A stretch of DNA of 64,000 nucleotides from the NCBI RefSeq assembly GCF_003054245.1, contig NZ_QBKR01000008.1, forward strand, positions 62,001 through 126,000, read 5' to 3'. Positions 1 to 64,000 of the stretch are shown here, piece after piece. Position 1 is the first letter of the stretch. Each line of letters starts with the position of its first letter. The DNA comes from Melghirimyces profundicolus (GTDB lineage Bacteria > Bacillota > Bacilli > Thermoactinomycetales > DSM-45169). The notes below the pieces were generated by a model, which was given only the letters and a program-made list of their open reading frames with translations, did no database searches and had not been told where the DNA came from. Both the position numbers and the translations under genes were made by a program.

Positions 1-96
1 TTGCGAAAAAGTGAGCGGCTGCATTTACCCAAAGTCGCTATTTTGGGTAGACGCTTCCCCTTTTCTCGAAACGAACATGAAATCACAAAGGCTTCT
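1..96. repeat. Dispersed intergenic repeat, copy A
   Basis: Matches the 98-bp copy at 57659-57756: a GTGAGCGGC.GCATTTACCC block near the left side and a CTCGAAACGAACATGAAATC block near the right side, ending in a degenerate TCACAA end. It is possibly cut by the window edge. It lies downstream of the siderophore-binding lipoprotein gene. It has no coding capacity. Family membership is by eye. Confidence 0.7.
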
Positions 97-156
97 TGTG
101 GCAAAAGAAAAAATCAGGCGCCTCTTCGCCTGATTCTTACATTCGGTATATAAACG

Positions 157-1122
157 TCATTTTTTGGCCAGGTGTTTCTCCAGATCATCCAACATCTTAT
201 TGGCGCCCTGGATTCCGCCGGAGAGGTTCCAGTAAACATCGTTCACTTCATAAACCTTTCCTTCCTTCACCACGTCCAGCTTCTTGAAGAGGGGTTTGTT
301 CATCCATTCTTCCTTCAGCTTGGTGGCCTTTCCGTCCCCTTCTTCCATTGTCAGGACGAACATGACGTCCCCGTCCATCTCGGGAATCCGCTCTTCGGTC
401 ACTTCACTGGAGTGCTCCTCTTTGATCTGGGATTTCGGGCGCTTCAACCCCGCTTCTTTCACGATGGCATCCGGGAAGCCGTTGTGGTGAATCCGGACCA
501 GCCCCGGAAGGAACCGGATAATGGAGACCTTGGTGTCCAGTTTATCCCCCATCTTTTCCTGAAAGTCTGCGATCTTTTGGTCCCATTCCTTCAGCAGTTG
601 GTCAGCTTTTTCTTCTTTATTCAAAGCTTTGGCGTACAATTTGAAGTTGTCCTTCCAGACATGGCCGACCGTTTCGCTGTACACGGTGGGGGCGATGGCG
701 GACAGCTTGTCATAAATCTTTTCGTGACGGACTTTGCTGCCGAGGATCAGATCGGGCTTCAGTGCGGCGATCTTCTCCAGGTTGGGCTGGACTTCCTCGC
801 CCACCACTTCAACGCCCTTCATATCATCCTTGATGAAATCATACCAAGGGTCCCCGATCCAGGATTTGACCGCACCCACCGGCTTGATTCCGAGGGCCAG
901 CGCATTATCGACCCCGTCATTGGTCAACACAACGACCCGTTCGGGCGTTCCTTTGATCTTGGTTTCCCCCATCGCGTGTTGAATCACACGGGTTTTTTCG
1001 TTGTTGGCTTCCTGATCCCCGGAAGCGGATCCCCCGGTTGACGCACCGCTGCCACAACCGGCGGTAAACACCAGAAGCAACGCCAATCCGACCGCAAGCC
1101 AACTCTTCTTGGCAAAGCTCAT
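157..1122 (-). CDS. Ferric-siderophore ABC transporter substrate-binding lipoprotein
   Basis: A 321-aa extracytoplasmic receptor that should capture an iron-siderophore complex and pass it to the FecCD-type permeases encoded divergently. The start at 1122 follows a good GGAGGG site; an ATG 39 bases further up lacks one. Residues 1-25 form a lipoprotein signal, with hydrophobic stretch WLAVGLALLLVFTAG followed by Cys and a Ser/Gly-rich linker. The mature part has the two-lobed periplasmic-binding (BtuF/FecB) pattern, including PERVVVLTNDGVDNALALG near the start and KPDLILGS in the first lobe. Fur-type boxes fill the divergent promoter region, so iron repression is expected. Substrate identity cannot be read from sequence. 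Confidence 0.93.
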   Translation of the reverse strand: MSFAKKSWLAVGLALLLVFTAGCGSGASTGGSASGDQEANNEKTRVIQHAMGETKIKGTPERVVVLTNDGVDNALALGIKPVGAVKSWIGDPWYDFIKDDMKGVEVVGEEVQPNLEKIAALKPDLILGSKVRHEKIYDKLSAIAPTVYSETVGHVWKDNFKLYAKALNKEEKADQLLKEWDQKIADFQEKMGDKLDTKVSIIRFLPGLVRIHHNGFPDAIVKEAGLKRPKSQIKEEHSSEVTEERIPEMDGDVMFVLTMEEGDGKATKLKEEWMNKPLFKKLDVVKEGKVYEVNDVYWNLSGGIQGANKMLDDLEKHLAKK

Positions 1123-1145
1123 GGAATATACCCTCCGTTTCTCAT

Positions 1146-1258
1146 TGAAAACGATTTTCAATTACAGTCTTCATCTTAATCTCACAGCCAAAAAACTGTC
1201 AAGAACAAATTTGAAAATGATTATCATTTATTGACCCGTCATCTGATAATGATTATCA
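1146..1258. promoter_or_regulatory. Cluster of three Fur boxes in the divergent promoter
   Basis: Three 15-bp 7-1-7 sites lie between the lipoprotein and permease genes. TGATAATGATTATCA at 1244-1258 is a perfect Bacillus-type Fur box, TGAAAATGATTATCA at 1212-1226 has one mismatch, and TGAAAACGATTTTCA at 1146-1160 is a weaker match placed just upstream of the lipoprotein Shine-Dalgarno site. The spacing covers both divergent promoters, so one Fur-controlled region probably serves the whole uptake locus. Confidence 0.88.
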
Positions 1259-1312
1259 TACAAGTGAGTACCTTGGTTGCAACATGAAGTTACCGATGAC
1301 AGGAGATATCCC

Positions 1313-2374
1313 ATGCGCTCTCATCCACTACATACTCCTTTCCGCCTCACCTTCGGCTTGACTGCGGGTGTTCTTCTTCTGCTGACCGCTTTTATCGGCA
1401 GTATCAAATTGGGTTTGACCCGGGTGGATTGGCAAACCTTGTTGGAAGCTTTCCGGACTCCGGACCCAACCAAAGAGCAGCTGGTCGTCCGCTCCACACG
1501 GCTTCCCCGGGCGCTGATCGCCGTGTCCGTGGGAAGCAGCCTGGCGATGGCGGGAGCGTTGATGCAGGCATTGACGAGAAACCCTCTCGCCTCCCCGGGG
1601 ATCTTCGGCATTAACGCAGGAGCCGCTTTTTTTGTTGTGGCGGCCTCCGCTTTTTTCTCGGTATCTTCCTTCCAGGCTTACACCTGGATCGCGTTTTTCG
1701 GGGCGGCGATCAGCAGCCTGGTGGTCTATGGATTGGGCTCAACGGGCCGAAGCGGGCTGACTCCGCTGAAACTCACCTTGGCTGGAGCGGCGATCACCGC
1801 TTTTTTCGCCACCCTGACCCAGGGAGTGCTCGTCACAAACGAATCCACCTTGGATGAAGTGCTCTTCTGGTTGTCCGGATCGATTGTGGGGCGGGACTTG
1901 AGCGCCCTGGCGCAGGTCCTTCCTTTCATGGCGGTCGCCTGGATCCTCACCTTGGGAATTGCCCGCCCCATCACCACGCTGATGATGGGGGATAGTGTGG
2001 CCCGGGGGCTGGGTCAGAGAACCGGTTGGGTCAAATTCTTCGCCTCCCTCTGTGTGGTCCTGTTGGCCGGCAGTGCCGTGGCGGTGGCGGGGCCGATCGG
2101 AATGGCGGGACTGGTGGTCCCCCATGTCGCCCGGTATCTGGTGGGAAATGATTACCGATGGATGCTCCCCTACTGCGCGGTCCTCGGAGGGGCCTTTCTG
2201 CTCCTCGCCGACATCGGAGCCCGGTATCTGATCATGCCGGGGGGGCCGGTGGTCGAGCTCCTCTCCGGAACAGGGGCCCGCGTGCTCGCCGACGAAGTGC
2301 CCGTCGGTGTGATCACGGCGCTCATCGGAGTCCCCTTTTTCATCACCATCGCCCGAAGGAGCGTTTCGGAGTGA
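1313..2374 (+). CDS. FecCD-family iron-siderophore permease, first subunit
   Basis: A 353-aa polytopic membrane protein, normal length for BtuC/FecCD/FhuB-type permeases that form the heterodimeric channel of siderophore importers. The start at 1313 follows AGGAGA; a TTG 36 bases upstream has no ribosome site. Family signatures include RLPRALIAVSVGSSLAMAGA and NPLASPGIFGINAGA, and the ATPase-coupling stretch VAVAGPIGMAGLVVPHVAR in the second half. The gene ends by overlapping the GTG of the second permease, which suggests translational coupling and 1:1 assembly. Confidence 0.93.
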   Translation: MRSHPLHTPFRLTFGLTAGVLLLLTAFIGSIKLGLTRVDWQTLLEAFRTPDPTKEQLVVRSTRLPRALIAVSVGSSLAMAGALMQALTRNPLASPGIFGINAGAAFFVVAASAFFSVSSFQAYTWIAFFGAAISSLVVYGLGSTGRSGLTPLKLTLAGAAITAFFATLTQGVLVTNESTLDEVLFWLSGSIVGRDLSALAQVLPFMAVAWILTLGIARPITTLMMGDSVARGLGQRTGWVKFFASLCVVLLAGSAVAVAGPIGMAGLVVPHVARYLVGNDYRWMLPYCAVLGGAFLLLADIGARYLIMPGGPVVELLSGTGARVLADEVPVGVITALIGVPFFITIARRSVSE

Positions 2375-3411
2375 ACCAAAAAATCACCTTTCGAATCCCG
2401 TCCCTCGGCCTGTCGTTCATGATGGAGGCAGGCACCCTCCTGTGGATCACCATACTGGCCTTGGCGTGCGGGGCGGTGTTTGTAATCAGCATCGGGATCG
2501 GAGAGATGAACATCGCTCCCCCGGATGTGTTGAAAGCATTGTTCGGCCAAGGGAATCCCGCCGATGAGATGGTGATCACCACCCTTCGGCTGCCGCGGGT
2601 CCTGGCCGCCCTGTTGGTCGGAGTCGCCCTGGCGGTGGCCGGTGCCATTCTGCAGGGAGTGGTGAGAAACCCTCTCGCCTCCCCGGACATCATCGGCATC
2701 ACCGGCGGGGCCTCGGTGACAGCAGTCGCTTTCATCACCCTTTTTCACGACGCCGGAGCCCGGTGGCTTCCCGTCGCCGCCTTCGCCGGCGGCGCAATGG
2801 CCGCCTTGTTGATCTACACCCTGGCATGGAAAAAAGGGGTCTCTCCCTTCCGGCTGATCCTGATCGGAATCGGGGTCAACGCCGCCGCAGCGGGTTTGAC
2901 AACCCTTCTTCTGATCATCAGCCCGATTTACACGACCAGCCAGGCCGTGGTCTGGCTGACCGGCAGTGTATACGCCAGCTCCTGGAGCACGGTGTGGGCG
3001 ACGTTGATTCCGATCGCCGTCTTTCTCCCGCTTTCGCTTCTTTTTTCCCGTCATCTGAACGCTCAGGAGCTGGGAGACGCCCTGGCGACAGGCTTGGGCA
3101 GCCGCGTCCAACTCCACCGTCTTCTGCTGGTTTTGTTCAGCGTCGCCCTGGCCAGCACTGCGGTGGCGGCGGCGGGGCCGATCGGTTTTGTCGGTTTAAT
3201 GGCTCCCCACATCGCGCGTATGTTGACAGGTCCGTCACAAGGCCAGCTGCTGCCCGTCGCCGCCCTGACCGGAGCCCTCCTGGTGATGGTGGCGGACCTG
3301 ACGGCGCGCACCGCCTTCAGCCCCCTCGACTTGCCCGCGGGTCTGTTCACCGCTGTGTTGGGAGCTCCTTTCCTGATCGCTTTGATTTATCGGAGCGGGC
3401 GAACGGTCTGA
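2371..3411 (+). CDS. FecCD-family iron-siderophore permease, second subunit
   Basis: A 346-aa partner of the preceding permease. I place the start at GTG 2371, which overlaps the previous TGA by four bases (GTGA) and has AAGGAG upstream; the open frame extends about 210 bases further into the preceding gene but that part reads as shadow sequence. Conserved blocks are RLPRVLAALLVGVALAVAGA, NPLASPDIIGITGGA and VAAAGPIGFVGLMAPHIAR, the last being the loop that contacts the ATPase. Nine to ten hydrophobic segments are visible. Confidence 0.93.
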   Translation: MNQKITFRIPSLGLSFMMEAGTLLWITILALACGAVFVISIGIGEMNIAPPDVLKALFGQGNPADEMVITTLRLPRVLAALLVGVALAVAGAILQGVVRNPLASPDIIGITGGASVTAVAFITLFHDAGARWLPVAAFAGGAMAALLIYTLAWKKGVSPFRLILIGIGVNAAAAGLTTLLLIISPIYTTSQAVVWLTGSVYASSWSTVWATLIPIAVFLPLSLLFSRHLNAQELGDALATGLGSRVQLHRLLLVLFSVALASTAVAAAGPIGFVGLMAPHIARMLTGPSQGQLLPVAALTGALLVMVADLTARTAFSPLDLPAGLFTAVLGAPFLIALIYRSGRTV

Positions 3412-3449
3412 CCGGACCCGGTCCAATCTTGGTGGGAGGATGATCTTCG

Positions 3450-4274
3450 ATGAAACCGACCCTGGAAACTAAAAATCTCACTCTTGGTTACGGAAAAGAG
3501 CCTGTTATCGATGGTTTGGATCTCCGCATACCCAAAGGGAAGATCACCGTACTGGTGGGAGCCAACGGCTGCGGCAAGTCCACTCTTCTCCGGTCCCTGG
3601 CCCGATTGTTGAAACCGGAGAAGGGCTCCGTCCTGCTGAACGGAAAAGACCTCACCCGCCAATCCACCAAGAAAACGGCAAGAGAACTGGCCATTCTCCC
3701 CCAGGGACCGGTGGCCCCGGAAGGGCTGACCGTTCTTCAGCTGGTCAAGCAGGGCCGTTATCCGCATCAACACTGGTTCAACCAGTGGTCGCCGGAGGAT
3801 GAACGGTGCGTCCGCTGGGCCTTGGAAGTCACCCGGATGACGGAACTGGCCGACCGCCCCGTCGATTCCCTCTCCGGCGGGCAGCGTCAACGGGCCTGGA
3901 TCGCCATGACACTGGCCCAGGGAACCGACACCCTGCTCCTGGACGAACCCACCACCTACCTGGATATGACCCACCAAATCGAGATTCTGGACCTGCTTTT
4001 CGAACTGAACGAACGGGACAACCGGACGATCGTAATGGTCCTTCACGATCTCAACCAAGCCTGCCGCTACGCTCACCACATGGTTGCCGTTTACAACCGG
4101 GGCATCCACACTCAGGGGCCGCCGGAGGCGATTGTAACCGAACGGTTGGTAAAAGAAGTCTTCGGCCTGGATTGCGATGTCATTCCCGATCCGTTGTTCG
4201 GCACGCCCTTGTGTGTCCCCCACGGGAGAGGACGGCGGATTGCTCCACAACAAGCCACCGGAACGGGGGTTTGA
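3450..4274 (+). CDS. Iron-siderophore ABC transporter ATP-binding protein
   Basis: A 274-aa cytoplasmic ATPase that powers the importer. Walker A is GANGCGKST, the signature motif is [13 protein letters not shown], Walker B is TLLLDEP and the switch histidine lies in MVLHDLNQ. This is the FecE/FhuC class by length and by the preserved [11 protein letters not shown] segment. It starts 38 bases after the second permease with a GGAGG site and is followed after six bases by the FhuF-like gene, so it belongs to the same operon. Confidence 0.94.
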
Positions 4275-4280
4275 TCACCG

Positions 4281-5024
4281 ATGGCGATTCACACCCTGAA
4301 TCAAGAGAAAACGGCGGAGAATCCTGTTCCTTCGGTTCCGGACCTCCCGGTCCGCTCTCTCCTGCAACCGGATCTGAGGGATTCCCTCCTGCGGGCGTGG
4401 GGCGACAAAATCAGCGCCGACCATTCCGCCGTCGCCGCTTCCATGCTGGCCAAACGGTATCTGTCCGTCCTTCTGGCCGAGGGGCTTTACGCCATCACCC
4501 GGCGGAACGAGTGCCCGGATTACAGCCTGGGCAATCTTCGGCTTCGTTTCGGGAAAGGGTGGGACCTCACCCTCTCCCTCGGCGTCGATCAACGCTCCCG
4601 TCCCCCTTCGGGTGACCGGGACGTTTGGCGGAAGGAGGCCTTCCGCCACCTGTTCCGCGAAAACGTGACCCCGGTGCTGACTTCCCTCTCCGCCCATATT
4701 TCTCCGGCGATCCTGTGGGAGAGCGCCCGGGGTTATGTCACCCATCATTATGAGAAATGGTTGGCGGAGACGGAAGCCCCCGGGGAAAGGGAACAAATCC
4801 GGTCCGACCACTCCTTTTTGACGGAGGAGCGCAACCACCGGATCAGCGGTTCTCTTCCAAACCCCCTCTCCCTGCCCTTCCGCTTGTCTCCCGATCCCGA
4901 AAACCCCGGCAGAGAACTGCGCTTCAGGCGGACCTGCTGCCTGTATCACCGCCTCCCCGGCGCCCGTCCCTGCCCCACCTGCCCGGGGATCTGCGCACCC
5001 GGGAATCCGAAAAAGAGCAAATGA
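4281..5024 (+). CDS. FhuF-like siderophore-iron reductase, [2Fe-2S]
   Basis: A 247-aa protein predicted to release iron from imported ferric siderophore by reduction in the cytoplasm. The diagnostic feature is the C-terminal cysteine cluster CCLYHRLPGARPCPTCPG (Cys-Cys, ten residues, Cys-x-x-Cys), the [2Fe-2S] ligand pattern of FhuF-type ferric reductases. The rest shows only weak helical conservation, as is usual in this family. It is the last gene of the uptake operon, six bases after the ATPase gene and just before a terminator. Function is inferred from the cluster and context. Confidence 0.85.
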   Translation: MAIHTLNQEKTAENPVPSVPDLPVRSLLQPDLRDSLLRAWGDKISADHSAVAASMLAKRYLSVLLAEGLYAITRRNECPDYSLGNLRLRFGKGWDLTLSLGVDQRSRPPSGDRDVWRKEAFRHLFRENVTPVLTSLSAHISPAILWESARGYVTHHYEKWLAETEAPGEREQIRSDHSFLTEERNHRISGSLPNPLSLPFRLSPDPENPGRELRFRRTCCLYHRLPGARPCPTCPGICAPGNPKKSK

Positions 5025-5043
5025 AAAAAGTCAACCTCAAAAA

Positions 5044-5086
5044 GACTGAACCACTCCGGATCGCCGGGAGTCGGTTCAGTTTTTTA
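5044..5086 (+). terminator. Rho-independent terminator of the siderophore operon
   Basis: An ACTGAACC...GGTTCAGT stem with a GC-rich centre is followed by TTTTTTAATTG, 20 bases after the FhuF-like stop codon. Confidence 0.8.
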
Positions 5087-5180
5087 ATTGAAACCGTCTT
5101 GGAACATTTCGTTTGCATTTTCAAAATAATCGGCATTGTATAAAATAAAACCAAAAGCCGGAAGGAAGTGAACAACGGTT

Positions 5181-6518
5181 ATGGCACAAATGGAAACCTG
5201 CGAGATCGGAGAAGTTATAAGGAAAATCCGAAAAGAAAAAGGATTGAGGCTGGAAGATCTTTCGGACGAACATATTTCCCCCGCCACCATCAGCAACCTG
5301 GAACGGGGCATTCCCCATGTGAAAAAAGAAAAACTCCTTTATCTTCTTGAGAAATTGGACCTGTCCCTGAACCAATTGCCGGAATTGCTCATGGATGAAA
5401 AACAAAATCTGGCCCATGTTCGGTTTCAACTGGAAGCGATTGAATCGATGCAGCGTTTCAATCAGTTGGATCCAGCCTTGGACTCATTAAACGCTTTGGG
5501 TTTGGACGACGGTCACCCCTACGCCCCGACGATGTATTGGTTAAGAGGAGTCTGCTATATGTTTCAGAATAAAATCGAACGGGCTGAAAGGGAACTCTTC
5601 AGTGCGATTCGACTGTCCAGCCAAAGCAGCCAGGCAAAATGGGACAATATCGAATCCTACAGTTTTAATGATTTGGGCCTTTGCGCTTATAAACAAAACG
5701 ACTTACAAAAAGCACTAAAGTTCACCGGGAGCGGACTGGCATCCTTTGTTCCCGAAGGAAACCGGAAGGTCGTCAAATACATCCTGCTTCGAAATAAGGC
5801 AATCTATTTGGAGCGATTGGGTCGCACCGTGGACGCGTTGAATACCGTTCAGGACGTATGGAACGATCTCGCCCACATCGAACAATCGGAAACCCTTTTT
5901 ACCTTCTACTGGCTGCGGGGTGAATTGCTGCGTAAAAGCGGGGCGATTGACGAAGCCATTCAATATGCACGTAAAGGCATCGAGCTCGCCTCGTTGAACA
6001 GCTACTACAAAAGCGCTTTCGATCTTTGGTCACTCCTCGGCAGCTTATACACGGAAAAAAGTGCGTGGGATGAAGCGGAAACATGCTTCAATCTCGCCAT
6101 GAGTATGCCGAAAGAAATGGTATACACCAACCAGTACATAAACACCTGCACCAAGCTCGGGAATTTATATTTGTATAAAGGCGACTGGGAAAAAGCGGAG
6201 GAATATTTAAACTTGGCCATCCGGGAAGGAGAAGATTACACCTCCCCCACTTATTTAACAGATGCTGTTTTAATCAAAGGTCACTTTTATTACAAGCAAA
6301 AAAGGATCCGGAAAGCCATCGCTTCTTATCAAAGAGCCGTCGAATTGTCAAAAAAATTTCATTTTCCGGACAAAGAATACCAAGCCTGGTATCATCTCGC
6401 CAGGTGTTGGAAGGATATGGACGGGAAGGAATTTATGCACTCCACGGAGAATATGTTTATTGCGCAAGAAAAACTGACACAAAAAGAAAGGAGGGGGGAT
6501 CATTTTGAAATGGTTTAA
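5181..6518 (+). CDS. HTH-TPR transcriptional regulator, RRNPP type
   Basis: A 445-aa cytoplasmic regulator. Residues ~7-67 are an XRE-type helix-turn-helix (EVIRKIRKEKGLRLEDLS, then SPATISNLERG). The remainder is alpha-helical with tetratricopeptide repeats, clearest at ~240-270 (LRGELLRKSGAIDEAIQYA), ~278-309 (LGSLYTEKSAWDEAETCF), ~316-347 (LGNLYLYKGDWEKAEEYL) and ~354-386. This layout and length match peptide-responsive RRNPP receptors such as NprR and PlcR, where the TPR domain binds an imported pheromone. The 3' end overlaps by 14 bases a small gene for a secreted peptide, the typical cognate arrangement. The start at 5181 follows AAGGAAGTGA. Which family member it is cannot be settled by eye. 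Confidence 0.88.
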   Translation: MAQMETCEIGEVIRKIRKEKGLRLEDLSDEHISPATISNLERGIPHVKKEKLLYLLEKLDLSLNQLPELLMDEKQNLAHVRFQLEAIESMQRFNQLDPALDSLNALGLDDGHPYAPTMYWLRGVCYMFQNKIERAERELFSAIRLSSQSSQAKWDNIESYSFNDLGLCAYKQNDLQKALKFTGSGLASFVPEGNRKVVKYILLRNKAIYLERLGRTVDALNTVQDVWNDLAHIEQSETLFTFYWLRGELLRKSGAIDEAIQYARKGIELASLNSYYKSAFDLWSLLGSLYTEKSAWDEAETCFNLAMSMPKEMVYTNQYINTCTKLGNLYLYKGDWEKAEEYLNLAIREGEDYTSPTYLTDAVLIKGHFYYKQKRIRKAIASYQRAVELSKKFHFPDKEYQAWYHLARCWKDMDGKEFMHSTENMFIAQEKLTQKERRGDHFEMV

Positions 6519-6639
6519 AGCTCCGTTGGTTGCTGTCATTTTTTCCGTGCTGGCGTTCACAGCCTGGACAAGCCTTCCCCTGGAACACTCCGTCCAGCAA
6601 TCCGCCTCAAGTGACCGTTCCGGAGAACCGGGACACTAA
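6505..6639 (+). CDS. Candidate quorum-sensing pro-peptide (Phr/NprX-like)
   Basis: A 44-codon gene starting with TTG at 6505, placed after an excellent AAAGGAGGGGGG site inside the 3' end of the HTH-TPR regulator gene and overlapping it by 14 bases in another frame. The product has a basic N-terminus (MKWFK), a hydrophobic segment (APLVAVIFSVLAFTAW) and a short polar C-terminal tail ending DRSGEPGH. That is the structure of exported Phr/PapR/NprX precursors whose C-terminal piece is processed to a signalling oligopeptide. A terminator follows directly. The mature peptide cannot be delimited from sequence alone, and pheromone function is inferred from position and structure. Confidence 0.75.
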   Translation: MKWFKAPLVAVIFSVLAFTAWTSLPLEHSVQQSASSDRSGEPGH

Positions 6640-6668
6640 AAAGCCGGGGGTTTCCCGGCTTCTTTTTT
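6640..6668 (+). terminator. Terminator after the pro-peptide gene
   Basis: AAGCCGGG-GGTTT-CCCGGCTT hairpin followed by CTTTTTTG, starting directly at the pro-peptide stop codon. Confidence 0.88.
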
Positions 6669-6890
6669 GTCCGGCCCTTGCGTCCCCTTTCCGGCATCCA
6701 ACGTCAGCCTCAATTCCACTTCGATTTCCTCTGTTACCTCCGACGGGCCGGAATCTGCGTGGAGGTCCCTTTCTTTCTTCTCCTCAGCCTCTTCCGTTCG
6801 ATCGGATGGGCCTCCGTCCGATCTGCGAATCCACTTTCATTTTTTCCGTCGAAAGCGAAGCCAGCCGGGAGTACCCGGCTGGGTGATGGA

Positions 6891-7250
6891 TTACGGCTTG
6901 GGACCTGCCTTCTCCAACACGATCTCCAACCAACCTCTCAACTCCCGGACTTCCCGTTCCAGGCTTTCCAACCGGGCTTCCAGGTCCGGGGAGGGACGAT
7001 CGGGAGCTCCTCCGTTCCGGTTCAGCTTCCACCGCTGAAAGCGTTCGTAGAGAAGGAGGAGGCTGGGATCATTGACCACGGTGTCGATCAAGGCGTCCTC
7101 GAAGGTCTCCCGGTAGCCCGGCATCCCGTGGTCGCTTGCGTAGATGAGGTGTTTTTCCAGGAGACGGGGGATCTGTTCGTTATTCGGTCCGCCGCTCTGC
7201 CGGTAGAACGCCTCAATGCGTTCATCCATCGTCATTTTTTCATTCGCCAT
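6891..7250 (-). CDS. Hypothetical protein, C-terminal coiled coil
   Basis: A 119-aa protein I do not recognise. The start at 7250 follows GGGAG eight bases upstream; an in-frame ATG at 7265 lacks a ribosome site. The N-terminal two thirds look helical (DERIEAFYRQSGG, LLEKHLIYASDHGMPGY). The C-terminal ~35 residues have heptad spacing (LEARLESLEREVRELRGWLE), suggesting a short coiled coil and oligomerisation. It is the last gene of the DUF6230/DUF6114 cluster, 20 bases after the secreted HPr-like protein gene, so probably part of that operon. Confidence 0.7.
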   Translation of the reverse strand: MANEKMTMDERIEAFYRQSGGPNNEQIPRLLEKHLIYASDHGMPGYRETFEDALIDTVVNDPSLLLLYERFQRWKLNRNGGAPDRPSPDLEARLESLEREVRELRGWLEIVLEKAGPKP

Positions 7251-7270
7251 CTCATTCACTCCCATGGGAT

Positions 7271-8530
7271 TTATTCTTTCTCACCCAGAAAATCCGCCAG
7301 GGCGTCAACGGCCCGTTTCGCCTCCTTCCCTTCCGCCGACAGAATGATCTTCGTCCCGGAGGTGATGTTCAGGTTCAAAACCTCCGTCAGATTCTTGGCG
7401 TCCGCCTTTTGATCACCCCGCCGAACCGTAATCTCCGCCTCGTATCGATTGGCCTCCCTTACAAACGGAAGCGCCGAAAGGAGTCGACCGAGACCGCCCT
7501 TTAATGTTACAACCACTTCTTTCACCGTTTCCCCCGCTCCGCCGTCATCCATCCCCGGAATCTCACCGCCTCCGTCATCGGGAGGGAGAAGGGGCGGTTC
7601 AGCTGGCTGTGGTGATTTCGGGTCGGGCAGACGGGGTTCTGCAGGCGGTTCCGCCGGTTCGGGAATCGGCGTGCTCTTCGGCGGTTTCGTCGGTCCAGGC
7701 TCCTCCGAACCCGGCTCTTTCGATAAGTCTTCCCCCGACAATCGGCCCAGCGTCCCGTTGACGAGGTCCGTCAATCCTTTCAATCCTTGAACCTCGGGCA
7801 ACCGCTCCAGGTCGAAAACAGGGTCGTCGGACGCCAGGGAAACCTTTCCTTTCGTCTGTAAATCCATCTGCGGCATGCCGACGTGATCCGCATCCAGCCG
7901 CTCCACCTTCAAATAGACGTCGTAAAGAACAACGGAAGGAAGCGATTGATCCAGTTTTAACGGAGGTCCTTTCACTTTGAACCCCAAGGCGGTGGCATCG
8001 GCATCCAGGTTTTGGATCGATACGGGACCCGCGTCGCCGATCTCCGCCCCCCACGGCCCCGTCGGCGTCTTTTGTCCCGTGACCAATTTCATGCCATAGG
8101 CCTCCGCCCGCTTGGCGGAGAGGCGGATCGCCACTCGACCGGTCTCCGTCACCGTCAGGGAAGGGATCAGCCCTTGGATTTCAAGACGTTCGGCACGGAC
8201 GACGACCCCTTCCTCCGGAGCCGTCCGGGCAAGCGGTACGCTCAGCTTCTCATCCTCCGGGGAACCCGGCTTCTCCGTTGCCGCCTCATCCATTGCGGAA
8301 CTTTCCGCTTCCTCTTCCTTCGGAAGGGTCGTCTCCCCCTTCGAAGCCTCCTGCCCGGGAGACGGCTTCAGCACTCCGGGCATCCGAGGGTGCTCCGGTT
8401 GAGCCAGCACGCCCCCGTCCGCAAAAAACACCATCGAGCCACAGAATGTCAGGACCAGAATCCTCCCGGCGGTCCGGCGAAATGACGATGGCAAACTCTT
8501 CACCCCCTTGATCCACCCTTTTTCATTCAT
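7271..8530 (-). CDS. Secreted protein with Pro-rich linker and degenerate HPr/Crh-like C-terminal domain
   Basis: A 419-aa protein. Residues ~20-44 form an export signal (ILVLTFCGSMVFFADGGVLAQ). Residues ~105-245 are a beta-rich region with VVVRAERLEIQGL and VYLKVERLDADH repeats that recall the neighbouring DUF6230 protein. Residues ~265-335 are a Pro/Glu/Asp/Gly linker. Residues 336-419 align along their whole length with HPr/Crh: REANRY matches Crh QEANRF, and DAKNLTEVLNLNI matches NAKSIMGLMSLAV. The phosphorylatable His-15 motif (GLHARPA) is replaced by GLGRLLSA and Ser-46 by Asn, so this cannot be a normal phosphocarrier. It lies downstream of the DUF6114 gene with a 6-base gap. Function is unknown. 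Confidence 0.8.
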   Translation of the reverse strand: MNEKGWIKGVKSLPSSFRRTAGRILVLTFCGSMVFFADGGVLAQPEHPRMPGVLKPSPGQEASKGETTLPKEEEAESSAMDEAATEKPGSPEDEKLSVPLARTAPEEGVVVRAERLEIQGLIPSLTVTETGRVAIRLSAKRAEAYGMKLVTGQKTPTGPWGAEIGDAGPVSIQNLDADATALGFKVKGPPLKLDQSLPSVVLYDVYLKVERLDADHVGMPQMDLQTKGKVSLASDDPVFDLERLPEVQGLKGLTDLVNGTLGRLSGEDLSKEPGSEEPGPTKPPKSTPIPEPAEPPAEPRLPDPKSPQPAEPPLLPPDDGGGEIPGMDDGGAGETVKEVVVTLKGGLGRLLSALPFVREANRYEAEITVRRGDQKADAKNLTEVLNLNITSGTKIILSAEGKEAKRAVDALADFLGEKE

Positions 8531-8536
8531 TCCTTC

Positions 8537-9031
8537 CTACTTGAACCATTGATGCCATGTAGCGGCAGCTTCCCGTTCAGCGGACCCTGTGTCTTCTCCG
8601 CATTCTTCCTTCGCGTCTTCGGCCCCTTCCTCGCCCGTGCCCGGGGAAGCCGGGCCCCAAGCAAGGCATAGAGCTCCACCCACAATTCCCAGCACAGTGC
8701 CGATGATCAGCCCGCCCAGCGCTCCGATGATCGAGGTGATCGACAGGATCATCGCAAATGCCCCCAGAAGTCGTACATATTGCGGCATCAACCACCCCAG
8801 AACTCCGCAGCTGAGCACCAGCACGCCGAACATCAACCCGGCAAAGGCGAAACTGCCCGGAACGAACGCCAGCCAATACAGGTTGACCGGAATCCACAAA
8901 ATGAACAATCCGGACAGACACACCAAGGTGAGAGCCAGCTTCGGCCGCTTTTTTTCGTCAAACCGGCGGTCTGCCTGCGAATCCGGTCCCGAATGGTTCA
9001 AAGACCTCTCCCCGACGACGGTTTCCCGCAT
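8537..9031 (-). CDS. DUF6114-family membrane protein
   Basis: A 164-aa protein with four hydrophobic segments between residues ~30 and ~125 and a charged Glu/Asp-rich tail. The segments AFAGLMFGVLVLSCGVLGW and GTVLGIVGGALCLAWGP match the conserved core of DUF6114 proteins, which in actinomycetes are usually next to DUF6230 genes. The start at 9031 follows AAGGGGTG. The DUF6230 gene lies upstream but is separated from it by a 309-bp dispersed repeat. No biochemical role is established for the family as far as I know. Confidence 0.75.
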   Translation of the reverse strand: MRETVVGERSLNHSGPDSQADRRFDEKKRPKLALTLVCLSGLFILWIPVNLYWLAFVPGSFAFAGLMFGVLVLSCGVLGWLMPQYVRLLGAFAMILSITSIIGALGGLIIGTVLGIVGGALCLAWGPASPGTGEEGAEDAKEECGEDTGSAEREAAATWHQWFK

Positions 9032-9050
9032 GTTGACACCCCTTTACTTA

Positions 9051-9359
9051 GAAGCGTTGTGATTGAATGTTCGTTTCGAGAAATGGGGAAGCGTTTACCC
9101 AAAATAGCGACTTTGCTGTCCTGCCCGGCGGAGAATCAGCCTGCAAGGGCGTTCAGGGGCAAAAGCTTCTCTGTGTTGCATCCGAAGGCGTTTTGCCCCT
9201 GCCCGCAGCAGGATGATTCGGAGCAGACAGTGCCTCCATCTCAGCAGGACAGCATAGCGAGACCGGGGAGCACAAGCGACTCAGGCGAGACTTGTGCTCT
9301 GTGAGTGCAGCCGGAGCGGCTTTGGGTAAATGCTGCCGCTCATCTTTTCACAACGCCTT
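9051..9359. repeat. Dispersed intergenic repeat, copy B (long form, ~309 bp)
   Basis: The left end is GAAGCGTTGTGA (9051-9062) and the right end TCACAACGCCTT (9348-9359), near-perfect terminal inverted repeats. Inside are the CTCGAAACGAACAT block (inverted), the TGCTGTCCTGCCCGGCGGAG block, a CAGGGGCAAAAGC/GCCCCTGCCC inverted repeat and the GGTAAATGCTGCCGCTCA block shared with other copies. It fills the whole gap between the DUF6230 and DUF6114 genes and its right end overlaps the DUF6230 stop codon (9358-9360). No transposase is present. Confidence 0.8.
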
Positions 9360-9903
9360 AAGGGTTCATCTCAAGTTTCAAGCTGAGCCCCGGCAGCGAA
9401 ATGCTGTTGGCAAAAAGGTAGTGACCTTGAATCGACGGCTTTTTCAGCACCACTTCGGGAGCGGACAAGCCAAATTTTTGCTGCCAATCGCTTCTGTTTT
9501 TCTCCGCTATTTTCAGTTTGTTAAAGGATGCGTCCGCATCCAGCTTGCTTAGATCGAGGACGAGCCCCGAAGCTTTCACATCTTCGGATGCCGTAATCAG
9601 CACACGGACTTTTCCTTTTCCCGGGACATTGAGATCTTTGTACAACTTGAGGTTTTTGATCACGCCATCCAGCTGGGCGCTTCCTTGCGGATATGCCGCC
9701 CGTTCGCTGGTTTCGCCGATCTTGGGCAACAGCTTGAAATTACTCATTTGGATCTCGTCCGCCTCAACGGTGAATCCCCCGATCCCCCCGATGGGCACGG
9801 CCAGGGCCACACCCCCGGTCCAAATTCCCAATACCATGGCGAACACCAAACACAGGGCGGCGACCACGCTCGACCAGAACCATTTTCCCCGGTACTTCAA
9901 CAT
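9358..9903 (-). CDS. DUF6230-family secreted or membrane-anchored protein
   Basis: A 181-aa protein. The start at 9903 follows AAAGGAGG; the longer frame upstream is not supported. One N-terminal hydrophobic segment (residues ~10-35) acts as signal or anchor. The rest is beta-rich, with FTVEADEIQMSNFKLLP, LDGVIKNLKLYKDL and LVLDLSKLDADASF, the pattern I associate with DUF6230. In actinomycetes the family is paired with DUF6114, as here. A dispersed repeat abuts the stop codon and separates the two genes. Assignment is by recalled family pattern, not a search. Confidence 0.72.
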   Translation of the reverse strand: MLKYRGKWFWSSVVAALCLVFAMVLGIWTGGVALAVPIGGIGGFTVEADEIQMSNFKLLPKIGETSERAAYPQGSAQLDGVIKNLKLYKDLNVPGKGKVRVLITASEDVKASGLVLDLSKLDADASFNKLKIAEKNRSDWQQKFGLSAPEVVLKKPSIQGHYLFANSISLPGLSLKLEMNP

Positions 9904-9938
9904 CGGTTCCTCCTTTGACAGTGATGGATTGCTATCAT

Positions 9939-11708
9939 TCAAGCTCTCTTGGAGCGAATGACCCGCCATATGAGATAAACGCTGAGGGCAGAAGACCCCC
10001 ACAGCATCCCCGTACCCAACCAACGAAGGGATGGAATCGCATTCAATATTTCTGTTCCAAAGGAGAGCAAGATGGAGGCTCCCGTGAACAACCCGCCGGC
10101 CATCACGGCCAAGGTCACCCGGTTGACCATTTTGTTTATTTTGTGAATCAAATGATCGTCCACCCGGTTTTCCACGATCAGTTTCAGATCATTCCAAGCC
10201 AGTTTTTCCAATATTTTGTTGATTCGCCTGGGAAGGGTACCGACCAATTTGCCCGCTTCCGTAATCAGACTGGCATTCGCCCGGAAGTTGAATCGGCGGG
10301 ACAACCAGCGACGTAACATCTGCACATCCGCCGACTCCACCACCGTGTGGTAGCTGATCTCCGGACACAACCACCGGGCCGTCCCCTCCGCCGCCGTGAA
10401 CCCTTTCGCCCACAGTGCCAATCCGTTGGGGATCCGGCAGGAGTTCAGCATCCCGATGGTGATGATCTGAATGACCAGGTGGCCCCAGTTGTATTTGCTG
10501 GCCTGTTCGCTGTTGACATAGTGGATGAACATCGAACGCAGCTGATCCTTTAAATGAACCGGATCGGTATAGGGGGTGGGTTGGACGATGTCCAGAGTCG
10601 CTTCTGCCGCGTCCTCCGCTTGATTCAGCCGGGTATGCAGCAGCATGCGGAAAATCGCTTCCGTGTGGAGTGAATCCATTCGTCCCACCATGCCCCAATC
10701 GATAGCAAACGCTTTTTTGGAATGGCGGTCAATCATGATATTGGAGCCGTGGGGATCCGCGTGATAAAAACCCTGGGAAAAGGTTTTGATGTAATAATGG
10801 GCCAAGTCCGTCATCCGTTCAAAACGCTCTTCAAAGCTCAGTAAATCCACCGGAAACTCTTTTAAATTCCATCCATCGACAAACTCCATCACCAGGACAT
10901 GTTCCGCAACCGCATACACCTGGGGTACGTCGATCGTTTCAAACTCCTCCATGATCTCCCGGTGATCATTCATATTGCGCGCTTCGATGCGCATGTCCAA
11001 CTCATTGGTCGAACTGCTGTAATAGTCGTTGATCAACCCCGGCAAGTCGGCGGAGGCCGCCAAGGCGGGCGGAAGCAGCTTTTGCACCCGCTTGACCAGC
11101 TTTCTGATGATGGCGATATCCGTTTGAAACAGTTTGTCGACCATGGGGCGGACCACTTTCACCGCACACTGCCGCCCGTCTTTCAACCGCGCCCTGTACA
11201 CTTGGGCCAAGGAAGCGGACCCGATGGGCTCCGGGTCGATCCATTCAAATGTATCCAACCCTTCGGGAAGCTCGTCGTCCAGGATGGCGGCCATAAACGA
11301 AAACGGCATGGGTGGCACTTCGTCCAACAATTCCGCCAGTTCCGTCGTAATCGGCTCGGGGATCAGCTCCTGCCGGGTGACGAGCACTTGACCCAGCTTG
11401 ATAAAGGTGGGACCCAGTTCTTCGAACACCAGCCGCAGGCGGCGGCCGATGTTGTGCAGTTGTTCTTCCTCCTCTTTGTTGCGGTTCCTTCGGAACAGCC
11501 GGAACATTTTCCGGTCGCGCAAAAGGTGAAGCAGTCCGTGTTTGGCAAACGTCCGCACCATCGCCCGGTAACGCTTCCCTTTCGTGATCCCCTCTCTCAT
11601 TTTTTGAATGGCAAGTTGCGCCCGTTTCTTATCTGCCGCTGAAAATTCCTCTCCTGTCACGCCTCGCCTTTTTTCCGACAGCTTTTCCACCGGAGTCGCA
11701 GTCACCAT
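9939..11708 (-). CDS. AarF/ABC1/UbiB atypical kinase family protein
   Basis: A 589-aa protein of the ABC1/ADCK/UbiB family, linked elsewhere to isoprenoid-quinone or lipid homeostasis. Typical motifs are the KxGQ segment (FIKLGQVLVTRQELIPEP), the Ala-rich nucleotide loop (IGSASLAQVYRARLKDGRQ), catalytic FYHADPHGSNIMI and metal-binding AIDWGMVG. Two hydrophobic segments near the C-terminus (residues ~530-580) probably anchor it in the membrane. The start at 11708 follows GGGGGA; an upstream ATG in the same frame lacks a ribosome site. It is downstream of the DUF6230 gene by orientation only, with no evidence of shared function. Confidence 0.92.
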   Translation of the reverse strand: MVTATPVEKLSEKRRGVTGEEFSAADKKRAQLAIQKMREGITKGKRYRAMVRTFAKHGLLHLLRDRKMFRLFRRNRNKEEEEQLHNIGRRLRLVFEELGPTFIKLGQVLVTRQELIPEPITTELAELLDEVPPMPFSFMAAILDDELPEGLDTFEWIDPEPIGSASLAQVYRARLKDGRQCAVKVVRPMVDKLFQTDIAIIRKLVKRVQKLLPPALAASADLPGLINDYYSSSTNELDMRIEARNMNDHREIMEEFETIDVPQVYAVAEHVLVMEFVDGWNLKEFPVDLLSFEERFERMTDLAHYYIKTFSQGFYHADPHGSNIMIDRHSKKAFAIDWGMVGRMDSLHTEAIFRMLLHTRLNQAEDAAEATLDIVQPTPYTDPVHLKDQLRSMFIHYVNSEQASKYNWGHLVIQIITIGMLNSCRIPNGLALWAKGFTAAEGTARWLCPEISYHTVVESADVQMLRRWLSRRFNFRANASLITEAGKLVGTLPRRINKILEKLAWNDLKLIVENRVDDHLIHKINKMVNRVTLAVMAGGLFTGASILLSFGTEILNAIPSLRWLGTGMLWGSSALSVYLIWRVIRSKRA

Positions 11709-11762
11709 GATTCCCCCGTTTCCGCCAAACTTTAAAAATCCAATGATCATTCATAATGGATA

Positions 11763-11800
11763 ATCGGCGATGGAGGACTGGAAGTCTACCATCGCCGATC
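11763..11800 (-). terminator. Hairpin after the aldehyde dehydrogenase gene
   Basis: ATCGGCGATGG...CCATCGCCGAT is a perfect 11-bp inverted repeat with a 14-16 base loop, between the ALDH stop and the AarF-like start. The T-tract is weak, so it may be a terminator or a processing or stability element. Confidence 0.5.
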
Positions 11801-11845
11801 CGTAACAGAACGACTCACCACACTTTCCAAGACGGAACCACGCTT

Positions 11846-13339
11846 CTAGGTCAAGTTCACCCACACGCTCTTCACTTCGGTGTAATGCTCCAGAGCGTAG
11901 GGTCCCATTTCCCTTCCCACTCCGCTCTGTTTGAACCCGCCCCAGGGGCTGGCGGCATCAATCATGTTGTATCCGTTCACCCAGACCGTACCCGCCTTGA
12001 GGGAGTGGGCCACCCGGACCGCTTTCGCAATATCCCGGCTCCAAACCCCTGCCACCAGACCATAAGGGGTATCGTTGGCCCGTTTCACGACATCGGGTAC
12101 ATCCTTGAAGGGAAGGACCGTCAGAACGGGACCGAATATCTCCTCCCGGGCCACTTCCATGTCGTCCCGTCCTTCCAACACGGTCGGCCGGATGAAGTAA
12201 CCCTTCCCTTCCCCCCGTTCCGCTCCGGCGAGGACGCGCGCCCCTTCCTCCTTCCCCCGCTGGATGTAGCCCCAGACCCGGTCCCGGTGGGTTTCACTGA
12301 TCAGGGGCCCCATCTGGGTGGTCAGGTCCACCCCGGGTCCCTGGCGGATCGTATGCGCCCTCTCCACCACCTTCTCCAGCACCTTGTCATAGATGTTTTG
12401 GTGAAGATAGAGGCGGGAACCGGCGGCGCAAACTTCTCCCTGGTTAAAGAAGATACTCATCATCACCCCGCCGGCGACCGCATCGGGGTCGGCGTCAGGA
12501 AACACAATATTGGGAGATTTTCCACCCAACTCCAAAGAAAGGCGCTGGAAGTGGTCGGCTGAGTTCCGGACGATCTCCCGGCCCACCGCCGTTGATCCCG
12601 TAAAGGAAACTTTGTCCACCTCCGGATGGCGGGTGAGCGCAGCCCCCGCCGTCGGACCGTAACCGGGGAGGATATTGACCACCCCCGGCGGGATGTCGGC
12701 CTCCTGAACCAGCTCTCCCAGACGCAGCGCCGTCAGGGGGGTCAGTTCCGAAGGCTTCAGCACGACGGTGTTCCCGCAGGCCAGGGCCGGCGCCAGTTTC
12801 CAGGAAGCGATCATCAGCGGGAAGTTCCAAGGGACGATCGCCCCCACCACCCCCAGGGGTTCCCGACGGGTGTAGGCCAGATATTCCCCGGGAAAGGAGA
12901 CCGGGAGCGTCTCTCCCGTCAGCTTGGTGGTCCACCCCGCGAAATACCGGAAATGGTCCACTGTCTGAGGGATGTCCACCATCGATGTCTCCGTCACGGG
13001 TTTGCCGGTGTCCAAAGACTCCAGCTGGCTCAGCTCTTCGGCGTGCTCCTCGATCAGGTCGGCCAGTTTCCACAAGAGCCGCCCCCGCTCCGCCGGGCTG
13101 ATGTTCCCCCAGGTACCCTCCAGTGCCCGGCGGGAGGCGGCAACGGCGTCGTCCACATCCTCCGCATCCGCTTCATAAAGCTCGGCCAGGGGTTCCCCCG
13201 TCGCCGGATCCATCGTTTGAAACGTTTTTTCCGAACGGGAGGCGACCCGCCGGCCGCCGATCAAAAGTCTCAAAGGCGCCCCTTGCACAAACCGTTTCAC
13301 ATCGGGGTGAAGGGTGGGTGTCTCCAGGGTGGAGGTCAT
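11846..13339 (-). CDS. NAD(P)-dependent aldehyde dehydrogenase
   Basis: A 497-aa enzyme that oxidises an aldehyde to the acid. Diagnostic motifs are the cofactor loop FTGSTAVGREI, the general base in LELGGKSPNIVF, the nucleophile in FFNQGEVCAAGSR and the EEIFGPVLTV motif. The start at 13339 follows AAGGAG. It is the last gene of the SCP2-ADH-R2lox-ALDH operon, four bases after the R2lox stop, so it probably oxidises the aldehyde made by the adjacent alcohol dehydrogenase. Its overall resemblance is to betaine- and phenylacetaldehyde-type dehydrogenases; the substrate is not deducible. Confidence 0.92.
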   Translation of the reverse strand: MTSTLETPTLHPDVKRFVQGAPLRLLIGGRRVASRSEKTFQTMDPATGEPLAELYEADAEDVDDAVAASRRALEGTWGNISPAERGRLLWKLADLIEEHAEELSQLESLDTGKPVTETSMVDIPQTVDHFRYFAGWTTKLTGETLPVSFPGEYLAYTRREPLGVVGAIVPWNFPLMIASWKLAPALACGNTVVLKPSELTPLTALRLGELVQEADIPPGVVNILPGYGPTAGAALTRHPEVDKVSFTGSTAVGREIVRNSADHFQRLSLELGGKSPNIVFPDADPDAVAGGVMMSIFFNQGEVCAAGSRLYLHQNIYDKVLEKVVERAHTIRQGPGVDLTTQMGPLISETHRDRVWGYIQRGKEEGARVLAGAERGEGKGYFIRPTVLEGRDDMEVAREEIFGPVLTVLPFKDVPDVVKRANDTPYGLVAGVWSRDIAKAVRVAHSLKAGTVWVNGYNMIDAASPWGGFKQSGVGREMGPYALEHYTEVKSVWVNLT

Positions 13340-13343
13340 CGGT

Positions 13344-14225
13344 TCACACTCCTTCTTCCAGAGGGGACGACCAGACTTCATCCAGGTTCCGCTGGGTGTT
13401 TTCCAGCCGGTCCATCCGGGCACTGAACTGTTTCATGGCAAAGTCCAGGAAGGTTTCCTTCTCCATGCCGAAGGGGTTACCTTCGATCCGGTCCCACAGT
13501 TCGTTGACCACCCCGATGGCGTAAGGGAGGAGGAGCTCCATCCGCTTGCTGAGGACTTCCCACAGATCGGGGTCCGCGGCCACCAGGCGTTGAAGAAGAT
13601 AGGTGCCGTAAGCAATGTGGCGGGATTCGTCCCGTTGGAGGTAACCGATTCCTTGGACGATGCCCGGCATTTTGCCCTGCTCTTTCAATGCCTGGTAAAA
13701 GGCCTGGTAGCCGGTCTCCGCCAACACCCCCTCCACGATCATGTTGTAAGTGACGGAGGCTTCCACCATCGCCTCAGGAGAGGGATCCCCGATCAGGCGT
13801 TCCATCGCCCGGGGAAGATATTCATAAAAGATGGCCCGGTAATTATCCTGAAAGTTGGGAGTGAGGTCCCCCTCCGCCCCGATCACCTCGTCCAGAAACC
13901 GGCGGAACAGTTCGGTGTGCTTCGCTTCTTCAAACAGGAATGTGGTCAGGTACATCTCCTCCTCCACCCGGCCTTCCAGGGAGATGGCCCGGATCAGCGG
14001 CAGGAGGTCGCGGGTGACTGCTTCTTCCCCCGCCTGGAACATGGAGCAAAGGCGAAGGATGGTCTCCTTCTCCGACTCGTCCATGGCCTTCCAGTCTTTG
14101 ATGTCCCGGGAGAAATCGATCTCTTTCGGATCCCACACCCCCAGCTTCTTCGCCTTGTGATACAGGCGCATGGGCAGAAGATCGTGGTTCAGCCCCTGCT
14201 CCCCCGTCGTCTGCAATTCCCTCAT
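13344..14225 (-). CDS. R2-like ligand-binding oxidase (R2lox), Mn/Fe type
   Basis: A 293-aa ferritin-fold oxidase. All six metal ligands of R2lox are visible: Glu68 (AGEEAV), Glu100 and His103 (EEAKH), Glu165 (IVEG), Glu200 and His203 (DESRH). Val70 and Tyr160 occupy the positions that form the ether crosslink in Geobacillus R2lox, with a constant two-residue offset from that protein. R2lox is known to bind a long-chain fatty-acid-like ligand and assemble a Mn/Fe cofactor, but its natural reaction is unknown. The start at 14225 follows AAAGGAGG. The genomic partners (lipid-binding SCP2, ADH, ALDH) suggest oxidation of a hydrophobic substrate. Confidence 0.9.
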   Translation of the reverse strand: MRELQTTGEQGLNHDLLPMRLYHKAKKLGVWDPKEIDFSRDIKDWKAMDESEKETILRLCSMFQAGEEAVTRDLLPLIRAISLEGRVEEEMYLTTFLFEEAKHTELFRRFLDEVIGAEGDLTPNFQDNYRAIFYEYLPRAMERLIGDPSPEAMVEASVTYNMIVEGVLAETGYQAFYQALKEQGKMPGIVQGIGYLQRDESRHIAYGTYLLQRLVAADPDLWEVLSKRMELLLPYAIGVVNELWDRIEGNPFGMEKETFLDFAMKQFSARMDRLENTQRNLDEVWSSPLEEGV

Positions 14226-14240
14226 GTTCATCCTCCTTTG

Positions 14241-15287
14241 TTATAAGGAACCATCCAGGATCACCTTGCTCGCTTCCCGTTTGTCAAACAGCCGGTACCC
14301 TTCCGCCGCCTGACTGAGGGGAAGGCGGTGGCTCACCACCACCGTCGGATCGATCCGGCCGCCCCGGACCAGGGCCAGTGTGGCATCCATATCCCGGTGG
14401 ATGTTGGCCAATCCGATCCGGAACGTGACATCCTTGGTCAGGCTGTTCATCAGCGGATAGGCAAAGGTATCCTCCGCCGTCACTCCCACCGCGGAAATCC
14501 GGCCGCCCCCCCGCACCAGCTCAAAGGCCAGTTTCAGAGTGGGAGATCCGCCCACCGCTTCGATGACCACATCCACTCCCTCCCCGTCTGTTCCGTTCAG
14601 AATGCGGGAGGATGGGTTCACTTCCCCCGACGGGACAGGGACAGCCCCCAATTTCTCCGCCAGGTCGGTCCGTTCTCTCACCAGATCGACGGCGAATACC
14701 TTGGAAGCCCCCATCGCCAAAGCGCTCTGGACCGCCATGATTCCCACCGGACCGCAGCCGATCACCGCGACGGTCTCTCCGGGTTGCAAACCGCTGTTGG
14801 CCACGGCCCCGTAAGCGGTGGTGAGGATGTCGCCGGAAAAAAGCGCCTGTTCATCGGTCAATCCGTCGGGTACCCGGCGCAGGGTGGTATCGGCGAAGGG
14901 AATCCGGGCGTATTCCGCCTGGGTTCCGGCGAGATCGCCGAAGGCAATCCCGTAACCCAGCACCCCGCCGTGCTCGCACTGATTGTAGGCCTCCCGCCGG
15001 CACATCCGACAACGGCCGCAAGCGACGTGAAATGCCCCCACCACCCGCTCGCCCTTTCGAAAAGCCGTCACTTGGGAACCGACCTCTTCCACCACTCCGA
15101 CATACTCGTGGCCGATGATATGGCCCGGCAACAATCCCGGGATGGCGTTGTGGTACAGATGCAGATCGGATCCGCAAATCGCGCCCGTGGTCACCCGGAT
15201 GATGACGTCCGCCGGATGCTGGATCCGGGGGTCTTCCACCCTTTCCACGCGGACATCTCTTTCCCCGTGGAACGTAACCGCTTTCAT
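14241..15287 (-). CDS. Zinc-dependent medium-chain alcohol dehydrogenase
   Basis: A 348-aa MDR-family dehydrogenase. Catalytic zinc ligands are Cys38 and the His60-Glu61 pair, and the structural zinc site is Cys90, Cys93, Cys96 and Cys104 (CGRCRMCRREAYNQC). The NAD-binding turn is VIGCGPVGIM. Its general pattern is that of the glutathione-independent formaldehyde or threonine-dehydrogenase-like branch. Its ATG overlaps the SCP2 stop codon (ATGA), indicating tight co-translation, and R2lox follows after 15 bases. It probably converts an alcohol product to the aldehyde used by the downstream ALDH. Confidence 0.92.
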   Translation of the reverse strand: MKAVTFHGERDVRVERVEDPRIQHPADVIIRVTTGAICGSDLHLYHNAIPGLLPGHIIGHEYVGVVEEVGSQVTAFRKGERVVGAFHVACGRCRMCRREAYNQCEHGGVLGYGIAFGDLAGTQAEYARIPFADTTLRRVPDGLTDEQALFSGDILTTAYGAVANSGLQPGETVAVIGCGPVGIMAVQSALAMGASKVFAVDLVRERTDLAEKLGAVPVPSGEVNPSSRILNGTDGEGVDVVIEAVGGSPTLKLAFELVRGGGRISAVGVTAEDTFAYPLMNSLTKDVTFRIGLANIHRDMDATLALVRGGRIDPTVVVSHRLPLSQAAEGYRLFDKREASKVILDGSL

Positions 15288-15706
15288 TTCACCGCCTCCG
15301 GAAACTCCGCTTCCACCTGCAACGCGGACTCCACCAGGTACTTGGCGGCAAGGACGTATGCCGACAGGGTGGACATATTTCCCTTTTCCAGCTTCATCCT
15401 CCCCCTCATGATCGTGGAGATCGGCTCCAGTTTCCGATCGAAGATCTGTTTCCAGGTGAATACATCGGCGCTGATCACATAGGGCGCGGAATCGATGTCA
15501 TCCGGACCGGCCACTTTCGCTTCCCGGCACTCCCCCCGGTACAGGTCCAGAAAGATCGCCTCATCTTCCTCCAGTCCCAAAGACGGATCTTTTTCCATCT
15601 TCAGCACGAGAGGCCATTCCCAAGTAGCGGCGGCTTGCTTGTACTGAGGGTTTTGGTTGATCGCTTCACACCAGGCTTTCGCCCATTCTTCGTCGAAAAC
15701 CATCAT
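15284..15706 (-). CDS. SCP2 sterol-carrier-like lipid-binding protein
   Basis: A 140-aa protein with the single-domain SCP2 pattern: an N-terminal helix (FDEEWAKAWCEAINQN), a beta sheet region (TWEWPLVLKM) and C-terminal helices with MRGRMKLEKGNMSTLSAYV, the conserved segment lining the hydrophobic tunnel. It probably binds or delivers a fatty or other hydrophobic compound. It is the first gene of the R2lox operon and overlaps the alcohol dehydrogenase start by four bases. I chose ATG 15706, nine bases after AGGAG; ATG 15712 and 15703 are alternatives. Confidence 0.82.
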   Translation of the reverse strand: MMVFDEEWAKAWCEAINQNPQYKQAAATWEWPLVLKMEKDPSLGLEEDEAIFLDLYRGECREAKVAGPDDIDSAPYVISADVFTWKQIFDRKLEPISTIMRGRMKLEKGNMSTLSAYVLAAKYLVESALQVEAEFPEAVK

Positions 15707-15781
15707 GATCATCCACTCCTGTCCTGGGTGTGTTTATTCGGTTTTGTATATCGAATAGTATAATCATTCAGATATTATCAC

Positions 15782-15824
15782 AACCCCGAAATTTCGGGGT
15801 TTGCTCCCCCCATGTTTATGGGGG
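15782..15824. promoter_or_regulatory. Palindromic operator candidates between the R2lox operon and its regulator
   Basis: A perfect 20-bp palindrome (AACCCCGAAATTTCGGGGTT, 15782-15801) is followed by a second inverted repeat, CCCCCAT...ATGGGGG (15807-15824). They lie between the divergent SCP2 and GAF-LuxR genes, next to an AT-rich TATACT-like -10 for the operon on the minus strand. The shape suits dimeric regulator binding, most simply by the adjacent LuxR-type protein. Binding is inferred. Confidence 0.55.
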
Positions 15825-15934
15825 TACGATGTTGTATTATTTTAAATTTTCATCTCACCTGTTGAATCGAACCCGTGGTATACTGTGAAATAACATTGAT
15901 TCCATCCCATTTCTGCGGAAAGGAGGAACTTCCG

Positions 15935-17128
15935 ATTCGACCCCCCGATTTTCCGGCCTATCCTCTCGTATCCCGTCAGGAGCTGAGCCGGATCCTGGAG
16001 ACGGTGCATCGCGGCAGGCAGGAATGCTTGGCCGCCTGGAAGGTCCGTCTTTCCACCTTCCGGATGACGGCCCGGGAAAAGCAGGCGGCCCAAGGGTTGT
16101 TCCAATATCTCCTGGACCACTTCCACGATTCCGCCAACTTCTCCGGCTTTAAAGAGCAGTTCTTCCAACGCACGGCGGAGTACCGTTCAATTTTGGGCTT
16201 GCAACACACGGTGGCGGTCATCGGGCTGTTTGAAGAGATCATCCTCGTGCTGCTGTTGGAACGGCAGGGACGTCCCGATGTACACACCAGTTACCGTTGG
16301 CTCCACTCCCTGACCCTCTCCCTTCTCTGCTCAATCACCCGGGAGCATTCGGAAGGCCGCCGAAAGGAGAGGAACGGGCCAAAGCTTCCGTTACCCGGAT
16401 CGGACGAAAGGTCGCCGAGATTGAAGCGGATGGAAGCCATTACCCGCTTGGATGAGTGGCTGCTGACCTCCCGCACCCTGGAGGAGGCGCTTTCCCGTTC
16501 GGTCCGTTTTATCACGGAGGCGACGGGATTCCGGCGGGGAGCCCTTTTTTGGTATTCCTCCCTTTCCCGGACCGTGGAGGGAATCTACGCCCACGAGGTG
16601 GACCTTGGCGAAATCCGCCGAATCCGTGATGTGGAGGGAAACATACCCGCGATCGCCCGGGTCATGAAGGAAACCAAACCCCTTTATCTCCGGGAGGCGC
16701 GACTTTACTTTCCCGCCCACTATGTGGAAAAGTTCGGACTCACCTCCCTTCAGACCGCCACCCTGTACGGCCCTCAACGACAACCGGTGGCGTTTCTGTT
16801 GCTGGACCAGGAAGGCCGGCCCTTTGAACCGGATCCGGACACTGAACACCTCCTCACCGATCTGATTTCGCGGGTTTCGCTCACACTCCGGTTCCGGTTG
16901 TTTGAAAACGCTTTCACCCATGTGGACGCCGCTCCCCCGTTGACTCCACGGGAACGTGAAATCCTGCAGATGATCGCCGACGGCCATTCCACGCGGGAAA
17001 TCGGACAGGCGCTTCACCTGAGTGAACACACCGCCGCCGAATATGCCCACTCCGTTCTCCGGAAACTGAAAGCCAAAAACCGGCCCGAGGCGGTGGCGGT
17101 CGGTTTGAGGAAAAGCTGGATCCGTTGA
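15935..17128 (+). CDS. GAF-domain transcriptional regulator with LuxR-type HTH
   Basis: A ~397-aa regulator. The middle (~residues 165-310) has a GAF-like pattern (LEEALSRSVRFITEATGF...). The C-terminus is a LuxR/GerE helix-turn-helix: LTPREREILQMIADG, then STREIGQALHLSEHTAAEY. The start is unusual: the only strong ribosome site, AAAGGAGG at 15919-15926, lies inside the longer GTG-initiated frame (15875) and is followed eight bases later by ATT at 15935. A TATACT box at 15879-15884 also overlaps the GTG region, favouring the later start. Divergent from the R2lox operon, which it probably controls in response to a small ligand. Confidence 0.85.
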   Translation: MRPPDFPAYPLVSRQELSRILETVHRGRQECLAAWKVRLSTFRMTAREKQAAQGLFQYLLDHFHDSANFSGFKEQFFQRTAEYRSILGLQHTVAVIGLFEEIILVLLLERQGRPDVHTSYRWLHSLTLSLLCSITREHSEGRRKERNGPKLPLPGSDERSPRLKRMEAITRLDEWLLTSRTLEEALSRSVRFITEATGFRRGALFWYSSLSRTVEGIYAHEVDLGEIRRIRDVEGNIPAIARVMKETKPLYLREARLYFPAHYVEKFGLTSLQTATLYGPQRQPVAFLLLDQEGRPFEPDPDTEHLLTDLISRVSLTLRFRLFENAFTHVDAAPPLTPREREILQMIADGHSTREIGQALHLSEHTAAEYAHSVLRKLKAKNRPEAVAVGLRKSWIR

Positions 17129-17589
17129 CATCCTTTCAAAAAAAAAACCCCGGCAGGGGCAAAGAAAGCATTTTCGTTTCTTAAACGGCAGACGGGATAG
17201 TTTCATGTTGAGTTCAAGCAACCGAGACCCTGAGATCCACAACAGAGGTCTGTCCCCGGGTGAGGAGGACTGTGTCTCGAATATATCGAAAAATCACACC
17301 GGACACCATCCTCTGAAATACCGGTTTTCCCCTACGCCTTTTTATGGATTCCCCTCTCGACAGGTTATACGAATCACCAAAACGGGAATCATAGAAACAG
17401 AAGACAGAATTCCCAGAAACCCCCGTTGCGTACCCCTCCTTGTTTCCTTGACGAATGGAACGGCAACCACTATAATTCCAAAAAAAGCCTCACATATGAA
17501 CCATCTCTTCTTCCTTACACCCCAACTGTAATGTCACTGGTTTCAGTTCGGCGGGATGTGCCGACATCATCCGAAGGTGGTGCATAACC
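17129..17589 (+). other. Intergenic region with a sigma-A promoter for the IDEAL-domain gene
   Basis: This 461-bp gap contains no convincing gene. It ends with a good promoter: TTGACG at 17449-17454, 17-bp spacer, TATAAT at 17472-17477, placed ~110 bases before the IDEAL-domain start. A short CCCCGGCAGGGG inverted repeat follows the regulator stop. The rest shows nothing I can interpret. Confidence 0.65.
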
Positions 17590-17931
17590 ATGACGACCCT
17601 GCTTCATTTCAACATGCAGGACGGAGACTGGGTAAGAGGGAAAACGAACAATGACGAGCTCTTTCACGGATATATCGAATCCATCGACCATCAAGAAGGC
17701 ATTGTCAAAGTGCGGGTGATCAATTCGGATAACCGGTTGACCATCGGCAAGGTGTCCACCAGCACCTTCGACCGGCTTCAAAAACTGGAAAACACTCCGC
17801 TGAACGAGGAAGGCCACATCCGCAACCTGATTGACATCGCCCTTTCCATCAAAGACAAAAAATGGTTCATGGAACTGGCCGACGCTCTGAAACAGGCTCA
17901 GGCAAAACAGGAGGAAGAATTGACAGCCTGA
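17590..17931 (+). CDS. IDEAL-domain protein
   Basis: A 113-aa protein. The C-terminal ~35 residues (NLIDIALSIKDKKWFMELAD) match the IDEAL domain, a short helical motif of Firmicutes proteins named for its conserved residues. The N-terminal part (DGDWVRGKTNNDELFHGYIE) looks like a small beta barrel. The start follows GAAGGTGG. A strong sigma-A promoter lies upstream and a terminator downstream, so it is probably monocistronic. The role is unknown; IDEAL segments are thought to mediate protein interaction. Confidence 0.75.
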   Translation: MTTLLHFNMQDGDWVRGKTNNDELFHGYIESIDHQEGIVKVRVINSDNRLTIGKVSTSTFDRLQKLENTPLNEEGHIRNLIDIALSIKDKKWFMELADALKQAQAKQEEELTA

Positions 17932-17950
17932 TGAAAAGACCCATCATCCA

Positions 17951-17988
17951 CTGATCACCCGCAGCACCTGTGGTGATCAGTTTCCTTT
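17951..17988 (+). terminator. Terminator after the IDEAL-domain gene
   Basis: CTGATCACC...GGTGATCAG stem with a 12-base loop, followed by TTTCCTTTT. Confidence 0.85.
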
Positions 17989-18002
17989 TGGAGGGGGTTT
18001 TC

Positions 18003-18163
18003 ATGAACAGCGACTTCTCTCTTGCGGTTCACAGCCCCGCTCTCCTGTCACGCCGGTCCGGAGGGCTGGTGACCAGCGATCTGCTGGCGGAAAGTGCCTC
18101 TGTCCACTCAACTCCCATCTTTCCGATGTGCTGGAAGATTTGAGAGCGCGTAAAGACGACTAA
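18003..18163 (+). pseudogene. Remnant of an Rrf2-family regulator
   Basis: A good GGAGGGGG site precedes ATG 18003. The first ~35 residues (MNSDFSLAVHS, then TSDLLAESASVHS) match the N-terminus of Rrf2/YwnA-type regulators. The frame stops at 18141-18143. Continuing in another frame from about 18105 gives HLSDVLEDLRARKDD ending at 18161-18163, which matches the next helix of Rrf2 proteins, so a frameshift plus loss of the C-terminal two thirds is likely. A terminator follows immediately. Only the winged-helix part of a DNA-binding domain would remain. Confidence 0.65.
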
Positions 18164-18188
18164 AGCACGGGGTTCCCCGTGCTTTTAT
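18163..18188 (+). terminator. Terminator after the Rrf2 remnant
   Basis: AAGCACGGGG-TT-CCCCGTGCTT hairpin followed by TTATTG. Confidence 0.85.
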
Positions 18189-18279
18189 TGTGTCTTCTTC
18201 TTTCACGATTCGGCTCTCTCCGATCCAACGACTGCAAAGAAAGCGGAAGCCGTCCCCGGTGATTCCATGCAGAAATTCC

Positions 18280-19977
<1,698 letters not shown>

Positions 19978-20022
19978 TTAAACCAAAGGTCATCTATCAT
20001 ATAGGTAAATCCAACCATCTTT

Positions 20023-20050
20023 TTGGTGAGATTTTCCAGCGAAATATGAT
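20023..20050 (+). promoter_or_regulatory. Promoter of the candidate type I toxin gene
   Basis: TTGGTG at 20023-20028, 16-bp spacer, TATGAT at 20045-20050. It lies ~85 bases upstream of the small ORF at 20134. Confidence 0.55.
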
Positions 20051-20133
20051 AGAATGAAGCTTGGGACGATGAAGCATCGGTTTGAAGAGTCCCTCTTTCG
20101 TGGGATGAGATCCACATGAAAGGGGGGCTGTGT

Positions 20134-20235
20134 GTGAACGTACAAGACATAGCAGCTGCCATTGCCGCAACTGTTGCTCTCGCTCGCCTCTGGCTCGACT
20201 GGTGCAGGAACAAACCCAAGCGCCCGAAGAGATAG
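20134..20235 (+). CDS. Candidate small hydrophobic toxin (type I TA-like), 33 aa
   Basis: A 33-codon frame beginning GTG at 20134 after AAGGGGGGC. The product has a short hydrophobic helix (IAAAIAATVALARLWLDW) and a basic tail (RNKPKRPKR), the structure of membrane-acting type I toxins. A promoter lies upstream and a plus-strand terminator at 20421-20446 would give a mRNA of ~390 bases with a long 3' UTR. A convergent minus-strand transcript (20271-20355) is complementary to that 3' UTR. I do not recognise the peptide family, so coding and toxicity are inferred from structure. Confidence 0.55.
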   Translation: MNVQDIAAAIAATVALARLWLDWCRNKPKRPKR

Positions 20236-20270
20236 AGGTAAGCGCGTAGTCCCTTTCGGCCGGAGCATGT

Positions 20271-20355
20271 AAAAACCCTCTGGTAGGACCGCCATCCTCC
20301 AGAGGGCTCCAGCCCCGAAAATGGGGCTTACGCCAAAGACCGTTTGCTTCGTTCG
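20271..20355 (-). ncRNA. Candidate antisense RNA of the type I TA locus
   Basis: The minus-strand promoter at 20362-20390 would start a transcript near 20355. It contains AGCCCCATTTTCGGGGCT (20311-20328, a stem-loop) and ends in a strong intrinsic terminator: CCCTCTGG...CCAGAGGG (20276-20306) followed by TTTTT on the minus strand. The ~85-nt RNA would be fully complementary to the 3' UTR of the small ORF transcript, as in txpA/RatA- or bsrG/SR4-type systems. No expression evidence is available. Confidence 0.6.
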
Positions 20356-20361
20356 TCCTTT

Positions 20362-20390
20362 ATTATAATATACCCATTATCAGGAATCAA
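20362..20390 (-). promoter_or_regulatory. Sigma-A promoter for the antisense RNA
   Basis: On the minus strand, TTGATT (20385-20390), 17-bp spacer, TATAAT (20362-20367). It is one of the best promoter matches in the window. Confidence 0.75.
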
Positions 20391-20575
20391 TTACACCGGA
20401 TTCTTTTTTTATGTAAGTTACCCCCGGCTGTTCCCGGGGGGTTTTTCATAGCCTTCTCCATGATCGCTTTTCGACTCGGATTCGGGTGGATCAACGTCGT
20501 GTTGATGTTTGAATGTCCGGCCTTGCTTGCCACATCATGAATGCTGAAACCCTGTTCCAAGGCAGAGTGCAGAAG
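20387..20575 (-). pseudogene. C-terminal remnant of a tyrosine recombinase
   Basis: The minus-strand frame contains EQGFSIHDVASKAGHSNINT followed by TLIHPNPSRKAIMEKA, the C-terminal active-site region of XerC/phage-integrase-type recombinases (conserved GHS histidine). The position of the catalytic tyrosine is His (CAC, one base from TAC), so it would be inactive even if expressed. About 50 residues of the usual ~300 remain. Upstream it is fused to a duplicated piece of the nearby SNF2 helicase gene, showing an illegitimate recombination joint near 20576. Confidence 0.72.
20421..20446 (+). terminator. Plus-strand terminator, probable end of the toxin mRNA
   Basis: CCCCCGG-CTGTT-CCGGGGG stem followed by GTTTTTC. 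Confidence 0.7.
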
Positions 20576-20830
20576 TACAGGGAAGCGGTTTTCCATGATG
20601 GGCAATTCGGTGTATCGGTTTCCGTCGTGTTACAAGACAATACGTCCCTCCGGGAGCAACCGGAGGAATTCGCCGTCCGGCCCGGCGCACCACCAAGGTT
20701 CGTTCATTTCCCCGTGCATCATCGCCCCACGGGGCGAGCATCCGGCTGTAGAGCTGTTCACTCCTGGAAATTCCGGACAAAAAGGCGAGTATCGCTTCAT
20801 CCTCCGGCGCCGGTTGATACTGTTTCAATC
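20576..20830 (-). pseudogene. Duplicated fragment of the downstream SNF2 helicase gene
   Basis: 20577-20825 repeats 25069-25317 of the intact helicase gene (codons ~204-286), with 13 substitutions and two single-base deletions by eye. The translation keeps LAFLSGISRSEQLYSR and WGDD.RGNERTLVV before the frame is lost. The fragment lies in the same orientation as the parent, ~4.5 kb away, and joins a recombinase remnant at its 3' end. It is non-functional. Confidence 0.85.
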
Positions 20831-21575
20831 GAATCTGTTCCCTCCTTTGGGGTCCGGTAACTACGGTCCATCCATATTCTTTTGTTCATGATGACCAACC
20901 TCCTTCCGTTTTGCCTGTCACAATATTCCCATTAAGAGACACATTCCTTTCCCCCAACAATGAACAAGAGGTTCGGGATCACCGTTTACTGGAATCTGCT
21001 TCAAACCCCTCAGGCCTTCGTTGCAGTCCGCCCCTGCCAAACTCCCCGATTTCATTCACTTTCCAGTCTGATTCAGCAATTGAGCACTCCCCCGAGCAGA
21101 GTCGGCAAACTCAACCAAAGCGTCGAGATCGTTGGAACAAACTTTGGGCACATTCGTCCGAGTCCTTTTTAAACAGGAGCAGGATCCCCGGTGGATCACG
21201 TTGTACTCCGCTTGATTGCCGCCGAAGAAGTTGAAGACATAACCCCGAGGATTTTCAGCCTGCCAAGATATGGAATTTTTGAATATTTTTTACCATTCAC
21301 TTCCCCTTTCCTGAGTGACCGGATTTCTTACTCATATACATCCAAGAACTCTTGAAGGCGGGAAATGGTTTGTCCATCCCTTCCTCCGGCAGGGAATTCC
21401 ACACAAAGGATTAGTATTGAACGGGGGAGATCTTCATGCCGGGAATACAACGTCCACAGAAGGCCTTGTTTCCATATTCGAATCTGGAGGACCTGTTTTT
21501 CCTTGGATCCACTCCGTTGGCGGAAGTTGACAGTTCAGTGGGCAAAGGCACGTAATCATGAGGAGGAGCGATCGG
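20831..21575. other. Decayed intergenic region with unassigned remnants
   Basis: No intact gene is evident in 745 bases. On the minus strand 21056-21285 encodes, without a start codon, a stretch beginning WQAENPRGYVFNFFGGNQAE and ending QLLNQTGK that looks like the C-terminal end of a real protein I cannot name. On the plus strand a 39-codon frame (21436-21555, MPGIQRPQKALFPYSN...) follows GGGGGAGA and ends 20 bases before the Gfo/Idh remnant; it may be a trace of an upstream operon gene. Both are weak calls in a zone surrounded by pseudogenes. Confidence 0.35.
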
Positions 21576-22166
21576 ATGATAAAAATAGGGATCTTGGGAA
21601 CGGGTTTCGGCAAAGTGCACGCAAGTATTTACGATAAGATGGAAGGAGTGGAGGTTGCCGGGATCTTCGGGGGAACACCGGAAACACTGAATAAACTTAA
21701 AGAAGAATTCGATGTCCATGTAACCACGAACGCCGATGACCTGCTCCATGATCCCGAAATCGATTTGATTGATGTTTGTCTGCCTACATCGGTTCATAGA
21801 GAATATGGTATCCAAGCCCTAAAACAGAAGAAACATGTCTTTTGTGAAACCCCGGTGAGTTATGCCTTGGAAGATGCAGAAGAAATGAGGACCGTTGCAA
21901 AGGAATACAATCGAGTGTTATTGGTTAATTTGTTCTTTAAATTTTCGGATCCCCATCGGTTTGCGATAGATAAAATCAAGTCCAAAGCGTTAGGTAATCC
22001 CCTGGTGGTCACCGCTTACCAAAAGACACCTCCGCATTGGGGGAATATGAACTTATACAGGATGGTCCAGGATTTTACGCTGCATAATTTTGATTTCATC
22101 AATGAGATCATGGGCACGCCGAAAGAACTCACCGCCAGGGGGATTCATCGAGAGAGAGGAGTAGAA
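21576..22166 (+). pseudogene. Truncated Gfo/Idh/MocA-family oxidoreductase
   Basis: Starting at ATG 21576 after AGGAGGAG, the frame encodes a Rossmann N-terminus (MIKIGILGTGFGKVHASIY), the DLIDVCLPTSVHREY segment and the KKHVFCETPVSYALEDAEEM catalytic-lysine region (EKP is CETP here). Homology stops after about 195 residues (KELTARGIHRE); the usual length is 330-380. The frame then runs into a DoxX-like gene remnant. The NAD-binding domain may still fold, but the substrate domain is mostly missing, so I treat it as broken. Confidence 0.75.
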
Positions 22167-22535
22167 TGTTGGGTTTTCTTGGATTGTCTTATTTTGATGG
22201 TTGGGAAATATCGTTACGATTCGCTGTTGCTCTCATGTTTTTATTCACAGCGACAGCTCATTGGGGAAAGAACGTCCGGATCTTATCAAAATGGTACCTC
22301 CAGTTCTGTCCCATCCGGATTGGATTGTGACGGCTACCGGTATATTCGAGATCGCAGGTGCCTTCGGCCTGCTGATTCCGTTGGGTTGGCATTCTTACTG
22401 ATTGTGATGTTTCCGGCTAATATTCGCGCAGCACGAAAAGGGATCAGTATTGGCGGAAGACCCAGTACTCCCCTTGTGCCGCGAACCATTTTACAAATCA
22501 TATTTTTGACAGCTGTCATTTTGGTCGGATCATGA
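22166..22535 (+). pseudogene. Frameshifted DoxX-family membrane protein
   Basis: ATG 22166 follows GAGAGGAG. The protein begins MLGFLGLSYFDGWEISLRFA with FLFTATAHWGK, continues in a second frame (ERPDLIKMVPPVLSHPDW, TGIFEIAGAFGLLIP) and finishes in a third frame (LLIVMFPANIRAARKG...). Together they make one DoxX-like protein of four membrane helices, so two frameshifts (near 22268 and 22385) have broken it. The last segment shares a frame with the upstream Gfo/Idh remnant, producing a misleading single open frame. Confidence 0.75.
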
Positions 22536-22582
22536 ATGAGGAGAAACGATGTCAACTGAATCCCCGAAATTTATAGGCCAAC

Positions 22583-22617
22583 GGACCTCCCCGGCGGAAG
22601 GTCCTTTTTTATTTTTT
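22583..22617 (+). terminator. Terminator after the DoxX remnant
   Basis: GGACCTTCC-type stem (GGACCTCC...GGAAGGTCC) followed by TTTTTTATTTTTT. It faces the 3' end of the helicase gene. Confidence 0.8.
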
Positions 22618-22637
22618 AAAATCTGCCCGCTCCGTCC

Positions 22638-25600
22638 TTATTCCAACCCCAAAATCTCCCGGATCTCCTTTTCGCTCAGCGAGGAGAGCATTGGTTCGCC
22701 GGGTTGGATGACTTGTTCGACGAGGGCCTGTTTTTTCTGTTGCAGCTCGTGGATTTTTTCCTCGATCGTGCCGCGGGCGATCAGTTTGAGTACGTCCACC
22801 GCTTTCTTTTGGCCGATGCGGTGGGCGCGGTCGGCGGCTTGTTGTTCCACGGCGGGGTTCCACCAGAGATCGCAGAGGATCACGGTGTCGGCGCCGGTCA
22901 GATTGAGGCCGGTGCCTCCCGCTTTCAGGGAGATGAGAAAGAGATCCTTTTCCCCGGCGTTGAACCGGTGGGCCATCTCCAGCCGCTCTTTTCCAGGTGT
23001 GCTTCCGTCCAGATAATGATACGATATCCCCCGCCGGTCCAGCGCATCCCGGATCAGGGCCAGCATGCTGGTGAACTGGGAAAAGACGAGGATGCGACAA
23101 TCGTTTTTCAACCGCTCTTCGAGGGTTTCCAGCAGTTGATCGAACTTGCCGGAGCCGTCGGTGTAATTTTCCAAGTAAAGGGACGGGTGGCAACAGATCT
23201 GGCGCAAACGGGTCAAGCCGGCCAGGATCTTCATCCGGCTTTTTTGAAAACCGTCGGTGATCAAAGCCTGTCGGGTATCCTTCCGGATTTTCCGGAGGGT
23301 GGCCAGGTAGAGCTCCTTCTGCTTGTCGGTCAGTTCCGAGAGGTGAATCGACTCGGTTTTTTCGGGTAATTCATCCAGAACGTCCCGCTTGAGACGGCGC
23401 AGGATGAAGGGACGGATCCGCCGGGCGACCTGTTCCGTGGACAGCCCCCGCAAAGCCGGCCGGCCGGGAAACAACCCCGGCAGCACCACATCACAGATGG
23501 AGCCCAGTTCGTCCAAGCTGTTTTCTATCGGGGTTCCGCTCAGGGCGAAGCGGGTCTGCGATCGCAGGCACCGGACCGCCTGAGCCGTCCGGGAGCGCTG
23601 GTTTTTAAAGTTTTGAGCCTCGTCGAGGATCAGCGTCCGAAACACATGGGGTTCATACCACTGGACATCCCGCCGAAGGAGTGGATAGGAAGTGATCAGC
23701 ACATCGACGCCGGTAAGGTCGTTCATCCGCTGCTCCCGTTCCCTTCGGGAACCGGCAATGACGGCGGTCTTCAGCCGGGGGGCAAAGCGGGTGCACTCCC
23801 GCTCCCAGTTGTAAATGAGGGAAGCCGGGGCGACGACGAGAGCCGGGGACCGGGTCGGCGTTTTCGGCGAGTCTTCCGAAGCGTCCTTCTTCAGCTCGGA
23901 CACGATAAAAGCCAGGGCTTGTATCGTTTTTCCCAGGCCCATGTCATCGGCCAGGATGCCCCCGAAACGGTAGTGAGCCAGCGTTTTCATCCACTGGAAA
24001 CCGAACCGCTGGTAGTCGCGCAGGATCGGTTCCAAGGAGGCCGGAGGTGAGAACTCCAGGTTTTCCGGATCCCGGAGGTTGCGAACCAGCCGCCGGAAAC
24101 GTTGTCCCCGTTTCACGCTTCCCCCCTTCTCTTCCAGCATCTCTTCCAACTGCAGGGCCCGGGTGGCGGGCAGTTTCAGTTTGGAACCGTCGATGACCGG
24201 ACGGTTGTTTCCCTCTTCCTCGAGCAGGGAACGGATCGCCTCCGTCTTTGAATCTCCCAAGGGGAGAAACGCTCCGTCAGGCAAACGGTAATACCTCTTC
24301 CTTTCAACCAACGCCCGCAACAGGTTTTCAAGCTCCCGTTCCTCCACATCGGGCAAATCAAACTGCACTTCCAGCCAGTCCGACGCGGCGTCGACGTCAA
24401 TGCGGGAGACGGGACGGTGTCCGGGCTCGACCAGCAGGTTTCTGACCGCTGCGGTGGCATATACTTCGGCCAACTCTTCCAACTGTGGGATTTTTTCGTA
24501 CAAAAAGCGGCAGAGGTCTTCTTCGTCGTCGAGATGGAGTTCCCGGCCGTTGAATTGAAAGTTGGATTCTTCAAAGATGTTCATGATCCGCTGCTCTTTT
24601 TCCATATCCCGGATCAGTACGACCCCGTCACGGCCCTGTTCGTCACCGGATGATAACGGATCGACGGTGATCTCTCCATAGGTGTACCGGAGGGTGGCCG
24701 TCAACTGGTCCCCCGTCTCTTCCACCATCCGCCGATCCAACCGGATCTCCGCCTGCAAGGGATGTTGGACCATCCGTTGGGAGACGCGGCCATCCACCCT
24801 CAGGCAACCTTCCTTTTTCAACGCCGGGAAGATGACGGAGGCAAAGGCTTCTCCCGCCTTTCGGAAGATCAACAGCTTCTTCCCCGGCAACCGGCGGATC
24901 CGGCGGTACAGGGGCAGAATCATCTCTCTCTGCACCTGGTTGAGCCGATAGATCGTCCCCGAATCAAAACAATACCCGTCCCCGGAGAGGAGGGTCGGCT
25001 CCTGCTTGCCTCCTTCCTTTTCCAGTTGCAACACCAGAGATTCCCCCTTCTCATTCAGGGAGAAGGCCACAGGGAAGCGGTTTTCCATGACGGGCAATTC
25101 GGTGTATCGGTTTCCGTCGTGTTCCAGGACAAAACGTCCCTCCGGGAGCAGCCGGAGGAATTCGCCGATCCGGTCCGGCGGCACCACCAAGGTTCGTTCA
25201 TTTCCCCGTCCATCATCGCCCCACGGGGTGAGTATCCGGCTGTAAAGCTGTTCACTCCTGGAAATTCCGGACAAAAAGGCGAGCATCGCTTCATCCTTCG
25301 GCGCCGGTTGATGCTGTGTCGGATCGTAGGTGAAGTTTTTGGTGAAAAAGAGGGGCTGTCTCTCTTCAAAAGACGCGAGAAAATCCCGGATGTTTTTGAC
25401 CACATACCGCCGTTTGGAACCGACCTTCAACCGGACGGTCAACCACCCATCCTCCCGGCCGCCCCGTGAGGGGATCAGACCCAGCTCGTATTCCACCCCC
25501 AGCAATTCAACGGGGGAAGCGGACACCGCCCCTGATGGACCCTGCTGAAAAAGGTCGAGGATGTCGCGAACCGCCCGTTGGTGTTCATTCTGTTCCAAAG

Positions 25601-25928
25601 AGGCGGCGGCGACCGGGGCACTCCCCTCCCTCTCCTGTCCGCTTTCGCGAAGGTGAAGCAGCAAAGCGACAATGTGTTTGCAATACCCATCATAGGAAGA
25701 AAAAGCCGGACAGGCACATTCCGCGTCCTCCAAACCGCCCCGGGGATCCGTGTAAATATTCACCTCATAAGTGTACATCCCTTCAACAAAGGCGCGCCAG
25801 ACGGGAACCGATGGGTCAAAGGCCGCCTCTTTCACCCGTCCGTTCTTCATATAGCGCATTCCCCGCATGTAGGTCTCTCCACTGGAGCATAAACTCTGGA
25901 TCTGACCGAGGCTGATCACCAAAGACAT
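22638..25928 (-). CDS. SWIM zinc-finger SNF2/RapA-like helicase
   Basis: A 1096-aa DNA-translocase-type ATPase. Residues ~60-100 carry a SWIM zinc finger (CACPAFSSYDGYCKHIV). A long middle region follows. The SNF2 motor occupies ~620-1090: Walker A DDMGLGKTIQAL (~660), DEAQ (~766), SGTPIENSLDELGS, the helicase C block LVFSQFTSMLALIRDAL and QQAADRAHRIGQKKAVDV. The start at 25928 follows AAAGGAG; an upstream extension is unsupported. This is the common Firmicutes SWIM-SNF2 protein, with a suspected role in transcription or repair. A fragment of its codons ~204-286 is duplicated at 20577-20825. Confidence 0.93.
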   Translation of the reverse strand: MSLVISLGQIQSLCSSGETYMRGMRYMKNGRVKEAAFDPSVPVWRAFVEGMYTYEVNIYTDPRGGLEDAECACPAFSSYDGYCKHIVALLLHLRESGQEREGSAPVAAASLEQNEHQRAVRDILDLFQQGPSGAVSASPVELLGVEYELGLIPSRGGREDGWLTVRLKVGSKRRYVVKNIRDFLASFEERQPLFFTKNFTYDPTQHQPAPKDEAMLAFLSGISRSEQLYSRILTPWGDDGRGNERTLVVPPDRIGEFLRLLPEGRFVLEHDGNRYTELPVMENRFPVAFSLNEKGESLVLQLEKEGGKQEPTLLSGDGYCFDSGTIYRLNQVQREMILPLYRRIRRLPGKKLLIFRKAGEAFASVIFPALKKEGCLRVDGRVSQRMVQHPLQAEIRLDRRMVEETGDQLTATLRYTYGEITVDPLSSGDEQGRDGVVLIRDMEKEQRIMNIFEESNFQFNGRELHLDDEEDLCRFLYEKIPQLEELAEVYATAAVRNLLVEPGHRPVSRIDVDAASDWLEVQFDLPDVEERELENLLRALVERKRYYRLPDGAFLPLGDSKTEAIRSLLEEEGNNRPVIDGSKLKLPATRALQLEEMLEEKGGSVKRGQRFRRLVRNLRDPENLEFSPPASLEPILRDYQRFGFQWMKTLAHYRFGGILADDMGLGKTIQALAFIVSELKKDASEDSPKTPTRSPALVVAPASLIYNWERECTRFAPRLKTAVIAGSRREREQRMNDLTGVDVLITSYPLLRRDVQWYEPHVFRTLILDEAQNFKNQRSRTAQAVRCLRSQTRFALSGTPIENSLDELGSICDVVLPGLFPGRPALRGLSTEQVARRIRPFILRRLKRDVLDELPEKTESIHLSELTDKQKELYLATLRKIRKDTRQALITDGFQKSRMKILAGLTRLRQICCHPSLYLENYTDGSGKFDQLLETLEERLKNDCRILVFSQFTSMLALIRDALDRRGISYHYLDGSTPGKERLEMAHRFNAGEKDLFLISLKAGGTGLNLTGADTVILCDLWWNPAVEQQAADRAHRIGQKKAVDVLKLIARGTIEEKIHELQQKKQALVEQVIQPGEPMLSSLSEKEIREILGLE

Positions 25929-26016
25929 TGTTCGAATGACTCCTTTGAATGGCTCTTGTTCAGCCCATTGTAGCATAAACCGGGGCGGAAACTCTCGCCC
26001 CACGTCCGGTGGCTGT

Positions 26017-26064
26017 TAAACGCTTCCGCTTTTCTCGAAACGAACATGAAAGCACAACGCTTCC
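26017..26064. repeat. Dispersed intergenic repeat, copy C (half element)
   Basis: TAAACGCTTCC...CTCGAAACGAACATGAA.GCACAACGCTTC matches the right half of the 57659-57756 copy, including its terminal TCACAACGCTTC end with one change. The left half is absent. It lies between the helicase promoter and the thioesterase gene. Confidence 0.65.
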
Positions 26065-26195
26065 AGTGGATCGGCAGCTTTCTTCGCTCAGCCGAAATTC
26101 CTGCGTTGGCTAAGTTCTTCCGGAAAATGTCTTTTACTGTCGGCGGCCCCCGGTGTATGCTGTACACAGCCATTCAATGAACACGGGAGGTTCAC

Positions 26196-26618
26196 ATGTT
26201 TCGTACCGTCATCCAGCCCCGCGTCTCTGAAACAGACGGAGTGGGGCACATCAACAACACCACGGTGCCGGTCTGGTTTGAAGCAGGCCGCGAGCCGATC
26301 TTCAAAATGTTCACACCGGATTTATCCTTCGACCGATGGAAAATGGTGATCGTGAACATGAATGTGGATTACCTGGACCAACTCTATTACGGTAAAGAAG
26401 TCGAGGTGCTCACCTGGGTGCAAAAGATCGGAAACACGAGCCTCGTGCTGGAGGAAGAGTTGCATCAGGAGGGCCGGCTGTGTGCCAAAGGCACAGCGAC
26501 CTATATCAACTTTCATTTGTCCACACAGAAACCGGAACCGATCCCCCCGGAGATTCGAGAACAATTGGAAGCTCACATGAGGGGGCAGGATCCAGCATCA
26601 AAAGGCCAAGGGGATTGA
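26196..26618 (+). CDS. Acyl-CoA thioesterase, hotdog fold (4HBT)
   Basis: A 140-aa hotdog-fold protein. The N-terminal RVSETDGVGHINNTTVPVWF matches the 4-hydroxybenzoyl-CoA thioesterase pattern (DxxGHxNN, Asp as active-site acid), followed by the long helix and a beta sheet (NVDYLDQLYYGKEVEVLTWV). It should hydrolyse an acyl-CoA; chain length is not predictable. The start follows GGGAGG. It is a stand-alone gene divergent from the helicase. Confidence 0.88.
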   Translation: MFRTVIQPRVSETDGVGHINNTTVPVWFEAGREPIFKMFTPDLSFDRWKMVIVNMNVDYLDQLYYGKEVEVLTWVQKIGNTSLVLEEELHQEGRLCAKGTATYINFHLSTQKPEPIPPEIREQLEAHMRGQDPASKGQGD

Positions 26619-26709
26619 TTCCCCGCAAATATCGATCCCAGGGAAGGGTAATATTACCCATAATGACCGGGGGGGGAGCGAATGTGACTCCCCCTTCCGG
26701 TGGACTCGA

Positions 26710-26733
26710 TAAAAAAGGCCACATAAGGTGGCC
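26710..26733 (-). terminator. Terminator of the zinc-ribbon gene
   Basis: GGCCAC-ATAAG-GTGGCC stem with TTTTTT on the minus strand, downstream of the 26825 gene. Confidence 0.7.
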
Positions 26734-26824
26734 ATTTAAGAAGACAGGATGCGAGTTCCAGGTTCAAATCAGGATCGATGAAATCCCGCCGTGGACCGGC
26801 AATCGGTCCCGATTGTCAATGGAC

Positions 26825-27031
26825 TCATTTGAAGTAGCTGTCCATTGCCATACAGTCATAACAATAAATTTTATCGGGATCGATTCCCATGAGCTCGAAC
26901 CGCCCAAGCGGTTCCATTCTTTCCGATACCGCTTTTAACACCGCCTCTTCACTTGTTTTTGTTTCGATCACTCTTCCGCATGTGTCGCAGGTGGCGATAT
27001 ACTCCCCTGTGTTCTCATCGCGCTGGATCAT
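26825..27031 (-). CDS. Small zinc-ribbon-like protein
   Basis: A 68-aa protein with two Cys-x-x-Cys pairs (CDTCGR near residue 15 and CYDCMA near 59), suggesting one zinc site. I do not recognise the family. ATG 27031 follows GAGGTG six bases upstream; a GTG at 27040 is an alternative. A terminator follows. Real coding is supported by the ribosome site, the cysteine spacing and the terminator. Confidence 0.75.
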   Translation of the reverse strand: MIQRDENTGEYIATCDTCGRVIETKTSEEAVLKAVSERMEPLGRFELMGIDPDKIYCYDCMAMDSYFK

Positions 27032-27268
27032 CCCGATCACCTCAGTATATTATCGGGAGAAATTTATCTTAAATATACAAAAGGGTTTTTAAAACAGAAA
27101 CGATGGTTTCAGTGCAGTCGCCCGCTCTCATGCTGAGGGGGAATCACAGCCAAAATCACGAACGGGACTTCAACATCTTCAATCGCTCCGCTCCGGCCGG
27201 CTTATTTTTTCACTTTTCCGAAAACATCACTTGGGTTTCCTCCGGAATGTGAGGGGACCATCTTGTTA

Positions 27269-27313
27269 AAAACCGCCTCTCCCCCTTTTACTTCAAGGGG
27301 GAGAGGCGGTTTA
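27269..27313 (-). terminator. Terminator of the rRNA methyltransferase gene
   Basis: A perfect ~18-bp stem (AAACCGCCTCTCCCCCTT and its complement, seven-base loop), with TTTTT on the minus strand. Confidence 0.9.
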
Positions 27314-27344
27314 TACAAGTCCCCTCTTTCTTCTGTGACCGCAG

Positions 27345-28736
27345 TTACAATCTCCCTTCCTCTTTTCGCTTCCGAAACACCGTCACACACTCCACATGTC
27401 CGGTTTGGGGGAACATGTCCACGGGCTGAACCTCGTGGTTGACGTATCCCCGTTCCTTTAAGTAAGCGGCGTCGCGGGCAAGGGTAGCGGGATTGCAGGA
27501 GACGTAGACGAGGCGGTCGGGATTCATCTTCACAGCTGCGTCCAGGAATTCGGGCGCGCAGCCTTTGCGGGGCGGGTCGACGACGATGACGTCGGGGCGG
27601 ATCCCCTCCTCCGCCCAGCGGGGCATCACTTCCTCGGCGGTCCCCGCTTCGAAGGAGGCGTGATCGATCCCGTTCAGCGCCGCGTTGTGCCGGGCATCCT
27701 CCACCGCCTGGGGGATGGATTCCACTCCGAAGACGCGGGCGGCATCTTCTGCCAGGCAGAGTGCGATGGTGCCGATGCCGCAGTAAGCATCGATCACCGT
27801 CTCCCGGCCACTCAGTTCCGCGTGTTTTTTCACCTGCTCGTACAGGATTTCCGTCTGGGCAGGGTTCACCTGGAAAAACGAATGGGGCGAGATGACAAAC
27901 CGGACCGGGCCGATGGTGTCATGGATGACCGGTTCTCCCCAGAGAATCCGGTTTTCCGGGCCCAGGACGACGTTGGTCCGCTTCGGCTGGATGTTCTGAA
28001 CCAAGGAGACGAGCCCCGGAATGTCTTCCCGCAACCCCTCCACCAGCCTCTGCCGGCCGGGAAGCTTCGGACCGTTGGTGACCAGGACGACCATGACGTC
28101 CCCGGTGTGGACCCCGGTCCGAACCATCACATGGCGGAGCACCCCCCGGTGTTTCCGCTCGTCGTAGGGCGGGATGCCCAGCTCCTTGACCCGTTCCTTC
28201 ACCCGTTGGATGGCCCGGTCGTTTTCGGGCTGCTGGACCATGCAGTGTTCGAACTCCACAATCTGATGGGAGCCGGCGGCATAAAAGCCCGCCCGGACCC
28301 TTCCCCTGGAGCCGCCGAAGGGAACTTGGGCCTTGTTCCGGTAATTCCAAGGCTCCTTCATGCCGAGGACCGGAAGGACCTCCACGTTCTCCAAACCGCC
28401 GATCCGGGCAAAGGCGTCGGCCACCTGCTTTCGTTTGGCCTCCAGCTGGACGGGGTAAGCGATATGTTGCACCTGACACCCTCCGCACCGTTCAAAGACG
28501 GGACAAGGCGCGTCCACCCGGTTCGGGCTGGCTTTCAGCACCTTCTCCAGACGGGCGTGGGCATAGGTTTTTTTCACCCGGGTCACCCGCGCTTCCACCC
28601 GTTCCCCCGCAATAGCGAGGGGAATAAAGACGGTGAAACCCTCCACTTTTCCCACACCGTCCCCGGTATGACTTTGGCCCGTGATCTCGACTTGTATGCG
28701 TTCACCCGGTTCCACCGGGGGCTTCAGCTTCGGCAT
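27345..28736 (-). CDS. rlmD: 23S rRNA (uracil-C5)-methyltransferase, RlmD/RlmCD family
   Basis: A 463-aa SAM-dependent RNA methyltransferase. A TRAM domain occupies residues ~1-60 (GERIQVEITGQSHTGDGVGK), a [4Fe-4S]-type cysteine cluster is in CPVFERCGGCQ, the SAM site is DAYCGIGTIALCLAED, and the catalytic cysteine lies in YVSCNPATLARD. These are the RlmD/TrmA-superfamily hallmarks; Firmicutes members methylate U747 and/or U1939 of 23S rRNA, and which position applies here is not clear. The start at 28736 follows GGAGGAG. Confidence 0.9.
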   Translation of the reverse strand: MPKLKPPVEPGERIQVEITGQSHTGDGVGKVEGFTVFIPLAIAGERVEARVTRVKKTYAHARLEKVLKASPNRVDAPCPVFERCGGCQVQHIAYPVQLEAKRKQVADAFARIGGLENVEVLPVLGMKEPWNYRNKAQVPFGGSRGRVRAGFYAAGSHQIVEFEHCMVQQPENDRAIQRVKERVKELGIPPYDERKHRGVLRHVMVRTGVHTGDVMVVLVTNGPKLPGRQRLVEGLREDIPGLVSLVQNIQPKRTNVVLGPENRILWGEPVIHDTIGPVRFVISPHSFFQVNPAQTEILYEQVKKHAELSGRETVIDAYCGIGTIALCLAEDAARVFGVESIPQAVEDARHNAALNGIDHASFEAGTAEEVMPRWAEEGIRPDVIVVDPPRKGCAPEFLDAAVKMNPDRLVYVSCNPATLARDAAYLKERGYVNHEVQPVDMFPQTGHVECVTVFRKRKEEGRL

Positions 28737-28867
28737 GTTGTCCGACTCCTCCACAGTTCATTCACAAAACCTCATTTTATCAGTATATCCCACTGCAGTG
28801 GAAGGAGCCATCCCGCCCGACCGTCACCACGGCCGAATACGATCCGATGAAACGGAGGTTGGATCTC

Positions 28868-29818
28868 ATGGGGCACGAGAGCCCGGAAGAGACAAAACCG
28901 CAGATTCCCGAACAGGCCAAGCATGCCTACGGCATCAAAACCAACCGCTTTCTGGGCGGGTTTGAAAGCTGGATTTACGAATACGACCATCCCGCCGGAA
29001 CCCGGATCCTGCGGATCACCCCCCTGTCCCACCGATGTCCGGATCAAATCCGGGCCGAACTGGACTGGGTGCGGTACCTGGGCGAAAACGGTTTGTCCGT
29101 GTCCAAACCGGTCCCGACTTTGGACGGGCGGTGGGTTTTCCACCTCGACGAAGGGGATTCGGCCGGTACCGCCGCCGCTTTCCTCAAGGCACCGGGGAAA
29201 CCTCCCACCAATGAAGATTGGGACACTCCTCTCTTCCGCAACATGGGGGAGTTCGTAGGGAAGATGCATGCCCTGACGAAAGCCTACACTCCCCTCAACC
29301 CACAGTGTCGCCGACCGGAATGGCGGGAAGAGCTGGACGACTGCGGGGACCGTTACCTGGACCGGGTGGATGACGGCATCGCCAAACGGTTTTGGGAAAA
29401 CCGGGAGTATCTGGATCAACTCCCGAAGGGACCGGATTCCTTCGGTTTGGTTCATTCGGATGTCCACAGAGGCAATTTTTTTCTGGACCGGGGAAAGATC
29501 ACCTTGTTTGATTTCGACGACAGCACGTATTCCTGGTTTGTGGAAGATATCGCTCTGGCCCTTTTTTACGCCGTCTTTCCCGGAACGGAAGAGAGAAGAA
29601 AGGACGCCCCCCGGTTCTATGAAGCCTTCCTGGAGGGATACGCGCGGATGAACGCCTTAAGTTCACAGTGGCTGAAGGAGATTCCTTTCTTCATGAAAAA
29701 GCGGGAGTTGCTTCTGTACCTGGTTCTGACCGGCCGGAAGAGGACGGATCACCCGTTCATGAAAGGGCGAAAAGAGCGTCTGTTGGAAGACCTCCCCGTG
29801 GTGGAGATCCCCTTCTAG
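28868..29818 (+). CDS. Phosphotransferase of the aminoglycoside-kinase fold
   Basis: A 316-aa APH/choline-kinase-fold protein. The catalytic loop is HSDVHRGNFF (Brenner-type HxDxxxxN) and the metal site is ITLFDFDDS. An N-terminal lobe with ILRITPLSHRC precedes. Similar Firmicutes proteins are annotated only as phosphotransferases of unknown substrate. The start at 28868 follows GGAGG; the upstream ATG at 28847 lacks a site. It is divergent from rlmD, sharing a short promoter region. Confidence 0.85.
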   Translation: MGHESPEETKPQIPEQAKHAYGIKTNRFLGGFESWIYEYDHPAGTRILRITPLSHRCPDQIRAELDWVRYLGENGLSVSKPVPTLDGRWVFHLDEGDSAGTAAAFLKAPGKPPTNEDWDTPLFRNMGEFVGKMHALTKAYTPLNPQCRRPEWREELDDCGDRYLDRVDDGIAKRFWENREYLDQLPKGPDSFGLVHSDVHRGNFFLDRGKITLFDFDDSTYSWFVEDIALALFYAVFPGTEERRKDAPRFYEAFLEGYARMNALSSQWLKEIPFFMKKRELLLYLVLTGRKRTDHPFMKGRKERLLEDLPVVEIPF

Positions 29819-29825
29819 AAGTATG

Positions 29826-29905
29826 GTGAAAAAAGTGAGCGGCGGCATTTACCCGAAATCGCCCCGAATTTTCCGGCTGCGGGCAGGGGCAGGCGCTCCG
29901 GGATC
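29826..29905. repeat. Dispersed intergenic repeat, copy D (partial)
   Basis: GTGAAAAAAGTGAGCGGCGG, CATTTACCCGAA and a GCTGCGGGCAGGGGCAGGCG block match the long copy at 38841-39056. The right end has lost similarity by ~29905. Confidence 0.65.
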
Positions 29906-29946
29906 CGGTTCCCTCTGTTATCCGAATCAAGCACCTGATGGAGTCA

Positions 29947-30126
29947 TCACGCTGTCTGACGGCCCCGGGTCCCGAAGATCAGGAACAGGACGGCCCCTAA
30001 AGCCTCCAGGAACAGAATGATGAAAAACCACATCCATTTGGGGCCCCGGGTGTCCGGAGCTTTCCAAAGGCGGACCCACGCATAGACAACGATCACCAGG
30101 TTGATTACGAACAAGAACAGCTCCAC
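29947..30126 (-). CDS. Small membrane protein, PLDc_N-like
   Basis: A 59-aa protein with GTG start at 30126 after AAAGGAGA. Two transmembrane helices (LFLFVINLVIVVYAWV and FFIILFLEALGAVLFLIFG) separated by WKAPDTRGPKWMW give the phospholipase-D-nuclease N-terminal (PLDc_N) two-helix pattern common in small Firmicutes and actinobacterial proteins. Function is unknown. Confidence 0.75.
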   Translation of the reverse strand: MELFLFVINLVIVVYAWVRLWKAPDTRGPKWMWFFIILFLEALGAVLFLIFGTRGRQTA

Positions 30127-30195
30127 TGCCGTTCACTCTCCTTTGACATGACGTTGGTTTTCAACAAACCATCAAGCGAAAAAAGCATCCGCTTA

Positions 30196-30396
30196 TTACG
30201 GGCGGGTGCTTTCGACGATTCGTTTTTCCAATTTCGGAATCCATACACAGCGCGTACCCTCCGGTGCTTTCTTCCACCCTTCCCTGAAAAGGAGCAAGCC
30301 GGCCCGGCTGACATCGACCTCCCGGACCGCAACGGTGCCGAGCTCTTGGTCATCCGCCATCAGGGTTCCGAAAAACTCAAGATTACGGACTTTCAT
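30196..30396 (-). CDS. Hypothetical protein, 66 aa
   Basis: The frame begins ATG 30396 after GAGGTG with seven-base spacing. The product has mixed alpha/beta composition (MKVRNLEFFGTLMADDQELG, VAVREVDVSRAGLLLF) without signal or membrane segment. I do not recognise it. It is followed by the two-helix membrane protein gene on the same strand. Confidence 0.6.
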   Translation of the reverse strand: MKVRNLEFFGTLMADDQELGTVAVREVDVSRAGLLLFREGWKKAPEGTRCVWIPKLEKRIVESTRP

Positions 30397-30475
30397 CCCA
30401 TTTCACCTCACTGCTTTCTATTGTTGCCACTTTTTAAAACCGGATATTCCCTCCGAAAGGAAAAAACCTCCCGCA

Positions 30476-31318
30476 TCAGCGGGAGGGATCGCGTTCCGAA
30501 AGGATCGCGCTCTGCTGCACCTTCTCCGGCACCTGGACCTTATCCACTTCCCCTTTCAACCGGTGAATCCATTCCTGGCGGACTTTTATCTGTTCATTTT
30601 CCAAATCGAGGGTGTACTCCACCGCTTTTTCGGCTTTGGTCAGGCGGAACGTCTCTTTGTCGACCCAGAGACGCACCTTGGCGGCGGGTCTTACGGGCCG
30701 GGCTTCGGCGTCGGCCGGAATGGGGGTCCAACGCTCCGACAGAGGGTCGAGTAAGGGTTCTGCCGGTTTTCCCTCCAGACGGACGGTGATCACCAGTCCG
30801 TTTTTCTTTCGCTCCACTTCGGTCTTCTCCGCCGCGAACCGTATTTTTTTCAACACCCACAGGGGATCCGTTTCCCGGTTCATGGTCATCCCGGCACCGT
30901 CCCGCTTCCGTTCCCTCCAGCGGTTCCGGTCAAACCGGTATTCTTTTTTTTCCGTTACGTACGTGCGTCGGGGACGGGTTTCCCGGAGGTATTTCCGGTG
31001 AAGGGACCACGTCCCGTCGATATGGATCCGGACGGGCTTCCGCGTCATTTCCACTGTTTGCTTCATGTCCACCCGGGTGTTTTTCTCCGGTTGGTTCCGG
31101 AACGCCAACTGCTGGCGGTGGGTGCTGTTCCACCGGTATCCTTTCATTTTGCCCATGGAGTTCAGGGACTCTCCCAGGAGGTCCTCCGGGGTCATTTGCC
31201 GGATCCGCTCTTCTTTCGCCTTTTTTCTTTCTCTCTCCGGTTCCCCGGATGCGGGACTGCAGCCGGACAGAACCAACAGGAGGGAGAGAGCCAAGGCGGT
31301 CCATCGGTAAAGGTACAT
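30476..31318 (-). CDS. Lipoprotein, DUF6612/LolA-like
   Basis: A 280-aa exported lipoprotein: MYLYRWTALALSLLLVLSGC gives the lipobox cysteine at residue 20. The mature part is highly charged (Arg/Lys/Glu), with MTPEDLLGESLNSMGKMKGY then beta strands, reminiscent of DUF6612 or LolA-type half-barrels. The start at 31318 follows GAAGGGATC. It is a single gene upstream of a hypothetical protein gene and divergent from nothing. The role is unknown; it may be a cell-envelope or spore-associated lipoprotein. Confidence 0.8.
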   Translation of the reverse strand: MYLYRWTALALSLLLVLSGCSPASGEPERERKKAKEERIRQMTPEDLLGESLNSMGKMKGYRWNSTHRQQLAFRNQPEKNTRVDMKQTVEMTRKPVRIHIDGTWSLHRKYLRETRPRRTYVTEKKEYRFDRNRWRERKRDGAGMTMNRETDPLWVLKKIRFAAEKTEVERKKNGLVITVRLEGKPAEPLLDPLSERWTPIPADAEARPVRPAAKVRLWVDKETFRLTKAEKAVEYTLDLENEQIKVRQEWIHRLKGEVDKVQVPEKVQQSAILSERDPSR

Positions 31319-31409
31319 GAATGATCCCTTCCACAAAAAAAGTCTGTGGAACGGATTCTACCGGATTTTGCCGCTCTGTCAACAGAAAGGAAGTGGTGTT
31401 GCAGAGGGG

Positions 31410-32294
31410 TCAACAAAACACTTCCAAGTGTCCCGCCAGGATTTCCACCCGGCCGGAAAGCTCCCCGCCCCACTCTCCGTCCAGGTTGAGCTTCATCGTC
31501 TCCTTGGGGGTGATCACCATTTGATCCGCCTGAAAATAAAGGATTCGATCATCCCGGAGATGCTCTCCCCGGAGGACGGCCCTCACCAGTTGAACGAGGT
31601 CCGTCAACCCCGCTTTCCGGACCACCAACACATCCAACCGGCCGTCGCTGATGTCCGCATGGGGAGCCAGTTGATCAAAACCGCCGATGGAGGGACTGTT
31701 GGCGATCAGCAGAAGCAGGATTTCTTCTTCCACCACCCGGTCCGGAGTTTCCACCCGGATCCCGAAGGGGCGGAACAAGCTTCCCAGCTTTTCCAGCCCT
31801 TTGGCATAGTAAGCCGCTTGTCCGAGAAGGGTTTTGAGCCGACTGGGAGCTTCATAGGTCACCTCGGTCATCACTCCCGCCGCGGCCACATTGACGAAAT
31901 ACTGATCCCCCACTTTTCCCACGTCCATCCGGGAGGTGCAGCCTTTTCCGATCACGTCGCAAGCTTCCAGCAGATTCCGGGGAAGACCTAAGGCCCGGGC
32001 CAGATCATTGCTGGTGCCGCAGGGAAGAATCCCGAGCCGGGGCCGATGTTCCCGTCGGGAGAGACTTCCTGCCACTTCGTGAACCGTCCCGTCGCCGCCC
32101 GCCGCAATGACGACCTCGAAACCGTTATCCACCGCCTCTTCGGCGGCGTTGGCGGCGTCCCCCGGACATCGGGTCGAGTGACAGGAGGTTTCCAGCCCAT
32201 GCCCCTCCAGACGTTCCAGAATGCGGGGCAGTTGCCCTTCAAAAACTTCCCGCCCCGCTGTTTTGTTGTAGATGATACGCGCCCGTGTCCGCAC
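31410..32294 (-). CDS. dgkB: Diacylglycerol kinase, DgkB type
   Basis: A 294-aa soluble lipid kinase. The nucleotide-binding glycine motif IAAGGDGTVHEV, RARIIYNKTAGRE at the start, PSRLKTLLGQAAYYAKGLE and LNLDGEWGGEL at the end follow Bacillus DgkB, which recycles diacylglycerol to phosphatidate during lipoteichoic acid turnover. GTG 32294 after AGGGGGGATC is the likely start; the longer frame has no site. The 3' end is ~90 bases from the lipoprotein start. Confidence 0.88.
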   Translation of the reverse strand: MRTRARIIYNKTAGREVFEGQLPRILERLEGHGLETSCHSTRCPGDAANAAEEAVDNGFEVVIAAGGDGTVHEVAGSLSRREHRPRLGILPCGTSNDLARALGLPRNLLEACDVIGKGCTSRMDVGKVGDQYFVNVAAAGVMTEVTYEAPSRLKTLLGQAAYYAKGLEKLGSLFRPFGIRVETPDRVVEEEILLLLIANSPSIGGFDQLAPHADISDGRLDVLVVRKAGLTDLVQLVRAVLRGEHLRDDRILYFQADQMVITPKETMKLNLDGEWGGELSGRVEILAGHLEVFC

Positions 32295-32385
32295 CCCGAT
32301 CCCCCCTTCAAGCTTTTGGACAGATGAACCCGCCGTTTGCCGCATACAAATGAAATCAGAACACCCCGGAAGGAGGGTTGCTCAA

Positions 32386-32886
32386 ATGAAGACTTCCGAA
32401 TCCGGGCAAAGCCGGGCGAAGCAAAACCCTTCGGCCGGGCCCCGCCCCGAGCGGTTGCAACCGGCAAAAAACGCCCTTTTCCAAAGTCTGTTCGCCGAAT
32501 CCATCCTTCTCAGTATCGCGGGTCAGATGGCCTCACTCCCCGGGATCCACGAACGGCCGGAACTCCGCTCGGTCCGGGAAGAAGACATGCGGAGAGGGCA
32601 TCACCGCCTGACGGCCCAAGGCTGCCTGGAACGGATCGGCGGCGAAGACTGGCATGAAACGGTAGTCTCCCAGCTGGTCGGCAGTCTGTATAACGCCCGG
32701 CGCCATGACCGGATCCAACGGGGGAATCTGATGGAACTGAAACGAAAGATTCCTGCGGACGCCCGGACAGCGGTGGAAAATTGGATTCAATGGCTGGATT
32801 ACTCAGAAAATACCCTTCAGGAAGCCATGGTTCATTCCCGGGAACTGATCGGAAGCCTGCAGTGGAATCGTTTCGCCCCCCGATAA
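32386..32886 (+). CDS. Hypothetical protein, 166 aa
   Basis: ATG 32386 follows AAGGAGG. The N-terminal ~30 residues are polar and perhaps disordered; the rest is helical (NALFQSLFAESILLSIAG, WIQWLDYSENTLQEAMV). I do not recognise the family. No signal or membrane segment. It is divergent from dgkB and ends at a short hairpin. Confidence 0.7.
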   Translation: MKTSESGQSRAKQNPSAGPRPERLQPAKNALFQSLFAESILLSIAGQMASLPGIHERPELRSVREEDMRRGHHRLTAQGCLERIGGEDWHETVVSQLVGSLYNARRHDRIQRGNLMELKRKIPADARTAVENWIQWLDYSENTLQEAMVHSRELIGSLQWNRFAPR

Positions 32887-32889
32887 GAA

Positions 32890-32912
32890 GGGCCACGTCC
32901 ATCGTGGCCCAT
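32890..32912 (+). terminator. Hairpin after the 166-aa protein gene
   Basis: GGGCCACG-TCCAT-CGTGGCCC stem; the tail (ATTTCTC) is only weakly T-rich. Confidence 0.5.
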
Positions 32913-32979
32913 TTCTCATCCATATATTTTATGCCCTTCCATGACGGGGTTAAACCTCATCCGTCCCGGCCTTTCCAAG

Positions 32980-33004
32980 AAAAAGGGAGCCAAACCGGCT
33001 CCCT
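32980..33004 (-). terminator. Terminator of the glutamine-rich protein gene
   Basis: GGGAGCC-AAACC-GGCTCCC stem with TTTTT on the minus strand. Confidence 0.8.
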
Positions 33005-33019
33005 CTCTCTTCTTTAGCC

Positions 33020-33340
33020 TCAGTACTGCTGATATTCGGCGGGGTTGTTGATGGACTGCGCCTGCTGAATCTTTTGCTGAGCCTGGCTGAGGTCCTGCAC
33101 CGCCTGCTGCAACTGCTGTTGTTGCTGGGAGTTCATCTGCCCTCCCTGGCTCTGTTGCAACTGTTGAACCTGTTGTTGGGCTTGCTGCAGTTGCTGCTGG
33201 GCTTGATTCAAGGCTTGAGGATTGGCCTGGTTTTGGGCCTGCTGAACCTGTTGCATCGCTTGGCGGGCTGCTTGAACGGCCTGCTGGTACTGCTGGTTTT
33301 GCTGCTGTTGCCCTTGCTGCTGGTTGTTTTGCTGAACCAT
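33020..33340 (-). CDS. Glutamine-rich low-complexity protein (53 of 106 residues Gln)
   Basis: ATG 33340 follows AAGGGGGCG. Half of the 106 residues are glutamine, the rest mostly Ala, Asn, Val and Leu with heptad-like Leu/Val spacing (VQQAQNQANPQALNQAQQQL), so a helical coiled coil is likely. There is no signal sequence, Cys or Trp. Codons for Gln are mostly CAG with some CAA, so the tract is not a simple trinucleotide repeat. Gln-rich proteins of this size in spore-formers are often coat or surface components; that is only a guess. Confidence 0.82.
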   Translation of the reverse strand: MVQQNNQQQGQQQQNQQYQQAVQAARQAMQQVQQAQNQANPQALNQAQQQLQQAQQQVQQLQQSQGGQMNSQQQQQLQQAVQDLSQAQQKIQQAQSINNPAEYQQY

Positions 33341-33443
33341 AAAACAAACGCCCCCTTTTTCCGAATCTTCGGCGGGCGGCTAAAGAAACCCACCGACAGC
33401 TATTGTGCTGCACATCGCCGGCTCTTATACGTCTGAAGAGGGT

Positions 33444-33470
33444 AAAAAAAAGGCCCGCCGGCAGGCGGAC
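33444..33470 (-). terminator. Terminator of the small membrane protein gene
   Basis: GTCCGCC-TGCC-GGCGGGC stem followed by a run of eight T on the minus strand. Confidence 0.75.
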
Positions 33471-33483
33471 GGTCAGATCGAAG

Positions 33484-33780
33484 TCAATGCCGGAGACGGC
33501 GCCGGCCCTGCAGGGCCAGATAGGCGAAAAACAGGCTGACCAACCCGAAAATCGCGTTGTTTTCCGCGAGGAAAAACTGGATCATCGCGTTTCCTGTCAA
33601 CAGGAGGCTCAGGAGAAGGTACGTCCGGCGGGAAAAAGGCTTACCCCTGAATTCGTACAGGATGACGAAAAAATACAGCGCGATCACGAAAAAATTGACC
33701 GCATGAGGGGGCTCATCCTGCAGGTAGCTCAGTCCCAGCCCTAAGGAAAACAGGACGATCGCCCCGTACCAGATCTGCAT
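33484..33780 (-). CDS. Small membrane protein, 98 aa
   Basis: ATG 33780 follows GAGGTG. Three to four hydrophobic helices are visible (IWYGAIVLFSLGLGLSYL, AVNFFVIALYFFVIL, TYLLLSLLLTGNAMIQFFL, FGLVSLFFAYLAL) and a basic C-terminus. I do not recognise the family. It lies directly downstream of gatB on the same strand with a 67-base gap and could be on the gat transcript. Confidence 0.7.
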   Translation of the reverse strand: MQIWYGAIVLFSLGLGLSYLQDEPPHAVNFFVIALYFFVILYEFRGKPFSRRTYLLLSLLLTGNAMIQFFLAENNAIFGLVSLFFAYLALQGRRRLRH

Positions 33781-33847
33781 GCGAAACACCTCATTTATCC
33801 CCACTTCCACCCGATCCCCCGGTCGATCCGGAACCGATCATCGGGTC

Positions 33848-35281
33848 TCACCCGTTGATTCTCTCCAAGATCAGCCGGTTGACCATTTGGGGATTGGCTT
33901 TTCCTTTGGTCGCCTTCATCACTTGGCCAACCAAAAAGCCAAGCGCCCTGTCCTTCCCGTTTTTGTAATCCTCCACCGATTGCGGATTGGCTTCGACCAC
34001 TTCCGTGACAATCTCTTTCAGTTTCCCTTCATCACTGATCTGTACCCAACCTTTTTCTTCCACGATTTTGGCCGGATCTCCGCCGTTTTCCACCAGTTCC
34101 TTAAATACTTTCTTCCCGATTTTCGAGCTGATGGTCCCCTTTTCGATCAGCTGGATCATCGAGGCAAGGGAGGAAGGAGTGATCCGGGTGTCTTCCAGTT
34201 CCCGGTCCTGGTTGTTCAAATACCCCAGGAGTTCGGAAGAAACCCAGTTGGCCGCACTTTTGGGGTCCGCACCTTCGGCGGCCACCTGGTCGTAGAAGTC
34301 GGCAATCTTCTTGGTGGCCGTCAACAGATCCGCATCGTAAGCGGACAGACCGAACTCTTTCATGTACCGCTCCCGGCGGGCGTCCGGCAATTCCGGAAGA
34401 CTCTTTTTCACTTCTTCCTTCCAACTCCGGTCTATTTGAAGCTGCACCAGATCGGGTTCCGGGAAATAACGGTAATCGTGGGCTTCCTCTTTGGAACGCA
34501 TCACTTTGGTCCGGTTTTCGTTTTCCAACCACCGCATTGTCTGCTGGACAATGGTGCCTCCTTCAGAGAGCACCCTGGCCTGCCGTTCCTCTTCGTATTT
34601 GAGCGCCCGCTCCACATTCCGGAAGGAGTTGAGGTTTTTCATCTCCGTCTTGGTTCCGAATTCCCGGCTTCCCGCCGGCCGGAGACTGATGTTGGCGTCA
34701 CAGCGCAGCGATCCTTCTTCCATTTTAACGTCGGACACACCGGTGTATTGAAGGATCTGCTTCAGTTTTTCCAGGTAGGCCCGTCCTTCTTCGGGAGAGC
34801 GCATATCGGGCTCGGAGACGATCTCGATCAACGGGACGCCGACCCGGTTATAATCCACCAGGGAACCGTCTCCGTTTTCCGAGTGGTTCAGTTTCCCGGC
34901 ATCTTCCTCCAGGTGCACCCGGGTGATGCCGATCCGTTTTTTCTCCCCTCCCACCTCGATCTCGATCCAGCCGTTCTGTCCGATCGGTTGATCGTACTGG
35001 GAGATTTGATAAGCCTTGGGCAGGTCCGGGTAAAAATAGTTCTTCCGGTCGAATTTGCTGACTTCGGCAATCTTGCAGTTCAGAGCCAGGGCGGCTTTCA
35101 TGGCGAATTCCACCGCCCGCCGGTTCAGGACGGGAAGCGTTCCCGGATGCCCGAGACAGATCGGGCAGGTGTGGGTGTTGGGCGGAGCTCCGAATTCGGT
35201 GGAGCATCCGCAAAAGATCTTGGATTCCGTGGACAGTTCGGCATGAACCTCCAGACCGATCACCGTCTCAAAACGGGTCAT
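33848..35281 (-). CDS. gatB: Asp-tRNA(Asn)/Glu-tRNA(Gln) amidotransferase subunit B
   Basis: A 477-aa GatB of normal length. The N-terminal signature [15 protein letters not shown], the CxCS...CxxC zinc site (CGCST, then [15 protein letters not shown]) and the C-terminal YqeY-like tail ([20 protein letters not shown]) are all present. With GatA and GatC it converts mischarged Glu-tRNA(Gln) and Asp-tRNA(Asn) to the amidated forms. Its ATG overlaps the gatA stop codon by four bases. Confidence 0.97.
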
Positions 35282-36732
35282 TGGACCTCGCCTCCCAACT
35301 TCGGTTCCGGCAAGCGTTCCCCGTGCTGCTCATAAGCATGGGCCACCTTCAGCACACCGGCTTCGTCGAAGGGACGGCCCACGATTTGAAGACCGACCGG
35401 CAGTCCCCCGGAAAGGCCGCAAGGAACGCTGACCGCGGGCAGCCCGGCCAGACTTACCGGAATCGTGCAAATGTCGTTCAGATACATGGTCAGGGGATCG
35501 GCGGTCTTTTCTCCGATTCGGAAGGCCGTGGTCGGAGCCGTCGGTCCCACCACCACGTCATATTGATTGAAAATGTTTTCGAAATCGCGGCGAATCAGGG
35601 TCCTCACTTTTTGCGCCTTCAGGTAATAAGCGTCATAGTAACCGGAACTGAGGGCATAGGTTCCCAGCATGATGCGCCGCTTCACTTCCTCGCCGAAGCC
35701 GGCGCTCCGGGTGTTGCTGAAGGTGTCGATGAGGGTCTCCCCTTCCACCCGGAGCCCGTAGCGGACGCCGTCGTAACGGGCCAGGTTGGAAGAAGCTTCC
35801 GCCGGGGCCAAGAGGTAATAGGTGGCCACGGCGTAATCGATGTGCGGAAGCGACACTTCTTCCACCCGCGCCCCCAGATCCTCCAGGACTTTGAGGGATT
35901 GTTCCACCTTCTCCCTGACACCCGGATCGATCCCTTCCCCCATCCACTCCGCGGGAACCGCCACTTTCAGGTCTTTCACCTCTCCTTTCAGAGCGGAGAG
36001 ATAATCCGGCACTTCCACATCGGCGGAAGTGGAGTCCAGGGGATCGTGTCCGGCGATGGCTTGCAAGACGTAAGCGGCGTCCTCCACATTCCGGGTGATC
36101 GGCCCGATCTGGTCCAGAGACGATGCGAAGGCGATCAGTCCAAAGCGGGACACCCGACCGTAGGTGGGCTTCAGTCCGACCACACCGCAGAAGGCCGCCG
36201 GTTGCCGGATGGAGCCGCCGGTATCCGACCCCAGGGCAAAGGAAACCTGCCCCGATGCAACCGCCGCCGCCGAACCCCCGCTGGAGCCGCCGGGGACGCG
36301 CTCCGGATCCCAAGGATTCCGGGTTTCGAAGTAGCCGGAGTTCTCATTGGAAGAACCCATGCCGAATTCATCCATATTCATCTTGCCGATCATGTTGGCC
36401 CGGGCTTTCTCCAACTTCTCCATCACCGTGGCATGATAGAGGGGCGTGTAATGGTCCAGGATCTTGCTCCCCGCGGTCGTCAGGACTCCCCGGGTGTTGA
36501 TGTTGTCCTTGACACCCATCGGCAACCCGGCCAAGGGACCGAATTCGCCCGAGTCGTCCAGCTTCTTCGCCCGGTCACGGGCGCCCTCTTCATCCAGCTT
36601 CAGGAAGGCGCGGATTGTTCCGTCGATCTCCCCGATCCTTTCCAGGGAAGTGTTCACCAGGTCCGTGGCGGTCAGTTCCCGGTTTTTCAGCTGTTTATGT
36701 AATTCTCTGATCGGTTGTTTCACAAGCGACAT
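35278..36732 (-). CDS. gatA: Asp-tRNA(Asn)/Glu-tRNA(Gln) amidotransferase subunit A
   Basis: A 484-aa amidase that releases ammonia from glutamine for transamidation. The Ser-cisSer-Lys triad is visible: Lys in [10 protein letters not shown], the cis-Ser in [15 protein letters not shown] and the nucleophile in [14 protein letters not shown]. The start follows AAAGGAGG. It is the middle gene of gatCAB, with gatC 12 bases upstream. Confidence 0.97.
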
Positions 36733-36744
36733 GATTTTCCTCCT

Positions 36745-37035
36745 TTACTCCTCAAATACATCCGGTACCCGGAACATGCCGTCTTTTTTCTCCGGCGCGT
36801 TCAATAGGGCTTTTTCCCGATCCAGAGAAGGTCGGCTTTTGTCTTCCCGCAACACATTGGCCATGGGCCGCACGTGACTGGTGGGTTCCACGTCCTCCGT
36901 GTCCAGTTCATTCAGCTTTTCGGCGAACTTCAGAATGTCGTTCAGTTGTTCGGTGTACACCTTTGCCTCTTCCTCCGTCAGATTCAGTCGGGCCAGTTTG
37001 GCCACATGTTCCACCTGGTCCTTGGAAATTGCCAT
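36745..37035 (-). CDS. gatC: Asp-tRNA(Asn)/Glu-tRNA(Gln) amidotransferase subunit C
   Basis: A 96-aa stabilising subunit. ISKDQVEHVAKLARLNLTEE and the C-terminal LREDKSRPSLDREKALLNAP are the family signatures. ATG 37035 follows GGAGGTGG. It is the first gene of the gatCAB operon. Confidence 0.96.
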   Translation of the reverse strand: MAISKDQVEHVAKLARLNLTEEEAKVYTEQLNDILKFAEKLNELDTEDVEPTSHVRPMANVLREDKSRPSLDREKALLNAPEKKDGMFRVPDVFEE

Positions 37036-37191
37036 GACATCCACCTCCGTCTGCAGATCTCGTTTCAAGAAACAAAGCGGCGCCCAGTAACCCGTCGCCG
37101 CCCACTTTTCCGATGATCGGACAAGGCCTCTCTTTCTTCATAACAGTATAGCACAAACCGGCCGCCTTCTACCCCCGTCCCCTGTGACAGC

Positions 37192-37461
37192 TCATTGGAA
37201 AAAGAAAGGCCTGTTCGGCGGGAGGGACCGGGATTCTGACAAAGGGGGACTGGGTTCCCCCGCCGTGGAATCGTACCGGACATGGACACCGATACGTCGT
37301 CCTCTGAGGGGAAAGGCATGATCACGGTCGCCGGGGTCCACCCGCTCCCATTTTTCGATGGAGATTCCGTCCAACATCACCGTGCCCCTGTCGGGCCGGT
37401 GGTCCAGCCCGATGACATGCCGCTCTCCATCCAGGGTGACGGTCCGGCTTTTCTTTTCCAT
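37192..37461 (-). CDS. Hypothetical protein, 89 aa
   Basis: ATG 37461 follows GAGGAG. The first ~35 residues (SRTVTLDGERHVIGLDHRPD, then TVMLDGISIEKWERV) look like a small beta sheet with two xVxLDG hairpins; the C-terminus is proline-rich. I do not recognise the family. It lies between the SGNH esterase terminator and gatC. Confidence 0.55.
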   Translation of the reverse strand: MEKKSRTVTLDGERHVIGLDHRPDRGTVMLDGISIEKWERVDPGDRDHAFPLRGRRIGVHVRYDSTAGEPSPPLSESRSLPPNRPFFFQ

Positions 37462-37501
37462 CCCGGCTCTCCTCTGTAAACAGGTTTCATTTCCTTATTC
37501 G

Positions 37502-37535
37502 AAAAAAGACCGAACGGCAAAGATCCGTTTCGGTC
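37502..37535 (-). terminator. Hairpin-terminator between the esterase and the 89-aa gene
   Basis: GACCGAACGG...CCGTTTCGGTC (stem with one bulge) followed by TTTTTT on the minus strand. It would end transcription reading leftward from the 37557 gene. Confidence 0.75.
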
Positions 37536-37556
37536 GGGAGAAGCCCTGTGCGTCCA

Positions 37557-38795
37557 TCAATCCGTTTGGGTGGGGTCGGGCCGGAACCAGTCGAGGTGGA
37601 TCGCCTCGGCCATCGCCTCATAACCTGCGTCGTTGGGATGCAGATGGTCTCCGGAGTCAAAGGCGGGGTTGAGCCGGTCCGGGTCGGCCGGGTCCGCCAT
37701 CACTTTGGCGAAGTCGATCACGCCGTCAAAGGCCCCGGAAGTCCGGATCCATTCGTTCACTCTCTCCCGGACGGCATTTCCTTCTTCGGTGTAATAGTAC
37801 GATCCCTCGTAAGGGAGAAGGGTGCCTCCGTATACCCGCAACCCTCTTTCATGAGCCCGGTCTATGATTTCTTTCATCCCCCGGATCAAGTGCTCCGCAT
37901 CCTCATCATGGGGTTCATGGCCGATATCGTTGATCCCTTCCAACAGGATCACGTCGGTCACACCCGGCTGGCTCAGCACGTCCCGTTCCAGACGGTGGAG
38001 AGCCGACGGTCCGTACACCCTGTCATCGCGCCAGATTTTGTTTCCGGAAATTCCCGCGTTCATCACCGATTTTCGGATCTCTTCCTCCCGAAGGCGTTCC
38101 GCCAGGAAATCCGGATACCGATGGTTGGCGTTGGGGGTGGAACCGGCTCCGTCGGTGATCGAATCCCCCAAGGTAACAATCCCCCCCGTGGTTCCCGGAT
38201 GGGGAATCACATCGAGTCCGGTCAGCCAGTACCAGGAATGAATCCGTCGGGTGTAGGCATCAGCCTCCGTGGTGGCCGCGTGGTTCCCCGGTTCGGAAAG
38301 GTAGGAACGCTGCCTCGCCAGCCGGTGCCAGCTGACGGGACCGGTGGCGTGAGGCACATAGAGGCTGACGGCCAGGTTTTGTCCGGCCTTCACCTTGAAA
38401 TTCAACGTGTCGCTTGTCACGGCTTCCCCCACGCCCAGAGTGACGGAAGGCTTCCCTCCGAAGGTGACCCGGGTGTTGCTGCGCGGAACCAGCGAAGCTC
38501 CATCCCCCGCCACACCCAGGTAGACTTCCTTGAAGGTGACCGATTGCTGTCCGAACGGATTGGACAGGCGGAGTCGCACCTTTTTTCCCGCCAGATGGGG
38601 ATGAATGATCATTCGCACACTCCGGTTTGCCACCCCTTCCAGTGCCGTGCCGGAAGGGGTTTGCTGGCTGGCCGTCCAGGAACCCACCCACTGTTTTTCC
38701 GGGTCGACCTCTTCCGCCTTCCCTTGGTTGTCAAAACCGGAAAACATCCACACCGACACAAACATGATGAACAACACGACCAATGATTTCTTCAT
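37557..38795 (-). CDS. Secreted SGNH/GDSL-family esterase
   Basis: A 412-aa exported hydrolase. The signal peptide is MKKSLVVLFIMFVSVWMFSG. The SGNH blocks are IVTLGDSITDGAGS (nucleophile Ser), the Gly in MNAGISGNKIW, the Asn in LLEGINDIGH and the DxxH in SGDHLHPNDAGYEA. A ~150-residue beta-rich N-terminal domain precedes the catalytic part. This layout is typical of GDSL lipase/acylhydrolase family proteins that act on esters or polysaccharide acetyl groups. The start at 38795 follows a GAAGGGCGAGG site. Confidence 0.9.
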   Translation of the reverse strand: MKKSLVVLFIMFVSVWMFSGFDNQGKAEEVDPEKQWVGSWTASQQTPSGTALEGVANRSVRMIIHPHLAGKKVRLRLSNPFGQQSVTFKEVYLGVAGDGASLVPRSNTRVTFGGKPSVTLGVGEAVTSDTLNFKVKAGQNLAVSLYVPHATGPVSWHRLARQRSYLSEPGNHAATTEADAYTRRIHSWYWLTGLDVIPHPGTTGGIVTLGDSITDGAGSTPNANHRYPDFLAERLREEEIRKSVMNAGISGNKIWRDDRVYGPSALHRLERDVLSQPGVTDVILLEGINDIGHEPHDEDAEHLIRGMKEIIDRAHERGLRVYGGTLLPYEGSYYYTEEGNAVRERVNEWIRTSGAFDGVIDFAKVMADPADPDRLNPAFDSGDHLHPNDAGYEAMAEAIHLDWFRPDPTQTD

Positions 38796-38840
38796 CCTCG
38801 CCCTTCTCCGTTCTCTGTTTATTTTCGGTTGGCACTGAAA

Positions 38841-39056
38841 GTATTGTGAAAAAGTGGGCGGCGGCATTTACCCGAAGCCGCTCCGGTTGCTGTCCTGCAG
38901 GGATGTATACAATGTCCGCTCCGAATCTTCCTGCTGCGGGCAGGGGCAAATGCCTGCGGATGCAACACAGAGAAGCTTTTGCCCCTGCCCGCCCTTGCTG
39001 GCTGATTCTCCGCCGGGCAGGACAGCAAAGTCGCTGTTTCGGGTAAACGCTTCCCT
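38841..39056. repeat. Dispersed intergenic repeat, copy E (long form)
   Basis: It begins TATTGTGAAAAAGTGGGCGG with CATTTACCCGAAGCCGCTCC and ends GACAGCAAAGTCGC...GGGTAAACGCTTCCC. The centre has GCTGCGGGCAGGGGCAAATG and AAGCTTTTGCCCCTGCCCGC, an inverted repeat, and CTGATTCTCCGCCGGGCAGG, as in copy B (inverted relative to it). It fills most of the gap between the esterase and DUF5819 genes. The remaining ~220 bases up to 39273 are AT-rich, with a TATAAT at ~39140, and hold no gene. Confidence 0.8.
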
Positions 39057-39273
39057 TCTAATGCCTAATCACTACGCTTCTAAACAACAATTGCCCTGAT
39101 TATGTATTCAGTGAAAACCCTATTTTTCATTATAATGATTTTGTTTACAGATCGAAAAAGCTCAGATTAAGGAAAAATGACAACTTGGGGACCGCTTTCA
39201 AAGGGGCCCCGCTTCTGCCGTCCAGCCTGTGTTATGATAGATTCAACTGACAACCCGGCTGAGGTGAGTTCCG

Positions 39274-39888
39274 GTGAAAAGGACCCGATTTTCCGCCCCG
39301 CTGGCATGGGCTGCACTATTGGCGGGGATTCTCATGGTTCACTTTTTCCTTACGTTTCTCTACCTGACTCCCAACAATCCGGTGAAGAACCGACATTGGG
39401 ATTCGCTTCATGCTTACATGGATCCGCTGTTCGCCCAGAATTGGAAACTGTTCGCCCCCAACCCCGTTTCCCAGCACCGGGAGGTTTGGGCCAAAGCCCG
39501 CATCCGGGATCCCGTCACCGGGGAGATCAGGGAAACCGGCTGGAAAAACGTCACCCGCCCCATGGTCCGGGAAAGGCAGAATCACCGGATCTCTTCCGAA
39601 GGAAGGGTGCTCCGCTTCCTGATTTCCGGTTCCCGCGATTTTAAATCGGAGGACCCGGAGGAAAAGGAAAAAGGAAGCTGGATGCTGCAACGGGCGACTT
39701 CCACTTACCTGGGAGAAGTACTGCCCGGGGAAACCATCCAACAGATCAAGTTCCGGGTGGTCACCGACACCTTTCCCCGTTTCGACGAACGGCACAAAGC
39801 GGATGGCTCCACACTCCATTTTGCGGAGTCGGACTGGCTGGGTTACCGACCCGTCCCTTCCGGACCGGCAAAGGAGTGGCCCCGATGA
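39274..39888 (+). CDS. DUF5819-family membrane-anchored protein (SdpA-like partner)
   Basis: A 204-aa protein with one N-terminal transmembrane segment (AWAALLAGILMVHFFLTFLY) and the conserved LFAQNWKLFAPNPVSQ motif typical of DUF5819. GTG 39274 follows GAGGTGAG. It overlaps the start of the HTTM-DCC gene by four bases (ATGA). DUF5819-HTTM pairs resemble Bacillus SdpA-SdpB, which act in maturation of the SdpC toxin; no SdpC-like gene is adjacent here. The role is inferred. Confidence 0.82.
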   Translation: MKRTRFSAPLAWAALLAGILMVHFFLTFLYLTPNNPVKNRHWDSLHAYMDPLFAQNWKLFAPNPVSQHREVWAKARIRDPVTGEIRETGWKNVTRPMVRERQNHRISSEGRVLRFLISGSRDFKSEDPEEKEKGSWMLQRATSTYLGEVLPGETIQQIKFRVVTDTFPRFDERHKADGSTLHFAESDWLGYRPVPSGPAKEWPR

Positions 39889-41222
39889 GGGAACGGCTGG
39901 AACGCTTTCTGACCACGAAACACCTTTTGATCGGCACCGCCCTCACCCGGATCGGCCTCGGGGCGGGAGTGCTTTTCCATCTCCTTTACCACTATTCCGA
40001 ACGGCATCTCCTCTGGGGGGGGGAAGGACTCTGGCCGACGGCCAAATTCCTGGAGGGCTCGGAAGAGCGGGGGATCTGGACGCTTTTTCATATCAGCGAA
40101 TCCCCCTGGTTCTTTGAAGGGGTTTATCACTTGGGGATCCTGGCCACCCTGATGTTCATCCTGGGTTTTAAAACCCGTCTGGCCACGATCCTCACCTTTC
40201 TCACCGTCTGGTCCCTGTACTACCGGAACCCTTTCGTCACCAACGGCGGGGACAATATCCTCCGGATCCAGCTCTTTTATCTGATGTTCGCCCAGGCGGG
40301 AGCCCGTTTCTCCCTTGACCGGGTTTTCCGGAAAAACAAAAAACCCGGCCGGGCGGAACCCTGTCTTTCGATCCTGCACAACGCCGCCGTGGTGGCCGTC
40401 ATCCTCCAGCTGTTGTTTATGTATTTCACATCGGGAATATATAAAGTGATGGGTTCCATGTGGCAGGAAGGGACCGCCGTCTATTACGCCATGCGGGTCC
40501 AGGACTACGTATGGCCCGGGGTGAGCGAATGGATCTGGAGCTCGGAAGCCAGGATCGTCTTTCTGACTTATTCCTCCGTCCTCTTCCAGGTTGCCTTCCC
40601 TTTCCTGCTTCTGAACCGGTACACCAAATACCTCGCGGTGGCGGGAGCGTTCGCCTTCCACACCGGTGTCGGCCTGATGATGAACCTGGCGCTTTTCTCC
40701 TGGTATATGATCTCCTGCGAGTGGATTCTGCTCACCGACCGGGATTACCGCCGGCTGGCCCGCCGGTGGCAGCGCCTTCGGTCCAAAGGAGGGTCCTTGA
40801 TGGAAAAACACCGCCCCCTGTTTCTGACCCGGCAGGAAGTCACCGTCTTTTACGACGGATGGTGTCCTTTCTGCACCAAAAGCGTCCGGACCGCCCGGAA
40901 ACTGGACTGGTTCCGGCTGTTGCATTTCGTTTCCTTCCGGGAACCCCACGTGGTGAAAACGCACAACCTCGATCCGGACCGGCTGGAAAAACGCCTTCAC
41001 AGCACCCGGGACGGGAGACGCTTCTGCGAAGGCATTGACGCGATCATCCAGATGGGAGCCCGTCTTCCCCTTCTCTGGCCCGTCCTGCCATTCCTCCTCC
41101 TGTCGAAATGGCTGGGTCTCGGACAGCGGGTCTACGACGCAATCGCCGCCCGCCGGACGATCATCCCCACCGGCGCCTGCGACGAACACTGCTCCTTGGA
41201 AGACCGGAAGCGGACTTCTTGA
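39885..41222 (+). CDS. HTTM-domain membrane protein fused to a DCC thiol-oxidoreductase domain
   Basis: A 445-aa protein. Residues ~1-300 form a multi-helix HTTM domain (vitamin-K gamma-carboxylase-like; e.g. LIGTALTRIGLGAGVLFHL, LLFMYFTSGIYKVMGSMW). Residues ~318-435 form a DCC/DUF393 domain with VFYDGWCPFCTKSVRTAR, a CxxC redox motif. SdpB-type proteins also have HTTM domains, and fusion to DCC is known in other bacteria. It is translationally coupled to the DUF5819 protein. A redox or peptide-modifying role in the membrane is plausible but unproven. Confidence 0.85.
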   Translation: MRERLERFLTTKHLLIGTALTRIGLGAGVLFHLLYHYSERHLLWGGEGLWPTAKFLEGSEERGIWTLFHISESPWFFEGVYHLGILATLMFILGFKTRLATILTFLTVWSLYYRNPFVTNGGDNILRIQLFYLMFAQAGARFSLDRVFRKNKKPGRAEPCLSILHNAAVVAVILQLLFMYFTSGIYKVMGSMWQEGTAVYYAMRVQDYVWPGVSEWIWSSEARIVFLTYSSVLFQVAFPFLLLNRYTKYLAVAGAFAFHTGVGLMMNLALFSWYMISCEWILLTDRDYRRLARRWQRLRSKGGSLMEKHRPLFLTRQEVTVFYDGWCPFCTKSVRTARKLDWFRLLHFVSFREPHVVKTHNLDPDRLEKRLHSTRDGRRFCEGIDAIIQMGARLPLLWPVLPFLLLSKWLGLGQRVYDAIAARRTIIPTGACDEHCSLEDRKRTS

Positions 41223-41370
41223 AAAGAACGACGCGGTGACATGGGCAAGGCAAAGGACCGGGAAACCCAATCCGCGGTCCTGAGAAAAGCCCTTCAGACA
41301 CTGGAAGAAACAGATCCCCGGAAAAATAACCGAGGCGGGGATCCAATACACCTCCGGCAAGTGATAAGAA

Positions 41371-41403
41371 ACGGCTTCCGCATTTCACGGAAGCCGTCTT
41401 TTG
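41371..41403 (+). terminator. Terminator of the DUF5819/HTTM-DCC operon
   Basis: ACGGCTTCCG-CATTTCA-CGGAAGCCGT stem followed by CTTTTG. Confidence 0.85.
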
Positions 41404-41537
41404 GGTGCCGCCACTCCATGACAGAAAGGAAGTGGATCCTTTCGATCACCTATCTTCTTCCAACCCGGTCATCCAAGAACAATCGGGCTGATGTTTTTTT
41501 AATCCTGGTCCCCTTATAGAGACCAGGCTTGGAATGA

Positions 41538-42728
41538 TCAGCGATCCGTGCTTGGAATCTTCTCGTAATCTTCCGGGTCGATCTCGTGGACGGTTCCGGC
41601 CGCCACGGAATCAAGGATCCCGTTCAGGCCCGTTTCCACCGCCTTGACCAACTGACCGCGCTTTTTCTGTCCCATCGACTGGGTTTGTCCGCGAACTTCA
41701 AACAGCACGGTACCGCTGCCGTTCAGAGCGAAGGACCCCAATGCAGTTCCGGGGAGATCCAAGCCCTGCGGGTACAACGTGATGTTGTCAAAGGGCGAAT
41801 GGCCCATCTCTTGCAGGGCATTGTAAGCTGCTACGTTGAGCTGCCGGGAGAAATCGTAATTGTACCGGTCCGCGTATTCGGAGTATTTGGCCCCCTCCGG
41901 GCTGTTGGGGTCCGGGACGAACTGTCCGGACAGGGAGAGGGTGACCAGGTCGTCGCTTCCCTCCACTTTATAATAAGGTCCTTGGTGATGCAGGTCGATG
42001 TAAACATCCACTTTTCCGTGTGTTTGAGTAAGCGAGCGGTATACATCGCGTATCGTTTGCGCTTCAGGAGTAATGTACCATCCCGGTTGAGAGGACCGGC
42101 CCGGGAAGTCTTCCGGCTGCGGTTGGTAATCCAGATCGGGATGGAAGTCCCGGTTCACATCAAAGCCGGGACGTTTCGAATAATCATGACCTTGAATCGT
42201 TCGGGTATAGTAGTTCCATGCCGGTTCGACATTTGCCAGACTCGGAAAGGACGCGGTCACATCCTCCCAGGGCATGTCATTGGCCCTCCGGTTCAGGACG
42301 GCGGCGTCGGGATTCATCTGCGGAATCGCCACCAGGGTAAGCTCGTTTCGCAGCTGTTCCGCCCGCGGGGACCGGCTTGATCCCAAATATTGAAGGAGGT
42401 TGACCAAGGCTTCTGTTCCGGTGGGCTCATTCCCGTGAATTTGGCTGGTGATCATGATCACCTTGTCCCCGTGGCCCACCGTGGCTGTGTGTATCGCCCG
42501 TCCTCGGTTTGAATGGCCGGCCGCCTCCACACTCACCCGTCCCTGGCTGTTCTGCTCAATCTGCTTCAACTTGGATACCAGCTGTTCATAACTTTTAAAG
42601 CCGGAAACGGAAAAATGCTGATGGTCCGGTGTTCCGGGATTCGTCTCTTGTGCTTGTGCGGCAACCGGCGAGATCGCCAAACCCGCCGCTGCAATCAACG
42701 TCCCGAGTCGTGTCAGCGCTTTTTTCAT
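41538..42728 (-). CDS. Secreted M14-family zinc carboxypeptidase
   Basis: A 396-aa exported peptidase. The signal peptide ends at ...AISPVAAQA. The zinc motif HxxE is in ITSQIHGNEPTGTEALV, the third zinc histidine in IDLHHQGPYY, and the catalytic glutamate is likely in TVLFEVRGQ. The start follows ACGGAGGGAAG. M14 peptidases of this size cleave C-terminal residues from peptides or peptidoglycan-derived gamma-glutamyl bonds. Stand-alone gene. Confidence 0.9.
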   Translation of the reverse strand: MKKALTRLGTLIAAAGLAISPVAAQAQETNPGTPDHQHFSVSGFKSYEQLVSKLKQIEQNSQGRVSVEAAGHSNRGRAIHTATVGHGDKVIMITSQIHGNEPTGTEALVNLLQYLGSSRSPRAEQLRNELTLVAIPQMNPDAAVLNRRANDMPWEDVTASFPSLANVEPAWNYYTRTIQGHDYSKRPGFDVNRDFHPDLDYQPQPEDFPGRSSQPGWYITPEAQTIRDVYRSLTQTHGKVDVYIDLHHQGPYYKVEGSDDLVTLSLSGQFVPDPNSPEGAKYSEYADRYNYDFSRQLNVAAYNALQEMGHSPFDNITLYPQGLDLPGTALGSFALNGSGTVLFEVRGQTQSMGQKKRGQLVKAVETGLNGILDSVAAGTVHEIDPEDYEKIPSTDR

Positions 42729-42920
42729 TTCTCTTCCCTCCGTTTTTCAACTGTTTTCGGGTGAAAAAGCTTGTCCTTCGCGAATCCGTGCCGTGCATCC
42801 CCCATCGATACAAATTTTATTTAATTTTACCTAAATTCATACAATATTAATTTTACCCGGAACCCGTATTCCTTTCAAGATCATATCCCGATGATTCCAT
42901 CCTTTGCCCGGTGAAATATA

Positions 42921-42957
42921 AAAAAACGGACCACGCTGGATACCTGCGTGAGCCGTC
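42921..42957 (-). terminator. Terminator of the YolD-like operon
   Basis: ACGG..CACGC...GCGTG..CCGT stem with a run of seven T on the minus strand. Confidence 0.7.
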
Positions 42958-42992
42958 TTTCCAGGCTTTTGCTTGTAAAGCGGAGGCCCTTT

Positions 42993-43142
42993 TTATTTAT
43001 GTCTCATCAGATAATCGGCCACCCGCCACACCCTTTTTTGCACCTCTTTTCGATCATCCAGGTGCGTGGCGATATTCAACAATTCGTGATACGCCTTGTG
43101 CATCGCTGCGCTTGCTTCTTTATAGAGAGCTTCCCAATTCAT
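42993..43142 (-). CDS. Small helical protein downstream of the YolD-like gene
   Basis: A 49-aa frame starting ATG 43142, seven bases after the YolD-like stop codon. The product is helical and charged (MNWEALYKEASAAMHKAYHE, then RKEVQKRVWRVADYLMRHK). The ribosome site is weak, so translation may depend on coupling to the gene upstream. I do not recognise it. A terminator follows. Confidence 0.6.
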   Translation of the reverse strand: MNWEALYKEASAAMHKAYHELLNIATHLDDRKEVQKRVWRVADYLMRHK

Positions 43143-43149
43143 CGTCGGT

Positions 43150-43503
43150 TCAGGCATCGTCGGTCGGCTCCTCGGCTCCGATGATGATGGAGAACGGGAG
43201 CATCTCCTTATCCTCTCCGTTCCGCATGACCAGCCAACGCTCCACGGGATCGACCTTCACCACGTGACCGAGGTACTTTTTCGGTCCGTATTTGCTGGCG
43301 TAGGTCACCACGATCGGTTTCTCCTCCAGCTTCGACCACTCAATCATGCGCCCGATCTCTTCCAGGGCATCGGGGGCCAACTCCGGCGGGCGGTACTCCT
43401 CTTTTCTCTTCCGCTCCTGCCAAAGTTGGGCCTCATGTTCCGGCAACATCATCCGGTGGCCTTCCCACAACTTATTCCCACGCTCCAACGCCTTCACGTT
43501 CAT
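43150..43503 (-). CDS. YolD-like family protein
   Basis: A 117-aa protein with the YolD-like pattern: ALERGNKLWEGHRMMLPEHE near the N-terminus, followed by a small beta-barrel region (KPIVVTYASKYGPKKYLG, RWLVMRNGEDKEMLP). In Bacilli such genes often accompany the Y-family polymerase gene uvrX/yqjW; no polymerase is present here. GAGGTG directly precedes ATG 43503; ATG 43518 is an alternative. Confidence 0.82.
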   Translation of the reverse strand: MNVKALERGNKLWEGHRMMLPEHEAQLWQERKRKEEYRPPELAPDALEEIGRMIEWSKLEEKPIVVTYASKYGPKKYLGHVVKVDPVERWLVMRNGEDKEMLPFSIIIGAEEPTDDA

Positions 43504-43635
43504 CACCTCATTTCTCATTATACCCGAACATATATTCGCATTATAAGCGGGAATTTATGACAGGAACGTCAAAACTGACGGAGCATCGGTTTTGGTGATG
43601 ACTGCCAAACCGTGATCACGGTCGGACATCATAAG

Positions 43636-43660
43636 AAAAAGGCCCAAAGAGGGCCTTTTT
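43636..43660. terminator. Bidirectional terminator
   Basis: AAAAAGGCCC-AAAGA-GGGCCTTTTT is a perfect inverted repeat with T-tracts on both strands, between the YolD-like and M36 genes. Confidence 0.8.
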
Positions 43661-43793
43661 CCGGGGCAAGAAGCGGTATGGGCTGGAGGAGGGGATTGGT
43701 TCCCCCGCAATGGCAGAATAACGAATGAATATGAACCATTTGATAAGCGTCCTTTTCTTTTTTTTAAAAAAACAATCCATCTGAATATTTATA

Positions 43794-43821
43794 TTGCCAT
43801 TAATTTTCATTCTATTATAAT
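43794..43821 (+). promoter_or_regulatory. Sigma-A promoter of the M36 metalloprotease gene
   Basis: TTGCCA (43794-43799), 16-bp spacer, TATAAT (43816-43821), 58 bases before the start codon in a strongly AT-rich stretch. Confidence 0.7.
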
Positions 43822-43878
43822 ATTAACTGACACATATTTTAATTATGTTCAGTATTCATTCTGATGAGAGGTGATCCC

Positions 43879-46800
43879 GTGAAAAGATGGATCCCGTCCC
43901 TGTCGGTTCTGCTGGCTGTCGCCATGCTGGCCCTCGCCTTCGGGGAGCGGCCGGCCGTCCGGGCTTTCCAATCCATTGAGCCTTCCGGCGCCGAAGCGGC
44001 GGAAGGGGAACTGGACGTACGCAAGAAGCAGGAGAGGATTCAGCCGACCGACAAAATCAAAAACGCGCTGAAAGATCTCTCCCTCGAAGCGGGAAGCGGT
44101 CTGAGGGTGACCTGGAACCCTGCCTTCGGCACGCCTTCCTTTCTCTTCAAAAGCAAAGGTTACCTGTCCAAGCCGAAATCCGGTTCGGCGGAAGAAGTGG
44201 CACGGGGATGGCTGTCCGCCCACCGGGAACTGTTCGGATGGTCGGAGGCCGAAGTGGACAAGCTTCAGCTGGTGAGGGATTACGCCCTTCCCGGTACCGG
44301 CCTTCACCCCGTCACCTTCCAGCAAACCTTTGACGGCACCGCCGCCGCAGCGGGAGGCCGGGTCATCGTCGCCGTGGCCGAGGACGGGAAAGTCCTCTCC
44401 GTCTCCGCCAGCGCCCAACCCTCCGCCTCTCTGGAAGGAAGCTTCCAACTGAGCGCGGCGGACGCCCTGGACAAAGTGGCTTCTTCCCTCGCTCCCCAAG
44501 TGGATTTCACCCCGGGTGAATCCAAAGAAGAAAAGGGTTGGCACGTTTTTCCCGGAGGCAACTTCCCCGCCGGGCAGCGGGTGAAAAAAGCGGTCTTCCC
44601 CATGGGAAAAACCGTTCGCCCCGCCTGGCGGATTCTCTTCATCGGGAAACTGAATGAGGGATATGAGGTCCTGGTCGACGCGGAAACGGGGAAGTTCCTC
44701 TTCAAACGTTCCCTCGTCAACCACAGCGGACCCGAGGGGAGCGTGTTTGAAAACTTCCCCGGGGCTCCCGCCGGCGGGACCCAAGTCATTAAGTCCTTCC
44801 AAGGGGACCCCGACGCTTCCCCCAAAGGGTGGGTATCCCCCGTGGAGGGCGTGGACGGTCCGACCACCGCCGGCAACAACGCCGACTCCTACGCCAACTG
44901 GAGCAACTTTCTCGTTCCGGAGGGAACCGGGATCGTCCGGCCGGTCAACCCCCTCTCCCATTTCCATTACGGGTTTGCCGATGCCTGGCACCGCACCCAG
45001 TGTGAAGACACGCCGCCTTCCTACGCGGAGGACGTGAACAGTGCCACGACCAATCTGTTCTACCATCACAATCTGTTCCACGATCACCTCTATCACCTGG
45101 GTTGGACGGAACCGGCGGGCAACCTCCAAGTGGACAACTTCGGCAAAGGCGGCCTCGGAGGGGACCCGATTCTGGGTCTGGCCCAGGCCGGTGCGCTGAC
45201 CGGAGGGGAGCCCACTTACACGGGACGGGACAACGCCTATATGCTGACCCTCCCGGACGGAATCGCCTCTTGGAGCGGGATGTTCCTTTGGGAACCGATC
45301 CCGGGTGCCTTTGAAGGGAAATGCGTCGACGGCGACTACGATGCCGGCATCATCTACCACGAGTATTCCCACGCCCTTTCCAACCGCCTGGTGGCCGGGG
45401 GTGAATCCCTCAACAGTTTCCAGAGCGGTTCCATGGGAGAAGGCTGGGGCGACTGGCTGGGTGTCTCCTACCTGATGTCCCGCGGGCTCCAGGAGACATC
45501 CGTGGTCGGGGAGTATGTCACAGGAAACGCGGAAAGCGGCATCCGAAACTGGTCGCTTGCGGACAACCCCCTCGGCTTCGGTGACCTGGGATATGACATC
45601 ACCGGCCCCGAGGTCCACGCCGACGGCGAGATCTGGTCCGCCATCCTCTGGAAAATCCGGGAAGTGCTGGCGGCCAAATACGGGGAAGAAAAAGGCGCCC
45701 GGGTGGCGGAACAGCTGATTGTCGACGCCATGCCGATCTCCGCGCCCAACCCCTCCATGATCGACATGCGGGACGCGATCCTGGCGGCCGATGTGGACCG
45801 CCACCACGGAGACCACTTCCATGAGTTGTGGAAGGTCTTCGCTTCCCGCGGCCTCGGGGCCGGTGCCGCCGCCGACAGCGCCGACGACACCGATCCCCGT
45901 CCGGCCTTTGACCATCTGGACAGCAACCAGAACGGGCAGCTGGTCGGAAAGGTGATCAACGCTTCCACCGGCAAACCGGTGGAAGGAGCCCGTGTGATCG
46001 TGGGATCTTATGAAGCCCGGACCAGCCACGCCGCCAAAACCGGCACCCGGGGCGGCTTCGGAATCGACATGACCGAAGGCACCTATGACATCACGATCCA
46101 GGCCCGGGGATTCGGCTCCCGCACCCTGAAAGACATCCCCATCACCAAAGGGAAAACCCAATCCCTGAAGGTGAAGCTGAGTCCCAACTACGCCTCCCTG
46201 GCCAACGGCGCAAAGGTGATGTCCGTCACCAGCGAAGATGCGGCCCTGAAGGCGAAAAACGCCTTCGATGACACCGAGGCGACCGTCTGGGCGACCCAGG
46301 AAAAGGAAAGCGGTTTTGACGGGGAACACGTGGTCCTGAAACTGGCCGGCGACGAACCGGTAACGGTGAAAACCATCCAGGTCAGCGCATTCAAGGACAT
46401 CTCCAAGGCGCGATTTGCCGCCCTGAAGGATTTCACCCTGCAAGTGTCGGAAGACGGGATCGTTTGGAAAACGGTCCAACAGGGGACCTTTAAGGCCAGT
46501 AAACCTCGGCCGACGGCCCCCGAACTCCACTACCTTACCTGGGAGTTGAAGCAACCGGTGAAGGCCACCCACATCCGCTTCTTCGCCGACCATGCCCAGG
46601 ATGACTCCCTCGGGTATGCCCAGACCGCGGAGATCCAGGTGTTTGGCGACGGCCGGCAACCGGAGGTGGAACCCGCCCCTCTCCCCGATGAAGATCCCGT
46701 GGTGGAAGAAGGGACCGTCGAGGCGGGCAACCCCACCTCTGATACGGCGGGCGGCGTGACCCAGAATGATTTCGCTGCCTCCTGCAACCCCAACCCCGCC

Positions 46801-47064
46801 ACCGAAGGGTTGGACGGCTGGGTGATGGAAGTGCCCGAATCCTTCGGGGACGGCACCCACACCGTCTCCGCAACCGGCCCCGGCGAGGGCACGTACGACT
46901 TCGATCTCGCCTTCTACTCGGCCGACTGCCGGCTGCTGGGCACCAAAGCCTCCAGCGCGGCGGACGAGTCCGGCGTGATGCCGGGAGGTACCTGGTACGT
47001 GGTGGCCAACCTTTGGCTGGGTGCCCATGTCCCCGTCAAGATGACCGCACGCCCCGCGGAATGA
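43879..47064 (+). CDS. Large secreted M36 (fungalysin-like) metalloprotease
   Basis: A 1061-aa exported protease. Signal peptide at residues ~1-30, then a propeptide-like FTP/PepSY region to ~300. The M36 catalytic domain has the zinc motif IIYHEYSHALSNRL (His494, Glu495, His498) and a third ligand Glu521 in GEGWGDW. After it come a carboxypeptidase-regulatory-like beta domain (~686-760, GKVINASTGKPVEGARVIVG), an F5/8C-like domain (~775-920, FDDTEATVWATQEKESGFDG) and a C-terminal pre-peptidase-like domain (~940-1061). GTG 43879 follows GAGGTGATCCC. Such proteins are usually extracellular nutrient proteases; attachment domains suggest binding to a surface or substrate. Confidence 0.9.
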   Translation: MKRWIPSLSVLLAVAMLALAFGERPAVRAFQSIEPSGAEAAEGELDVRKKQERIQPTDKIKNALKDLSLEAGSGLRVTWNPAFGTPSFLFKSKGYLSKPKSGSAEEVARGWLSAHRELFGWSEAEVDKLQLVRDYALPGTGLHPVTFQQTFDGTAAAAGGRVIVAVAEDGKVLSVSASAQPSASLEGSFQLSAADALDKVASSLAPQVDFTPGESKEEKGWHVFPGGNFPAGQRVKKAVFPMGKTVRPAWRILFIGKLNEGYEVLVDAETGKFLFKRSLVNHSGPEGSVFENFPGAPAGGTQVIKSFQGDPDASPKGWVSPVEGVDGPTTAGNNADSYANWSNFLVPEGTGIVRPVNPLSHFHYGFADAWHRTQCEDTPPSYAEDVNSATTNLFYHHNLFHDHLYHLGWTEPAGNLQVDNFGKGGLGGDPILGLAQAGALTGGEPTYTGRDNAYMLTLPDGIASWSGMFLWEPIPGAFEGKCVDGDYDAGIIYHEYSHALSNRLVAGGESLNSFQSGSMGEGWGDWLGVSYLMSRGLQETSVVGEYVTGNAESGIRNWSLADNPLGFGDLGYDITGPEVHADGEIWSAILWKIREVLAAKYGEEKGARVAEQLIVDAMPISAPNPSMIDMRDAILAADVDRHHGDHFHELWKVFASRGLGAGAAADSADDTDPRPAFDHLDSNQNGQLVGKVINASTGKPVEGARVIVGSYEARTSHAAKTGTRGGFGIDMTEGTYDITIQARGFGSRTLKDIPITKGKTQSLKVKLSPNYASLANGAKVMSVTSEDAALKAKNAFDDTEATVWATQEKESGFDGEHVVLKLAGDEPVTVKTIQVSAFKDISKARFAALKDFTLQVSEDGIVWKTVQQGTFKASKPRPTAPELHYLTWELKQPVKATHIRFFADHAQDDSLGYAQTAEIQVFGDGRQPEVEPAPLPDEDPVVEEGTVEAGNPTSDTAGGVTQNDFAASCNPNPATEGLDGWVMEVPESFGDGTHTVSATGPGEGTYDFDLAFYSADCRLLGTKASSAADESGVMPGGTWYVVANLWLGAHVPVKMTARPAE

Positions 47065-47074
47065 ACGGCATTCA

Positions 47075-47110
47075 AAGAGCCGGAAGGATGATCCCTTCCG
47101 GCTCTTTTTT
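47075..47110 (+). terminator. Terminator of the M36 gene
   Basis: AGAGCCGGAAGG...CCTTCCGGCTCT stem followed by TTTT. Confidence 0.88.
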
Positions 47111-47113
47111 GTT

Positions 47114-47222
47114 TTACACCGGTTCCTGGCGGCTGTGATCGGCCATCAGCCAGCAATCCTCATATTTGCCTTCATGTAATTCATGTTGCGGTAAAAGACG
47201 TACTTTTTTCGAACCGCTGGGC
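47114..47222 (-). pseudogene. C-terminal remnant of an unidentified gene
   Basis: The minus-strand frame reads KKVRLLPQHELHEGKYEDCW then LMADHSRQEPV and stop; it has no start codon. Its upstream side meets a CTGGGCAGGACAGCAAAGTC fragment (47217-47236) shared with the dispersed repeat copies at 9100 and 39020. It looks like the tail of a gene cut by repeat-associated rearrangement. The protein family is not recognised. Confidence 0.35.
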
Positions 47223-47238
47223 AGGACAGCAAAGTCCA

Positions 47239-48126
47239 TTACCATCTTATGGCATGTTGATTTACCATTTGTAAAAATGCCTTAAGAGCTGGTGACAGCC
47301 ACTTATCTTTATGATAGGCCATTACCGTTGCCACGGAGTGGGGTTCTTTCCAGGGTATACCCGCCAATTTCCCTTCCTCAATCTCAGATTGAACCGCAAT
47401 GCGGGGCAGTAACGATATCCCCAAGCCGCACATGACACACTGTTTAATCGCTTCCACACTCCAGGACTCCACGGACGTTTTGGGAGCAATCCCATTCTTC
47501 TGTAAGTAATCCTCAAAGAGCATTCGATAACTGCATCCTTGCTCCGTATACAAAAAGGTTTCCTCCACGAGGGCCGGAAGTGTCGAAGTGGATATTTCCC
47601 GGAAACGGTGATCGGGAGGAGTAATGAGCACCATGGGTTCGTCCACCAATTTTTTGATTACCAAATCCGGATCTTTCCACTCACTTTCCAATAAGAACAC
47701 CAGATCGGTTTCCCCTGTACGCAAACGGCTCAGTGCTTCCCGATTAGGTGAAGGTTTCAACACCATTTCCACCTGCGGATACCGTTGTTTGTACTCATGA
47801 ATGACCGGTGGCAGTCGATAAACCGTTAAGGATTCGGGTGCCGCGATTGTCAAAGTTCCGGTGGGACACTCGTCATCTTCCCGGATTTCTTTTGCTTTCT
47901 CATAGAGCTTTAAAAATTGGATTGCGTAAGGTAAAAATCGGCGACCGGTTTCGGTAAGAATCGTTTTCTTTCCGAGTCGGTCAAATAAGGGGGACTCCAA
48001 CTCCTCTTCCAAGAGTTGAATATGACTGGTGATCGTGGACTGAGCATACCCCAAATGTTCAGCTGCTTTTCTGAATCCCCCTGCATCAACCACTGCCTTA
48101 AATGTTTTCAAGTGCCGAAGCTCCAT
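47239..48126 (-). CDS. LysR-family transcriptional regulator
   Basis: A 295-aa regulator of standard length. The N-terminal winged helix (MELRHLKTFKAVVDAGGFRK, AEHLGYAQSTITSHIQLLEE) is followed by the type 2 periplasmic-binding-like effector domain (TLTIAAPESLTVYRLPPVI). The start follows GAGGGGGG. It is divergent from a small-protein/oxidoreductase operon, the usual LysR layout, with a palindromic site between them. Confidence 0.93.
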   Translation of the reverse strand: MELRHLKTFKAVVDAGGFRKAAEHLGYAQSTITSHIQLLEEELESPLFDRLGKKTILTETGRRFLPYAIQFLKLYEKAKEIREDDECPTGTLTIAAPESLTVYRLPPVIHEYKQRYPQVEMVLKPSPNREALSRLRTGETDLVFLLESEWKDPDLVIKKLVDEPMVLITPPDHRFREISTSTLPALVEETFLYTEQGCSYRMLFEDYLQKNGIAPKTSVESWSVEAIKQCVMCGLGISLLPRIAVQSEIEEGKLAGIPWKEPHSVATVMAYHKDKWLSPALKAFLQMVNQHAIRW

Positions 48127-48176
48127 TCTTTACCCCCCTCTTGTTTGGTTTTCTTGAGTATATCACGAAAACCGAT

Positions 48177-48192
48177 CAATACGTTCGTATTG
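48177..48192. promoter_or_regulatory. Palindromic operator candidate for the LysR regulator
   Basis: CAATACGTTCGTATTG is a perfect 7-2-7 inverted repeat containing the T-N11-A geometry of LysR boxes (AATACGTTCGTATT). It lies 51 bases upstream of the lysR start and overlaps an AT-rich promoter region (CTATTTTATAAAT) for the divergent operon. Confidence 0.6.
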
Positions 48193-48278
48193 TTCTATTT
48201 TATAAATCATGGTCAAGAAGATACAATGAATATATAAAAGCAACAGCAAAGGATATTGTTGTTATCAGAGGTGAAGAG

Positions 48279-48518
48279 ATGTTTGGCTTCATGGAAGAGA
48301 TGTCAAGAACACGCCGGGAAGAGATTCGGAGAGAATACCGGGAAACCAACCGGGGGCACCGGTTTCGATTCATTCGTAACCTTTGGAAACGGCTCCAAAA
48401 ACCTGAACATATGAGTCAAGGGGAAGCTGGCTGTCCGGTACACCATTGTTGCGTTAAGCCTCAGATTTCACTTAATAAGGCGGATTGCCTCTGGAATGTG
48501 AAACCCGATAGGAGATGA
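48279..48518 (+). CDS. Hypothetical small basic protein, 79 aa
   Basis: ATG 48279 follows CAGAGGTG. The first half is strongly charged and helical (EEMSRTRREEIRREYRETNR, GHRFRFIRNLWKRLQK); the second half carries four cysteines (CPVHHCC, then C). I do not recognise it. It sits six bases before the NAD(P)H oxidoreductase gene and is presumably co-transcribed. Confidence 0.6.
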   Translation: MFGFMEEMSRTRREEIRREYRETNRGHRFRFIRNLWKRLQKPEHMSQGEAGCPVHHCCVKPQISLNKADCLWNVKPDRR

Positions 48519-48524
48519 TATTTT

Positions 48525-49088
48525 ATGGGGATCGCAGTGCTGTACGGAAGTTCCCGTAAAAACGGAAATTCGGAACGGTTGGCGAGATTATTGGTCAGAG
48601 GATTCGATGCGGATCATATTTATTTGACCCACTACCGGATTGAACCCATTGTCGATTACAGGCATGTGGAGCCGGGCCCGTATCCGGACGATGATTACCG
48701 AAAACTGATGAACCGCGTTCTGAAGCAGGACACCCTTGTGTTCGCGACTGCGATCTACTGGTACGGTCTGCCGGGTCGTTTGAAACTCTTCATTGACCGC
48801 TGGTCCCAATCCTTGCGGGAGAACCGGGGGGATTTTCTCGCCAAACTGTCCGGCAAGCAGGCTTATGTCATTGCTGTAGGGGATGACGAACCACATGTGA
48901 AGGGACAGCCATTAATCCAACAATTCCAATATATTTTCGATTTTGTCGGAATTAGATTCGCAGGCCATGTAATCGGAACGGGAAACAGGCCCGAAGATAT
49001 TGAGCAGGATGCCGAGGCACTTTCCGCCATTCAGACCATCAGGTTCAAACTTAGCGCTGACGGTGACAGTTCTATGAAAGAACCTTGA
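48525..49088 (+). CDS. Flavodoxin-fold NAD(P)H-dependent oxidoreductase
   Basis: A 187-aa protein. VLYGSSRKNGNSERLARLLV is the FMN phosphate-binding loop of the NADPH-dependent FMN reductase/NQO family, and FATAIYWYGLPGRLKLFIDR is the second conserved block. It should reduce quinones, flavin or a related electrophile. The start follows AGGAGATGAT. The divergent LysR gene and an intervening palindrome suggest induction by the LysR regulator. Confidence 0.88.
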   Translation: MGIAVLYGSSRKNGNSERLARLLVRGFDADHIYLTHYRIEPIVDYRHVEPGPYPDDDYRKLMNRVLKQDTLVFATAIYWYGLPGRLKLFIDRWSQSLRENRGDFLAKLSGKQAYVIAVGDDEPHVKGQPLIQQFQYIFDFVGIRFAGHVIGTGNRPEDIEQDAEALSAIQTIRFKLSADGDSSMKEP

Positions 49089-49102
49089 AAGGAGTGTAGC
49101 CC

Positions 49103-49273
49103 GTGAGAAAGTGGGTGCAAGTCTTTGGATCAGTATGGAAAACGTTAGATGAAGGCTATCCCCATTATGCAAAACGACAAATCGCTTGTGCTGTACCGCC
49201 GCCTGGCTACGAAACCCCTTTCAGAGAAAAAGGGGAAGAATACGTAAATCTGGGACCCTCGATTCACTTTTGA
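49103..49273 (+). CDS. Small hypothetical protein, 56 aa
   Basis: GTG 49103 follows GAAAGGAG with eight-base spacing, 14 bases after the oxidoreductase stop. The product (MRKWVQVFGSVWKTLDEGYP, HYAKRQIACAVPPPGY) has no signal or membrane helix. Its ribosome site and short gap to the upstream gene suggest a real gene or a truncated third member of the operon. Family not recognised. Confidence 0.5.
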   Translation: MRKWVQVFGSVWKTLDEGYPHYAKRQIACAVPPPGYETPFREKGEEYVNLGPSIHF

Positions 49274-50089
49274 ATACCATGTTTGTTCAGGGGACAATAT
49301 CGGTGCCGAATATATGTAATTTTCTCGCAAATTTTAACCAGTCTGTGGTAATCAGATTATTGGTAGTTTCTTCCTTGGCAGAGTGTTATAATGCTCAAAT
49401 AATGGCTTGGGGCAGGCGGTAACTCCCTTGTGAATGGGGCGGCCTTTGCTGACTTCTATCTGGTTCAAAAGTGATGCTTGAAATTTGGCGTTTAATCGAA
49501 GAACGGATCTCCCAGAAGAAAAGGCATACGCCCCCGGCCCTTTCGCTCAGTTGGGGGCTTCTGCGTCCTCAATGCAACCAACCTTCGCCAATCGTCGCGG
49601 TACATCGACCGTCGGGGGTGCCACCCCGGCGGTCTTTGTTATTCTGTGTGCATCGTACCCAAATTCATTTGGACCTGTAAACCAACCACCTTGGGAGAAA
49701 CAACCGCAGGATATTTGTCCCACGTGCGCCGACCTTCAAAAGAAAAGATCACTTTTGTTTCAGTGTACCTTTTGGTTCTGAGACGAAGCTTCGTCACGAT
49801 TCGGGAATCCTTCTTCCCGGGAAAAATAAGCCCGGTGCAGGGTTGAGGCTTGGACAGAAACGACAGGCGAGTCATCCGGGGAAAGGGAATCCTTCCCGGA
49901 GGGGGAAAAAGTTTTGCTTTCCACAAACCATGATATAATGAAATCGGTTTCCTTAAGGACATCATAACGGAAAACCGGCTCCGAAAGCAGCTTCGGGGTT
50001 CTTATTCGTGTCCTGATCCCTATCCATCGGCATAACCGAAGCGTCCAAAACGGAAACCGGGAATCCAATCAGTCTGTGAGGGATGAAGG
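49274..50089 (+). other. Long intergenic region with hairpins and the proline dehydrogenase promoter
   Basis: 816 bases with no convincing gene. A TATAAT (49387-49392) lacks a clear -35. A GCCCCCGG...TTGGGGGC hairpin (~49530-49560) and a strong GACCGTCGGGG-TGCC-CCCCGGCGGTC hairpin (~49607-49635) followed by TTTGTTATT suggest the end of a short transcript, perhaps a small RNA or a decayed gene. A promoter for proline dehydrogenase is likely at 49912-49939 (TTTTGC, 16 bp, TATAAT with upstream TGA), which leaves a ~140-base 5' UTR. Confidence 0.4.
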
Positions 50090-51010
50090 ATGTCTATCGC
50101 ACGAAAAGCTGTTCTGACCGTCACCGCCAACCCCCTGGTGACAAAGCTGGTCTCCAAGTACGGGATGAAGCTGGGTGCTTCCCGCTTTGTCGCCGGGGAG
50201 AACATGGCCGACACCATCCGCAAGGTAAAGGAACTGAACCGGGAAGGGCTGGTGGTCACCCTGGACCTCCTCGGTGAAAGCGTCACCACCCGGGACGAAG
50301 CCACCGCCGCAACCCAGGCAGCCGTCGATTCCTTCGAGGTCATCCGGGAGGAAGGGGTCGACTCCAACGTCTCCGTCAAGCTGACCCAGCTGGGATTGGA
50401 TATCGACTTTGATTTCTGCCTGGAAAACATGGACCGGATCGCTGCCAAAGCGAAGGAAACGGACAATTTCGTCCGGATTGACATGGAGGACTCCCCCCGG
50501 GTCGAGGCCACCATGGAGATTTTTAAAAAGCTCCTCGCCAAGTACGGCAAGAAACACATCGGCCTGGTGATCCAGTCCTACCTGTACCGTTCCGAAAAAG
50601 ATGTGGAAGAGCTGGGTGAGCTGGGGGCCAACCTGCGAATTGTCAAAGGGGCCTATAAGGAGCCCAAAGACGTGGCCTATCCCGACAAAAAAGACGTGGA
50701 TGAAAATTATCTCCGCCTGGTGGAAACCCATCTCAAAAACGGCTGCTACACCGCGGTTGCCACTCATGACGAAAATATTATTCAATGGACGAAGAACTTC
50801 GTCCAAGAGCACAACATCCCCAACGATCAATTTGAATTTCAGATGCTCTTCGGAATCCGGGAAACCCGGCAGCGGGAACTTGCCAAGGAAGGCTACAAAG
50901 TGAGGGTCTACACTCCTTACGGCAAGGACTGGTACCCTTACTTCAGCCGTCGGATCGCAGAACGCCCCGCCAATGCCCTCTTTGTGCTGAAAAGTCTCTT
51001 CCAAAAGTGA
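50090..51010 (+). CDS. Proline dehydrogenase
   Basis: A 306-aa FAD-dependent TIM-barrel enzyme that oxidises proline to pyrroline-5-carboxylate. Diagnostic segments are NVSVKLTQLGLDID, VRIDMEDSPR, GLVIQSYLYRSEKD, LRIVKGAYKEP and the C-terminal RVYTPYGKDWYPYFSRRIAE (substrate-binding arginines). The length matches monofunctional Bacillus enzymes rather than PutA. The start follows GAGGGATGAAGG. No P5C dehydrogenase gene is adjacent. Confidence 0.95.
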   Translation: MSIARKAVLTVTANPLVTKLVSKYGMKLGASRFVAGENMADTIRKVKELNREGLVVTLDLLGESVTTRDEATAATQAAVDSFEVIREEGVDSNVSVKLTQLGLDIDFDFCLENMDRIAAKAKETDNFVRIDMEDSPRVEATMEIFKKLLAKYGKKHIGLVIQSYLYRSEKDVEELGELGANLRIVKGAYKEPKDVAYPDKKDVDENYLRLVETHLKNGCYTAVATHDENIIQWTKNFVQEHNIPNDQFEFQMLFGIRETRQRELAKEGYKVRVYTPYGKDWYPYFSRRIAERPANALFVLKSLFQK

Positions 51011-51025
51011 GCGCTTCAACACCGC

Positions 51026-51053
51026 AATGGAGCCATGAGGCTCCATTTTCATT
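51026..51053 (+). terminator. Terminator of the proline dehydrogenase gene
   Basis: AATGGAGCC-ATGA-GGCTCCATT stem followed by TTCATTT. Confidence 0.8.
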
Positions 51054-51194
51054 TCTTCGGTCCGTCGTTCAACGGGTTTTCCCACGACAACTTTGAAACA
51101 ATCCCATCGACAAACTGATAAAATGGAACCAGCTTGAAATTCTTGGCTTGGAACTCTCAGACAGGACACTCGGGAGTAGAGAGGGGACTGCATC

Positions 51195-51947
51195 ATGTCT
51201 GTCGCGTTGATCACCGGCGCTTCCTCCGGCATCGGGGAAGCCTTCGCCCGGCTTCTGTCCGGAAAAGGGTATCACGTGGTGTTGGTGGCCCGGCGGAAAG
51301 ACCGCCTTTCGCAATTGGCCGATGAGTTGGATGGAAAAGGAGGAACGGCCGAGGTGCTCCCGGCCGATCTGGTTGAGGAAGAAGGCGTGGAAGAGATTCG
51401 GAAACACATCCGCAACCACCGGGTCGATCTCCTCGTCAACAACGCCGGTTTCGGTCTTTACGGGCCGGTGACGGAAACCCTGGACACCCGCGAACAGGAG
51501 ATGATCCGGCTCAATGTGAGCGCCCTCGTTTCCCTTACCCGGGCCGTCCTGCCGCAGATGGTGAAACGCAACTCCGGGGGCATCATCCAGGTGGCCTCCA
51601 CCGCTTCTTTCCTGCCCACCCCCTACATGGCGGGCTACGGTGCCACCAAGGCTTTTGTCCTCCATTACAGCGAAGCCCTGACCGCCGAGCTGAAGGGAAC
51701 CGGTGTCAAAGTCACCGCCGTCTGTCCGGGAAGTACGGTAAGCGAATTCGCCGAACGCACCGGAATCCGGCAAAAGTTTCCCATGTCCGCTGAAAAAGTG
51801 GCCGAACTGGGGTTAAAAGCCTGGGAAAAGGGACAACCGGTGGTCGTCACCGGTTCGGGCAACAAAGCAGCCGCCTCCCTCCCCCGTTTCCTCCCCCGCT
51901 CTTGGATGGCCCGTCTCGTCGCACGCGCATTCCGGGACCGGACGTGA
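51195..51947 (+). CDS. Short-chain dehydrogenase/reductase
   Basis: A 250-aa classical SDR. The cofactor motif is LITGASSGIGEAFA, NNAG is present in LLVNNAGFGLYG, the catalytic triad is Ser in QVASTASFLP with Tyr-xxx-Lys in YGATKAF. RRKDR after strand 2 suggests NADP(H) preference. The start follows AGAGGGG. Substrate unknown; similar proteins are annotated DltE-like or ketoacyl-reductase-like. Confidence 0.93.
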   Translation: MSVALITGASSGIGEAFARLLSGKGYHVVLVARRKDRLSQLADELDGKGGTAEVLPADLVEEEGVEEIRKHIRNHRVDLLVNNAGFGLYGPVTETLDTREQEMIRLNVSALVSLTRAVLPQMVKRNSGGIIQVASTASFLPTPYMAGYGATKAFVLHYSEALTAELKGTGVKVTAVCPGSTVSEFAERTGIRQKFPMSAEKVAELGLKAWEKGQPVVVTGSGNKAAASLPRFLPRSWMARLVARAFRDRT

Positions 51948-51991
51948 TTCCCCTGTCCCCGCATCCCATGGCCAATCGGTTCCGGGATCAC

Positions 51992-52062
51992 CAGAAGCGT
52001 TGTGAAGAAGTGAACGGCAGCATTTCCCCGAAGCCGCTCCGGTTGCTGGATATTCGTTCGTT
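51992..52062. repeat. Dispersed intergenic repeat, copy G (partial)
   Basis: AGAAGCGTTGTGAAGAAGTG, AACGGCAGCATTTCCCCGAA and CCGCTCCGGTTGCTG follow the left half of the long copies, including the intact GAAGCGTTGTGA terminal repeat. The right half is missing. It lies between two convergent genes. Confidence 0.7.
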
Positions 52063-52069
52063 CTGACAT

Positions 52070-53179
52070 TTAATCGTAAAGACTTAACGCCACCCTCCTT
52101 TCCCGCGGGTCCACGTCCATGCTGTATAACTGGCCGTTCTTTTCCCAGGCATGGCGGACTTTTGCTGCCAGTTCTTCAAACCAGGCCCGATCCGTATAGC
52201 GTACGTCCGTGATGGTGTAGTTCGTCTCATCCATCATCGTGATCTGTATGACAGGGTCCCAACCGAGGGCGGCCACGCAGTCATAGGGAATCTTTTCCTG
52301 CCCGTCCCCTTCCAGGATAAGACGGTCCTCTTCCAGCCGCACCTCCCGGTATTGGACGTGGCGGACCCACCGTCTTCCGTTCCGGATCGGCGTAAGACCG
52401 GCCCGTTTTGCCGCTTCAGCTAACTCCGCCGCCCGGGTGGGGTTGTACGGAAAGTTGCTGACCATTTCCTCCGTTTCCACCCGGATCTCTTCGTGAAAAG
52501 AATCCAGCCGGACATGGATCACCTCGGAAAAGGGAATCTCCTTCCTTCTGCCCCAATGGGAAATGCGGAGGGACGTCCCCTTGACCCGGAATTCCCGCCA
52601 CCAGACGGACATCACCACGTAGAAGAAAACAGCGAACACCCCCGCGGCAAACACCCCCAGGGCGAAATCCATCAACCGCTTCAGGAGAGGGTAAGCAGCA
52701 AAACCTTCGTCTTCAAAGGAAAGGATCAGTCCCTTTTCCCTGACGAGGGTCACCTCCACTTCCTCTCCGTTGCGGACCGCCTGCGTCAATCTCTCCCGGT
52801 TCATGGGATAATAGGGAACTTCAAACATGCCTTCCCGGGTGATCAACTGCCGGTCCACCACGCCCACGGGTTGAATCGCGTCGGTTACCCGTTCCCCCCG
52901 GTGTTCTTTCACGTGGCCGCTGCCCAGATACACCACACCGATCAGGATCACCAGCGTCACCACGAAATATTGCAAGGGGTGGTTCTTCCCCCAATGCACC
53001 TTCCATGTGATTAAAGCTGCTGCCGGCAATCCGAGGTAAAAATACGGCTCAGCCAGCCAAAAGGGATAATAATCCGGAGAGTCCAACAGCCGCTGGTAAA
53101 CGAACACATAAATCAACGCCAGCACAATGAGGATACCGAAACAGAACATAAGCCAGTACCCCACCCAGCGATGCAACAT
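52070..53179 (-). CDS. Membrane protein with PH-like C-terminal region
   Basis: A 369-aa protein with three N-terminal hydrophobic helices (~10-90) and another pair around residues 170-200 (LGVFAAGVFAVFFYVVMSVW). The cytosolic C-terminal ~165 residues have alternating beta strands (FRVKGTSLRISHWGRRKEIP, FSEVIHVRLDSFHEEI) suggestive of a PH-like domain. I do not recognise a named family. Stand-alone gene after an AT-rich promoter region. Confidence 0.75.
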   Translation of the reverse strand: MLHRWVGYWLMFCFGILIVLALIYVFVYQRLLDSPDYYPFWLAEPYFYLGLPAAALITWKVHWGKNHPLQYFVVTLVILIGVVYLGSGHVKEHRGERVTDAIQPVGVVDRQLITREGMFEVPYYPMNRERLTQAVRNGEEVEVTLVREKGLILSFEDEGFAAYPLLKRLMDFALGVFAAGVFAVFFYVVMSVWWREFRVKGTSLRISHWGRRKEIPFSEVIHVRLDSFHEEIRVETEEMVSNFPYNPTRAAELAEAAKRAGLTPIRNGRRWVRHVQYREVRLEEDRLILEGDGQEKIPYDCVAALGWDPVIQITMMDETNYTITDVRYTDRAWFEELAAKVRHAWEKNGQLYSMDVDPRERRVALSLYD

Positions 53180-53443
53180 TCCACCACCTCCGGATTCCAG
53201 GATCCCTCTTTTCTGTTGCTTTGGATCTATTTTATAATGTTTTTAGAATTTTTTAAATACCATAATTTTAACCTTTGATATAGTTATGTTTTCAAATATT
53301 TCACCATGTAAGATGGAATGATATTTTTTGTCGAAAAATAATTTTATATATCAAACGGCGACGAACCAAAGAAGCTTCCCAATCGATTGGCCACCCATCG
53401 AAAAAGGAGAGGTTTCCCTCTCCGGATTCAGGAGATCGTATAC

Positions 53444-53749
53444 TTACGACCCGGTGATTTCGGGTTGTTCCCGGCGCAATCGGGCATCGAAGACGAAGGT
53501 GCCGAAGGGAAGGACCGACGCGACGGCCGCACCCAGGAGCCGGCCGAAAGACCATCGGTGGACCCACCATACATGGACGAGGGCGGCGAAATAAAGAACG
53601 AACAGAATACCGTGGATCCACCCCGTTACGGTGACGGCCATCGGCATCCCGGCCAGGTATTTCAAAGGCATGGCGATTCCGAGAAGGAGAAGGAAAGAGG
53701 CCCCTTCCGCCAGACTGATCAGACGAAAGCGTCCCAGGGGGGTACGCAT
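53444..53749 (-). CDS. DUF3817-family membrane protein (YdzA-like)
   Basis: A 101-aa three-helix membrane protein. FRLISLAEGASFLLLLGIAM, the central GWIHGILFVLYFAAL and the RxxWSFGRLLGAAVASVLPF segment match DUF3817. ATG 53749 follows GGAGGTG. Function unknown; the domain also occurs fused to transporters. Confidence 0.87.
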   Translation of the reverse strand: MRTPLGRFRLISLAEGASFLLLLGIAMPLKYLAGMPMAVTVTGWIHGILFVLYFAALVHVWWVHRWSFGRLLGAAVASVLPFGTFVFDARLRREQPEITGS

Positions 53750-54200
53750 GAAAACCACCTCCGTGTTTTGAAAAATACCGGTACCCCCATAAACGTATCA
53801 CGAATGGCCTCCGCAGGACTTGACATTTCCATGAAAGCCTTCGCTTCTCAGAGCTCAACGGGAAACGCTGTTTCACTCCCCCTTCCCTTCGGACCACCAT
53901 TTCGGGATCCAAACCCCACCACAGCAAAAAGGGGGAAAGGACCCGCAAAGAAGGCACACCCAAGCCGGGCCGTGGTTCTGCAAAACGCTTCCGGGGTGAA
54001 CATCCGTTTTCATTTCTGGAACATCCCGAACGTTCCCCCTCATGGGACAGCTTCAGAAACAAGCGGTCCGCGGCGACGGGACCGCAGCGGCCGGCCCCGT
54101 CCCCCACACCGTCCGGGTCGGACCGGAAACGGAAAACAACCGGGAAGAAACGTTCAAACAGCGATCCCCGATCAGATGAAACGGGAATCGCTGTTTTTCT
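53750..54200. other. Intergenic region with TM2 remnant and terminator
   Basis: 451 bases without a convincing gene. 53904-53969 repeats the 3' coding part of the TM2 gene (see separate entry). 54147-54200 holds an AACAGCGAT...ATCGCTGTT hairpin with a T-tract on the plus strand, which may terminate the TM2 gene in the other direction as well. A 45-codon plus-strand frame at 54042-54179 has no clear ribosome site. Confidence 0.45.
53904..53969 (-). pseudogene. Fragment duplicating the 3' part of the TM2 gene
   Basis: The minus strand encodes GLGVPSLRVLSPFLLWWGLD, nearly the same as GLGVSPLLVISPFLLWWGLD of the TM2 protein encoded at 54201-54509. About 66 bp are alignable with several changes, ~340 bp downstream of the parent copy, so it is a decayed tandem duplicate. 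Confidence 0.65.
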
Positions 54201-54509
54201 TCATGTTTGCTTATGTTCGGCAAGCCACCTTTGGATGAGCAGGGAATCCAATCCCCACCACAGCAGAAAAGGGGAGATGACAAGCAATGGGGAAACCCCC
54301 AGACCGGGAAGCCAGTGGAAAAACAACCCGAAAGAAATGATCAGGGGGGAGATCAGGGCCATCAAAAGACCGGAATTCCTTTTGCCCAGATAAAACCGGT
54401 GAGCCCCGAACACCCCCAGAAAGAGCCATAACGCGTAAGCGGTGATTTGTCGTGATCGTGAATCCCTTTCAGGAGTGATATTTTCGGAAGAATGACCGGT
54501 TTGGACCAT
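54201..54509 (-). CDS. TM2-domain protein
   Basis: A 102-aa membrane protein with the TM2 pattern: YALWLFLGVFGAHRFYLGKR (conserved GxxGxHRFYxG) followed by two or three transmembrane helices. ATG 54509 follows AGGGTG. Function unknown. A decayed copy of its last third lies just downstream. Confidence 0.88.
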   Translation of the reverse strand: MVQTGHSSENITPERDSRSRQITAYALWLFLGVFGAHRFYLGKRNSGLLMALISPLIISFGLFFHWLPGLGVSPLLVISPFLLWWGLDSLLIQRWLAEHKQT

Positions 54510-54600
54510 GGCAACACACCCTGTCACATAGGATCTTCTCCTATGGTACCTCATGTCCCCATGAAAAACGAACCCTTCCCATGAACAGTTTTGGACAATA

Positions 54601-54623
54601 ACCCCCCCACCATCGTGGGGGGC
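54601..54623 (-). terminator. Hairpin at the end of the fadNAE operon
   Basis: CCCCCCAC-CATC-GTGGGGGG stem five bases after the fadE stop codon; the T-tract is short. Confidence 0.6.
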
Positions 54624-54627
54624 TCTA

Positions 54628-56403
54628 TCAGACGACGTAGCGCCCGGCTTCCAATACCCGTTTGGCGATGGTCCGCTTCAGCTTCACTTCGTTGATCGGC
54701 TCATAGCGGGTCAGCTTCTTCAGGATGGAGAGCTGGGTGCGCAGGGTGTCCCCTTCTTCCATCGCGCTCAGGGTGTGTTTGGCATTCTGGTCGATGCGCG
54801 GAAACGCCTCGTGGATGTATGCGGTGGTCAGATCGATTTTGGCCTGGGCCTTCTCCAAGCCGTCCTTCTCCAAGGCTTTTTTGGCCCTCAGATAGGCGCT
54901 CTCCATGGCGAAGATCTCGATGGCGATGTCAGCCAGATCCCGCAGGATCTCCTGCTGCTTTTCCAACTCCATCTGATACTTCTCCACCGCCAGACCCGCG
55001 GTCATCATAAAGATTTTTTTGGCGTGGTCGATCCGTTCCGCCTCTTTTTCCAACGGGGCCGGTTCCTCTTCGGAAAGGGTCGGCATCATCATCATGAGCT
55101 CTTCCTGAAGGCCGGAGGCCTTTTCCATGAAAGGCAGTTCGCCCTTCATCACTTTCCGCATCAGGGTGGCTGGGATCAGAAGGCGGTTGATCTCGTTGGT
55201 TCCTTCGAAGATGCGGTTGATGCGGGAGTCACGGTACATGTTCTCGATTTCGTACTCCTGCATGAACCCGTAGCCGCCGTGGATCTGCACCCCTTCATCC
55301 ACCACGTGGTCCAGAACTTCGGAACCGAAAACCTTGGTGATGGAGCACTCCAAGGCATATTCGGCGATGGCCTTTGCCGCTTCCGAACCTTCGGCGTTGT
55401 CCAGATGGGCGAGGCCTTTTTCAAAGAACCCGGCCGTGCGGTAAATGGCGCTCTCCAGCGCGTAGGTCTTGGCCGACATGGTGGCCAGCTTCTCCTGGAT
55501 CAGCGGGAATTTGGCGATCGGGGTATTAAACTGTTTCCGCTCATTGGCATACTTCGCGGAAATTTCGATGGCCCGCTTGGAAGAACCGACGCAACCGACC
55601 CCCAGCTTGTAACGGCCGATGTTCAGGATATTGAAAGCGATCTGGTGGCCTTTGCCCACTTCGCCGAGGACGTTCTCCACCGGCACTTTGGCTTCGTCCA
55701 GGATGAGGGTCCGGGTGGAAGAGCCCTTGATCCCCATTTTTTTCTCTTCCGGACCGGTGGAGACGCCCGGGAACTCCCGTTCCACGATAAAGGCGGTGAA
55801 TTTCTCCCCGTCCACTTTGGCGTAGACAACGAAGACGTCGGCGAAGGCGGAGTTGGTGATCCACTGTTTCTCCCCGGTCAGGATGTAGTGTTTGCCGTCA
55901 TCGGAGAGCTTCGCCACGGTTTTGGCGCCCAGGGCGTCGGAGCCGGAGCCCGGTTCCGTCAGGGCGTAGGCGGCGAATTTTTCGCCGGTGGCCAGACCCG
56001 GCAGGTACTTTTCCTTCTGCTCCCTGGTGCCGAAGAAGACGATCGGGAGCGTCCCGATCCCGACGTGGGCTCCGTGGCTCAGGGCGAAGGACCGGCCCAG
56101 GGACATCTTTTCCGTGATCAGGCTGGAGCTCACCTTATCCAGACCGAGGCCGCCGTAAGCTTCCGGCACGTCGGCCCCCAACAGACCCAGCTCACCGGCC
56201 TGCTTCAGCAGGTTGACGGTGTGGTCGAAGTTGTGGTTTTCGATCTCTTCCAATACCGGCCACACATTGTCCTTGATAAAATCCTCCGTCGTCTTGGCGA
56301 TCATCTTCTGTTCTTCGTTGATCTCTTCCGGAGTGTACACATCCTCGAGGCTGTGCTCCTCGAGGAGGTAGCTGCCCCCTTTGGTGATGGTTTTCTCGGC
56401 CAT
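54628..56403 (-). CDS. fadE: Acyl-CoA dehydrogenase
   Basis: A 591-aa flavoenzyme for the first step of beta-oxidation, close in length to Bacillus FadE (~594). ACAD blocks are YALTEPGSGSDALGAKT, GEKQWITNSAFADVF and EYEIENMYRDSRINRIFEGT with the catalytic Glu in EIENMYRD... region (GTNEINR following). The C-terminal ~180-residue extension beyond the usual 380 residues is characteristic of this branch. Third gene of fadNAE; the start follows AAGGAGG. Confidence 0.95.
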   Translation of the reverse strand: MAEKTITKGGSYLLEEHSLEDVYTPEEINEEQKMIAKTTEDFIKDNVWPVLEEIENHNFDHTVNLLKQAGELGLLGADVPEAYGGLGLDKVSSSLITEKMSLGRSFALSHGAHVGIGTLPIVFFGTREQKEKYLPGLATGEKFAAYALTEPGSGSDALGAKTVAKLSDDGKHYILTGEKQWITNSAFADVFVVYAKVDGEKFTAFIVEREFPGVSTGPEEKKMGIKGSSTRTLILDEAKVPVENVLGEVGKGHQIAFNILNIGRYKLGVGCVGSSKRAIEISAKYANERKQFNTPIAKFPLIQEKLATMSAKTYALESAIYRTAGFFEKGLAHLDNAEGSEAAKAIAEYALECSITKVFGSEVLDHVVDEGVQIHGGYGFMQEYEIENMYRDSRINRIFEGTNEINRLLIPATLMRKVMKGELPFMEKASGLQEELMMMMPTLSEEEPAPLEKEAERIDHAKKIFMMTAGLAVEKYQMELEKQQEILRDLADIAIEIFAMESAYLRAKKALEKDGLEKAQAKIDLTTAYIHEAFPRIDQNAKHTLSAMEEGDTLRTQLSILKKLTRYEPINEVKLKRTIAKRVLEAGRYVV

Positions 56404-56440
56404 CCTCCGATTCCTCCTTCATTTTGGTCGGATAAGCGGT

Positions 56441-57622
56441 TCAGTTCACCATTTCAAACACGCCGGCCGCGCCCATACCGCCGCCGATACACATGGTGAC
56501 CAAACCGTACTTGCCGTTCCGGCGTTTCAGTTCGTTCAGGATGCTCACGGTCAGCTTGGCGCCGGAACAACCCAGCGGGTGACCCAGGGCCACGGCTCCG
56601 CCGTTGACGTTGACGATGTCCGGGTTCATTTCCAGGTGGCGCATCACCTGGATCGACTGGGAGGCGAAGGCTTCGTTCAGCTCGATCAGGTCGATCTGGT
56701 CCAGGGTGAGTCCGGCTCTCTCCAGTGCTTTGGGAACGGCGACAATCGGACCGATCCCCATCACATCGGGGTCCACCCCGCCGACGCAGAAGGAACGGAA
56801 CACGGCGATCGGCTGGATGCCGAGAGATTCGGCCTTCTCCCGGGACATGACGACCACTCCGGCGGCGCCGTCACTGGTCTGGGAGGAGTTGCCCGCGGTG
56901 ACCGACCCGCCGGCGCGGAAGGCCGGGCGCAATTTGCTGAGTACCTCCATGGACGTGTCACGGCGGGGACCTTCATCGGTGTCGAAGACGAACTCCTCTT
57001 CGTGCAGTTGGTTGTCTTCCCCCACAAACCGCTTCTTGACCGTCACCGGGACGATTTCGTCCTTAAACTTCCCTTCATCGATCGCCCGGATGGCTTTCCG
57101 GTGGCTCCGAAGGGCAAACTCATCCTGGTCTTCCCGGGAAACCCCGTAACGTTTGGCGACCTCTTCGGCGGTATGGCCCATGGACATGTAGATCTCCGGT
57201 GCGTGGTCCATGAGGTGGGGGTTGGGGGCCGGTTTATACCCCCCCATGGGGACCATGCTCATGCTCTCGACGCCGCCGGCGATGATCGTGTCGGCAAAAC
57301 CGGCCATGATGTGCTGAGCGGCGATGGCGATGGACTGAAGCCCCGAAGAGCAGAACCGGTTGATGGTGAGACCTGCCGCCGTATTGGGCAGTCCCGCCCG
57401 GGTGGCGATCACCCGGGCCAGGTTCATCCCCTGCTCCCCTTCCGGGAAGGAACAACCCATGATGACGTCTTCCACTTCTTTCGGATCCAGTTGGGGAACC
57501 CGCTTCATCAGATCCTGGACGACAAAGGCGCCCAGATCGTCGGGCCGTGTATCCTTCAACGAGCCGCGGTTCGCCTTGCCGACAGCGGTCCGTGCCGCGG
57601 CCACGATGACTGCTTCGCGCAT
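56441..57622 (-). CDS. fadA: Acetyl-CoA C-acyltransferase (3-ketoacyl-CoA thiolase)
   Basis: A 393-aa thiolase. The nucleophile lies in [15 protein letters not shown], the His in [18 protein letters not shown] and the second Cys in [14 protein letters not shown]. It releases acetyl-CoA in the last step of beta-oxidation. It is the second gene of fadNAE; a 98-bp dispersed repeat lies between it and fadN. The start follows AAGGAGGAG. Confidence 0.95.
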
Positions 57623-57658
57623 ACTCCTCTCCTCCTTCGGTTGGGTTCAGCGTCCCTG

Positions 57659-57756
57659 GAAGCGTTGTGAAAAAGTGAGCGGCAGCATTTACCCAAAGCC
57701 GTTCCGGCTGCAACGCTCCCCCTTGTCTCGAAACGAACATGAAATCACAACGCTTC
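57659..57756. repeat. Dispersed intergenic repeat, copy H (best-preserved, 98 bp)
   Basis: Perfect 12-bp terminal inverted repeats GAAGCGTTGTGA (57659-57670) and TCACAACGCTTC (57745-57756). The internal sequence carries the GTGAGCGGCAGCATTTACCC and CTCGAAACGAACATGAAATC blocks found in the other copies. It sits inside the fadN-fadA intergenic gap without disrupting either gene. Confidence 0.85.
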
Positions 57757-57766
57757 TGGACTCCCG

Positions 57767-60166
57767 TCAGTTTCTGAGGGGTTTGTTCTTGGTCAGCATA
57801 TACTGCATCCGTTGCTGGGACTTCGGCTCACCCGCCAGGCTGAGGAACGCCTCCCGCTCGATGTCCAGGAGGTATTGTTCATCCACCAGCGTCCCTTCCG
57901 GTACTGTGCCTCCGGCCAACACGTAGGCCAGCTTGCCGGCGATCTTGTAGTCATGCTCGCTGATGTAGCCGGATTGCAGCATTCCATAGGCACCCAGGCG
58001 AAGCGTGTTGTAACCGGTTTCCCCGACCACCGGCACCTTCCGGGGCTTGGGAACCCGGTAACCCGCGGCGTCCAGGGCGAGCACCTGCTGCTTGGCGTCA
58101 TACAGGAGGTGGTCCCGGTTCATGGTGATGCCGTCCTCCCGACGCAGGAATCGATAATCCCGCGCTTCCTCGGCGCTGGTGGATACCTTGGCCATGGCGA
58201 TCGTTTCGAACACTTTGTTGACCAGAGGCTGGAGGGAAATCCGGTCTTTCGGGTCCACCCCGTCCATCCAGCGGAGGAGCATCTCTTTGTTGCCGCCGCC
58301 TCCGGGGATCAGACCGACTCCCGTCTCCACCAGGCCCATGTACAGCTCCGAGGAAGCCTGAATCCGGTCACAGGGCAGGGAAACTTCCACCCCGCCCCCG
58401 AGGGTCATATTGAAGGGAGCGGCCACCACCGGTCTATCCACGTAGCGGAGCGAGCCCATCGCTTTCTGGAATTGTCGCACCATCAGATCGAGCTCCGGCC
58501 AGTTCTGATCTTGGGCTTCCATCAGGATCAGCATCAGGTTGGCCCCGACGCAGAAGTTGTCTCCATGGTTCCCGATGACCAATCCACGGTAGTTTTCGGA
58601 CACTTCCTTGACCGAGTGCTGGATCATCTGAATGATGTCCGCGGCGATGGCGTTTTTCGGGGAATGAAACTCCAGGCAGAGAACATCGTCCCCGATGTCG
58701 ATCAGACTGGCTCCCCGATTGGATTTGATCACTTTGCCCTGTTCTTTGAGGCGGGCGAGATCAATGGTTTTGGGGTGCTCTTCCACCTTGCGGAGTTCGC
58801 CGCCGAGGTGGAACGCTTGGATCTCTTCCGGGCTCTCCTCATAGAAGGACTTTTTGCCGGAGGCGAGCAGTTCTTCGACCAGCGGCGGAATGGTCTCCCC
58901 TTCTTCCTTCATGCGGGCAACGGATTTTTCCACACCGATGGCATCCCAGACCTGGAAGGGACCGAGGTCCCAGTTGAAGCCCCAGCGCATCGCCCGGTCG
59001 ACACTCACGATGTCGTCGGCGATCTCCGGAATCCGCGCCGCGGAATACAGGAGGACTTTTTTGGTGATGTACCAGGCGAAACGGCCGGCGGCATCATCCG
59101 CGTACACCAGGGCCCTGAGCTGTTCCTTCATGGTTTTGGCCCGCTTGGCCATCTCCAGGGAGGGAGCCTTCAACTTCCTGCGTGGACGGTACTCCTTGGT
59201 CTCAGGATCCAGAACCAGGATCTCTTTTCCTTTATCGGTTTTCACTTTCTTGAAAAAGCCCTGGCCGCTTTTGGACCCGAGCCACCCCTTCTCCACCATC
59301 TCCCGGAGGAGGTCCGGCACTTCGAAGGCTTTCTTCTCTTCCGGTTCTTCCACATTTTCCCGCACATTGTCGGACACGTGGACGAAGGTATCGAGTCCGA
59401 CCAGGTCCAGGGTCCGGAAGGTGGCGCTCTTCGGACGCCCCATGGCCCGCCCCGTGACCGAATCCACTTCGTCGGGTCCCAAGCCGTCTTCAAGCATCTT
59501 CTGGAAAGTGACCTGAAGGCCATACACCCCGATCCGGTTGGCGATGAAGTTGGGGGTGTCCTTGGCCGTGACCACGCCTTTGCCCAACACGGACTCGGAA
59601 AACGCTTTCATCCCGGAAACGATGGAGTCGGAAGTGTCTTCCGTCGGGATGATCTCCAAAAGCTTCATGTACCGCGGCGGGTTGAAGAAGTGGGTCCCGA
59701 GGAAATGGGAACGGAACTCGGCGGACCTCTCCTTCACCATCTCATGGATGGAGATGCCGGAAGTGTTGGAGCTGACGATGATTCCCGGCTTCCAGACTTC
59801 TTCCACCTTGGCGAACAAGCTCTGTTTGATCTCCAGGTTTTCGATAATGGCTTCGATCACCCAGTCCGCTTCGCCGAGCTTTTCGAGGTCGTCCTCCAGG
59901 TTTCCGACTTCGATCAGGTCCGCGGTTTTCTTGTGAAAGATCGGGCTCGGCTTCTCTTTGAACAACCGTTCTTTCCCCGTCCGGGCGATCCGGTTGCGGA
60001 CTGCTTTGTCTTCCAGGGTGAGTCCCTTTGCCTTCTCTTTTTCCGTCAACTCTTTGGGTACGATGTCCAGAAGGACCGTGCGGATCCCGGCGTTGGCCAG
60101 GTGCCCGGCGATGGCAGCCCCCATGACGCCGGCTCCGATCACGGCCGCTTTCTTGATTCTCGCCAA
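57767..60166 (-). CDS. fadN: 3-hydroxyacyl-CoA dehydrogenase / enoyl-CoA hydratase, FadN type
   Basis: A 799-aa two-domain beta-oxidation enzyme. Residues ~1-300 are the NAD-dependent dehydrogenase (KKAAVIGAGVMGAAIAGHLA, SSNTSGISIHEM, LGTHFFNPPRYMKLLEIIPT). Residues ~495-790 are a crotonase domain (VIGNHGDNFCVGANL, MTLGGGVEVSLPCDRI, GVGLIPGGGGNKEMLL). Length and order match Bacillus FadN. I place the start at TTG 60166, seven bases after GAGGAGG. A FadR-type operator lies ~55 bases upstream. Confidence 0.94.
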   Translation of the reverse strand: MARIKKAAVIGAGVMGAAIAGHLANAGIRTVLLDIVPKELTEKEKAKGLTLEDKAVRNRIARTGKERLFKEKPSPIFHKKTADLIEVGNLEDDLEKLGEADWVIEAIIENLEIKQSLFAKVEEVWKPGIIVSSNTSGISIHEMVKERSAEFRSHFLGTHFFNPPRYMKLLEIIPTEDTSDSIVSGMKAFSESVLGKGVVTAKDTPNFIANRIGVYGLQVTFQKMLEDGLGPDEVDSVTGRAMGRPKSATFRTLDLVGLDTFVHVSDNVRENVEEPEEKKAFEVPDLLREMVEKGWLGSKSGQGFFKKVKTDKGKEILVLDPETKEYRPRRKLKAPSLEMAKRAKTMKEQLRALVYADDAAGRFAWYITKKVLLYSAARIPEIADDIVSVDRAMRWGFNWDLGPFQVWDAIGVEKSVARMKEEGETIPPLVEELLASGKKSFYEESPEEIQAFHLGGELRKVEEHPKTIDLARLKEQGKVIKSNRGASLIDIGDDVLCLEFHSPKNAIAADIIQMIQHSVKEVSENYRGLVIGNHGDNFCVGANLMLILMEAQDQNWPELDLMVRQFQKAMGSLRYVDRPVVAAPFNMTLGGGVEVSLPCDRIQASSELYMGLVETGVGLIPGGGGNKEMLLRWMDGVDPKDRISLQPLVNKVFETIAMAKVSTSAEEARDYRFLRREDGITMNRDHLLYDAKQQVLALDAAGYRVPKPRKVPVVGETGYNTLRLGAYGMLQSGYISEHDYKIAGKLAYVLAGGTVPEGTLVDEQYLLDIEREAFLSLAGEPKSQQRMQYMLTKNKPLRN

Positions 60167-60220
60167 GAGTACTCCTCCTCTCAGATGGACGCTTCTGACC
60201 ACTGGCATCCGGCAACCCGT

Positions 60221-60238
60221 TGAATGAACAGTCATTCA
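60221..60238. promoter_or_regulatory. FadR operator upstream of fadN
   Basis: TGAATGAACAGTCATTCA is a perfect 7-4-7 palindrome and matches the Bacillus FadR (YsiA) consensus TGAATGAMTANTCATTCA except in the spacer. It lies ~55 bases upstream of the fadN start, so fadNAE is probably repressed by FadR and derepressed by long-chain acyl-CoA. The fadR gene is not in the window. Confidence 0.85.
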
Positions 60239-60446
60239 TTTCCTTGGGTTAAAAAAACCTCTCCAATGACGTGGACAGGCGGATGTCCGGACGATGCTGT
60301 CCAAGGTCCTCATCTTCTGTGACTGGGTGCGGATATCGGCCACCGGAAAGTCCGGATGAAACCTTTCAAATAATATTATTGATCCGAATCCTTTCTTCGT
60401 CAAGGGTTTGCGCATAACTTTTTCGATTTGCCAGAAATCGGGCGTC

Positions 60447-60474
60447 AAAAAAGCGGGCACCTTCCGGTACCCGC
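60447..60474 (-). terminator. Terminator of the ferredoxin gene
   Basis: GCGGGTACC-GGAA-GGTGCCCGC stem followed by TTTTTT on the minus strand. Confidence 0.88.
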
Positions 60475-60483
60475 CCGCGATTC

Positions 60484-60717
60484 CTATTTAAAGAAATTGG
60501 CGTTGATCTCGATGTACTCCTTCTCTTCTTCGGGAACCATTTCTTCTTCGTAAATCGCTTCCACCGGGCATACCGGTTCGCAGGCCCCGCACTCAATGCA
60601 GGTATCCGGGTCAATATAGTACATGACTTCGTCCCCGTGAATGCAATCCACCGGACATACTTCCACACACTCGGCTGCTTTTTCGTCTTTGCAAGGAGAA
60701 GTGATGACAAAGGCCAA
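60484..60717 (-). CDS. Ferredoxin, 7Fe type
   Basis: A 77-aa ferredoxin. Cysteine spacing CKDEKAAECVEVCPVDC and CIECGACEPVCP indicates one [4Fe-4S] and probably one [3Fe-4S] cluster, as in Bacillus and actinobacterial FdxA-type proteins. TTG 60717 follows AAAGGGGG. It is a single gene with its own terminator and could serve as electron carrier for redox enzymes such as P450s or the Fe-S biogenesis machinery. Confidence 0.93.
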   Translation of the reverse strand: MAFVITSPCKDEKAAECVEVCPVDCIHGDEVMYYIDPDTCIECGACEPVCPVEAIYEEEMVPEEEKEYIEINANFFK

Positions 60718-60821
60718 ACGGAATGCCCCCTTTTTATTCGTTCCTGTAAATGATCCGACTCCGGAATTGAATCCCGGAAGTGATCAGCGGTTTTCAGCAC
60801 GTCTCCGGTCTCCGAGGTATA

Positions 60822-61760
60822 TTATTTCCTCGCCGGCCCGGATTCTAAACCCCCGGTTTTCGCAGGGGCTTCATTCCGGTTTTCACCCGCGGTCCACTGC
60901 ATCAGCGCGAGGGAAGAAAAGAGGAGTCCGGCCCCCGCCCACCCCAGCGCCGTCAGCCGTTCCCCCAGCAACAACACGGCAAGCAGTGCCGCCGTGAGGG
61001 GTTCCGTCAACGCACCGATGGAAGCCCGGGTGGCCGTGGTCCGCTTCAGCCCGTAGATGTAACAAAGGTAAGCCAATGCCGTTGGAACGGCACCGACGTA
61101 GAGAAGAAGCAACCAAGCCTCAAGCGAAGGTTCCGGCATCCGGAGCATCGGCAGGAGGAAACACGCCCCCAGGGAAAAGGTGATCGCCAACATCCTGAAG
61201 GGAGGAATCCCTGCCAACAGATGCTTTCCGATCAGGGTGTAGCCTCCGTAACAAGAGGCTGCGAACAACGCCAACAGGTTCCCCGATAAATACCTCGGTT
61301 CCGCCAAACCGGCTACGCTCCCCACCCCGATCAGAAGGAGCGTTCCCGTTAACCCCGCGACCAGGGACACGGCGGTCCACCCGCCGATCCGCTCTTTCAT
61401 GAACACCCGGGCAAAAACCGCCACCATCAACGGAGCCGTGCAAACCGCCAGCATGGTGGCCGTGGCCACCTGCGTCCGGTCCACCGCGGAGAAATAACCG
61501 ACCTGGTAACCGGCAACGGCGAGACCGAACAAAAGCAACCAGCCAGTCGGCCTCCCCCGCTCCCGGAGCCGGCCGGGATGCCGTTTCCTTTCCAGGAGCG
61601 CCGCCGTAACCAGGAACGGCACACTGAACACCAGCCGCCATGCGCCCACCACCATCGAGTCCAGCCCGTGGCGGACAATCAGCACTTTTCCCACCAGTCC
61701 GGCGGTCCCCCAGAGAAATGCACCAAGGAAGACCCAACTCATTCCATTTCCGCGCCGCAT
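60822..61760 (-). CDS. EamA/DMT-family transporter
   Basis: A 312-aa membrane protein with ten helices in two EamA repeats (SWVFLGAFLWGTAGLVGKVL near the start; YGGYTLIGKHLLAGIPP at the start of the second). DMT proteins of this type export amino acids or metabolites; the substrate is not predictable. ATG 61760 follows GGGAGG. Its 5' leader contains a possible leader peptide and several inverted repeats, so post-transcriptional control is possible. Confidence 0.9.
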   Translation of the reverse strand: MRRGNGMSWVFLGAFLWGTAGLVGKVLIVRHGLDSMVVGAWRLVFSVPFLVTAALLERKRHPGRLRERGRPTGWLLLFGLAVAGYQVGYFSAVDRTQVATATMLAVCTAPLMVAVFARVFMKERIGGWTAVSLVAGLTGTLLLIGVGSVAGLAEPRYLSGNLLALFAASCYGGYTLIGKHLLAGIPPFRMLAITFSLGACFLLPMLRMPEPSLEAWLLLLYVGAVPTALAYLCYIYGLKRTTATRASIGALTEPLTAALLAVLLLGERLTALGWAGAGLLFSSLALMQWTAGENRNEAPAKTGGLESGPARK

Positions 61761-62098
61761 CCCCATCCCTCCCAAACAAATGGTCACCGGGCGGGATGCG
61801 AACCCTCATCCGTCATGCCCCTGAGGTCTCGCCCCGCCCTTGTCAATGTCCGGACGGTGTCACGGGAACACGGAGGGGCGGGGGAAGAACGTTCTTCATG
61901 GAGATCGTCGATCACCTCCTTCAATCAGCGGCCAACGAACCGCTTCACCGTCCTTGAAGGCCGGTACGGTCAGAGATGGATGGATACACCTTAGGTGAAT
62001 TGTATCAAAGAGCCGACGGACTTACGACAGGAAAGTCCGGATGGCGAGGGAAAAGCGGTGGGTATACACTTCGATATCCCACCCTGACCTTCCTGTCG
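61761..62098 (-). other. Structured leader/intergenic region between aldolase-family and EamA genes
   Basis: 338 bases. At the left it holds the leader peptide (61843-61899). At 62022-62098 there is a nested hairpin: outer arms ACGACAGGAAAGTC / GACCTTCCTGTCGT and inner arms GGTGGGTAT / ATATCCCACC, following the stop codon of the class II aldolase gene; it may terminate that gene or be the start of the EamA leader. A GAAGAACGTTCTTC perfect palindrome lies at 61884-61897, overlapping the leader ATG. I match no known riboswitch class by eye. Confidence 0.45.
61843..61899 (-). CDS. Candidate 18-aa leader peptide upstream of the EamA gene
   Basis: ATG 61899 is preceded by AAGGAGGTGATCG, an almost full complement of the 16S anti-Shine-Dalgarno sequence. 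The frame encodes MKNVLPPPLRVPVTPSGH and stops at 61843, 82 bases before the EamA start. A PPP stretch could pause the ribosome. A GGGCGGG...CCCGCCC inverted repeat lies between the leader stop and the EamA ribosome site, as expected for a translation-coupled switch. Speculative but specific. Confidence 0.45.
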   Translation of the reverse strand: MKNVLPPPLRVPVTPSGH

Positions 62099-62800
62099 TC
62101 ACTTCACTTTCCGGATCGGCCTCAGGATCCGGGATCCTGGATGCCGGCCTTCCAATCCCCAATCGGAACGAAGCCCGATCAGGCTGGAGACCTCCTCCGC
62201 GGTCAGCCGGCGTTCTTCCCCCAAGCCGCGGGCGATGGACCGGACCCGGGCTGCCATTTCAACCCATTCCATCTTGCGGTGCGCCTCGAACAAATCCCCA
62301 CCCACGGTCACCGCCCCGCGGTTTTCCAGCATCAAGGCATCATGGTCGGTGAGGTAAGGGCGGATTTTCCGCACCAGGTCTTCGGTACCCGGCATTCCGA
62401 GTGGAACGGTCGGAATCCCGCCCAGACGGAGGACGATCTCCGGCAACACCGGATCCATCAGCGAAATACCCGCCACCGTCAACGCCGTCGCCGTGGGCGG
62501 ATGCGCATGGATCACGCTCCCGAGGTCTTTCCGTTCACCGTAGATCGCCGCATGCATGCGGGATTCCGGAGAGACCTTCCCGGCGCCTTCCACCACCCGG
62601 CCCTCAAAATCGACGACGACCACGTCGGTCTTGTCCAAAAATCCTTTACTGACCCCGCCGGCGGTGATCAGGAAACGTTCCCCGGGAAGGCGGATGCTGA
62701 TATCGCCCCCGTCGGAAGCCACCAGGCCCCGGTCATAAAGCCTCCGCCCCACTTTGAGGATCGATTCGATCTCTTTTGAATATTTCCGTTGATATTCCAT
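62099..62800 (-). CDS. Class II aldolase/adducin-family protein
   Basis: A 233-aa protein with the fuculose-1-phosphate-aldolase-like fold. VASDGGDISIRLPGERFLIT, the SPESRMHAAIY region with the catalytic Glu and the zinc pair HAHPPTATAL are preserved. The third zinc histidine, usually in an NHG motif, is Arg161 here (ENRGAVTVGG; CGC where CAC is expected), so metal binding may be weakened. The start follows AAAGGAG. It may be an aldolase, an epimerase or a methylthioribulose-type dehydratase; not resolvable by eye. Confidence 0.87.
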   Translation of the reverse strand: MEYQRKYSKEIESILKVGRRLYDRGLVASDGGDISIRLPGERFLITAGGVSKGFLDKTDVVVVDFEGRVVEGAGKVSPESRMHAAIYGERKDLGSVIHAHPPTATALTVAGISLMDPVLPEIVLRLGGIPTVPLGMPGTEDLVRKIRPYLTDHDALMLENRGAVTVGGDLFEAHRKMEWVEMAARVRSIARGLGEERRLTAEEVSSLIGLRSDWGLEGRHPGSRILRPIRKVK

Positions 62801-62935
62801 AATCCCACTCCTTTATCCCTTGAAAGAGAGATTTAAAAGACACCCGAGGGAATTTTCCTATTATTAAACATTCTATAATAAAGACCGTTTTTCCGCCAAA
62901 AAATCCACCTTCCAATTTTTCCTTTTTTTATACGT

Positions 62936-62963
62936 AAAAAGCATCCCTTGGTTGAAGGGATGC
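62936..62963 (-). terminator. Intrinsic terminator, distal of two
   Basis: GCATCCCTT-GGTTG-AAGGGATGC stem with TTTTT on the minus strand, the second of two tandem terminators after the RodZ-like gene. Confidence 0.8.
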
Positions 62964-62999
62964 GGCTCCCGAAGAATGGCCCCGGTACGCGTCAAAAAC

Positions 63000-63022
63000 A
63001 AAAAACGCCCCTTTCCGGGCGC
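63000..63022 (-). terminator. Intrinsic terminator of the RodZ-like gene, proximal
   Basis: GCGCCCGGAAAGGGGCG stem followed by TTTTT on the minus strand. Confidence 0.75.
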
Positions 63023-63034
63023 TGACAAAAAGGA

Positions 63035-64000
63035 TCAATTCTTGATCACATGGAGGGTTCTCTTGGCTTTCACCGGCTGGCCGTTGATGGTGACATCCAC
63101 GTGTTCCGGGGAGCCAATGGTGACCCAGAGGTCGGTGCTGACGCTCTTTGCCTGTTTAAAGGGAAAGCTCTCTCCTTTTTTCAACGTCACATCTTTCACA
63201 TACCCCTGGTCGGAGTTTTTGGTTTCGCGAATCTGGATCCAGCTGGTTCCCTTGGCTTTAAACTGAAATTCCACCGCACTGGGTTCGCTCAGCTTGTATT
63301 CGCCGATTTGGCTTCCTTCGTTCACCGGGGTCACGCGGGCCAGGTCGGTTCCTTCGGCGGCGGTGCCGGCGGTCTGTACGTCCTGCCCCTTCTCCTGGGT
63401 TTGCTCTTCCGCGGGCTGATCCATCATGTTGCTGTAAGCCCACACCGTCATCGGAATCAGCAGGATGCATGAGACGACCGCCACGCGGGCCATCCACTTG
63501 TTGGAAAACAGCCCTTTCTTCTTCGCCTTGGAGTGGCGGGCAACCCCCCCCGCAGCCTTTTGTCTGGTGGAGCGGGAAAGGCGCCCTTCCCCTGTCTCCC
63601 GCTGAACGGGGAGGGGAAATCGGCTTCTTTCCTCATAAGGTGCGTTTTCCCCCGTGTAGGCACCATCCTCTTCCCTTGAACCGTAAAGGTCGGGAGATCC
63701 CTCCGCATGGAAGGAGTCTTCGCCCCCCTCTCCATAGGGCTCCTCCACGGAGGATCCGCGGCCGCTTCGGCTCAATCCCGACACCCTCCCCGTCCCTGTC
63801 AGGCCGGAGGTGGATCGTGGATTCGTCCGGGACCGGGAAGGCAGTCCCTCTTGGAGGTAGCCGCCGCCCTCATAGGAATCATGGGAAAAATCATCGCCGT
63901 ACCCGCCGTGATTCTGATCCTGGGAAGAATCACCGTGATGGCCGATCCCGCTGCGGTCCTCCGCTATCCGTCCCCGGCCGGTTTTTCCCAGCCCCGGGAT
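63035..64000 (-). CDS. RodZ-like protein with DUF4115 domain (5' end outside the window)
   Basis: The minus-strand frame is open from 63035 to the edge of the window (~320 residues visible), so the start is missing. The visible N-terminal part is a polar Gly/Ser/Asp-rich linker of ~180 residues (GLPSRSRTNPRSTSGLTG). A basic segment (AKKKGLFSNKW) precedes one transmembrane helix (VAVVSCILLIPMTVWAY). The C-terminal ~75 residues (FQFKAKGTSWIQIRETKNSD, LKKGESFPF, VTINGQPVKAKR) match the DUF4115 beta domain of RodZ-type cell-shape proteins, which normally begin with a cytoplasmic HTH domain. Confidence 0.75.
   Translation of the reverse strand: MPGLGKTGRGRIAEDRSGIGHHGDSSQDQNHGGYGDDFSHDSYEGGGYLQEGLPSRSRTNPRSTSGLTGTGRVSGLSRSGRGSSVEEPYGEGGEDSFHAEGSPDLYGSREEDGAYTGENAPYEERSRFPLPVQRETGEGRLSRSTRQKAAGGVARHSKAKKKGLFSNKWMARVAVVSCILLIPMTVWAYSNMMDQPAEEQTQEKGQDVQTAGTAAEGTDLARVTPVNEGSQIGEYKLSEPSAVEFQFKAKGTSWIQIRETKNSDQGYVKDVTLKKGESFPFKQAKSVSTDLWVTIGSPEHVDVTINGQPVKAKRTLHVIKN

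Follow-up and report, generated by a model that had tools for sequence, protein, structure and literature searches.

To our knowledge, structural work on R2lox proteins, extending over more than a decade, has not led to any agreed physiological reaction. The window analysed here, a stretch of 64,000 nucleotides from Melghirimyces profundicolus, raises this question in a particular form: what may an R2lox oxidase do in an operon that it shares with an SCP2-fold lipid carrier and two dehydrogenases? The answer that we favour, and hold to be slightly better than an even bet, is that the operon serves the inducible oxidation of a long-chain hydrophobic substrate, likeliest a hydrocarbon (e.g., an n-alkane) or a related lipid, through carrier-fed hydroxylation and subsequent conversion to the acid. 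The genes concerned belong to a string of nine, all on the minus strand and presumably co-transcribed, which runs from position 15712 down to 6891 opposite a divergent regulator:

15935-17128, plus strand: GAF-LuxR regulator, divergent (Pfam GAF and GerE; aligned with 9 homologues)
15807-15824, no strand: operator dyad 1, CCCCCAT-GTTT-ATGGGGG, which relatives keep upstream of their DUF6230 or SCP2 gene
15782-15801, no strand: operator dyad 2, a 20-bp perfect palindrome, with CCC/CCCC-N8-GGG at the aligned position in most relatives
15752-15771, minus strand: conserved -10-like element GAATGATTATAC, picked out by eye in the alignment on the downstream side of the dyads
15284-15712, minus strand: SCP2-fold lipid carrier, first operon gene, above the Pfam gathering score (PF02036, 24.4 bits, cut-off 21.3)
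14241-15287, minus strand: zinc MDR alcohol dehydrogenase, ADH (Pfam ADH_N and ADH_zinc_N; nearest solved chain 4cpd, an alcohol dehydrogenase, E 1.7e-121)
13344-14231, minus strand: R2lox (NCBIfam NF006202, 382.6 bits, cut-off 315)
11846-13339, minus strand: aldehyde dehydrogenase, ALDH (Pfam Aldedh, E 6.9e-183; nearest solved chain 5gtk)
9939-11750, minus strand: ABC1 (UbiB-like) atypical kinase (Pfam ABC1, E 7.7e-48)
9358-9903, minus strand: DUF6230 protein, P21-like, with an N-terminal hydrophobic segment (Pfam DUF6230, E 1.9e-12, for a query one residue longer, 9358-9906)
8537-9031, minus strand: DUF6114 protein (Pfam DUF6114, E 1.6e-22)
7271-8530, minus strand: HPRX, with a C-terminal HPr-like domain at residues 337-415 (Pfam PTS-HPr, E 6.5e-15) and an N-terminus judged signal-like by eye
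6891-7265, minus strand: SM124, small conserved protein, last gene, conserved near R2lox/ABC1
6861-6882, minus strand: terminator-like hairpin 3' of the last gene (9 pairs, 8 G-C)

The sequence-only reading had proposed the gene order SCP2-ADH-R2lox-ALDH, together with the regulator, within 11846-17128. Coordinates and Pfam families confirmed this order and the ATGA overlap of 4 bp between the ADH and SCP2 genes; 9 bp lie between ADH and R2lox and 4 bp between R2lox and ALDH, which starts at the ATG at 13339 in a longer ORF opening at GTG 13423. The four genes and the regulator lie within the proposed limits; the end point was not retained, as the string runs on after ALDH with the UbiB-like kinase, DUF6230, DUF6114, the probably secreted HPr-like protein and the small conserved protein down to 6891, followed by the hairpin. 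Over the region as a whole, terminator-like hairpins were in no excess (10 found vs. 12.9 expected).

R2lox and its dehydrogenase neighbours

The six metal ligands of R2lox (E69, E102, H105, E167, E202 and H205, i.e., two His and four Glu) and the crosslink pair V72/Y162 are all present, as had been read from the sequence, and, like A171 and Y175, they are the same in every one of the 112 R2lox sequences aligned. According to the available part of one structural study, A171 is the small residue that opens the R2lox ligand tunnel and is replaced by Phe in R2 proteins (PMC6399176). With these ligands, the crosslink pair, A171 and a score above the equivalog cut-off, the window protein classifies by sequence as R2lox. 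It also matches in sequence the R2lox of Mycobacterium tuberculosis and Saccharopolyspora (3ee4 and 7qbp), the latter falling in a distant clade. The first step of hydrocarbon oxidation, here proposed for R2lox, is also the one carried out by multicomponent alkane and methane monooxygenases, AlkB, LadA and CYP153. All these systems are unrelated to it, or related with a different subunit make-up; R2lox is a single-protein Mn/Fe oxidase.

The natural reaction of R2lox had been described as unknown in the sequence-only reading, a statement that is outdated, since alkane hydroxylation was claimed in 2024 for GkR2loxI (GK2771) of Geobacillus kaustophilus HTA426, which is clustered with ALDH and ADH genes. 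In the accessible parts of that paper, activity was measured as alkane loss in crude lysate and was lost only in part in the E202A/H205A mutant (PMC10867098). The link of R2lox to ADH and ALDH is thus already published for Geobacillus and is not new. In having R2lox with ALDH and ADH, the window agrees with a GkR2loxI-type cluster, its R2lox being 44% identical to GkR2loxI over the fragment compared. The P21 orthologue GK2770 adjoins GkR2loxI, and the window's string includes a DUF6230 gene that is P21-like. Unlike that cluster as described, the window has an SCP2 protein, the words 'SCP2' and 'sterol carrier' being absent from the accessible text (PMC10867098); the window also has a UbiB-like kinase.

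Co-occurrence of SCP2, ADH and ALDH with R2lox exceeds chance. Around 114 R2lox genes, we compared the near neighbourhood (within 4 kb; 845 kb) with a far one (5.5-9.5 kb away; 650 kb), in counts that include one duplicate locus (L144 = L057), count neighbours twice where a locus has two R2lox genes and come from related, non-independent genomes: SCP2 matches numbered 31 near vs. 0 far, MDR-ADH 15 vs. 1, iron-ADH 24 vs. 2, ALDH 31 vs. 1 and LuxR 21 vs. 3. Not clearly enriched were acyl-CoA ligase (14 vs. 9), ferredoxin (3 vs. 2), DUF6230 (6 vs. 3) and DUF6114 (4 vs. 7). The neighbourhood survey recommended with the sequence-only reading supported the association with the three partners. Of 92 R2lox genes flanked on either side by 3 kb or more, 41 lacked all three within 4 kb, which is not most of them, in a sample that leans towards the window's relatives; the association failed in Chloroflexota, with 24 of 25 genes partnerless at that distance against 17 of 67 elsewhere.

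Several kinds of ADH recur beside R2lox (the window-type MDR, NDMA-dependent MDR and an unrelated iron-ADH), so that an alcohol product fits better than another two-electron oxidation. Such an oxidation, e.g., desaturation, acting on a membrane lipid or on a fatty acid held by the enzyme is an unlikely alternative, yet one with an appreciable chance, in which ADH and ALDH would clear lipid-derived alcohols and aldehydes while SCP2 and the UbiB-like kinase would handle membrane lipid. It agrees with the long-chain fatty acid seated on the metals in R2lox structures (available part of PMC6399176) and with the desaturation proposed earlier (available part of PMC4118035), as well as with the existence of SCP2-R2lox-ABC1-SM124 loci devoid of ADH and ALDH. 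One of these is the genome's own second R2lox locus (its SCP2 copy scores 33.6 bits against Pfam SCP2), which marks ADH and ALDH as accessory. In the taxonomic order of the window, and likewise against the favoured reading, 11 of 21 R2lox genes have no adjacent SCP2; within ~6 kb on each side of the 10 SCP2-R2lox loci, five (including this second copy) lacked both ADH and ALDH, four had both and one was ended by a contig. Besides the variety of ADHs, the P21-like DUF6230 and the alkane report (as far as its text is available) speak against desaturation, as they indicate hydrocarbons.

SCP2 as a partner of R2lox

The profile of the window's SCP2 family (A2) matches the solved SCP2 chains 1wfr (E 8e-46) and 2cx7 (E 2e-45), which we take to be Thermus thermophilus SCP2, a member of the same family whose deposited structures show it as a stand-alone chain. 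In nine proteins SCP2 is fused to R2lox (7 of 79 loci, plus L180 and L189 from Acidobacteriota), both Pfam domains exceeding their cut-offs in L028 and L082. A single clade of the nine fused proteins was rejected (AU, p=0.0013). The model of a fused protein is confident except for the linker (pLDDT 91.8, pTM 0.87); its oxidase part, which has the fold of 3ee4 and 7qbp, aligns with solved R2lox at Z 35. That carrier and oxidase form one protein in some other bacteria points to a carrier that supplies the oxidase with a long-chain lipid or hydrocarbon.

A different SCP2 subfamily, missed by the A2 profile, occurs on two Rhodococcus plasmids (pROB01 and pRB11) with R2lox, ADH, ALDH, ferredoxin and acyl-CoA ligase. 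The order in R. opacus B4 is ADH-R2lox-FAD oxidoreductase-ferredoxin-ALDH-SCP2-acyl-CoA ligase. These clusters thus share R2lox, ADH, ALDH and an SCP2 protein with the window but differ from it in their NDMA-dependent ADH, ferredoxin, FAD oxidoreductase and acyl-CoA ligase. Ferredoxin and FAD oxidoreductase are present in all three Rhodococcus plasmid R2lox clusters examined, whereas the window's operon showed no recognisable gene for electron transfer, which makes the 'complete pathway' of the sequence-only reading too strong. That pathway, partly supported, keeps the backing of partner enrichment, fusions and a conserved regulator with its sites, and loses its completeness.

SCP2 might instead be a general carrier that lies next to R2lox by happenstance, kept there by neighbourhood inertia and having no direct functional link with it. 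The family is not dedicated to R2lox, since in Acidobacteriota (396 genomes) 22 of 26 SCP2-family genes have no R2lox within ~1.5 kb, a few of these stretches being ended by contig ends, and in one Chloroflexota class (249 genomes searched) 115 of 146 SCP2-bearing genomes have no R2lox. Nevertheless, fusions on several branches, the near-versus-far SCP2 counts and the second subfamily beside R2lox in Actinobacteria make happenstance very improbable. SCP2 as an R2lox partner appears to be the new element here. We regard as evenly balanced the more specific proposal that, in a large branch of R2lox enzymes, SCP2 is a soluble lipid carrier serving as the subunit that delivers the substrate. It would load the Mn/Fe oxygenase directly, whether fused to it or encoded by the first operon gene, and in the window's lineage would be controlled by a GAF-LuxR switch that senses hydrocarbons and acts through a tandem CCCC-N8-GGGG operator. 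If true, a carrier feeding an Mn/Fe oxygenase would be an unusual way for soluble enzymes to reach water-insoluble substrates. Practical handles are a purifiable SCP2-R2lox fusion, the Rhodococcus ferredoxin/FAD oxidoreductase as candidate electron donor and an operator-based reporter promoter.

Downstream genes and the divergent regulator

The kinase exceeds the Pfam ABC1 cut-off (163.2 vs. 22.9 bits) and falls below the UbiB equivalog cut-off (255.6 vs. 487.55 bits; E 6.5e-76); on these scores it is a member of the ABC1 family, not filed as UbiB itself. It adjoins R2lox in loci L097-L100 and L102-L106 and comes after ALDH in L021, L022/L116 and L131. For SM124, a Pfam scan matched no family and the predicted structure was poor (pLDDT 72). 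DUF6114 and HPRX travel with DUF6230 in the relatives' loci; only 3 of 12 DUF6230 genes in the window's taxonomic order adjoin R2lox.

The place of the UbiB-like kinase among the core genes agrees with a role of the whole set in maintaining a cell-envelope or quinone/isoprenoid lipid, R2lox modifying an endogenous lipid and the ADH/ALDH pair being, at some loci, a chance addition or one made for detoxification. Regulator orthologues that adjoin DUF6230-DUF6114-HPRX also at loci without R2lox next door point the same way. We consider this improbable given that the order SCP2-ADH-R2lox-ALDH is kept in nine other loci (L021, L022, L024, L027, where a contig end cuts ALDH, L131 and L140-L143), four of the ten with the window belonging to another class of the phylum, and that the Rhodococcus clusters carry acyl-CoA ligase and ferredoxin.

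In the favoured oxidation of a hydrophobic substrate, SCP2 would bind the substrate and hand it over to R2lox, which would hydroxylate it with O2 at the Mn/Fe centre, and the zinc ADH and then ALDH would convert the alcohol to aldehyde and acid. Both SM124 and the UbiB-like kinase belong to the core of the branch and probably help the substrate to leave the membrane, the DUF6230-DUF6114-HPRX proteins may act at the cell surface and the electron donor would be encoded elsewhere. Two P21 peptides from Geobacillus grown on alkanes have matches in the window's DUF6230 protein (scores of 58 vs. a shuffle maximum of 41, and 50 vs. 33), two of five P21/P16 peptides giving a weak match or none; by these matches, the string contains a predicted P21-family gene. 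Geobacillus P21 is induced by long alkanes and not by palmitic acid, according to the available part of its description (PMC2676291).

The regulator would turn the operon on by binding the tandem CCCC-N8-GGGG dyads, which lie immediately before the promoter. Its ORF opens at GTG 15875, and the orthologues suggest ATT 15935 as the start. Inducer control by this protein, as first proposed, is backed by the conservation of regulator and dyads, mostly beside DUF6230, while binding and a sensed inducer stay at the level of prediction. The palindromic sites are real: the 20-bp perfect palindrome, which recurs nowhere else in the genome with as many as 3 mismatches allowed, forms half of a tandem dyad that is conserved among relatives. 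The operator dyad was found in 6 of 10 intergenic regions, compared with at most 3 in 200 shuffles.

Gene content of the operon and identity of its oxidase

The gene set around the oxidase R2lox is real and conserved, a predicted operon built around a known enzyme family. The sequence-only reading had described it as four genes, SCP2 (lipid-carrier fold), alcohol dehydrogenase (ADH), R2lox and aldehyde dehydrogenase (ALDH); ORF coordinates and Pfam assignments confirmed this order, the ATGA overlap and the divergent GAF-LuxR gene. The string of genes runs further on the same strand, through a kinase, DUF6230, DUF6114, HPRX (a protein with an HPr-like domain) and SM124 (a small conserved protein):

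end at 17128, GAF-LuxR regulator gene, divergent from the operon
15284-15712, minus, SCP2, upstream-most of the four-gene set
14241-15287, minus, zinc MDR alcohol dehydrogenase, 4-bp ATGA overlap with SCP2
13344-14231, minus, R2lox, 9-bp gap after the ADH
11846-13339, minus, aldehyde dehydrogenase, 4-bp gap after R2lox
9939-11750, minus, ABC1 (UbiB-like) kinase, 95-bp gap before it
9358-9903, minus, DUF6230, 35-bp gap before it
8537-9031, minus, DUF6114, 326-bp gap before it
7271-8530, minus, HPRX, HPr-like domain at the C-terminus, 6-bp gap before it
6891-7265, minus, SM124, small, no Pfam family, 5-bp gap before it
6882-6861, terminator-like hairpin 3' of SM124 (such sites show no overall excess)

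Given the gaps of 95, 35 and 326 bp, a promoter may lie within this nine-gene string; a sigma-70 scan found 1 site against 3.0 expected. The far end of the operon faces a convergent gene for an HTH/TPR protein (5181-6518, plus strand). The phospho-histidine motif of HPr is GLHARP; HPRX carries GLGRLL at this position, and its HPr-like domain has apparently lost the site of phosphorylation. The SM124 model (pLDDT 72, pTM 0.31) was too poor for a fold search.

The window R2lox passed the curated family NCBIfam NF006202 with 382.6 bits (cut-off 315). The six metal ligands (E69, E102, H105, E167, E202, H205) and two crosslink residues (V72, Y162) noticed from the sequence alone proved invariant in all 112 aligned R2lox sequences, as did the tunnel residue A171 and Y175; the truncated L114 and the duplicate L144 (= L057) were left out of this count. 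A PF00268 scan of the source genome retrieved its two R2lox genes only. With no R2 protein of a class I ribonucleotide reductase among the matches, M. profundicolus should rely on another reductase class. The solved chain nearest to the window ADH is 4cpd, an alcohol dehydrogenase from Thermus with a broad alcohol range. With this as its closest structure, activity on formaldehyde only, which the sequence-only reading had named as contrary to its pathway, is not indicated for the ADH.

Recurrence of the neighbourhood

The exact order SCP2-ADH-R2lox-ALDH was found in nine loci besides the window:

L021, Ca. Carbobacillus altaicus, which has a second R2lox too
L022, Paludifilum halophilum
L024
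L027, ALDH at the contig end and incomplete
L131, Alicyclobacillaceae Bu37, which like the window runs on into kinase, DUF6230, DUF6114 and HPRX
L140-L143, four genomes of one genus from another class of the phylum

The arrangement in L021 (9947-15123) is R2lox-SCP2-ADH-R2lox-ALDH, with two R2lox genes flanking SCP2 and ADH.

Within the window's order, 18 of 42 genomes contain R2lox, with 21 genes in total (one truncated). The same 42 genomes hold ten full-length SCP2 genes, every one beside R2lox, and the 11 remaining R2lox genes have no adjoining SCP2. ADH and ALDH accompany four of the ten SCP2-R2lox loci (window, L116/L022, L103 and L105); five lack them within ~6 kb and one lies at a contig end. 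A smaller core, SCP2-R2lox-ABC1-SM124, recurs in L097-L100 and L103-L105; it is cut by the contig end in L102 and lacks SCP2 in L106. The block ADH-ALDH-DUF6230-DUF6114-HPRX precedes SCP2 in L103 and L105 and is interleaved in the window. DUF6230 adjoins R2lox in three of the 12 DUF6230-bearing genomes of the order; in a fourth the contig is too short for a decision. The second R2lox of the source genome (G000:C2) is 62% identical to the window copy in a family search covering 10 genomes, and it is accompanied by SCP2, the kinase and SM124, with ADH and ALDH absent.

For a wider survey, we tabulated 114 R2lox genes, comprising 79 loci from a contig scan (the best 80 of 541 confirmed candidates, biased to close relatives) plus those of the order, plasmids and other loci. 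L116 (= L022), the short locus copies L117-L124 and the SCP2-only loci L132-L139 were dropped before counting; L114 was retained for neighbours and excluded from the tree, and L144 was retained only in the near/far comparison, outside partner tallies and group counts. Matches within 4 kb of R2lox, compared with those 5.5-9.5 kb away, numbered 31/0 for SCP2, 15/1 for MDR-ADH, 24/2 for iron-ADH, 31/1 for ALDH, 21/3 for LuxR, 15/5 for ABC1 and 11/3 for SM124 in these 114 genes, which include the best 80 of 541. There was no clear enrichment of acyl-CoA ligase (14/9), DUF6230 (6/3), DUF6114 (4/7) or ferredoxin (3/2).

With the duplicate removed, 33 of 113 R2lox genes have SCP2 (7 fused), 28 ALDH and 38 an ADH (15 MDR, 23 iron) within 4 kb, all three partners occurring with 14 and none with 56; the 4-kb limit of the near/far comparison misses the more distant ADH/ALDH of L103 and L105 and the SCP2 of L128. 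Among the 92 genes flanked on each side by 3 kb or more of sequence, SCP2 is present for 30, ADH for 35, ALDH for 25 and all three for 13. R2lox genes mostly devoid of partners, which the sequence-only reading had regarded as evidence against its pathway, were not the overall picture (none of the three in 41 of these 92) but are the picture in Chloroflexota (24/25, versus 17/67 elsewhere). In two Acidobacteriota (L056, L068) a 5'-nucleotidase-family gene lies directly 3' of R2lox, assigned by Pfam PF05761 in L068 and by resemblance in L056.

Each of three Rhodococcus plasmid R2lox genes has a ferredoxin, an FAD oxidoreductase and an NDMA-dependent ADH for neighbours; in two of these clusters, those of R. 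opacus B4 (L127) and R. oxybenzonivorans (L128), an acyl-CoA ligase, ALDH and an SCP2 protein are present as well. On plasmid pMyong1 of M. intracellulare, R2lox is grouped with an NDMA-dependent ADH, an acyl-CoA ligase and a small protein; the small protein, itself without a Pfam match, is homologous to the L127 SCP2. The profile of the window-type SCP2 did not find the L127, L128 and pMyong1 proteins at E<10, and the L127 protein is Pfam SCP2 by scan, which together place these clusters, by sequence, with a different SCP2 subfamily. The Haloterrigena R2lox (L129) has none of these neighbours at its locus. An iron-ADH lies ~5 kb from the G. kaustophilus plasmid R2lox (L130), and R2lox-ALDH-iron-ADH occurs in L144 and L145, the iron-ADH family being Pfam-checked for one gene. 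The presence of unrelated ADH families beside one oxidase is consistent with an alcohol intermediate.

SCP2 as a proposed partner of R2lox

SCP2 and R2lox are joined in a single frame in seven of the 79 scan loci (best 80 of 541), namely L028, L044, L058, L077, L082, L088 and L095, and a search of 396 Acidobacteriota genomes added L180 and L189. In a Pfam scan of three fusions, both domains exceeded the cut-off in L028 and L082; the SCP2 match of L095 fell below it (17.4 versus 21.3 bits) and reached 1.7e-46 with an iterated profile. The nine fused proteins are spread over several branches of a tree of 41 R2lox sequences with a weak backbone, and a single ancestral fusion was rejected, as their grouping in one clade failed the AU test (p=0.0013). 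The predicted structure of the L028 fusion (pLDDT 91.8, pTM 0.87) has a weak linker at 137-153, and its oxidase part matches the R2lox structures 3ee4 and 7qbp (Z 35, 2.1-2.2 A, 263 residues); oxidase-domain matches filled the structure-search list for the whole fusion. Solved members of the SCP2 family are 1wfr (E 8e-46) and 2cx7 (E 2e-45). Near the fused genes of L044, L077, L082 and L088, on their upstream side, is a gene for a ~750-aa GTPase, presumably resembling the ferrous-iron transporter FeoB.

In genomes chosen for R2lox, all 16 strong SCP2 matches (E <=2e-44) were linked to it. We rejected this 16/16 linkage, a selection bias, as proof that the SCP2 profile is dedicated to R2lox, because unselected Acidobacteriota and one Chloroflexota class hold many R2lox-free copies. 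In the 396 Acidobacteriota genomes, 22 of 26 SCP2 genes have no R2lox within about 1.5 kb, and of the four linked copies one, L178, corresponds to L041 of the earlier survey. The Chloroflexota class of G451 (L032) often has a divergent member of this SCP2 family, present in 146 of 249 genomes; 115 of these 146 lack R2lox. Co-occurrence in this class (31/38 genomes with R2lox versus 115/211 without, p=0.002) ignores kinship and was given no weight. Clustering the neighbours of R2lox-free SCP2 genes brought no recognised partner to prominence.

The anatomy of the operon fits a proposal in which SCP2 would capture the substrate and hand it over to R2lox, R2lox would hydroxylate it, ADH and then ALDH would oxidise the product, and the kinase would assist a membrane step. 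Earlier work on R2lox describes a bound fatty acid, a tunnel residue and a proposed desaturase role (PMC6399176, PMC4118035). The link of R2lox with ADH and ALDH is already published: the G. kaustophilus R2lox GK2771 is reported with ALDH GK2772, ADH GK2774 and GK2770, the orthologue of the alkane-induced Geobacillus protein P21, and crude recombinant GK2771 lowers C10-C22 alkanes, an activity lost only in part in the E202A/H205A mutant; the accessible sections describe no hydroxylated product (PMC10867098). The SCP2 partnership and its repeated fusion were not found in print, as our literature search, with subscription papers outside it, returned no report linking R2lox with SCP2, a sterol carrier or a fusion. 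The broad R2lox search, which did not target each of them singly, likewise gave no pointer to the core of kinase and SM124, to the electron-transfer genes of the Rhodococcus clusters or to the regulator's operator.

P21 and P16 are reported as proteins of the membrane fraction for which long alkanes, but not palmitic acid, act as inducers (PMC2676291). P21 peptides can be aligned with each end of the window DUF6230, with scores of 58 for the N-terminus (shuffle maximum 41) and 50 for an internal peptide (33); among the other P21 peptides, one matched weakly (p 0.024) and one had no match. The P16 N-terminus scored 44 (shuffle maximum 39).

Regulator and conserved operator

Homologues of the window regulator are 26-52% identical to it in alignment. 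Some lie by R2lox, in L104 (41%), L106 (34%), L131 (34%, one gene between) and L021 (26%, on the strand of R2lox). A second set is oriented divergently from DUF6230-DUF6114-HPRX, in L147, L148, L152, L154 and L155 (38-52%) and in L151 (E 9e-79); the DUF6230 blocks L149 and L150 have no adjoining regulator of this kind, and L153 does not extend far enough to judge. L151 (G016:C17:89000-108900) contains, in this order, the regulator, an SCP2 remnant and DUF6230-DUF6114-HPRX without R2lox, and resembles a degenerate form of the locus, as though R2lox had dropped out.

An arm-length search for perfect inverted repeats found none common to the window and its relatives, and the conserved site surfaced only through gapped-dyad comparison of the regulator-gene intergenic regions. 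These share a tandem dyad, CCCCCAT..ATGGGGG followed after about 7 nt by CCCC-N8-GGGTTG, which is weaker in L155 and L104; a GAATGATTATAC-like sequence lies 3' of it in an alignment of 7. The pattern CCCC-N9-GGGG occurs in 6 of 10 regions, versus at most 3 in 200 shuffles, the ten including two pairs from one genus each (L152 with L154, the window with L148). With both spacers A/T-rich, the window copy is, by eye, the sole such match in its genome. Relaxed operator patterns gave 9 and 12 matches genome-wide versus 8 and 12 in the control, and we therefore claim no wider regulon. The conserved regulator and dyad thus support regulated expression of the operon; the inducer control that had been read from the divergent gene and its palindromes is a further step that we infer.

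No ATG lies in frame near the start of the regulator gene. The starts of most orthologues fall near the window ATT at 15935-15937, and this triplet lies 8 nt after AGGAGG, so that the regulator may use a rare ATT start codon.
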